Below are positions 1-29,990 of a stretch of 29,990 nt of DNA, in pieces. Under the pieces are notes generated by a model, which did not search any database, had not been told where the DNA came from, and was given only the letters and a program-made list of their open reading frames with translations. Source of the stretch: Deltaproteobacteria bacterium RIFCSPHIGHO2_02_FULL_40_28 (GTDB lineage: Bacteria > UBA10199 > 2-12-FULL-40-28). A program made the position numbers and the translations under genes. The stretch's first letter is position 1. Every line of letters begins with the position of its first letter. Location: positions 1-29,990 of the forward strand of contig MGRJ01000007.1 of the NCBI GenBank assembly GCA_001798135.1. Direction: 5' to 3'.

Positions 1-26
1 AAACGAAATGGTTGAACTCACAGAAT

Positions 27-67
27 CACCCTCTCCCTAACCCTCCCCCCTCAAGGGGGAGGGGATA
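27..67. repeat. GC-rich palindromic interspersed repeat, copy 1
   Basis: A C-run/G-run hairpin lies just beyond the stop of the TIGR02147 gene: CCCTCCCCC at 41-49 pairs with GGGGGAGGG at 55-63 around a five-base loop, preceded by CACCCTCTCCCTAA. A second, inverted copy with the same flanks (ATCACC, then two C-rich blocks, then the hairpin) lies at about 12698-12740 inside a coding sequence. Two copies in one window mark it as a REP-like family. As it sits directly after a minus-strand gene it could also act as a transcription barrier, but no T-run supports an intrinsic terminator. Confidence 0.7.
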
Positions 68-87
68 AGAAAATAAACATAACTGTC

Positions 88-945
88 CTAATGGTGTTTA
101 GCTAATACATTTGTACCTATTTTTTGAGTTACCGGCAAGAGTTGAATATTAAGCAATACAACCTCTTCTGGGTTTAAATCATCAGCTACTAATTTCAAAA
201 TTTCCATTCGAAACTCCTGCACTTTCTTTTTAATGATGGGAAGCCTTCCCTTGGCAATACCCAGAGTTAGGGCACTTACATCTCTTTCTGCAGGTTTAAT
301 CTGCGGCAAAAGATCATGAGAAAGTTTCAAGAGATTTTGATGATAATGCATGAGTGATGCTTCTAAGCTTTCAGCTCCAGTAGTTACCAAAGAGCTAGAC
401 TGGCAATACCCCTTCCCCCTTTTTTTGATAAATCCTAAACGCACAAGAAGCTCAATGGATTTTTCTACCTGGCTTTCGGTAAGAGAAGGACGAATCAGGA
501 CGCTGAGAGAAGCTGGGGTACCATCATAATAATTGGAAACTACCAATTCACGCACTACAGGATGATACCAACTAGAGTAATACTCATAGCGATCTTTTTC
601 CAGGGGAGAAATTTCTGCCACTTTACGCGAACGCACCATCTTCGATAAAAATTGATTTTTCTCTTGATCACCAGCCTGAGTATAATCAACCAGGTAACGA
701 AAAAATTCGGCCTCTTGTTTATTTAAACCCAAAGCGATGATGCATTTTTCTATACTCTCTGGGGTTAAACTTCTGTCTCCTTCCATCACACGTTTTAAAA
801 AGTTGGGAGAAGCAAAACCAGCCTTAAAAGAAAACAAACGAAACGAAAAACCACGACGATTTTTTTTTGCGTAATCGTAATAGTCGCAAAGAAACTTTCG
901 GTAATCCCGATATTCAAAAAGATTGATTTCAAGAGTCGACTTCAT
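88..945 (-). CDS. TIGR02147 family protein (DUF4423-type putative regulator)
   Basis: The protein (285 residues from the ATG at 945) begins with the family's hallmark N-terminus, in which an F-x-YRDYRKFL stretch is followed by FSFRLFSFKAGFASPNFLKRV and GDRSLTPESIEKC, which resembles a Cro/Xre-like DNA-binding region. The C-terminal half contains a winged-helix-like segment (ESQVEKSIELLVRLGFIKK). TIGR02147 proteins are best known from Fibrobacter and Bdellovibrio-type genomes and are presumed transcription factors; no target is established. The frame extends upstream to a TTG at 981, but that TTG is part of a TTGACA promoter hexamer, so 945 is preferred. No Shine-Dalgarno sequence precedes it, and the predicted transcription start is at or next to the ATG, so the mRNA may be leaderless. 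It is divergent from the surface protein at 1162. Confidence 0.8.
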   Translation of the reverse strand: MKSTLEINLFEYRDYRKFLCDYYDYAKKNRRGFSFRLFSFKAGFASPNFLKRVMEGDRSLTPESIEKCIIALGLNKQEAEFFRYLVDYTQAGDQEKNQFLSKMVRSRKVAEISPLEKDRYEYYSSWYHPVVRELVVSNYYDGTPASLSVLIRPSLTESQVEKSIELLVRLGFIKKRGKGYCQSSSLVTTGAESLEASLMHYHQNLLKLSHDLLPQIKPAERDVSALTLGIAKGRLPIIKKKVQEFRMEILKLVADDLNPEEVVLLNIQLLPVTQKIGTNVLAKHH

Positions 946-951
946 ACTCAA

Positions 952-981
952 AATGTATCCTATTTTAACTGTATTTGTCAA
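952..981 (-). promoter_or_regulatory. Predicted promoter of the TIGR02147 gene
   Basis: On the minus strand TTGACA (981-976) is separated by 18 bases from TACATT (957-952), which matches four of six -10 positions. A GGATAC half-site (960-955), identical to the halves of the nearby inverted repeat, overlaps this -10, which would suit autorepression. The start site would fall at about 945, the ATG itself. Confidence 0.45.
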
Positions 982-1028
982 ATAATAATATAATAAACTA
1001 ATTATTACATATATTTATAATATATTTT

Positions 1029-1044
1029 GTATCCTGTTGGATAC
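1029..1044. promoter_or_regulatory. GTATCC-TGTT-GGATAC inverted repeat, candidate operator
   Basis: A perfect 6-bp inverted repeat with a four-base spacer lies in the AT-rich divergent region between the TIGR02147 regulator and the surface-protein gene. A third GTATCC copy sits at 955-960 over the regulator's predicted -10. Shared half-sites at both promoters suggest that the adjacent regulator binds here. The repeat would lie upstream of the -35 of the rightward promoter, an activator-like position. This is inferred from layout only. Confidence 0.5.
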
Positions 1045-1062
1045 ATGTTTTTTATTTATGAC

Positions 1063-1091
1063 TTGTGTTTGCCAAACTTATTCCTTATAAA
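1063..1091 (+). promoter_or_regulatory. Possible promoter of the beta-helix protein gene
   Basis: TTGTGT at 1063-1068 and TATAAA at 1086-1091 are 17 bases apart, and the ATG follows about 70 bases after the -10. The -35 is a weak match, consistent with a promoter that needs an activator at the upstream GTATCC/GGATAC repeat. Confidence 0.35.
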
Positions 1092-1161
1092 AACACCATA
1101 ACGCTTCAAGACTCCTGGTTTAAAAAGACCTGGCGACTCAAAGCAAAAGAAAGGAAAAAAA

Positions 1162-3366
1162 ATGAAAACAAAACAAAACAAAAAAATGGGGTTGGTTGGA
1201 TTTGGCCTTCTTATGCTTTTAGCCACCAATGTAAAAGCAGCAACCCTTGCAGTTGATAACAATGATCCGGGTTGCAGTGATATAGTTGGAACCCCCTATT
1301 GCACTGTTCAAGCAGCCGTAACAGCGGCCTTAGATGATGACACCATCACAATTGCCAATGGGATCTATTACGAAAATATTATAGCTCCTAGTAAGGGCTT
1401 AATCTTGATTGGCGAGGATCGCGACAACACCATCTTGGATGGGGGTTTGGCCAGCGGGGTCCTTAACTTTGTATCGGTCACCGATGAAAATGTGGATCTG
1501 CAAAACCTAACCGTGCGCAATGGCAGCCAAGCCAGTGGCGGCGGTCTTCTCTTAAACACTGGTACGATTGACATCACCAACTGCACCTTTCGTACTAACA
1601 GGGCCTCAACAGCTACTGGCGCCGCGATTTATCTGAGTTCTGGAGATGTAGCTATCGCTGACTCTCTATTTACGCAAAACTCTGCCCTCGTCTCCACGGG
1701 TGGTGTGATTGTGCAGCTATCAGGAAACCTCGATATTCAAAACAGTGAGTTCACCTCCAACACAGCGGTGAATGTTGCCGGCATTTATAAGGGAGGCACA
1801 GGAGACACCACCATCACCGATAGCACCTTCAGTAACAACACGGCTACAGGCACAGGTGGGGCCATTTATATTGCTGATGGAAATTTCATGATTGAAAACA
1901 CCACCATTGATGGAAATAGCGCGAACATGGGCGCAGGGGTCATAGCCTCAGGAACAAGCATAACCATCTCTAATTCCAGCATCACCAATAATCAGGCAAC
2001 AGGAAACTCCGTTGGCGGTCTTTATATCATAGCCGGCACTCTCACCATTGATGGATCCGACATCAGCGACAACCAGGCTGCATCATCGGTTGGTGGTATC
2101 TATCATGCTACTTCCGACGAGATGATCCTCTCCAATTCAACCGTTGATAACAATCAAACCAGTGGGAGCATTGGTGGCGTTTACCATGCGGATGGTAATA
2201 CCATAATCACCAACACAAGTATCACCAACAACATGGCCATCACATCGGTTGGTGGTTTTTATCAAGGAGGAGGAACTGTCACCATTGAAGACTCACAAAT
2301 CGCCTATAATTCAGCAACCGGAAGCGTGGGAGGGCTTTATCTTGCTGCTATCGCCACTATTTCCAATACCTCTATCCACAACAACACAGCGGCTGTCATA
2401 GGGGGAATGTACTATGCCAATGTCAGCCCCTTGGAAATGACCAACAGTTCCATCACACAAAATTATAGCGCCGGCGCGGGAGGGGGTTTGTATCTCGCTG
2501 GACCTGGCAATATCGTTAACACAACGATAAGCGGAAATCGCGCTGATGATGCTGGTGGCGGCATCGTAGCTAGTGCCAACCTTCTCTTAAGAAATGTCAC
2601 CATCGCCAATAACTCCGCTGACGATGATAATAGCGGTGTTGGCTCTGGGGGCGGAATCTACATCGTTGCCGGAACAACCACCGCCCAAAATTCCATCGTC
2701 GCTCAAAACACAGCATTTGCTAACGCCGACTGCATGGGCACATTTACCAGCGAAGGTTACAACCTCATGCAAGACACAACAGGATGCACCCTAGCTGGAA
2801 GCACCACGGGTATGATTACGGGGGTTGACCCTGATTTAGAGGCCTTAGCCGGGAACGGCGCAACTACCTTTAGTCATGCCTTAACTGATACCAGCCCTGC
2901 CCTTGATGCGGGAAACCCCTCGGGTTGTTTGGATGCAGCCAGCATCTTGCTCACAGACGATCAACGCGGCTTTACCCGTCCCTTGGGATCTGCCTGCGAC
3001 ATGGGGGCCTACGAATATGGCTGCGGCAATGGCGCCATTGATGGAAGCGAAGCTTGTGATGATGGCAATAACACAAGTGGTGATGGTTGCTCGGATACTT
3101 GCGCTAACGAAGTAGCACCTGCTTGTGGGGATGGCATTATACAAGTTGGCGAAAGCTGTGATGATAGCAATATAACGGATGGTGATGGCTGTAGCGCAAC
3201 CTGTGCGGACGAGTCCATAGCGGTAACGGAGTCATCTGCCAGTAATAGTTCTGGTGGAGGCTGCACGCTCATCGGTACAACATCTGCATCCAATGCATGG
3301 TTCCAAGTTATTCTTCTTGGAATGGCGTTGGTTAGCCTAGTAACATTGCGCAAGAAGGCAATCTAA
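1162..3366 (+). CDS. Exported right-handed beta-helix surface protein with DUF4215 repeats and C-terminal anchor
   Basis: The 734-residue protein opens with a signal peptide (about residues 1-26, ending NVKA). A pectate-lyase-like beta-helix follows, built from roughly 15 coils of about 25 residues, each carrying a GG-x-Y/I turn and N/S/T ladders (for example [16 protein letters not shown]); this resembles polymorphic outer-membrane protein repeats. Residues about 620-683 hold two DUF4215/Myxococcus Cys-rich repeats (CGNG-x-G-x-ACDDGN and CGDG-x-CDDSN). The end has a GGGC motif, a hydrophobic helix (about 708-729) and a basic tail (RKK), like MYXO-CTERM/GlyGly-CTERM sorting signals. It is therefore probably anchored at the cell surface after processing. 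AAAGGAA upstream gives a usable ribosome binding site. A strong terminator follows. No catalytic residues could be assigned; adhesion or a structural role is only a guess. Confidence 0.85.
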
Positions 3367-3376
3367 GTACCAACCT

Positions 3377-3420
3377 AATCCCGGCTTATTTCGTATGAGG
3401 GATAAGCCGGGATTTTCTTT
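3377..3420 (+). terminator. Rho-independent terminator of the surface-protein gene
   Basis: A perfect 13-bp stem (AATCCCGGCTTAT at 3377-3389 with its complement at 3402-3414) with a 12-base loop is followed by TTTCTTTTTT. It lies 10 bases after the stop codon and separates this gene from the convergent ATPase gene. Confidence 0.9.
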
Positions 3421-3424
3421 TTTA

Positions 3425-4750
3425 TCAAACAAGGCTTTTTGTTATTTTCGGCATCTGGCTAACAGCATAGATGGGGATGGAAAGAATTTTGTCGTGAAAA
3501 GAAAGTTCCTGCTGCGAAAATCGTATCCCTAGAGGGGAATTGTGCTCTTGAAGAAAAAGCTTGAGGCTTTTTAAAGTCCCTGTTTTACCCGCCTTCACTT
3601 CAACAGGAAGAATTTTTGAACCAATCACTGTGAGAAAATCAACCTCCGCCTTGCTATTTTTTTCATCTCTAGCCCAGAAATAAAGTTCGGAGGCTTCGTG
3701 CGGGTTACGAAGGCTTAGTAATTGCTGCCCAACAAATTGTTCTGCCACAGCGCCCGAATTGACGGCCAAAAAATCATCCGCCAACGCGATCTGGGCATCC
3801 AATCCACAAGCCCTTTGCATCAGGCCCACATCCAAAAAGAGAATCTTAAATTTTCTCTCATTGACATCTTTGATAAAAGGCAACCCGTGCCCAGAGGTAG
3901 CATGCAATTGAGTCATCACACCGGCCTGAACAAGTAAATGAAGGGCCGTTTTTAATTCTTTACTGGGGGTCTCACGGTCGATGTGGGAATATTTGTAGAT
4001 TTGCCCAACCTTGGAGGGGGCTGTGTTAAACACCTTGTGTAAATGAACATGCTTGGCCCTGGAGGCATATTTTCCAAAATCATCACGATAAGTCTGAAGC
4101 AAAGAAAGCTGGACGTCTTGAAATTCGTTTGAATCGGGATTACCTAAATAAACCTGAATGGCCTCAGGCATTCCTCCAACAAGCAGGTATTTTTTAAAAA
4201 GCTGAAAAAGTCTTGCTTGTACGGCCTCATTTATTTTTTGCCGAAGGGTAAGTGCGTCCAAAAAAGATTTCAATCCTTCTTCTTTTGCAGCCAGCAAAAA
4301 TTCTTCGAAGGTCATTGGCTGCATGTAGAGATATTCAACCCGACCTACTGGCATTTTAAAATTCTGGGTTGAAAGGGCAAATTCTAGGAGAGAGCCCGCG
4401 CCAATCACATGCAGGTGGGGCATTTTTTCGTAAAAATAACGAAGGGCCGAAATGGCCTGCGGACATTCCTGGATTTCGTCCAAAAACAAAAGGGTCACAC
4501 CGGGCTTGATAGTTTTTCCAAGAGCCAAATTAAGATTGCGGACTATCTCTGCTGGTTCGAGCGTAGTGAATATTTTTTTATAATTCGGTTGGAGTTCAAA
4601 ATTGACCTCAACCAGATGATCAAAATTTTCTTTGGCAAAATCCCTAATCGCATGGGTTTTGCCCACCTGTCTCGCCCCCCGAAGCAAGAGGGGCTTTCGA
4701 TGTTGATTTTGCTTCCAAAAAACCAGGTCTTTTTGAAGAAATCTATACAT
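3425..4750 (-). CDS. AAA-type ATPase with DUF4143 C-terminal domain
   Basis: This 441-residue protein has a Walker A motif near its N-terminus (GARQVGKT), a Walker B LLFLDEIQE and a GAGSLLEF sensor-like segment. A DUF4143 domain follows, ending with AEVDFLTVIG and LPVEVKAGK, whose spaced D and E-V-K residues resemble a PD-(D/E)XK nuclease core. Such AAA_14/DUF4143 proteins are common, often multicopy, and their function is poorly defined; links to mobile elements or nucleic-acid handling are only suspected. The frame reaches a TTG at 4768, but the ATG at 4750 leaves a typical MYRFLQKDL start. No clear ribosome binding site precedes it. It shows no operon partner: the uracil-DNA glycosylase gene upstream is same-strand but 81 bases away. 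Confidence 0.85.
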   Translation of the reverse strand: MYRFLQKDLVFWKQNQHRKPLLLRGARQVGKTHAIRDFAKENFDHLVEVNFELQPNYKKIFTTLEPAEIVRNLNLALGKTIKPGVTLLFLDEIQECPQAISALRYFYEKMPHLHVIGAGSLLEFALSTQNFKMPVGRVEYLYMQPMTFEEFLLAAKEEGLKSFLDALTLRQKINEAVQARLFQLFKKYLLVGGMPEAIQVYLGNPDSNEFQDVQLSLLQTYRDDFGKYASRAKHVHLHKVFNTAPSKVGQIYKYSHIDRETPSKELKTALHLLVQAGVMTQLHATSGHGLPFIKDVNERKFKILFLDVGLMQRACGLDAQIALADDFLAVNSGAVAEQFVGQQLLSLRNPHEASELYFWARDEKNSKAEVDFLTVIGSKILPVEVKAGKTGTLKSLKLFLQEHNSPLGIRFSQQELSFHDKILSIPIYAVSQMPKITKSLV

Positions 4751-4831
4751 ACTTGGATAATAATACAAAATTTAATAAAATCCAATTATTTTTTAATTAA
4801 AAGAGCATCAATAGCTAGACATAATGGGTTT

Positions 4832-5500
4832 TCACGATTTGTGATTTTCACCAACCCTTAGTCCTAAAACCTTCATCACCATTTTTAAATCTTCCCATAC
4901 GGCTTTTTTCATGTTGGGATTGCGCAGTAAAAAAGCAGGATGATAGGTGGGCATTAATTTTATATCCCCATAATTTTGAAACTCCCCTCTGAGTTTACTA
5001 ATGGGTGTTTCAGTTTGAAGAAGAGTTTGTGCTGCAAATTTTCCTAAACACACAAGAACTTCGGGATTAATAACTTCAATTTGTTTTTTTAAAAAAGGCA
5101 TGCACGCTGCAATTTCATCTGGCTCTGGGTTGCGATTATTGGGAGGGCGGCATTTGACTATATTTCCAATGTACACATCACTTCTCTTTAAACCCATGGC
5201 TTCAATCATTTTTGTGAGAAGCTGACCGGCTCTCCCAACAAAAGGCTCCCCTTTCAAATCTTCATCGGCACCGGGGCCTTCTCCTACAAACATAAGTTGT
5301 GCCTTTGGGTTCCCCACACCAAAAACAATGTTTGTTCGGCCCTTACATAAAACACAGCGTGTACAATCCCCAATTTCAGCCCGGAGATCTTTAAGGAGTT
5401 CCTCACAACTTTCTTTCCCCCTAGACACTCTATCCATCCCCCAAGCTAAACCCTCTTGAAGTTGAAATTCCAAAGATTTTAAAACCTCTTTTTCCATCAT
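4832..5500 (-). CDS. Uracil-DNA glycosylase, family 4/5 (Fe-S type)
   Basis: The enzyme would remove uracil from DNA as the first step of base-excision repair. Cys46 and Cys49 (CTRC), Cys117 and Cys133 have the C-x2-C ... C-x15-C layout of the [4Fe-4S]-binding family 4 enzymes. The catalytic-loop motif GEGPGADED is at 73-81, and the second active-site motif HPAFLLR is at 187-193. The length of 222 residues is normal for the family, with a roughly 30-residue N-terminal extension. The start is ATGATG after a GGGGGA ribosome binding site, so either 5500 or 5497 could be used. It is divergent from the Cys-rich gene of the metal-efflux cluster and appears monocistronic. Confidence 0.92.
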
Positions 5501-5512
5501 ATTCCCCCACCC

Positions 5513-5541
5513 TTGACTAAATGCATGATTAGGATTATTAT
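5513..5541 (+). promoter_or_regulatory. Promoter of the Cys-rich protein gene with ATGCAT element
   Basis: TTGACT (5513-5518) and TATTAT (5536-5541) are spaced exactly 17 bases. The spacer holds AAATGCATGATTAG, which shares AATGCAT-N-AT-N-A with a palindrome upstream of the CusC-like gene at 5922. The start site would fall only one to three bases before the ATG at 5551, which has no Shine-Dalgarno sequence, so a leaderless transcript is implied if this ATG is right. Confidence 0.55.
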
Positions 5542-5550
5542 TAGAAAATC

Positions 5551-5907
5551 ATGAAAAACCGTTGCGGTCAATTTATCGTTTTTTTTATCTGCCTGGTTTT
5601 TACATTTGGTGGGGTCATTTTTCTTTGTCAAGCCTGCCCTATGAAGTCTGATAAGCCTATCTCCTGTTGCCCTAGCTCTAATAATACCCAACCAACTTTC
5701 ATGAGTTCGTGCTGCCCAAATCAAGAAAGCCAAAGTATTTCTACCCCTAGCACTGGGTTCCCCAAGCCTGTTTCATCAGATATTGCTCCTGCTTTAAAAG
5801 AAATTGGTTTTCCTGTACTCGAAAAAAATATTTTGGAATCTTCTTCTGAAGTCTTTTCATTTCATTCCCCCCCGCATCGTTTTTTGCATTCTGTTTTCCT
5901 CATTTGA
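5551..5907 (+). CDS. Small Cys-rich exported or membrane-anchored protein of the metal-efflux cluster
   Basis: This 118-residue protein starts with an N-terminal hydrophobic segment (about residues 7-26, FIVFFICLVFTFGGVIFLC). Cys clusters follow: CQACPMK, SCCPSS and SCCPNQ. These CC and C-x2-C pairs after a signal/anchor suggest a periplasmic metal-binding protein. I do not recognise a named family. It lies 71 bases ahead of the CusC-like gene on the same strand, and each gene has its own ATGCAT-type element. A role in binding copper, silver or a similar metal is inferred from composition and neighbours. The ATG at 5551 lacks a ribosome binding site; the next in-frame ATG would remove the signal segment, so 5551 is kept. 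Confidence 0.6.
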   Translation: MKNRCGQFIVFFICLVFTFGGVIFLCQACPMKSDKPISCCPSSNNTQPTFMSSCCPNQESQSISTPSTGFPKPVSSDIAPALKEIGFPVLEKNILESSSEVFSFHSPPHRFLHSVFLI

Positions 5908-5921
5908 TTTTGTTCCCTTAA

Positions 5922-5933
5922 ATAATGCATTAT
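5922..5933. promoter_or_regulatory. ATAATGCATTAT palindrome, candidate metal-responsive operator
   Basis: A perfect 12-bp palindrome lies 45 bases before the CusC-like start. It overlaps the expected -35 position for a TATATT -10 at 5948-5953, whose start site near 5960 leaves room for the GAGG ribosome binding site at 5970-5973. The core AATGCAT recurs in the promoter at 5513-5541. No regulator gene of the ArsR, MerR or two-component type is present in the window, so the binding protein is unknown. Confidence 0.5.
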
Positions 5934-5978
5934 CATTGTTTGACGTGTATATTGTGATCAAAATTATACGAGGAATTC

Positions 5979-7256
5979 ATGTATTTATCTATTTTGTTAT
6001 TGGTTTTGGGCGTCGTTTTAACTCCCTTATCTGCTTTAGCAGAAAGCCTTGATTTAGAAACAGTTCTTACAAGAACTCAAGCAACCCATCCAGCCATTGA
6101 TGAGGCAAAGTGGGATTACAAAGCCAGCAAGCGGGCAATTGCAGCCAATAGTTGGTTGCCAGACCCCAAACTTGGTTTCATGCTTGATGATATTCCAACT
6201 TCACGCTCTGGCTTTGAGGGTGCTAGCCAAATCAATTACAGTGTTTCTCAAACAATTCCTTTCTCTCTTACTTTGAGTGGAGCCAAAGCAAAAAATGAAG
6301 CCAGGTCTAAGCTGATGGAAAGCATTTCTATTGAGAGAAAAATAATTGCAGAAACCAAAAAAACTTTCTTTGAATTGTTTGCCATTCAAAAAATAGTAAC
6401 CGCACAAAAAGAAACACGAAATGCCCTTAAACAATTATCAGCTGGATTACAAAAAAAATATGAGAGTTTTAAAATTCCAACAAACATGAATACAAGTATG
6501 CCTGATGAAAAATCAGAAAACTCTCTCAATTTATTCTCTGAATTAACCATGGCCCGAATGAAAGTAGCGGAAACAGAGGCCAACATTGCTGATTCGAATC
6601 ACCTGTTAGAAACATTCAAAACCAAACTTAATTTGTTGATGGGGCTAAGTGCAGCAAATCCACTTGCACCGCTCGCGGAACCCTCTCTTAAAAAAATAGC
6701 TTTTTCCTATCCGATCTTAGAAGAAAAACTAAAAAATCAAAATGCAGATCTTAAAGCCCAAGAATGGATGACAAAAGCCAGTAAAAATGAAGCGGGTTTG
6801 GCAAAAATGAAATTGCTCCCAGAAATCGAACCCGAGTTTACCTATCATCAACGTGAAAATATGGAAAATGCTTACTCTGTAGGTGTTAATCTTAACTTTC
6901 CCCTTTGGCTTCACCGCAACGAAGCGGAAATTTCAAGTGCTAAGGCCAAGGCCATAAAATCAAAACGTACATTCGAAAAAATAACATTAGAAGCTAAAAA
7001 TGATCTTCATGATCTTTATCATCATGCTGTAGAGCATTATCGTATTGTTTCTCTTTATCAGAATGAAATTGTCCCTCTGGCACAAGCCTCGATGAATGCT
7101 GCTCAAACTGCTTTCGAAGCAAATGCCACTTCATCAGACATTTACCTTAGGCGAGCTACTGATTATTATCAGGCCAAAGAAATGATGTGGAAAATGTGGG
7201 TCGATTATCAAACTGAATATGCATTATTAGAAGCTTTGGTTGGAGAAAATCTTTAA
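5979..7256 (+). CDS. TolC-like outer-membrane efflux protein (CusC/CzcC type)
   Basis: The outer-membrane channel component of a tripartite RND metal exporter. The 425-residue protein has a signal peptide (cleavage near residue 21, ALA-ES) without a lipobox Cys, so unlike E. coli CusC it is not obviously a lipoprotein. The sequence shows the two long coiled-coil halves of the OEP family: the LDLETVL-x-HPAI start, LPDPKLGFMLDDIP, and the second repeat with LLPEIEPEF followed by a hydrophobic strand and long helices (AEISSAKAKAIKSKRTFEK). The helices are unusually Met- and Lys-rich. GAGG at 5970-5973 is the ribosome binding site. It is followed at 21 bases by the adaptor gene and then the pump gene, which assigns it to this exporter. 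Confidence 0.9.
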   Translation: MYLSILLLVLGVVLTPLSALAESLDLETVLTRTQATHPAIDEAKWDYKASKRAIAANSWLPDPKLGFMLDDIPTSRSGFEGASQINYSVSQTIPFSLTLSGAKAKNEARSKLMESISIERKIIAETKKTFFELFAIQKIVTAQKETRNALKQLSAGLQKKYESFKIPTNMNTSMPDEKSENSLNLFSELTMARMKVAETEANIADSNHLLETFKTKLNLLMGLSAANPLAPLAEPSLKKIAFSYPILEEKLKNQNADLKAQEWMTKASKNEAGLAKMKLLPEIEPEFTYHQRENMENAYSVGVNLNFPLWLHRNEAEISSAKAKAIKSKRTFEKITLEAKNDLHDLYHHAVEHYRIVSLYQNEIVPLAQASMNAAQTAFEANATSSDIYLRRATDYYQAKEMMWKMWVDYQTEYALLEALVGENL

Positions 7257-7277
7257 CACTTTAAAAAAGGAGTAATT

Positions 7278-8294
7278 ATGAAAAAAATAATTCTAATTTT
7301 GGTGATTATAAGTGCGGTGATCACTTTGTACTTTTTTGTACAACGTCAAAGTGATCATACAGATCATAAAGATCATCAAGATGCACAAGAAATTAGCCAT
7401 TACACTTGCCCTATGCATCCCCAAATTAAATCAGACAAGCCAGGGGAATGTCCCATCTGCCATATGACTTTGGTTCCAGTATATAAGGAACCAATCAAAC
7501 AAGATAAATCCTCATCTATCCCGCAGGGATCCCAGGGAGTACTTATTCCAACTGATAGACAACAACTTATTGGTATTACACAAGCAACTGTAGAAAGAAA
7601 AACAATCAATCATAGTTTAAAAACCGTGGGAAGTATCGCCTATGATCCCGATTTAGCTATTGCCATACGTGAATATTTGGAAATTCCAGAAAATATTCCC
7701 GATCTTAAAAAAAGTGCACTCATGCGACTTAAAATTATGGGACTGAGTGATCCTGAAATTAAAAAATTAAATAAAAATAATTTGAAAGATTTTTATCTTC
7801 CAGAAAAAGGACAAAAAGCCTGGGCTTATGCTACTCTTTACGAAAAAGAAATAAGCCAAATCCATCCTGGCACAAAAGCCATTATTCATTATCTTGGAAA
7901 TCAAACCCTGGAAGGCATTGTAAGATCTATCGAACCCGTTGTGGATATGAATTCTAGAACTGTAAAGGCTCGTATTGAAATTCCACATCTCCCAAAAGAA
8001 TTAAGTGCCGGTGGTTTTGTTGATATTGAAATAAATATCCCCTACGAAAATGTATTGGTTATTCCACGCGAAGCCCTTGTCCACACAGGAGATGCCACCC
8101 TTGTATTTGTCATTCATGAGGGAAAACATTTTGAGCCAAGAACTATTTCGAATTATCAAGAAGCAGGAGATTTTGCAGTAGTGCATGAAGGCCTTGTGGA
8201 AGGAGATGTGGTGGCCTCTACAGGAACTTTTTTGATCGATTCAGAATCAAAATTAAAAGCATCTTTGGATAGCTTAGATGGACACGCCCATTAA
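7278..8294 (+). CDS. Periplasmic adaptor (CusB-like) with heavy-metal-binding domain
   Basis: This 338-residue protein has an N-terminal membrane anchor (4-21), then a His-rich stretch (HTDHKDHQD). A heavy-metal-binding domain spans about 41-68, with CPMHP at 44-48 and CPICHM at 58-63, as in Cu/Ag adaptors. The membrane-proximal and beta-barrel parts are clear (EGIVRSIEPVVDMNSRTVKAR, VLVIPREALVHTG, FLIDSESKLKASL). Both halves of the lipoyl domain seen in CusB are absent: the sequence goes from VGSIAYDPDLAIAIREYLE to a short helical segment and then KAWAYATLYEKEI. Since both halves are missing in a coherent way, this looks like a lipoyl-less subfamily rather than damage. AAGGAG at 7267-7272 is the ribosome binding site. 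It probably passes metal to the pump encoded next. Confidence 0.88.
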   Translation: MKKIILILVIISAVITLYFFVQRQSDHTDHKDHQDAQEISHYTCPMHPQIKSDKPGECPICHMTLVPVYKEPIKQDKSSSIPQGSQGVLIPTDRQQLIGITQATVERKTINHSLKTVGSIAYDPDLAIAIREYLEIPENIPDLKKSALMRLKIMGLSDPEIKKLNKNNLKDFYLPEKGQKAWAYATLYEKEISQIHPGTKAIIHYLGNQTLEGIVRSIEPVVDMNSRTVKARIEIPHLPKELSAGGFVDIEINIPYENVLVIPREALVHTGDATLVFVIHEGKHFEPRTISNYQEAGDFAVVHEGLVEGDVVASTGTFLIDSESKLKASLDSLDGHAH

Positions 8295-8304
8295 GGAAAT
8301 GATG

Positions 8305-11300
8305 ATGGAAAAAATAATCGAATTTTCAGCACGCAATAAAGGCCTTATCCTCCTCTGTTTTGGATTTTTATTAGGCTTTGCTCTTTGGAGTGTTAAAAAT
8401 ATTCCACTCGATGCTCTGCCTGATCTTTCAGATACTCAAGTGATTATTTATTCTCGTTGGGAAAAAAGCCCCGATATTATTGAAGACCAAGTAACCTATC
8501 CCATTATCTCCTCTCTTTTAGGAGCCCCAAAAGTTAAAACCATTCGTGGGTTTTCTGATTTTGGTTTTTCATATGTGTATGTCATTTTTGAAGATGGAAC
8601 CGATCTCTACTGGGCTAGATCTCGGGTGATTGAATATCTTTCTAAAATCAATTCATCTCTTCCAGAAGGTGTTAAAACTGAAATTGGGCCTGATGCAACA
8701 AGTATTGGATGGGTTTATCAATATGCTCTTGTTGACTCTAGCTCCAAAAATAATATAGCGGATCTTAAAAGCCTTCAGGATTTTCTACTGCGTTATCAAT
8801 TGCAAAGTGTTCCTGGCGTTGCCGAGGTAGCCTCGATTGGCGGACATACCAAACAATACCAAGTTAATCTTAATCCAGATGCCTTGGCTTCTCTTAATAT
8901 TCCCCTCATGAATGTGGCAGAAGCCATTAAAAAATCCAATAATGATACAGGAGGCAGGCTCATCGAACTTTCTGGAAAAGAATACATGGTGAGATCTCAT
9001 GGTTATTTTACCTCCACCGAAGATATCGAAAATATTGTCATCGGAAACAATCCAAAATCAGGCGATCCTATTTTAATCAAACAAGTAGCTACTGTTGAAA
9101 TTGGTCCTGATATTCGTCGTGGGATTGGCGACCTGGATGGCTTGGGCGATACGGTTTCTGGCATTGTTATCATGCGCCACGGAGAAAATGCCTTAGATGT
9201 GATTAAACGTGTTAAAGCACGTTTGGAGGATTTGAAAAAAAGCTTACCTCAAGGCGTAGAAATTATTCCTGTTTATGATCGATCTGATCTTATTTTAAGA
9301 GCCATTGATACTTTAAAACGTACTCTCATTGATGAAATGGTCATTGTATCTTTGGTGATTATTCTTTTCTTGTGGCATATCCCTTCGGCCATCACAGCTG
9401 CATTTACAATACCTATTTCAGTTTTATTAGCTTTTATTCCCCTTTATTTCCTGGGCATTTCTTCCAACCTGATGACTTTAGCAGGCATTGCAATTTCAAT
9501 TGGTGTGTTAGTAGATGGAGCCATTGTAGAAGTAGAAAATATTTATCATAAAACTCAAGTGTGGATTGCAGGAGGGAAAAAAGGAGATATTACTTCAATT
9601 CGAATTAAGGCCATGCAAGAAGTGGGGCCTGCTGCTTTCTTTTCTCTCTTAGTTGTTGGTGTGTCTTTTATTCCCATTTTTACCCTTGTTGATCAAGAGG
9701 GGCGCTTATTTAAGCCATTAGCGTATTCCAAAAATTTGGCCATGCTTATTGCTGCTGTTTTGGCTCTTACCTTTAACCCAGCCATGCGCATGCTTTTTTC
9801 ACGAGTGGAACCCTTTCATTTCCAGTGGCCCAAATTAAATCGTCTTCTTAATGTCACCTTAGTAGGTCGTTATTATGAGGAAACCAAACATCCTATTAGT
9901 CGTGTTTTATTTAAATTTTATGAGCCTATTTGTCGGTGGGCTTTAAATCATAAGAAAAAAACAATTGGTTTTGCATTGGGGCTTCTCCTTTCAACCATCC
10001 CAGTTTTTTTCATGCTTGGTTCTGAATTTATGCCTCCCTTAAATGAAGGCTCTATTCTTTACATGCCAACAACACTTCCGGGAATTTCAATTACAGAAGC
10101 AGAAAGAATGCTACAAATTCAAGATCGCATTTTAAAAACTTTTCCTGAAGTAGAAAGAGTGTATGGAAAAGCAGGACGTGCCAATACCTCAACAGATCCT
10201 GCTCCTTTTTCAATGGTTGAAACCCTTGTGGTACTTAAGCCAGAAGATCAATGGCGAAAGGTTAATCGCTGGTATTCATGGATGCCTGAAATTTTTCAGG
10301 CTTATTATCGCCATCTTTGGAACGATAGAATTACCTGGGAAGAATTGATCAACGAAATGAATGAAAAAATGCAAATCCCGGGTTGGACTAATGCTTGGAC
10401 CATGCCCATTAAAAATCGAATTGATATGCTAGCCACTGGAATTAGAACTCCCATTGGAATCAAAGTTCTGGGTGACAACCCTAAAACCATTGAATCCATT
10501 GGTATGGAACTTGAAAAATTATTGACCCCCCTTAAAGGCAGTCGTGGAATTTTTGCCGAAAGAACTGCTGGTGGCTACTTTGTAGATTTTAATCTAAACA
10601 GAAGTGCCCTCGCCCGTTATGGTTTAACCATCGAAGATGCTAATTCCATTATTGCCACAGCTTTGGGAGGTGAAAATTTAACCATCACCATTGAAGGAAG
10701 AAAAAGATTTCCTGTTAATCTTCGATATGCCAGATCGTTTCGTGATGATTTAACAGCCTTAAACCGCATTCTTGTTTCTCTTCCTGCTGGTGGACAAATT
10801 CCAATTAACTCCATTGCAGATATTCATTTAACAACTGGTGCCTCCATGATTCGAGACGAAAATGGACAGCTTTCAGGATATGTGTACGTTGATATTGCGG
10901 GTAGAGATATAGGAGGTTACGTCAAAGAGGCTAAAAAAATTGTGTCTCAACAATTAACTCTTCCACAGGGTTATGTTTTACAATGGAGTGGCCAGTATGA
11001 AAATATGGTGCGCGTCAAAGAAAGACTTAAATTTATTTTGCCCCTCACTCTTTTCATTATTTTCATGTTGCTTTATTTTAATACAAAATCTTTTGAAAAA
11101 GCAGGACTTGTTATGCTGGCTGTGCCCTTCTCACTCATTGGTGCTATTTGGTTTTTATTTCTTCTTGATTACAATCTGTCCATTGCTGTGTGGGTAGGTA
11201 TGATTGCCTTGATGGGGTTGGATGCTGAAACAGGAATTTTTATGCTTTTATTTTTGGATTTATCTTACAAGGAATTTAAAGAAAACGGGAAATTAAACAC

Positions 11301-11574
11301 TATCAGTGATTTAAAGGAAGCCATTGTTCATGGAGCCGTGATGCGTGTTCGTCCTAAAATGATGACCGTATGCGCTGCTTTTATGGGGCTTCTTCCCATT
11401 TTATGGTCCATGGGCACAGGTTCTGATTTGATGAAAAGAATAGCAGCTCCAATGATTGGAGGGCTTTTAACTTCCTTCTTATTGGAATTATTGGTGTACC
11501 CAGTGATTTACCTTCATCTTAAAGAAAGAGAATTAAATAAGCTTGCGCTTAATCACTCTTCCAACAAAACGTAG
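8305..11574 (+). CDS. Heavy-metal efflux RND pump (CusA/CzcA type)
   Basis: The inner-membrane, proton-driven pump of the exporter. It has the HME-RND landmarks: ALPDLSDTQVIIYS near the N-terminus, GVLVDGAIVEVENI in TM4 with the proton-relay Asp, and GSEFMPPLNEGSILYMPTTLPG at the pore entry. It also has the RIDMLATGIRTPIGIKVLG signature, GLDAETGIFMLL with the relay Glu, and RVRPKMMT with the relay Lys. The Met residues in EFMPP, ILYMP and RIDMLATG fit monovalent Cu/Ag transport, though the exact Met triad needs an alignment. Three ATG codons lie in a row; ATG at 8305 is chosen because AAGGA (8293-8297) is at proper distance from it and too close to 8299. The length (1089 residues) is slightly longer than typical. 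Its end overlaps the convergent ThDP gene by 42 bases. Confidence 0.95.
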   Translation: MEKIIEFSARNKGLILLCFGFLLGFALWSVKNIPLDALPDLSDTQVIIYSRWEKSPDIIEDQVTYPIISSLLGAPKVKTIRGFSDFGFSYVYVIFEDGTDLYWARSRVIEYLSKINSSLPEGVKTEIGPDATSIGWVYQYALVDSSSKNNIADLKSLQDFLLRYQLQSVPGVAEVASIGGHTKQYQVNLNPDALASLNIPLMNVAEAIKKSNNDTGGRLIELSGKEYMVRSHGYFTSTEDIENIVIGNNPKSGDPILIKQVATVEIGPDIRRGIGDLDGLGDTVSGIVIMRHGENALDVIKRVKARLEDLKKSLPQGVEIIPVYDRSDLILRAIDTLKRTLIDEMVIVSLVIILFLWHIPSAITAAFTIPISVLLAFIPLYFLGISSNLMTLAGIAISIGVLVDGAIVEVENIYHKTQVWIAGGKKGDITSIRIKAMQEVGPAAFFSLLVVGVSFIPIFTLVDQEGRLFKPLAYSKNLAMLIAAVLALTFNPAMRMLFSRVEPFHFQWPKLNRLLNVTLVGRYYEETKHPISRVLFKFYEPICRWALNHKKKTIGFALGLLLSTIPVFFMLGSEFMPPLNEGSILYMPTTLPGISITEAERMLQIQDRILKTFPEVERVYGKAGRANTSTDPAPFSMVETLVVLKPEDQWRKVNRWYSWMPEIFQAYYRHLWNDRITWEELINEMNEKMQIPGWTNAWTMPIKNRIDMLATGIRTPIGIKVLGDNPKTIESIGMELEKLLTPLKGSRGIFAERTAGGYFVDFNLNRSALARYGLTIEDANSIIATALGGENLTITIEGRKRFPVNLRYARSFRDDLTALNRILVSLPAGGQIPINSIADIHLTTGASMIRDENGQLSGYVYVDIAGRDIGGYVKEAKKIVSQQLTLPQGYVLQWSGQYENMVRVKERLKFILPLTLFIIFMLLYFNTKSFEKAGLVMLAVPFSLIGAIWFLFLLDYNLSIAVWVGMIALMGLDAETGIFMLLFLDLSYKEFKENGKLNTISDLKEAIVHGAVMRVRPKMMTVCAAFMGLLPILWSMGTGSDLMKRIAAPMIGGLLTSFLLELLVYPVIYLHLKERELNKLALNHSSNKT

Positions 11575-13248
11575 TCGATCTTTCCAAGGTAGGCGTAAAA
11601 AATTAACTTTGATAGCACCCTTAGTAAAATACGTTGGGAAAGAATAATCAATCATCACTTCAACCAAAACAGGATATTTTTCACTGATTTTTTTTACTTC
11701 GATCAATACACTTTCGATATCGGAATCTTTTTGAATTAAAAAATAAGGAATCCCAATAGACTCTGCAAAGGCCTTGTAATTAAGACCAGCCAGGGTTGTG
11801 CAGGTTTTACTACCTAAAGTTTTCTTTTGAAATTGAGCAATTTGTGAAAGTTCACCATCGTTTAAAATACAAGTAATCACTCCTAGATCATAAGTTTTAG
11901 CTGTAACAAGTTCTAACCCCGTCATTAAAAAAGCACCATCACCAGCCAGAGTCACCACGGACTTTGAAGGATTAGCAAGCTTAGCACCAATACCCGCGGG
12001 CACGCTATAACCCATGCAAGAGTAATCAATGGGGCCTAAAAAAGATCGGGGATGTTTTAATCGCAATTGTTCCATAGCTAAAAAAGTTCCATTTCCTGAA
12101 TCGGTGACATAAATGGCATTTTCATCCATGATTTTTTGGCAAGTTTCAAAAAATCGAGACGGAGAAATACGAGAAGATGACTGATGAGATTTTTGTTCTT
12201 CCCTTATTTTCTTATGGGCTAAAGCTAACCCAGATAAAAAAGATTTATCTTCAGTTCTCTTTTTTAAATCACTAGCCAATAAAGCTTTGATAGCCACAGA
12301 AGAATGCGCTTTTAATGTTATAAGCGCTGGGAAGTTTTTATTAAAAACTTTTTCATTACAATCAATATGAATAAGCGTTGGCGATTTTACTCCATAACTA
12401 GCAGTAGCCACTTCTCCAAAACGGCATCCAATCGCTAATAAACAATCAAGGGATGAAAAAATTTTCTGAATCTCGGGAGGAGCCCCCATGCCAATAACAT
12501 TCCATCCCCAACGAGGATGATTTTCAGGAAACACTCCCTTTCCTGAAATGGTGGTAAAAACAACAGCATCTAATTTTTCTGCCAAACACACTAAATCATC
12601 AGCTACATCTCCTGTACTAAAACCAGCATAAATCCCAATACGACTGGACTGGTTGAGTTGATCTTTAATTTTAGTCAGGATGTTTTCGTCTATAAATCCC
12701 CCCTCCCTCGAGGGGAGGGGGGATGGGGGGAGGGTGGTGATGTCACTTGGAAAAAGATACAAATTAGCGGGAACCTCCACAAACACAGGGCCTTGAGGAG
12801 GCATCTTTGCTATGTGGCAAGCCTTACGAATAACAGAATAAATTTCTTCATGCTTTTTAATGGAAAAAACTTCCTTACAAATGGGACGTGCAATTTCTAT
12901 TTGTGCAATATCGTGTAACTGAAAAGATTGAGAAATGTCATTTCGAAGTCCACAAGCTAAAACTAAAAGAGGAATTCCATCAAGATAAGCCTCTGTAATC
13001 CCAGAAGCAGCATGAGTTAAACCCGCACCTGGCACTATGTTAACTACAGCCATTTTTCCAGACGATCTGGCATAACCATCGGCCATAAAAGAAGCCGATT
13101 GTTCATCAGTAACCAGGTAAGGAGACACATTACTTCCATCTAAGACATCATAAAGTTCAATATTGTGCGTTCCGGGAATACCCAAGGTGGCTGTAATGCC
13201 TTCGTCTTGGAGAGCCTTTAATACCAATTGTCCGCCTGAAAGTTTCAT
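11533..13248 (-). CDS. Thiamine-diphosphate-dependent enzyme, acetolactate synthase-like
   Basis: A 571-residue member of the ThDP decarboxylase/ligase family. The N-terminal PYR domain has GIPGTHNIEL and the activating Glu49 in VTDEQSASFMADGYAR. The C-terminal PP domain has the ThDP motif GDGAFLMTG followed 20 or so residues later by ND. Between the PYR and central domains, residues about 171-185 (TTLPPSPLPSREGGF) are encoded by an interspersed GC-rich repeat inserted in frame, so the enzyme probably tolerates it in a linker. The substrate is unknown: acetolactate synthase, 2-hydroxyacyl lyase and 2-oxoacid decarboxylase are all possible, and it lacks an adjacent small regulatory subunit. 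It is the last gene of a three-gene operon, overlapping the GMC gene by four bases (ATGA), so a product shared with an alcohol or hydroxyacid oxidation is plausible. Confidence 0.85.
   Translation of the reverse strand: MKLSGGQLVLKALQDEGITATLGIPGTHNIELYDVLDGSNVSPYLVTDEQSASFMADGYARSSGKMAVVNIVPGAGLTHAASGITEAYLDGIPLLVLACGLRNDISQSFQLHDIAQIEIARPICKEVFSIKKHEEIYSVIRKACHIAKMPPQGPVFVEVPANLYLFPSDITTLPPSPLPSREGGFIDENILTKIKDQLNQSSRIGIYAGFSTGDVADDLVCLAEKLDAVVFTTISGKGVFPENHPRWGWNVIGMGAPPEIQKIFSSLDCLLAIGCRFGEVATASYGVKSPTLIHIDCNEKVFNKNFPALITLKAHSSVAIKALLASDLKKRTEDKSFLSGLALAHKKIREEQKSHQSSSRISPSRFFETCQKIMDENAIYVTDSGNGTFLAMEQLRLKHPRSFLGPIDYSCMGYSVPAGIGAKLANPSKSVVTLAGDGAFLMTGLELVTAKTYDLGVITCILNDGELSQIAQFQKKTLGSKTCTTLAGLNYKAFAESIGIPYFLIQKDSDIESVLIEVKKISEKYPVLVEVMIDYSFPTYFTKGAIKVNFLRLPWKDRLRFVGRVIKRKLI
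12698..12740. repeat. GC-rich palindromic interspersed repeat, copy 2, inside the ThDP gene
   Basis: C-runs at 12698-12709 pair with G-runs at 12710-12722 around a CTCGAG core with one bulged G, followed by ATGGGGGGAGGGTGGTGAT. Read on the minus strand this matches the copy at 27-67: ATCACC, two C-rich blocks, then the hairpin. It is the opposite orientation and lies in an open reading frame, where it encodes about 15 residues without a stop or frameshift. Confidence 0.75.
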
Positions 13249-14747
13249 TTTCCTTCCAATTCCTTTTTTATCCCTTCTGCCACACGATCGGCTAAGGCCA
13301 TAATAGTTAAATAGGGATTAATTTCTACAGCTTTTGGAAACAAACTCGCATCCGCTACAAAAACATGGTTCAAACCATGCACACGCCCCCAAGAATTAGT
13401 GACAGAAACACGAGGATCTTCTCCCATGCGACATCCCCCCATTAAATGCGCTGCTGTGATTGAAATTTTTCCCAATTTAAAATGTTCACGGGTAATCAAA
13501 GAATCAATTTTTTTCTGCTCGAAGGGAAAAATAAAAAATTGATCCATGGCAGGGGCATGTACCCTTCTTACTCCTGCAGCAAAAAAAATCCGCGCACTTT
13601 CTTGAATGGCCTTTACAAAAGATTGAATGGTAGATTCTGAAAAGTGATAAAAAACTTTTGGCATTCCGTTTCTACCTAGCCTTACACGATTTTCAGCTCT
13701 GGCCTCATCAATAGCTAAAACAAGAATCATTTGCAGATGAGCATAGTGTTTCATGAGATCATCAAGTTCTTCTCCAAAACCACAAATATTTTTAGCAAGA
13801 GTAAATGGAAAATACATACAAGTTTCCAAAACAAAACGATGGCTCTCTGTAAACTCATCACAATAATAACTTTTGGGATGTCCAACAAAATTAGTGATGG
13901 GCCTTTGATGTTCCCCCGTTAAAATTAAAGCCGGATGACATGTAAAGTAGCGCCCCAGGGCTGGCCATTTTCGATTTCCAAAAGATTTTTCTAGTAAAAT
14001 TGGGGAAAAAAGAGCTCCTGCTGCAAGAACAATTTTAGAAGCTCGAAAACAATAAACTCCTGGTGCTAAAGATGATGGCTCTTGATCAAAACAGGGAGCA
14101 GAAACTGTAACAAGTACATCATGATCTTTAATTTTTTCAACCTTGCAAAAGGGGAAAACATCAACCCCATTTTTTTTGGCTGCTGGAATTTGTACAGCAG
14201 CTGTGCCTTGCTTGGCATGCACTGCACAACCTAAATTACAAGTGCCTAAACCCTGACACCCACGTGTATTAACAGGAAACTGTTCTACTTTGTATCCTAA
14301 CTTTTTGCAGGCCTTGTAAAAAAGTTGGTTGTTTTCGTTAATTTCTTCCGGGGAATTTAAGTGTACTCCATTTTCCTGAATATATTTTTCATAGCGAGGG
14401 TTTAAATCATCAAGATCAATACCAGGAACAGCCCAGCGGTTTAAAACACTCGCTGAAGCTTTAAGGGAGGTGCCGGTATAAACAGTGGTAGTGCCACCTA
14501 CTGCCTTAGCAAAAGCTAAAGTGAGATCATTTTGCTTTGTTTGAAGGCCACCATGCTCAAAATAATAACGAGTGGCCATTTCAATTTCGTTTCGGGTGTT
14601 ATGCTTTTTTTCAAAACTCCCTCCCCACTCCAAAAGAGCCACCTTTAAACCCTTTTGGCACAAGGGAGATAGCTCTTTGGCTATTGTGCCCCCGCCCGCA
14701 CCAGAGCCAATAATCACCACATCATAATCAAAAACTTTCTCACTCAT
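13245..14747 (-). CDS. GMC family FAD-dependent oxidoreductase
   Basis: A 500-residue flavoenzyme of the glucose-methanol-choline family, expected to oxidise an alcohol group. The FAD dinucleotide-binding motif is at residues 14-20 (GSGAGGG) after a hydrophobic strand. The flavin-contacting AVGGTTTVYTG segment follows. The GMC_oxred_C end has HLMGGCRMG with the catalytic His, and AVEINPYLTIMALADR with the conserved Asn. A Cys-rich loop (CQGLGTCNLGC) resembles long-chain alcohol and cholesterol-type oxidases found in bacteria. The start overlaps the previous gene by ATGA, and its stop overlaps the ThDP gene the same way, so the three are translationally coupled. The substrate cannot be read from sequence; a long-chain alcohol is a reasonable guess given the partner upstream. 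Confidence 0.92.
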   Translation of the reverse strand: MSEKVFDYDVVIIGSGAGGGTIAKELSPLCQKGLKVALLEWGGSFEKKHNTRNEIEMATRYYFEHGGLQTKQNDLTLAFAKAVGGTTTVYTGTSLKASASVLNRWAVPGIDLDDLNPRYEKYIQENGVHLNSPEEINENNQLFYKACKKLGYKVEQFPVNTRGCQGLGTCNLGCAVHAKQGTAAVQIPAAKKNGVDVFPFCKVEKIKDHDVLVTVSAPCFDQEPSSLAPGVYCFRASKIVLAAGALFSPILLEKSFGNRKWPALGRYFTCHPALILTGEHQRPITNFVGHPKSYYCDEFTESHRFVLETCMYFPFTLAKNICGFGEELDDLMKHYAHLQMILVLAIDEARAENRVRLGRNGMPKVFYHFSESTIQSFVKAIQESARIFFAAGVRRVHAPAMDQFFIFPFEQKKIDSLITREHFKLGKISITAAHLMGGCRMGEDPRVSVTNSWGRVHGLNHVFVADASLFPKAVEINPYLTIMALADRVAEGIKKELEGK

Positions 14748-15133
14748 TTGATTTCCCTTTGTTGGTAACCAATTTCAGGGTAAAAAGAAACCTGACCATA
14801 CACCCCAAGCTTAGCAAGAGTATTAACTCCCCAAAAACCAATCCGCAAAAGAGCAATAGGAGAATTAAAAAATAAATTCAAAATGCGCGTTTGTTTGGCA
14901 TGATTTAATTTTCTAAAAAAGTTACCAGCAACTATCCACGATACAAAATCGATAAAAACAAGAAAAAATTTGATTTTGAGATGAATGAAAAAAGATTTTC
15001 CAGCTAAAATTGAATTGATTAAACAACGAGATTCTAGAATTTGTTCATTTGAAAAAGAAGCAAAGCGTGGAACTAAAACAGACTGAATAATTTCAAAGCG
15101 CCTTAAAGTCTTAGGTGTTAGAAAAACTCTCAT
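14744..15133 (-). CDS. Small protein coupled to the GMC oxidoreductase
   Basis: A basic, helix-rich protein of 129 residues with no signal peptide. A central hydrophobic stretch (IKFFLVFIDFVSWIVAG) and a C-terminal segment (SPIALLRIGFWGVNTLAKLGVYGQ) stand out. The pattern (early Arg/Leu helix, F-x-R-L near the middle, an S-x-x-x-LR stretch and an aromatic-rich end) resembles the N-terminal region of long-chain alcohol oxidases and the small partners of bacterial GMC dehydrogenases; this is a recollection, not a search result. It overlaps the GMC start by four bases (ATGA), the strongest evidence that the two proteins work together, perhaps as a membrane-binding or maturation subunit. The ribosome binding site is weak. 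Confidence 0.65.
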   Translation of the reverse strand: MRVFLTPKTLRRFEIIQSVLVPRFASFSNEQILESRCLINSILAGKSFFIHLKIKFFLVFIDFVSWIVAGNFFRKLNHAKQTRILNLFFNSPIALLRIGFWGVNTLAKLGVYGQVSFYPEIGYQQREIK

Positions 15134-15175
15134 TGATCATTAATAGAGCAGCAACTAACGCGGATTAAACGAGGT

Positions 15176-15181
15176 TGTCAA
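15176..15181 (-). promoter_or_regulatory. Possible -35 of the GMC operon
   Basis: A TTGACA hexamer on the minus strand lies 42 bases before the operon's first ATG. The best -10 at 17-18 bases (TTAGTT/TAGTTG) is poor, so this is only a candidate. The same short divergent region must also drive the methyltransferase at 15213. Confidence 0.25.
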
Positions 15182-15212
15182 GAAACTATAACCATGATAC
15201 CGACCTAAAAAA

Positions 15213-15821
15213 ATGGAAAATCTCACCGTCGAAACATGGCCTGGTGTTTGTCCAGTGCAAGAAGATACCCGCCGCTTAGCATCTCTTGCTCTTCAACTAG
15301 GGAAACAAGTGGTTCTCGATATGGGATGCGGCACGGGTTATATTGGTATTTTCTTAGCACGGCATGGCATTTCTGTTGATGCAACAGATTTAAGTGAAGA
15401 AGCAGTGGCTAATGCCAAGTATAATGCTGAAAAAAATGGAGTTACCCTCAATGTATTCTCATCAAATCTTTTCCAAAATATTTCTCGAAAATATGATTTG
15501 ATCGTTTTTAATCCCCCGCGTATTCCAGTTGCTAGTGGCACAACAAGTCGTATAGGCAGTTGGGTTCGCAAACATCCTGCGTTGGTTTATCTTACCCTGC
15601 CCCTGGTTAAATTAGTGTATGGATCAAAACGTTTTGATTTTCTCCTTAATTTTATATCAGAAGCACAAAATTTTTTGAACCCTGAAGGAGCCCTGTTGTT
15701 AGAAATAACATCTCAAGAAATGCATGCCCTCAAAAAGAAAAATCCCAATCTGGCTATAAAATCCTTAGGACAAGCAGAAGATATTTCTGATACAATCATT
15801 GTGATGATTAAATTTTTATAA
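15213..15821 (+). CDS. SAM-dependent methyltransferase, HemK/RsmC-like
   Basis: A class I methyltransferase of 202 residues. The SAM-binding motif I is at 36-45 (DMGCGTGYIG), the acidic motif II follows (VDATDLSEEAV), and motif IV is NPPRIP at 100-105, the NPPY-type tetrapeptide of N-methyltransferases acting on nucleobases or on glutamine amides. This points to an rRNA/tRNA base or protein-glutamine substrate. The protein is shorter than PrmC and lacks its N-terminal domain, so it is a stand-alone catalytic domain. It sits alone, divergent from the GMC operon, and has a poor ribosome binding site (an A-run directly before ATG). The exact substrate is unknown. Confidence 0.85.
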   Translation: MENLTVETWPGVCPVQEDTRRLASLALQLGKQVVLDMGCGTGYIGIFLARHGISVDATDLSEEAVANAKYNAEKNGVTLNVFSSNLFQNISRKYDLIVFNPPRIPVASGTTSRIGSWVRKHPALVYLTLPLVKLVYGSKRFDFLLNFISEAQNFLNPEGALLLEITSQEMHALKKKNPNLAIKSLGQAEDISDTIIVMIKFL

Positions 15822-16270
15822 AAAATATTCTGAGCTGAATACTCATCCTCAAGAAATTTATATCGGACGTTCAAAACCAAAAGCCAGTTTAAAAATCATC
15901 AAAATAACGTTTTGGAATCTTTTCTAGCAGGTTTAATGGTCCAACATATTTTTTAGTAACCGTTCTTCGAGATGTCACCACAAACTTATTGGACGGTTTC
16001 AAAAATGTTTCTGTTTTTGGCAGCAAAAAAAGATCCATTCTAATACAACAGATGTGGCTTGGAATATCAATAATAAATTCATTACTAATATTTTTTGTAA
16101 CCTTCTTTTTTTTCCGAAGTTGTATTCATACCGTTTCTTTAGGCTAAGATGACCTAATTACTCATAACTAAACATTACTTTTAAAAACGTTCATAAAACA
16201 AGAATTTTTAAAAAAAGAGAAACTTTCAAAGTCCGCCAGCCGAAAATAGATTGTTTTGGAGGTAGAATAA
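15822..16270. other. AT-rich intergenic region without a convincing gene
   Basis: This 449-base stretch holds no recognisable RNA gene or protein. A 49-codon minus-strand frame (ATG 16038 to stop 15889) exists but matches nothing I know. Two similar minus-strand segments, around 15945-15972 and 16086-16110 (ATATTTTTT-A-GTAACC-G-TTCTT and ATATTTTTT-GTAACC-TTCTT), form an imperfect direct repeat and may be the trace of decayed DNA near the ORF6N gene. The right end supplies the ORF6N ribosome binding site GGAGG (16258-16262). Confidence 0.6.
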
Positions 16271-16780
16271 ATGATGAAACATCTCATTCCACACGAAAGA
16301 ATTGAAAATCGTATTTATCTTCTGCGTGGTCAAAAAGTTATGTTAAGCCTTCATTTGGCAGAACTGTATGAGGTTGAACCACGAGCATTAGTTCAAGCTG
16401 TGAAAAGAAACATGGAACGCTTTCCAGACGATTTTATGTTTCAACTTACCAATGAAGAAACAATAAACTTGAAATCACAAATTGTGATTTCAAGTTGGGG
16501 CGGTTCACGCCGTGCCAATCCCTATGCTTTTACGGAACAGGGGATAGCAATGCTTTCCGCTGTACTTAAAAGCCCCCGTGCAATTAATGTAAGTATTGAA
16601 ATAATAAGAACTTTTGTGAAGTTACGACAGCTTTTAACTTCAAATAAAGAATTAGGTAAAAAATTGGCTCTGTTAGAGAAAAAATATGATCACCAATTTA
16701 AAGTGGTGTTTGATGCTATTCGACAAATAATGGATCAACCTATTTCAAAAAATCGAAAAATTGAGTTTCTTAATAGCTAA
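16271..16780 (+). CDS. ORF6N domain-containing DNA-binding protein
   Basis: The N-terminal 120 residues match the ORF6N domain: [46 protein letters not shown], then [31 protein letters not shown] and a helical end ([17 protein letters not shown]). The last 45 residues are a coiled-coil-like helix ([30 protein letters not shown]). ORF6N is related to KilA-N domains of phages and large DNA viruses and also occurs in many bacterial chromosomes as a lone gene; its role (phage antirepressor-like or DNA binding) is not settled. The start has a good GGAGG site. A perfect 31-bp palindrome lies inside the gene at codons 66-76. The isolated context next to a decayed AT-rich region fits mobile origin. 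Confidence 0.88.
16466..16496. repeat. Perfect 31-bp palindrome within the ORF6N coding sequence
   Basis: Arms AACTTGAAATCACAA (16466-16480) and TTGTGATTTCAAGTT (16482-16496) are exact complements around a single A. The element starts exactly at codon 66 and encodes [10 protein letters not shown] plus the first base of Trp, part of the family's conserved L-x-SQ-x-x-x-S-x-GG segment. It could form a cruciform or an mRNA hairpin, or be a binding site for the protein itself. Confidence 0.95.
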
Positions 16781-16846
16781 AACTAATTTTTTGTGCGCCC
16801 AACATGCCTGCTCTATTGAGTTAGTCACACCAGTTCCGAAGACCAA

Positions 16847-16884
16847 ACCAAAAAAGGGAGTGGAATTTCTCCCAACTCCCTTAA
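16847..16884 (-). terminator. Rho-independent terminator of the amtB-glnK operon
   Basis: On the minus strand AAGGGAGT (16882-16875) pairs with ACTCCCTT (16861-16854) around a 13-base loop and runs into TTTTTGGTTTGG. It lies about 25 bases after the glnK stop. The stem is only 8 bp but the T-run is good. Confidence 0.75.
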
Positions 16885-16906
16885 TTTGGAATCGATCAGA
16901 AAAATG

Positions 16907-17257
<351 letters not shown>

Positions 17258-17270
17258 CTAAATTGATTGC

Positions 17271-18647
17271 CTAAAGATGTCCAGTTGAAGATTGAAAATC
17301 AGGATAAGCTATATTGCCATGTTCGCCAATATCTAATCCTTCTCGTTCTTCCTCTTCAGAGACACGGATACCCATCATGACTTTCAGTGCACCCCAAACG
17401 ATGAGGCCTAGAGCAAAGGTAAAAGCCCCCACCAATAAAACACCCTTTAATTGCACAAGAAAAAGATGCAAACCACCCCCAAAAAACAAACCATTACCAG
17501 TTGCTGTGGCAACGATTTTATCTTGCGCAAAAAGACCAACAGCTAAGGTTCCCCAAATACCATTGACAAGGTGCACAGATAAGGCGCCAACGGGATCATC
17601 AATTTTGATTTTATCAAAAAAGATAACAGCCAAGACAACAATAACACCAGCAATAGCGCCAATAACAACGGAACTACCCACACTTACAAAAGCACAAGGG
17701 GCCGTAATAGCTACCAAGCCTGCCAGAGCTCCGTTAATCAGCATGGAGATATCGGGTTTGCCTAACATAAGCCATGCTGTAATGGTTGCTGTTATAATAG
17801 CCGCACAGCAAGCCATGTTCGTGGTCAAGGCAATGTGCGCAATATCAATCGGAGCTGCTGCCATGGTACTACCCGGATTAAATCCAAACCAGCCCAACCA
17901 GAGGATCAAAGCCCCCAATGTTGCCATGCCCATGTTGTGGCCGGGAATGGGAGTTACTTTTCCATCCTTACCAAATTTGCCAATACGAGGACCCAAAACT
18001 AAAATTCCAGCAAGAGCTGCCCAACCTCCAACAGAATGTACTACCGTTGAACCAGCAAAATCCCAGAACCCTGCCGTTGCTAAAAATCCTCCGCCCCAAA
18101 TCCAGTGCCCCGTGATGGGATACATCAAGGCCACCAAGACAAAAGAAAAAATAAGAAAGGATAAAAACTTAATACGTTCGGCAACGGCACCAGAAACAAT
18201 CGTAGCGGCCGTTCCTGCAAAAACAAGTTGGAAAAAAAACTTGGCATAGAGAGGAATTCCCGTCCAAGAAATAGAACTATAACTCCCTTGATAAGCCTCT
18301 CCCATGGCAGGCGAATTATCTGCTCCTCCGATTAACCACAACCCATCACTGCCCATAAAACCACTGCCATTCCCAAACATGATTCCCCAACCCACAACAT
18401 AAAAAGCTAGGGAAGCAATAGCAAAAACAACAAAGTTTTTAGCCAAGATGTTTACCGTATTCTTGCTACGACAAAGCCCTGATTCAACCATGGCAAATCC
18501 GGCATTCATCCAAAACACAAGAAAGGCTGCAATCAAAGTCCACACCGTATCCATGGCCACTTTAAGGTCTCCTAATTCTTGGGACCAACATAACCCAGGA
18601 ATAAGAAGAGCTAAAAAGGCACTTAGTAAAAAAATATTTTTTTTCAT
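17271..18647 (-). CDS. amtB: Ammonium transporter AmtB
   Basis: A 458-residue Amt/Rh channel with a cleavable signal peptide (about 1-22, ending CWS) and about 11 membrane spans. Conserved parts seen are the [14 protein letters not shown]-type segment after the first span, [10 protein letters not shown], the first pore His in [38 protein letters not shown], and the second pore His in [18 protein letters not shown]. The C-terminal tail ([19 protein letters not shown]) is the PII-interacting region. It conducts ammonium across the inner membrane. The start has AAGGAGAG upstream. Transcription from a consensus sigma-54 promoter 62-77 bases before the ATG implies nitrogen (NtrC-type) control, though no clear NtrC site is visible upstream. 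Confidence 0.97.
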
Positions 18648-18708
18648 AGTCTCTCCTTGATTAATAAAAAACCATTCACAAGAACAGTTTCATTGAGTTA
18701 CGCCTTAA

Positions 18709-18724
18709 AGCAAAAAACGTGCCA
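18709..18724 (-). promoter_or_regulatory. Sigma-54 (RpoN) promoter of amtB-glnK
   Basis: On the minus strand the sequence TGGCACG-TTTT-TTGCT (18724-18709) matches the -24/-12 consensus TGGCACG-N4-TTGCW at every position. The start site would be near 18698, leaving about 50 bases of leader before the amtB ATG. Confidence 0.92.
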
Positions 18725-18821
18725 AAAAAATTGAAAGCAATCCTTTTGATTTTATTGATATTTTTTTTTGAATAGAAAATTAAAATGATTAAAAAAGAGG
18801 CAACTGATATTTTAATGAGCC

Positions 18822-19487
18822 TTAAAAATACACTTTTTCCACGATCTTTCCGTGATGCAGGTAAATTATGCGATCCCCTTCCTGGCCAATTTCGGGATTG
18901 TGCGTTACAAGGATAATCGTCTTACCTTGTTGATGAAGATCTTTGAAAAATTTAAGAACAATTGCCTCGTTTTCTTCGTCGAGATTGCCTGTTGGTTCGT
19001 CTGCAAGAATAATGGCAGGCTGATTGATCAGTGCCCGTGCAACACAAACTCGTTGTTGTTCACCACCCGATAATTGCGATGGCAAATGGGTTGCACGGTG
19101 TTCAAGGCCAACACGCACAAGAACAGCCATGGCCTCGTCTTCATCGATCACACTGTGATAGTATTGAGCAAGGAGAATGTTTTCAAGTGCGGTTAGATAG
19201 GGAATAAGATGAAATTGCTGAAAAACCAGTCCAATCTTTTCGCGACGGATCACAGTGCGCTGGTCTTCATTAAATGAAGCTACATTGATTCCATCCAGCA
19301 AATAATCCCCCGATGTTGGGGTATCAAGACAGGCAAGGATATTGAGAAGGGTTGTCTTACCCGAACCAGACGGCCCCATGATGGAAACCCATTCCCCTGG
19401 TTTGACATTGAAATGAAAATCGTCCAAAGCAGTAATCTTGCCAAAGCATCTTTTGATGGATTTTAGTTCTAATATCAATTCGTTCAT
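18822..19487 (-). CDS. ABC transporter ATPase of the P19/FTR1 iron system (MacB/LolD-like)
   Basis: A 221-residue nucleotide-binding subunit. Walker A GPSGSGKT is at 38-45, the Q-loop is VFQQFHL, the signature LSGGEQQR is at 139-146, Walker B IILADEP at 159-165 followed by TGNLD, and the H-loop is VTHNPEIG. The TGNLDEE type D-loop is that of the MacB/LolD/FtsE group, whose partners are FtsX-like permeases. Two such permeases are encoded directly upstream; the ribosome binding site GAGGA lies within the last codons of the second permease. In Campylobacter jejuni the same gene order (cj1658-cj1663) supports iron uptake, so this ATPase probably powers a periplasmic step of that process. Last gene of the operon. 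Confidence 0.93.
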   Translation of the reverse strand: MNELILELKSIKRCFGKITALDDFHFNVKPGEWVSIMGPSGSGKTTLLNILACLDTPTSGDYLLDGINVASFNEDQRTVIRREKIGLVFQQFHLIPYLTALENILLAQYYHSVIDEDEAMAVLVRVGLEHRATHLPSQLSGGEQQRVCVARALINQPAIILADEPTGNLDEENEAIVLKFFKDLHQQGKTIILVTHNPEIGQEGDRIIYLHHGKIVEKVYF

Positions 19488-19493
19488 AAAAAA

Positions 19494-20642
19494 TTATTCC
19501 TCCTTTAAGACAAGCGCAGTATCAAGGCGGTAGGCCCGCCTAATTGGGATAATCGCTGCCAACACAGCGGTTCCACTCATAATCGCGAGTGTGAATGGGA
19601 TTACAATCAACCGAAAAGATACAAACGACAGGAAAATGGTTTTGCCAAATATTTGAGCCAATATAAACCCAGCGGGAATCCCCAGGATTGTTCCTACCAA
19701 AACAATCAAGATAATTTCAACGGTGAAGTAGGATAAAATAGACCGGTTTTTTGCCCCCAACGCCTTCATGAGGGCAATCTCTTTTCGCCTAAAGGCAGTC
19801 ATGGCGGTGAGTGTAGTCATCAAAACAAGTGTCATCAAAACAACAATAGTGGAAACCATGAGGGTCATAAGGCCAGTCATACTCTCAAGAATCTTGCCTT
19901 CAGAATAAGAAACACGCTTAAGAGCATCTGCCTTGATGAAGGGTATCGTCTTTTCAAGAAACCTGGCCAAATGTTCGGCCTCTGTACCCGTTACCTCAAC
20001 ACGAAGCATGGCATGATGGACTTTTCCCTCAAGTCCCAAAATGCGTTGTGCGAGGGGGAGATTAACAAACACTTGTTCATCGGCGCTCTCCCCTGTTTCA
20101 ATGATGCCCTTGATTGTTAGCGGCGCATGTGTGTTTAAGTCTTGGCTGTAAACCGTGAGAGAATCTCCCACTTTGAGATGCATGGTATTTGCCAGCGTTC
20201 GGCCAACCACGCAATGGCGATCGTCAAAAGACATCGACACCCATTGACCCACGATTGGCCAATGTCGTTCAAGTTTTTTGAATTCAGGAAAGTCCACTCC
20301 AACAAGAACAGCATTGCCCAGATCCAACCGCGCAATCCCATAAAGAAAGGGTGAAATGGCAACAATCTTTTCACGAGTAATTGTTTTGATAAGAAGATCC
20401 AGGACAGATTGATCCAATGTAGGCGAAACGGAATAAGTTTTACTCCCCACAAAAAAATTGGCACCATGGCTTTTAAGCTCCTCATGCATTTTATAGGAAA
20501 TATCGTAATAAAGATTAATAAGCGACGAGACAACCGTTACGCCGATAAAAACACAAAAGACACCAACCGCTATGCGGTTTCTCTGGTTGCGAATCCCCTG
20601 CCTAATCAATCTCAAGAACATTTTGAAATTCATGTGATTCAT
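19494..20642 (-). CDS. FtsX-like permease, second of two in the iron operon
   Basis: A 382-residue MacB/LolC-type permease with the family layout: one N-terminal span (about 20-45), a large periplasmic domain (FFVGSKTYSV to about residue 240, MacB_PCD-like), then three C-terminal spans in the FtsX domain. The coupling segment RKEIALMKALGAKNRSIL lies in the first cytoplasmic loop and the last span ends with PIRRAYRLDTALVLKEE. It should pair with the previous gene's product and the ATPase. Its ATG directly abuts the stop of the preceding permease gene (TAA-ATG), indicating coupled translation. Substrate is not known; reduced iron handling or electron-transfer support is suggested by the operon. 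Confidence 0.9.
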   Translation of the reverse strand: MNHMNFKMFLRLIRQGIRNQRNRIAVGVFCVFIGVTVVSSLINLYYDISYKMHEELKSHGANFFVGSKTYSVSPTLDQSVLDLLIKTITREKIVAISPFLYGIARLDLGNAVLVGVDFPEFKKLERHWPIVGQWVSMSFDDRHCVVGRTLANTMHLKVGDSLTVYSQDLNTHAPLTIKGIIETGESADEQVFVNLPLAQRILGLEGKVHHAMLRVEVTGTEAEHLARFLEKTIPFIKADALKRVSYSEGKILESMTGLMTLMVSTIVVLMTLVLMTTLTAMTAFRRKEIALMKALGAKNRSILSYFTVEIILIVLVGTILGIPAGFILAQIFGKTIFLSFVSFRLIVIPFTLAIMSGTAVLAAIIPIRRAYRLDTALVLKEE

Positions 20643-21938
20643 TTAGATTCGTCCATGAAGAGCGGCGGTTGGACTGATGCGCCGGATACGTGTTAACCCA
20701 AAAACCGTACCCGTAAGTGAAATCGCAACTGCGTAAGTTCCAACAACTGGTCCAACGATGGGAGACGGTGCAATTGTCGATGTAAAAAGATCAAAACCAA
20801 TAATCTGGGAGAATCCCATGCCCAACAAATATCCGCAAACCCCACCAATAACGCCCAAGAGAATTGCCTCAGCAACGAACAAAAGCGCCACATGATGATT
20901 GGCTGCACCAATCGCCTTCATCAGAGCAATCTCACCGGATCGCTCCAAGATACTTGTCTGGATGATGGTGGCAACACCTAAGCCTGCAGCGATAAAAATC
21001 ACCAACGTCATCACAAACATCAGGAGCTGGATTTTATTGATCACTGCTCCTTGAGTTTCGGCAACATGCCAAACAGGCTTAACAAGCGCGTTGGGAATTG
21101 CCTCCTCAAGCTGGTGGGCAATCGAACTCACATAGGAAGTACAGTACCAAAGATCGTACTCCTGAACATCCAAAGAATCGGGATGCGTGCGCGCCTTTCG
21201 TGAGAGAGCACTTTCAGGCACGCTCATGGCACTTACATCAATCGATTCTACTCCATCCGGTAATCCGGCAAGATTCTGAACGGTTTCAATTGGAACCATA
21301 ACAGCATGGTCATAGGTATCATCGCCAGACAAAATTCCGGTTATTTGGAGTACAACCGGGGCACCCTTGTCCGGTGTGACTTGCAAGGACTGTCCCACTC
21401 CAAGGTTGAGAGCATCTGCCAAGGCTTTGCCAACCAGGGCGTTGTTTTGCTGTAAATCATCGGGCCATGCACCTTGAATGGTCCAATAGGGTTTGATGAA
21501 TCGGATTCCTGTCTCGAAAGACTGAGATCCATCCACATCCCCGATTTGTCTCTGAAAAAAGGTGCCCACGAGTGGCACGGGGATAGCATCGTAGCCTGTT
21601 ATTTTAACCGGAACCGTCAGAAAAGGAGAAAACCCGGCGATATTATTTCCCCAAAAAATTCCTTTGATCCGGGGCAGATCCTTCTCGTTCAAGAAAAAAC
21701 GCCCTTTTAACGGGTTGTAGTCCACCCCACCAAGAAACAAAGAAACACCCTCACTTTTGGGAAGGATACGAATATTGGTCTCATACGAATTGAGTTCCTT
21801 GGCCATTTTATTGCCAATATCAATCGAGATGTGTGCCAGCACAGACATCAGGGTAGCGGCAATGGCGATTGTTACCACAGCCAAAACTTTTCGACGACGG
21901 TTGCGCAAAACAGAATCTTCAAGCAAACGAAAAAACAT
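20643..21938 (-). CDS. FtsX-like permease, first of two in the iron operon
   Basis: A 431-residue permease with an N-terminal span preceded by RNRRRKVLAVVTIAIAATLM, a periplasmic domain of about 240 residues, and three C-terminal spans with the FtsX signature ERSGEIALMKAIGAANHHVALLF. It is the more divergent, longer partner of the next gene; together they would form a heterodimeric membrane channel or mechanotransducer for the ABC ATPase. TGAGGAAAAATTATG places the ribosome binding site on the stop codon of the DUF2318 gene. In the Campylobacter-type P19 system both permeases are required partners, which matches this order. Confidence 0.9.
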   Translation of the reverse strand: MFFRLLEDSVLRNRRRKVLAVVTIAIAATLMSVLAHISIDIGNKMAKELNSYETNIRILPKSEGVSLFLGGVDYNPLKGRFFLNEKDLPRIKGIFWGNNIAGFSPFLTVPVKITGYDAIPVPLVGTFFQRQIGDVDGSQSFETGIRFIKPYWTIQGAWPDDLQQNNALVGKALADALNLGVGQSLQVTPDKGAPVVLQITGILSGDDTYDHAVMVPIETVQNLAGLPDGVESIDVSAMSVPESALSRKARTHPDSLDVQEYDLWYCTSYVSSIAHQLEEAIPNALVKPVWHVAETQGAVINKIQLLMFVMTLVIFIAAGLGVATIIQTSILERSGEIALMKAIGAANHHVALLFVAEAILLGVIGGVCGYLLGMGFSQIIGFDLFTSTIAPSPIVGPVVGTYAVAISLTGTVFGLTRIRRISPTAALHGRI

Positions 21939-21947
21939 AATTTTTCC

Positions 21948-23030
21948 TCAAAAAAAACCAAAATACTTGGCACCTGCATCGAGATCTTCGGGTTTGATGA
22001 GAATCATGTCATCCATCACCTCATACTTAAGAGGAATTGGATTACAGCCGCCACTTCGACCGATGGAAGGGATAAAAATAAGCGAACCACATGCCAGACA
22101 AATAACATGACGGCTTTTTTTGATATAACCTTTGTCCGCACACAAGGCGCATGCATCAAAGGCAACACCAAAATCTTTGCTTTTGCCTCGGTTGATAACA
22201 AAAAAACGTACCTGCTTACCACTTTTGCTTATCGCAGAAAATCGGTGAAGCTCCCCGTTTTTTACGTCATCCATACGAATACGAATCACACCATCTTCGC
22301 CGGAAGCAACAGCAACGGCCGGCGAAAGTTTTGGAGCCCTTCCCGCGTAGAGGTCTTGGTAGAGCAATGGGACAACGATTGCTACAATGATAAGAAGCGC
22401 ACTTTTCATCCAACGCTTTTCGATCAGGGTGCTGTATTCTGACTTGCGCCGGTTGATGCCAATTTCCACACTCTCATTTTGTAGAAGAGCCCTTCTCTTG
22501 CAAAAAAAAGCAAGAAGGAGAAAAGCAAATAGAGCCATCTCGATGTAGATCATCAAGGGAAATAAATGACCAATTTTCGCTACAAAGGAAACTCGGGCCG
22601 CGCTTGCATCCCATAGGTTTAACTCCAATAGGCCAAGTGTAACTTCGGCGCTCCATCGGATGAAAATCATGGCAAGAACAATGAAGAGAGAAAGTCTGAT
22701 CATCCTCTTGCCTAACATGGTGAGCAAATGGGCCAAGACAGGAACAACTGCAATGAGAAGAGCAGCAGCAACAAAGAGAGATGCACTATTGATGATCATG
22801 TCTGTATTGAGAATCGAGACAGACGAAAATTGGGCATAAGAAAAATGGAGAGAAAACTTATAAAAGGACGCAAGAAAAAGCACAATAACGAGACATTGTG
22901 CCAAGAATGCCGTGGCTTTGCCTGTGCAAGGACGAACCAGAAAACCCTGAGACGGAAACAAGGCGAAAACAATTCCGGCCGTGAAGGCCACGGCCGAGAA
23001 TTCTCTGAGTGTGTTTACAAAAATAAGCAT
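21948..23030 (-). CDS. DUF2318 membrane protein, putative Fe-S electron-transfer component
   Basis: A 360-residue protein with six or so membrane spans in the first 180 residues, another at about 210-225, and a periplasmic C-terminal DUF2318 domain. That domain contains Cys294 and Cys297 (CALC), Cys311 and Cys314 (CLAC) and Cys329 (GGCNPIP), a pattern expected to bind metal or an iron-sulfur cluster. Members occur almost always with P19 and FTR1 (for example cj1660 in Campylobacter) and are thought to supply electrons or iron redox chemistry in the periplasm. It starts two bases after the P19 stop with a GGAAAA ribosome binding site. The sequence fits the family over its whole length. Confidence 0.92.
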   Translation of the reverse strand: MLIFVNTLREFSAVAFTAGIVFALFPSQGFLVRPCTGKATAFLAQCLVIVLFLASFYKFSLHFSYAQFSSVSILNTDMIINSASLFVAAALLIAVVPVLAHLLTMLGKRMIRLSLFIVLAMIFIRWSAEVTLGLLELNLWDASAARVSFVAKIGHLFPLMIYIEMALFAFLLLAFFCKRRALLQNESVEIGINRRKSEYSTLIEKRWMKSALLIIVAIVVPLLYQDLYAGRAPKLSPAVAVASGEDGVIRIRMDDVKNGELHRFSAISKSGKQVRFFVINRGKSKDFGVAFDACALCADKGYIKKSRHVICLACGSLIFIPSIGRSGGCNPIPLKYEVMDDMILIKPEDLDAGAKYFGFF

Positions 23031-23032
23031 TC

Positions 23033-23566
23033 TTATTTTCCGATTGGAACATAAATGAAGGTATATTCAACCGAAAACGGTTGAAACCAAGCTCCAACAC
23101 CGGTTTCTGCATCAGTATGACGGGCCAGCCCCTGCTTGGCAGGTGATTCGATGGTGTAGGTGAGGATGTAGTTTCCCGGACCAAACATTTTTATATTGCT
23201 TCCGTAATGGGGCCCATCCTTGGCGATCATCGGCATAAAACTACCCGATTGTTCTTGTCCTGTATCCTTGTTTTTTAATTTGTAATTGATGGTCAAATAC
23301 GGAATCCACTCACCCGCGCCAAACCCGTTGAGGTTGCCCGTGGTTGCGTGAATATCGGCTTCAAGGTGAACGTCGGCTTGAGAAGCCGGAAGACCCATGG
23401 CCCCGCCCGTGTGCTCCATGTTAATCGGCTTAAGATAAACGGCGGCAATTTTCATCGAATTAACCACCTTCTCCTCGCCGGCCGGATATTCCTTAAATGC
23501 CATGGCGTTTGTTGGGCCCATCTGCATCAGCAAAAAGACCGTGAGTGTCAGTACAAGTTGTTTCAT
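23033..23566 (-). CDS. p19: Periplasmic iron/copper-binding protein P19
   Basis: A 177-residue protein from ATG 23566; the frame runs further upstream but only this start has a signal peptide (about 1-23, ending AMA) and AGGAGAAC before it. The start overlaps the FTR1 stop by ATGA. Conserved metal ligands of the P19/FetP family are visible: Met50-Glu51-His52 (INMEH), MGLP at 57-60, His67 and His73 (VHLEADIHA), Met111 and Met113 (FMPM), and His120. In Campylobacter and E. coli relatives the protein is a dimer that binds Cu(II) and Fe and donates iron to the FTR1 permease. The gene order here supports the same role. Confidence 0.95.
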   Translation of the reverse strand: MKQLVLTLTVFLLMQMGPTNAMAFKEYPAGEEKVVNSMKIAAVYLKPINMEHTGGAMGLPASQADVHLEADIHATTGNLNGFGAGEWIPYLTINYKLKNKDTGQEQSGSFMPMIAKDGPHYGSNIKMFGPGNYILTYTIESPAKQGLARHTDAETGVGAWFQPFSVEYTFIYVPIGK

Positions 23567-25125
23567 GTTGTTCTCCTTTTTTGTAGAGTTAAAATAGCTA
23601 AACCAATAAGACCCAGGACAATAATCAGCAATTGAGGAAGCCACGTTTCCCAATACGCATAGAGGCCAATGGCGGGAATCTGGGGAAGCCAAGCAATGGG
23701 AGAAGGCTGCACAACACCTCCCTCAATAAGTTCCATAACCCCCTGGCCAACGAAGACAAATGACATGTAATAAAGGAGACCCCCAGTAACAGCAAAAAAG
23801 AGATGTACCGGCAATTTTAAAATACCATATCGCATGAGGAAATAAACAATGGTCAACATCCCGCATCCCAGGATAAAACCAGCCATGATAGCCCCCATGC
23901 TTTCTAGGTTAGCCTCCACAGTAAGTGCTTTGTAAAAAAGCACGGTCTCGGCCCCTTCGCGGTAAACCGCAAGAAAAGCAGTAAACCAGAGGGCCTTGAG
24001 AGATCCTTTAACCAGCGAGTCACCTATTTTGCCTTTGATGTATGTCACCCATTTTTGCGATTCGGCCTTCGAAATAAGCCAATAGCTTACAAAAAACAAA
24101 ACTCCCGCTGCGAGAAGCATCGTGGCTCCCTCAAGGATTTCCTGACTCTTGGCTGAAACGTCAAAAACCCATTTAAGCAAAATCGCCGTAAGCACACTTA
24201 AGACCAAGGCTGAGATACAAGCGTGATAAATGGTTTTTAGTTTGTCTTGGTGACCCGCCTTCAACAAATACGCGATAATCGCCGAGACAATAAGGATTGC
24301 CTCAATCCCTTCGCGCAGGATGATCAGAAGCGAGTAGCCAAAAAGAGAGCGGGGCGAGCGTTTTTCTACACTTAAGAGAGTGATCACGCCCGCAAGATCG
24401 GCTTCGAGAAAAGCAGCGATTTCGCGAATGGACTCAATGCTTTTTGCCTGTCTGAATCCGGCCACCAATTGTGTAAATCGTTCTTCAATAGCGCGTTTGG
24501 ATACTTCGCTCCGCGCACCCAGGGCCATTTCCATCCCGCTTGCCTCAAAAACGTCAAAATAAGTGTCCTGTACAATCTGTGTTGCTTCCGTTTTTTGTCC
24601 ACTCTCGTAGAGTGCAATGGCCTGTTGGATCCGTGCCAGAAGGTTTTCGGAAACACCACGCCAGTTTTGGTTTTTAACAAATTGGGTAGGGGTAACTTCC
24701 GAACCTCCAAGGGGTGTAGCGGCAGTTAACTCATGTCCCCCTTCAAGATCGTCAAGGATGTTGTGAAGATCGGTAACCAAGCCCGTTACCTTGGCCTGAA
24801 GGGCGGGCAGTGGTCCTTTTTCGACAATCAAGCGCCGAATCTCGCCGAAGGTTTCTTCAAACTCATAATTCTTTTTGGCGGATATGTTGATGCGAATTGG
24901 TCCTTCCAAATTTTCGAAAATCTCAAAGTAAGCAGTTTGGACCTTACGCTTGGCCTGCAAGACATCCCCAGTTTCATAAGAGGAAACTGCTTCTTGTAAA
25001 AGACGATCAATTTGGGTCACCATGGCGAGGTAATCATTGGCCTGATTTTCTTCGGCATGAAGAAGCCCGGATGAAAATACGAGAAGCAGGAAGAAAAAAA
25101 CACGACATATTTGAGTTGGGATCAT
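23563..25125 (-). CDS. FTR1-family iron permease with N-terminal periplasmic domain
   Basis: A 520-residue inner-membrane iron permease. It has a signal peptide (1-24), a helical periplasmic domain of about 230 residues with two similar halves (LLQEAVSSYETGDVLQAKRKVQTAYFEIFE and IQQAIALYESGQKTEATQIVQDTYFDVFE), then seven membrane spans. Both FTR1 iron-binding motifs are present: REGIE at 271-275 and REGAE at 389-393. The extended periplasmic domain is the form seen in FetM/EfeU-like bacterial systems partnered with P19. An AAGGACTTTT leader is the ribosome binding site, 15 bases after the porin remnant. It should import iron supplied by P19. Confidence 0.94.
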   Translation of the reverse strand: MIPTQICRVFFFLLLVFSSGLLHAEENQANDYLAMVTQIDRLLQEAVSSYETGDVLQAKRKVQTAYFEIFENLEGPIRINISAKKNYEFEETFGEIRRLIVEKGPLPALQAKVTGLVTDLHNILDDLEGGHELTAATPLGGSEVTPTQFVKNQNWRGVSENLLARIQQAIALYESGQKTEATQIVQDTYFDVFEASGMEMALGARSEVSKRAIEERFTQLVAGFRQAKSIESIREIAAFLEADLAGVITLLSVEKRSPRSLFGYSLLIILREGIEAILIVSAIIAYLLKAGHQDKLKTIYHACISALVLSVLTAILLKWVFDVSAKSQEILEGATMLLAAGVLFFVSYWLISKAESQKWVTYIKGKIGDSLVKGSLKALWFTAFLAVYREGAETVLFYKALTVEANLESMGAIMAGFILGCGMLTIVYFLMRYGILKLPVHLFFAVTGGLLYYMSFVFVGQGVMELIEGGVVQPSPIAWLPQIPAIGLYAYWETWLPQLLIIVLGLIGLAILTLQKRRTT

Positions 25126-25140
25126 AAAAGTCCTTGTTTG

Positions 25141-25781
25141 CTAAAGTGAAACCTCCCAGCGCAATCCGGCCAAAAAGGCGTTCTTCAACGTCGGATCGGT
25201 TCCTGGATTGATGATGTATTGAAAATCGGGTTGTAGAACAAGCCAGGGGGTTAGGCAAGCACGGTAAGTAAGCTCCAGATTAACCTCCGCATCTTCCACG
25301 GAGGTTCCTGCATCGGATTGCGCTTGTTCGAACTTACTGCCGTTAAAAGCCGTGGCAACGGCCAATCCAAGTTGATCTTGATCACGATGAGAAATCAAGC
25401 CTGTGTAGTTCAGACCTGCTCCCAAATAATATTGGAGTTGATTAACATCTGCATTGGCATAACCAAAACGACCATAAATGGCAAGACCCTGATCTTCTGT
25501 TTCTCTGTAGATATTGTATTCTCCCAAGCCATAGATCAAGAAGCTTGCTCCCTTCCATCCCACAAGGGTTTCCGCATCGACGGTAAAAATGAGATCAAAA
25601 TTATCAAGATAAGCGACACCTTTTGAAAGACCACCACGCAGGTATTTTTTTCTATTCTTTCCGGCAAAATATCTGGGTTGGCCATGACATCCGAAAGTAC
25701 CACAAAAACACTGAAGGGAAAAACCAGCAAAAACAACAGCACAAAACCTTGCTTCACACATCCTCCTGACTGCTCCCCCAT
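25141..25781 (-). pseudogene. OprB-like porin gene, frameshifted at an A7 tract and internally shortened
   Basis: Two overlapping minus-strand frames together make one gene. The upstream frame has AGGAGG (25767-25762), a GTG start at 25757 (or ATG 25781), a signal peptide (VKQGFVLLFLLVFPFSVFVV) and a mature start ANPDILPERIEK. The downstream frame carries the porin: YLRGGLSKGVAYLDNFD, LVGWKGASFLIYGLG, then AIYGRFGYANADVNQ, YYLGAGLNYTG, DQLGLAVATAFNG, ELTYRACLTPWLVLQPDFQYIINPG and a C-terminal Leu after strands. They join at 25645-25651, seven A on the coding strand; one extra A would restore the frame. Against OprB-family proteins (about 400 residues) the middle 150 or so residues are missing between GLGEYNIYRE and TEDQGLAIYG. 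It is either decayed, a sequencing error plus a genuinely short porin, or phase variable. Confidence 0.75.
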
Positions 25782-25809
25782 TACAAACCAAAGGCTTTAA
25801 CTTGAAATT

Positions 25810-25828
25810 GCAAATCATTTTCATTTGC
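25810..25828 (-). promoter_or_regulatory. Fur-box-like palindrome of the iron operon
   Basis: On the minus strand GCAAATGAAAATGATTTGC matches the 19-bp consensus GATAATGATAATCATTATC at 13 positions, and TTGCAAAT / ATTTGCAA form a perfect 8-bp inverted repeat around it. It lies a few bases downstream of the predicted start site, a position where a repressor would block transcription. Iron operon context makes Fur the natural candidate. Confidence 0.65.
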
Positions 25829-25840
25829 AAGTTAATTAAG

Positions 25841-25869
25841 CATTTATTAAGTTCTTGGGACCCTGTCAA
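25841..25869 (-). promoter_or_regulatory. Promoter of the porin-FTR1-P19 operon
   Basis: TTGACA (25869-25864) and TAAATG (25846-25841) are 17 bases apart. Start site about 25834. The -35 is perfect, the -10 is weak. Confidence 0.5.
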
Positions 25870-25943
25870 GAAATGATATTTTTATTTTTCTTGGAGATAT
25901 GATAGGGATATTTTAATTTTGCACTTAAAGATTTGGAGGAATA

Positions 25944-26483
25944 ATGGATTGGTCACTTTTGGGTTTTAGAGGTCTCACACAGGTTTTAAATGTTCATCCG
26001 GTTTTTGTTCATTTTCCCATCGCCCTTTTCCCCACGGCATTTTTCTTCTACCTGATCGGAATTCTTAGAAAAAGAAATGACTTGCTGCTGGCAGGCCAAA
26101 TTTGTCTGGGTTTGGGTTTCATCAGCACTCTTATCGCTGTTTTCACGGGGTACGTGGCCCATGACAATATTCCACATAGTCAAACCATTCACCACATTAT
26201 GGAAACCCATGAAGTGCTTGGATTTAGCAGCCTGGCCCTTGTGGTTATTTTGATAATCTGGAGTTTCTTAAAGCGTGAAGGGAAGCCAAAAGTATCACCC
26301 CTTTTTTTAGTGTTGTTGGGTATCACAACTCTTGCAATTTTACAGAATGCCGACCTGGGTGGCCGCATGGTTTTTGTGGAAGGGGCTGCAGTAAAAGCAA
26401 TGCCGGCGAAGCAGGAAACACAGCCACATCACAATCATGCTCCCCAGCATGATCACCATGAGCATGAACACTACCACCCATGA
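25944..26483 (+). CDS. DUF2231 membrane protein with His-rich tail
   Basis: A 179-residue inner-membrane protein with four predicted spans. The N-terminus has NVHPVFVHFPIALFPTAFF, the H-P-x-x-VHFPIAL signature of DUF2231, and the conserved HHIMETHE segment follows the second span. The last 22 residues are almost all His, Glu, Gln and Asp (HHNHAPQHDHHEHEHYHP), a likely metal-binding tail in a soluble compartment. A GGAGGA ribosome binding site precedes the ATG. It is divergent from the iron operon, sharing a short intergenic region with its Fur-like box. DUF2231 has no settled function; a role in heavy-metal or haem-linked processes is only suggested by the tail and neighbours. Confidence 0.85.
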   Translation: MDWSLLGFRGLTQVLNVHPVFVHFPIALFPTAFFFYLIGILRKRNDLLLAGQICLGLGFISTLIAVFTGYVAHDNIPHSQTIHHIMETHEVLGFSSLALVVILIIWSFLKREGKPKVSPLFLVLLGITTLAILQNADLGGRMVFVEGAAVKAMPAKQETQPHHNHAPQHDHHEHEHYHP

Positions 26484-26501
26484 TCAAAAAATGAGCAAAG
26501 C

Positions 26502-26774
26502 CTAAGCAGCATTCTTTTCAATCCGATAATTGGGAAACATAATTACAGCTGGGTGGACTTTGAGTGCTTTGGCAAGGACTATGGCACGATCTCTGCCAAT
26601 TTGCTGACGCCCTGACTCCATACTAGAAATATTTGCTTGGGTCATCCTGGCTTTTTTAGCTAATTCATTCTGGGTCAACCCTTGCAAATAACGGAGCGTT
26701 GCCAACATCTCACCAGGGGAAATTGCAATAGGATCTTGTCCTTTTACAAAGTCATTTTTATTTATTTTTTTCAT
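26502..26774 (-). CDS. Xre-family HTH protein, antitoxin-like
   Basis: A 90-residue protein whose core (about 22-78) is a Cro/C1-type helix-turn-helix: EMLATLRYLQGLTQNELAKK, then MTQANISSMESGRQQIG as the recognition helix region, and RDRAIVLAKALKVHPAVIMFP. Its length and the leading 20-residue basic extension are typical of HigA/RelB-type antitoxins and short regulators. No toxin gene is adjacent: the only sequence upstream is a 34-codon frame ending inside this gene, not a recognisable toxin. The ribosome binding site is poor. It lies 106 bases after the Fic gene on the same strand, so it may be part of that unit. Confidence 0.8.
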   Translation of the reverse strand: MKKINKNDFVKGQDPIAISPGEMLATLRYLQGLTQNELAKKARMTQANISSMESGRQQIGRDRAIVLAKALKVHPAVIMFPNYRIEKNAA

Positions 26775-26880
26775 AAAATCTCAAAATCCTTTCGATAAGA
26801 GTAACCCGCCCACCGATCAGTAAACCCTTTTTAATCTGGGTTTTGGATTCGTATAGGGTATTGGTTATAAAAATAGCAGT

Positions 26881-28008
26881 TCAAAAAACAAGTTGATACC
26901 GTGTGTCTGCTCCTTTCCCCAATTGTTGCAGAAACCCCTTTTTTGACAACTCTTGTACGGCACGTGTAACGGTCCGGCGAGGCAAACTAATCAATTTTGA
27001 TATTTTTCCACTTTGCAATCTGGCTTCCGGATGCTCACGAAAGCATTCCAAAATTTTTTTCATTTTCTCTGTTAGTCGTAAATATGCCGCAAATTTATTT
27101 GTATAATAACCGATATCCTGGTTTAAGGATTTTCCTATCATCTTCAACATAAAATCCAAAAACAATCCAATATGGTATTCTTTGGGGTCTTGCCTGAAAA
27201 CACCCCCGGAACATTGACGAAGAACAATGTAATATTCTGCCCTAGATTTTTCTATTTGACGATCGACCGCAAGATAAGGTGCAACAAAGTTCAAATTTTC
27301 GTCGGGTGCTTGTAACATGCCCAAGAAAAAAAGAGCTCGCCCCAGTCTTCCATTGCCATCCTGAAAGGGATGGATAGCCAGAAATCGATAAACAAATTCG
27401 GTAATTACCGGCAAAGACCAAATCGAATTTGGCAGGGCTTGGTTATACCAATCGAATAATTCTCTCATGGCGGCAACGGTGATGGGACCCGGAGAAGCCG
27501 TTTTAAATATTTCCCGTGTGATCTTATTTCCGACACGCTCTATAACACTATTAGAAGCAACTTTGTATCTCCCAATATAGGGTGTTGAGGGTGGATAGTA
27601 TTGCAATAGTTCTTTGTGCAGGCCGCGAACATCTCTCTCTGTAATGGGAAGCAAATCAGCTGCTTGTTGATAAATAATAGTCAATACGCTTCGAAGTCCA
27701 GCTACCTCTTCAATGCTTCGTTCCTTGTCTTTTGAAAGTTTATCTTCAATATAGCGCTTCTGCCTTTCAAAAGATCCCAGTCGGCTGTCATCCCCCAAGG
27801 TGGCATCCATCCAGTCAATTTCAGTATTGGTTAAAACAGCGTTTTCGATCCTGGTGGAGGCACCGATAATACTGATGTAGACATACCGGTGAATGGCCTC
27901 CTGAAAGGAAGAGGATAGATTTTCCAGTTCAACTCGTTTTTTTGATAACAACTCGCTAATATTCTTAAGTTTTTTCTCTAAACCGGTATTTATTTGGAAG
28001 GAAATCAC
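26881..28008 (-). CDS. Fic family protein with N-terminal inhibitory motif and C-terminal winged helix
   Basis: A 375-residue Fic/DOC protein, predicted to AMPylate or otherwise modify a protein target. The catalytic motif HPFQDGNGRLGR is at 213-224, complete with His, Asp, both Gly and Arg. An inhibitory motif S51-TRI-E55-N56 upstream matches [S/T]xxxE[G/N], so activity is self-restrained (class II layout). The last 60 residues form a winged-helix DNA-binding domain (SGKISKLISLPRRTVTRAVQELSKKGFLQQL). This domain pairing is known in chromosomal Fic proteins and fits autoregulation. The frame starts at GTG 28008, without a clear Shine-Dalgarno sequence. A 16-bp inverted repeat lies immediately before the start. 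Confidence 0.9.
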   Translation of the reverse strand: MISFQINTGLEKKLKNISELLSKKRVELENLSSSFQEAIHRYVYISIIGASTRIENAVLTNTEIDWMDATLGDDSRLGSFERQKRYIEDKLSKDKERSIEEVAGLRSVLTIIYQQAADLLPITERDVRGLHKELLQYYPPSTPYIGRYKVASNSVIERVGNKITREIFKTASPGPITVAAMRELFDWYNQALPNSIWSLPVITEFVYRFLAIHPFQDGNGRLGRALFFLGMLQAPDENLNFVAPYLAVDRQIEKSRAEYYIVLRQCSGGVFRQDPKEYHIGLFLDFMLKMIGKSLNQDIGYYTNKFAAYLRLTEKMKKILECFREHPEARLQSGKISKLISLPRRTVTRAVQELSKKGFLQQLGKGADTRYQLVF

Positions 28009-28014
28009 AACTAA

Positions 28015-28068
28015 ATTGAGCCATATTGAGCCAGATTAGTCAATAAAAATGTCTCAATATGGCTCAAT
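28015..28068. promoter_or_regulatory. 16-bp inverted repeat at the Fic promoter
   Basis: ATTGAGCCATATTGAG at 28015-28030 is exactly complementary to CTCAATATGGCTCAAT at 28053-28068, with a 22-base spacer. TTGAGCCA also repeats directly at 28016-28023 and 28026-28033, and TGGCTCAA at 28060-28067 is its inverse. The spacer contains a TTGAC -35-like hexamer on the minus strand (TTGACT). A protein bound to both arms would cover the Fic promoter; the winged helix of Fic itself is the obvious candidate. Confidence 0.6.
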
Positions 28069-28082
28069 ATGTGTAGTCTCAA

Positions 28083-28425
28083 CATTCGGAAAAAATTCAT
28101 TACCGCAAATTGTTGACAGTCCGAGTATCAGGACGTCGAACCTGTGTATCAATCTTTTGCAGTACGGGTGAATATCTCGAATTTGCGAAACTGCAGGCCG
28201 TCCGACAAAAAGCCATGTACATGAATGACTGGATTGCCAAGCTCGATGATTTTTTACGCCTCGGGGACCATGATATTTTGACCCATGCGGGGAGAATCAG
28301 CCATGAAGTCGCCGTCAGCAAGGCCGAGTCAGAGTTTGAGCATTATCACCGACGGAGTTTGAACGAACCAAGTTCTATTGAAAAGGATTTTGAAAAAGCA
28401 ATTAGCAAGATCAAAAAGTTTCTGC
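28083..28425 (+). pseudogene. Remnant of a RhuM-family gene (C-terminal part)
   Basis: Residues encoded at about 28170-28400 read GEYLEFAKLQA, RQKAMYMNDWIAKLDDFLR, DHDILTHAGRISHEVAVSKAE, the C-terminal signature of RhuM (virulence protein) family members, here roughly 80 residues long. The upstream part of the family, including its long N-terminal domain, is missing; only a short KIHY-like trace remains before it. The frame continues without homology to about 28700 into the convergent methyltransferase gene, so the apparent 197-codon reading frame from a TTG at 28110 is not a real gene. The remnant sits beside the Fic gene, in a patch of decayed mobile-type DNA. Confidence 0.75.
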
Positions 28426-28587
28426 TTGGAAATTTGATTCTTCTCCTAGACGGGAAGATGGACTGGGCTCATTGGATTGCAGTGAAGCGCATTGATCATA
28501 TCCTAACCAACAAATACCGCAGAGCCTATGATTGTTTCCCCACCGTAAAAAGGCAATCTCGTATTTTTTATAAATTCAGGAGTGATT

Positions 28588-29427
28588 TTATACAAGGGTT
28601 TCGAGGGCGGGCAATCCCTTGGTCATCATGGTGGTGTTCTCTTTTGCGAGTACCCAGACTTGGTACTCTGCTAAACTCGGAAATTGGTATCCCAACCAAT
28701 TAAGACACTGCGCCATTTTTTGTAATACCAACCTGATGACCCTGCCATAGAAGGAGCTATTGTACCTCTTTTTCTCTATTGAGGGTTGGCTAGAGATTGT
28801 TGTTGTGCTGGTGTGGGATGGAGTGCCAGCTTTGTAAAGTTTACTTCTCCATTTGCTGAACCAATTCTCCTTGTATCTATTTTTATAAAAACTTAAAAAA
28901 AGTCCCCCTTGGTGCAAAATAGAAAAGCCGCTCTGAAGAAACATGTTTCTTATCTCGGGGATGTTATATTCGTAAACATGCCCCGCCGGCATGGACTTCC
29001 CGCGATTTTTAGAGTTTGGGGTGGTTAAGAATAAAATCCCGCCCTCTTTTAGAATGCGGCGGCACTCACCCAACAGGATTGGAGCTTGTTCCATAGGGAG
29101 ATGCTCAATCAATTCTAAGCACAAAATATTTTGGAAGCTGCCATCTGGAAATTGCAGGGGGGGTACGGACATTGATTCGAAAGACGCTTGCGGATACCGC
29201 TGGCGCGCGAGAGTAACCGTTTCAGGGCTGTAGTCAATTCCTACGTACTGATAGCGTGAAGAAGGGAGGTATTCACAGCCAAAACCAAGACCGCATCCAA
29301 TATCTAGAACAAGCCCCGGCTTCAGATATTTGCATGCGTAATGGTAACGAAACTTCATCCGTTGAAAGCTAAAGATTGAAGTATCCGTCGTTCGTTCGTT
29401 AATTTCCTTATGGGGTGTCGCGTCCAT
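28588..29427 (-). CDS. SAM-dependent methyltransferase, class I (Methyltransf_11 type)
   Basis: A 279-residue protein. Motif I LDIGCGLGFG is at 41-50, the acidic end of strand 2 is VGIDYSPETV, then DGSFQNILCLELIEHL matches the post-motif region and ECRRILKEGGILFLTTPN is the usual late strand. The tail after residue 200 (KWRSKLYKAGTPSH and onward) is basic, low in recognisable domains and includes another helical segment (YGRVIRLVLQKMAQCLNWLGY), which may bind the substrate. Substrate is unknown; polysaccharide, lipid or natural-product methylation are common for this type. It has no operon partner and is preceded by three GCCCGATCGGGC-type palindromes. Its end overlaps the RhuM-remnant frame. 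Confidence 0.8.
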   Translation of the reverse strand: MDATPHKEINERTTDTSIFSFQRMKFRYHYACKYLKPGLVLDIGCGLGFGCEYLPSSRYQYVGIDYSPETVTLARQRYPQASFESMSVPPLQFPDGSFQNILCLELIEHLPMEQAPILLGECRRILKEGGILFLTTPNSKNRGKSMPAGHVYEYNIPEIRNMFLQSGFSILHQGGLFLSFYKNRYKENWFSKWRSKLYKAGTPSHTSTTTISSQPSIEKKRYNSSFYGRVIRLVLQKMAQCLNWLGYQFPSLAEYQVWVLAKENTTMMTKGLPALETLV

Positions 29428-29439
29428 GAGGGACTTTAA

Positions 29440-29504
29440 TAGCCCGATCGGGCCAATGATGTCATCATATTTTTAGCCCGATCGGGCTTTGTCCTATCGG
29501 GCTA
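29440..29504. promoter_or_regulatory. Triple GCCCGATCGGGC palindrome upstream of the methyltransferase
   Basis: Perfect 12-bp palindromes GCCCGATCGGGC occur at 29442-29453 and 29476-29487 (34 bases apart, three helical turns) and a partial third copy TATCGGGCTA at 29495-29504. They lie 15-75 bases before the methyltransferase ATG. Equal helical-phase spacing suits cooperative binding of a repressor. The second copy is also followed by TTTG and could end short transcripts. Confidence 0.65.
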
Positions 29505-29567
29505 TATTCAAGACACTGGTCTCAAAAGGTATATTCCGGGCACATGGTTTACACTTTATGGCATGAT

Positions 29568-29612
29568 GGATGAACGAATAACTGCCTGTCCGCCTCTGGC
29601 GGATGAACGAAT
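29568..29612. repeat. GGATGAACGAAT direct repeat flanking a TCCGCC hairpin
   Basis: GGATGAACGAAT occurs at 29568-29579 and 29601-29612. The second copy begins inside the hairpin TCCGCC-TCT-GGCGGA (29589-29603). This compact arrangement resembles a small interspersed repeat unit; further copies elsewhere in the genome would be needed to confirm it. Confidence 0.5.
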
Positions 29613-29734
29613 TACGATTCTTTGTTTTGACAAGCAGTTTGGAGGGTATGCAATCAAGTGAACACCTTTTTCGTCTCTATACCAAGTGGAGATGGTCTCC
29701 ATTTTTTGAATTTGTCGAAAAGGAGGATAGCTTT

Positions 29735-29990
29735 ATGTTAAAAAACGGGTTTCATGTGCTTTGGATGTTGATCGGTTTCGCGCTTATTGTTCCTCAGATG
29801 CCGGTCTTTGCCGGAGAGCATCACAGCGTCAAGGCGAGCTTCGATGCAGAAACAAAAGTCAAACAAGCCACGCAAGATTACATCAACGCACAAATCAAGG
29901 ATAAGGGAAGTTTTGAAGTTGCCGATAAGGTGGCAGGAAAAACACGGAAACTGAAATTCGATTACTTCCATACGATCAACAAACTTGATA
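29735..29990 (+). CDS. Exported protein of unknown function, truncated at window end
   Basis: An open frame begins at ATG 29735 after AAGGAGG (29719-29725 region) and runs off the window. The first 26 residues (MLKNGFHVLWMLIGFALIVP followed by QMPVFA) form a signal peptide, and GEHHSVKASFDAETKVKQAT starts the mature protein. Then come TQDYINAQIKDKGSFEVADK and GKTRKLKFDYFHTINKLD. The pattern G-x-F-x-x-x-D-x-x-x-G-x-x-x-x-L-x-x-x-x-x-H recalls short periplasmic hypothetical proteins found near metal-resistance genes, but I cannot name a family. Only about 85 residues are visible, so size and role are open. Confidence 0.75.
   Translation, partial: MLKNGFHVLWMLIGFALIVPQMPVFAGEHHSVKASFDAETKVKQATQDYINAQIKDKGSFEVADKVAGKTRKLKFDYFHTINKLD

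Follow-up and report, generated by a model that had tools for sequence, protein, structure and literature searches.

An ORF6N gene of a deltaproteobacterium carries within its own coding sequence a perfect palindrome which, judging from sequence comparison, is probably a double-stranded DNA binding site for the protein encoded by the same gene and would act as a cis-regulatory operator. The palindrome is conserved as DNA across the family, and its bases coevolve with residues of a predicted recognition helix in the protein.

The palindrome of the window gene

The window, the whole 29,990-nt stretch of DNA that was analysed, contains an ORF6N gene whose product scores 114 bits against the PF10543 domain profile (curated cut-off 27.8). 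The original prediction of a perfect 31-bp palindrome inside this gene, starting on a codon boundary and covering codons 66–76, was confirmed. The palindrome AACTTGAAATCACAA-A-TTGTGATTTCAAGTT has 15-nt arms that are 100% complementary and a 1-nt spacer (15-1-15); its first base, 16466, opens codon 66, as its centre, 16481, opens codon 71. By simple arithmetic (~30,000 x 4^-15), a perfect 15-bp arm at one spacing is expected about 3e-5 times in the window. The site as defined by the family is shorter than 31 bp, being paired at positions k=2–13 counted from the centre, and spans 27 bp. No upstream copy of the site was found for the window gene, which has the in-gene site only. The source genome contains two further ORF6N genes and, in addition, a short ORF6N fragment (L005) with a palindrome of its own. 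Coordinates of the features are collected in the table.

Table. Features of the window ORF6N gene, and pRha and KilA-N genes with internal palindromes
Feature	Position	Strand	Remarks
ORF6N gene, 169 aa	16271–16780	+	Pfam PF10543, E 3.9e-33 (profile search); AF2 model pLDDT 79.6
Perfect 31-bp palindrome	16466–16496	.	15-nt arms
Predicted 27-bp self-recognition site	16468–16494	.	Family-wide pairing k=2–13, drop at k=14, free centre
12-bp half-sites	16468–16479 and 16483–16494
3-bp centre	16480–16482
Predicted recognition helix, codons 37–46	16379–16408	+	AF2 model helix; coevolution
Codon of R38	16382–16384	+	Associated with base k7 (16474, 16488)
Codon of Q42	16394–16396	+	Associated with k4 (16477, 16485) and k5
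Low-confidence loop, codons 72–84, after helix 61–71	16484–16522	+	Holds the 3′ half of the site
pRha genes with strong even-centred palindromes			L532, L534, L537, L538, L541, L552, L554, L559
KilA-N genes with strong even-centred palindromes			L562, L563, L566, L568, L572, L573, L581, L586

In the AF2 model of the window protein pLDDT is about 54 across residues 71–80. At the codon 72–84 loop relatives show in-frame length variation and extra palindromes; going by the model, this region is a permissive place for the site.

Other inverted repeats were noted elsewhere in the window. A palindromic stretch at 12696–12724, ATCCCCCCTCCC ... GGGAGGGGGGAT (peptide TLPPSPLPSREGGF), lies in frame in a thiamine-pyrophosphate-enzyme-like gene (11533–13248) and resembles an inserted palindromic coding repeat. 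Two intergenic clusters of nested inverted repeats are present, at 28015–28071 and 29432–29505 (ATTGAGCCATATTGAGCCA / TGTCTCAATATGGCTCAAT, and repeated AGCCCGATCGGGC).

Conservation of the palindrome as DNA

Sources of ORF6N loci were genome contigs, viral contigs, Bacteroidota and the phyla of the window and of NaphS2; from these a sample of 243 nonredundant full-length genes from many phyla was assembled. A stem with at least 9 of the 12 pairs at k=2–13 was found at the expected place in 236/243 genes; a control stretch of equal length in the same genes reached this level in 20/243. The arms vary among genes yet covary. In one orthologous pair (L222/L228) with surroundings 83% identical, three paired positions changed together.

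The LxSQ peptide is common among the products read in frame A, and a palindrome could follow from a conserved peptide. We used a null in which amino acids were held and synonymous codons redrawn. In frame A (157 genes) 11.3 of 12 pairs were observed compared to 5.2 expected; in frame B (36 genes), where the same DNA is read one base over, the values were 10.9 and 6.8. Synonymous bases covary with partner codons: the Ser codon is TCA opposite a Val codon in 107/109 cases and TCG opposite an Ala codon in 38/39, while the choice between Leu codons TTG and TTA tracks the second base of the partner codon in 110/111. The frame A peptide, L-R/K-S-Q-I/F-V/A-T-S/L (e.g. LRSQIVTS), is unrelated to that of frame B, E-V-V-T/A-N/I-C-D-H-L (e.g. 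EVVTNCDHL), and copies of the site are also present in non-coding DNA upstream of genes. Since the arms covary beyond the codon null and occur in two reading frames, it is the DNA and not the peptide that is conserved, as had been proposed for the window gene. Synonymous changes that freely break the arms, named in advance as the outcome fatal to that proposal, were looked for and the opposite was found. Constraint on the peptide only is refuted by the codon null and the two frames, and we regard the probability of such an explanation as negligible.

Some ORF6N genes contain two or three such palindromes in frame. Tandem arrangements with linkers were seen in L074, L077, L080, L065, L069, L081 and L085, of which the orthologues L077 and L085 differ in palindrome number.

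Evidence for a duplex DNA element

A 12-bp stem with a 3-nt unpaired centre would also be compatible with an mRNA hairpin governing translation or decay, and a translation-controlling hairpin was among the functions suggested in the original prediction. This suggestion was not borne out. An RNA hairpin should tolerate G-U mismatches over A-C ones, but on the mRNA strand mismatches show no preference for G-U, with 48 of this type and 52 of the A-C type. As the central triplet, AAT and its complement ATT are each frequent, without strand preference. Together with the coevolution of helix and site described below, this makes an mRNA hairpin extremely improbable.

The central three bases are free of pairing constraint. 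Non-coding upstream copies of the site pair from k=2 to k=13, and at k=14 pairing is at chance (12/43 vs 11.5 expected). Because the mismatches do not favour G-U and neither strand is preferred, and because pairing ends at k=14, we take the site to be a duplex element of 27 bp whose central 3 bp are unconstrained. Dyad symmetry in double-stranded DNA without strand preference is what an autoregulatory operator would have, and the ORF6N site shows it.

A proposed recognition code linking helix and site

Mutual information was calculated between bases of the palindrome and columns of the protein, minus the columns encoded by the palindrome. It picked out window residues 38, 39, 42 and 43, the median column being close to 0. 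Residues R38, A39, V41, Q42 and A43, all of which belong to helix 37–46 of the AF2 model, coevolve with the palindrome.

The associations take the form of a simple code. Position k4 is A when residue 42 is Gln (99/102 in frame A, 22/22 in frame B), G when it is Glu (40/41 and 13/13) and C when it is Arg or Lys (38/40 in frame A, two exceptions in frame B); K42 is also associated with T at k5 (12/12). Position k7 is G with K38 (101/102 in frame A, 26/27 in frame B) and A with R38 (51/61 and 5/6). The window gene fits this code, having R38 with A at k7 (16474) and Q42 with A at k4 (16477). Among 233 in-gene sites, k4 obeys the code in 223 and k7 in 212, with shuffled expectations of 97 and 119, respectively. 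The code is compatible with Gln-Ade, Glu-Cyt and Arg/Lys-Gua contacts. It is identical in both frames, where the encoded peptides are unrelated, and therefore does not reflect a contact within the protein.

To obtain independent pairs of genes, a tree was built without the helix and site columns. Of the pairs with different residues at 42, 58/60 also differed at k4, 56 of them exactly as predicted; of the pairs sharing residue 42, 4/77 did. Likewise, k7 changed in 48/59 pairs differing at residue 38 compared to 10/80 pairs sharing it. The code was also applied to out-of-sample genes from Pseudomonadota, Patescibacteria and named plasmids, one gene seen twice being counted once; k4 was predicted correctly in 32/35 and k7 in 31/35. 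Coevolution, the tree control and prediction in new genes all point to a site whose sequence is set by the gene's own protein. We strongly infer from these sequence relationships that the ORF6N protein binds the palindrome of its own gene, and the self-binding site envisaged in the original prediction thereby receives strong support from the coevolution of helix and palindrome.

The outer arms, k9–k13, are nearly always paired, and no protein column predicts them. Their symmetry could come from a second contact region or from template-switch correction of palindromes. Arm complementarity might be kept altogether by template-switch correction of quasi-palindromes or by cruciforms, with no specific protein involved. 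Covariation of k9–k13 without a coupled residue is consistent with this, as is the left-right identity within sites (0.88–0.94), which is higher than the identity between upstream and in-gene copies (0.68). However, such a process leaves unexplained the base-residue coevolution at k4–k8, the fixed location of the site and its substitution at promoters. As the whole explanation it is very unlikely, though it may contribute to the symmetry of the outer arms.

Upstream copies and distribution of the site

The normal in-gene stem is absent from 7/243 genes. L033, L132, L110, L011 and L115 have an upstream palindrome instead, which in each case matches the gene's own helix at k4 and k7. The same match is seen for the upstream site of L142, a gene with a spurious in-gene stem that lacks the core. 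In L127 the site is displaced, and among the 243 genes only L182 has none at all. Substitute sites in genes lacking the in-gene site lie ~25–65 bp 5′ of the start codon. Because the site is obligatory and yet can leave the ORF for the promoter, it looks like a cis-regulatory operator.

Upstream copies as a whole cluster 19–30 and 40–70 bp before the start codon and peak 50–100 bp before the domain start (33 vs ~3–5 per 50 bp elsewhere). Promoter-near placement is seen in ~15% of genes and in those without an in-gene site. When all upstream sites were compared with the helix of their own gene, k4 matched in 26/46 (18.8 expected) and k7 in 28/46 (22.4 expected). Where both sites are present, many upstream copies mismatch the gene's own helix and the match is only somewhat above chance. 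By this comparison upstream sites are a mixture of self-matching and non-matching ones; the latter could be sites for paralogues, or sites in decay. To test for locus-specific recognition, half-sites of upstream and in-gene copies were compared for identity; variable positions carried no signal overall (P 0.23). The structural-hairpin view that this null result had suggested gave way to the helix code.

When 46 genomes of the phylum were searched for a core pattern, sites appeared in 22, all with ORF6N; sites were present in 22/32 ORF6N-bearing genomes and in 0/14 genomes without ORF6N. Most of them are located within or just 5′ of ORF6N genes, and several others in ORF6N remnants. In ten strongly diverged ORF6N genes (L504–L513) no clear site of this type was found, and our claim is therefore restricted to the main ORF6N group. 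In viral contigs (L311–L430) the core GGTCRCAAWTTGYGACC gave at least 120 matches, compared to 8 and 42 for two control palindromes. Nearly all of these are intergenic stems, many flanked by T-tracts and most of them terminator-like and beside phage genes, and an ORF6N gene was present in only 1/80 matches examined. We treated the viral GGTCRCAAWTTGYGACC stems as a matter separate from the ORF6N site.

Possible mobility and repeat insertion

ORF6N genes look mobile from sequence alignment. In four aligned pairs from distant genomes homology begins ~100–150 bp before the start codon and ends within ~25 bp of the stop codon. If the genes are mobile, having the operator inside would leave each unit self-contained.

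Cassette-like pairs are L018/L046, L245/L248, L015/L025 and L127/L130. Short ORF6N fragments with an intact palindrome were observed at L005:183-254, L213:988-1065, L217:1058-1153, and near 974 in L215 and 1049 in L212. Such fragments are often ~70–96 bp long and cover profile positions ~40–68; two lie just upstream of other genes.

Self-binding could be real but serve mobility or exclusion (marking, protecting, recruiting recombination, or silencing incoming copies of the same type) and not ordinary autoregulation. The homology limits and the palindrome-bearing fragments scattered in genomes are in line with this, and paralogues in the same genome share site type slightly less than expected (13 vs 19.5, P 0.053). 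On the other hand, substitute sites stand at promoter or 5′-UTR distance, and searches with Pfam profiles revealed no nuclease or recombinase domain in the window protein. We consider a mobility or exclusion role unlikely. An integration or recombination target, another function originally suggested, found no direct support, though the genes look mobile. Inverted arms of ~12–13 bp are a feature shared with attachment sites of tyrosine recombinases, but the ORF6N site has no directional crossover region at its centre, and its recognition follows the ORF6N protein.

The nearest published phenomenon is that of palindromic coding elements: the Rickettsia and Wolbachia palindromic elements (RPE, WPE) and PARCELs are repeats spread in other genes (PMC2996958). 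Like them, the ORF6N palindrome is translated and horizontally dispersed. Unlike them, it belongs to one gene family, has a defined length of 27 bp and is tied to the gene's own DNA-reading helix, and no spread of an ORF6N repeat into unrelated genes was seen. The occurrence of two frames and the extra in-frame copies of some genes would be accounted for by an RPE- or PARCEL-like mobile repeat inserting in ORF6N genes. Yet the sites keep largely to ORF6N genes, the DNA upstream of these and ORF6N remnants; neither occurrence in several unrelated genes nor tandem 25-residue repeats were found, with few exceptions outside ORF6N loci. Given also the coevolution with the helix, insertion of a mobile repeat is exceedingly unlikely.

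Proposed mechanism

Our preferred reading remains that of an operator bound by the product of the gene in which it lies. A probable homodimer, the ORF6N protein would read each half-site with its second helix (residues 38–43), R38 reading position 7 from the centre and A39, Q42 and A43 reading positions 4–5. In most genes the operator would be embedded in the part of the ORF that encodes a floppy loop, ~210 bp past the start codon; genes that have lost it there would have an equivalent operator upstream, at the distance of the substitute sites. The likeliest effect would be negative autoregulation by road-block, looping or promoter occlusion. We infer regulation by the in-gene site from its position; if the role is regulatory, repression is in our judgement the likely sign of the effect. 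A place ~210 bp inside the ORF is unusual for repression. The internal operator may keep a horizontally mobile gene a self-contained regulated unit, and portability would be its advantage.

Structural comparison gave weak matches with DNA-binding folds, namely MerR-type HTH (RacA, BmrR), Mbp1/PCG2 and Dachshund (Z <6.5); a MerR-type or APSES/KilA-N winged-helix match has Z 2–4.7, which is below the level separating chance arrangements. The predicted ORF6N fold may weakly resemble KilA-N/APSES (Mbp1) and MerR-type domains, including the presumed recognition helix. Unlike for these domains, a PDB sequence search with ORF6N gave no solved relative of credible score, and its role is predicted.

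Like autoregulatory operators of homodimeric HTH repressors, the ORF6N site is palindromic double-stranded DNA with a helix-base code and, in some genes, promoter-proximal copies. In contrast to such operators, 97% of genes have it within the stretch that codes for the DNA-binding domain; it is read in two frames, and it turns up upstream where the in-gene copy has been lost. No description of the ORF6N site was found in the open-access literature. Autoregulation is already known; a family-wide operator within the coding sequence of the domain that reads it, with a coevolving code, appears to be new.

pRha and KilA-N genes and implications

In the same genomes, even-centred in-gene palindromes with at least 11/13 pairs were found in 8/18 Phage_pRha and 9/15 KilA-N genes, compared to 0.9% (pRha) and 4% (KilA-N) of codon-shuffled controls reaching 11/13 pairs. 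Examples are GAACGTCGGCGCAAAATTGCGCCGACGAAA in L552 (pRha) and TTTAATTCCATCGAATTCGATGGAATTAAA in L568 (KilA-N). These palindromes occupy similar places in the coding sequence and occur in several reading frames. It is possible, though we lean against it, that the phage and mobile regulators of the KilA-N/ORF6N/pRha group are in general self-addressed, each having its target inside the gene's own coding sequence, with site and helix coevolving as an identity-like code travelling with the gene.

ORF6N genes are widespread in bacteria and phages. Their proteins, which are common, often present in several copies and spread horizontally, have had no known function. They now have a predicted target, predicted reading residues and a quantitative code, with which ORF6N function becomes testable. 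Where the coding sequence of the DNA-binding domain itself contains the operator, kept across two frames, autoregulation would move along with the gene. The more than 200 natural protein-site pairs constitute a helix-base specificity series for work on protein-DNA recognition. The internal palindromes of pRha and KilA-N genes suggest a wider principle in phage regulators; if the self-addressed design is true, site and helix would diversify as an immunity- or identity-like code.
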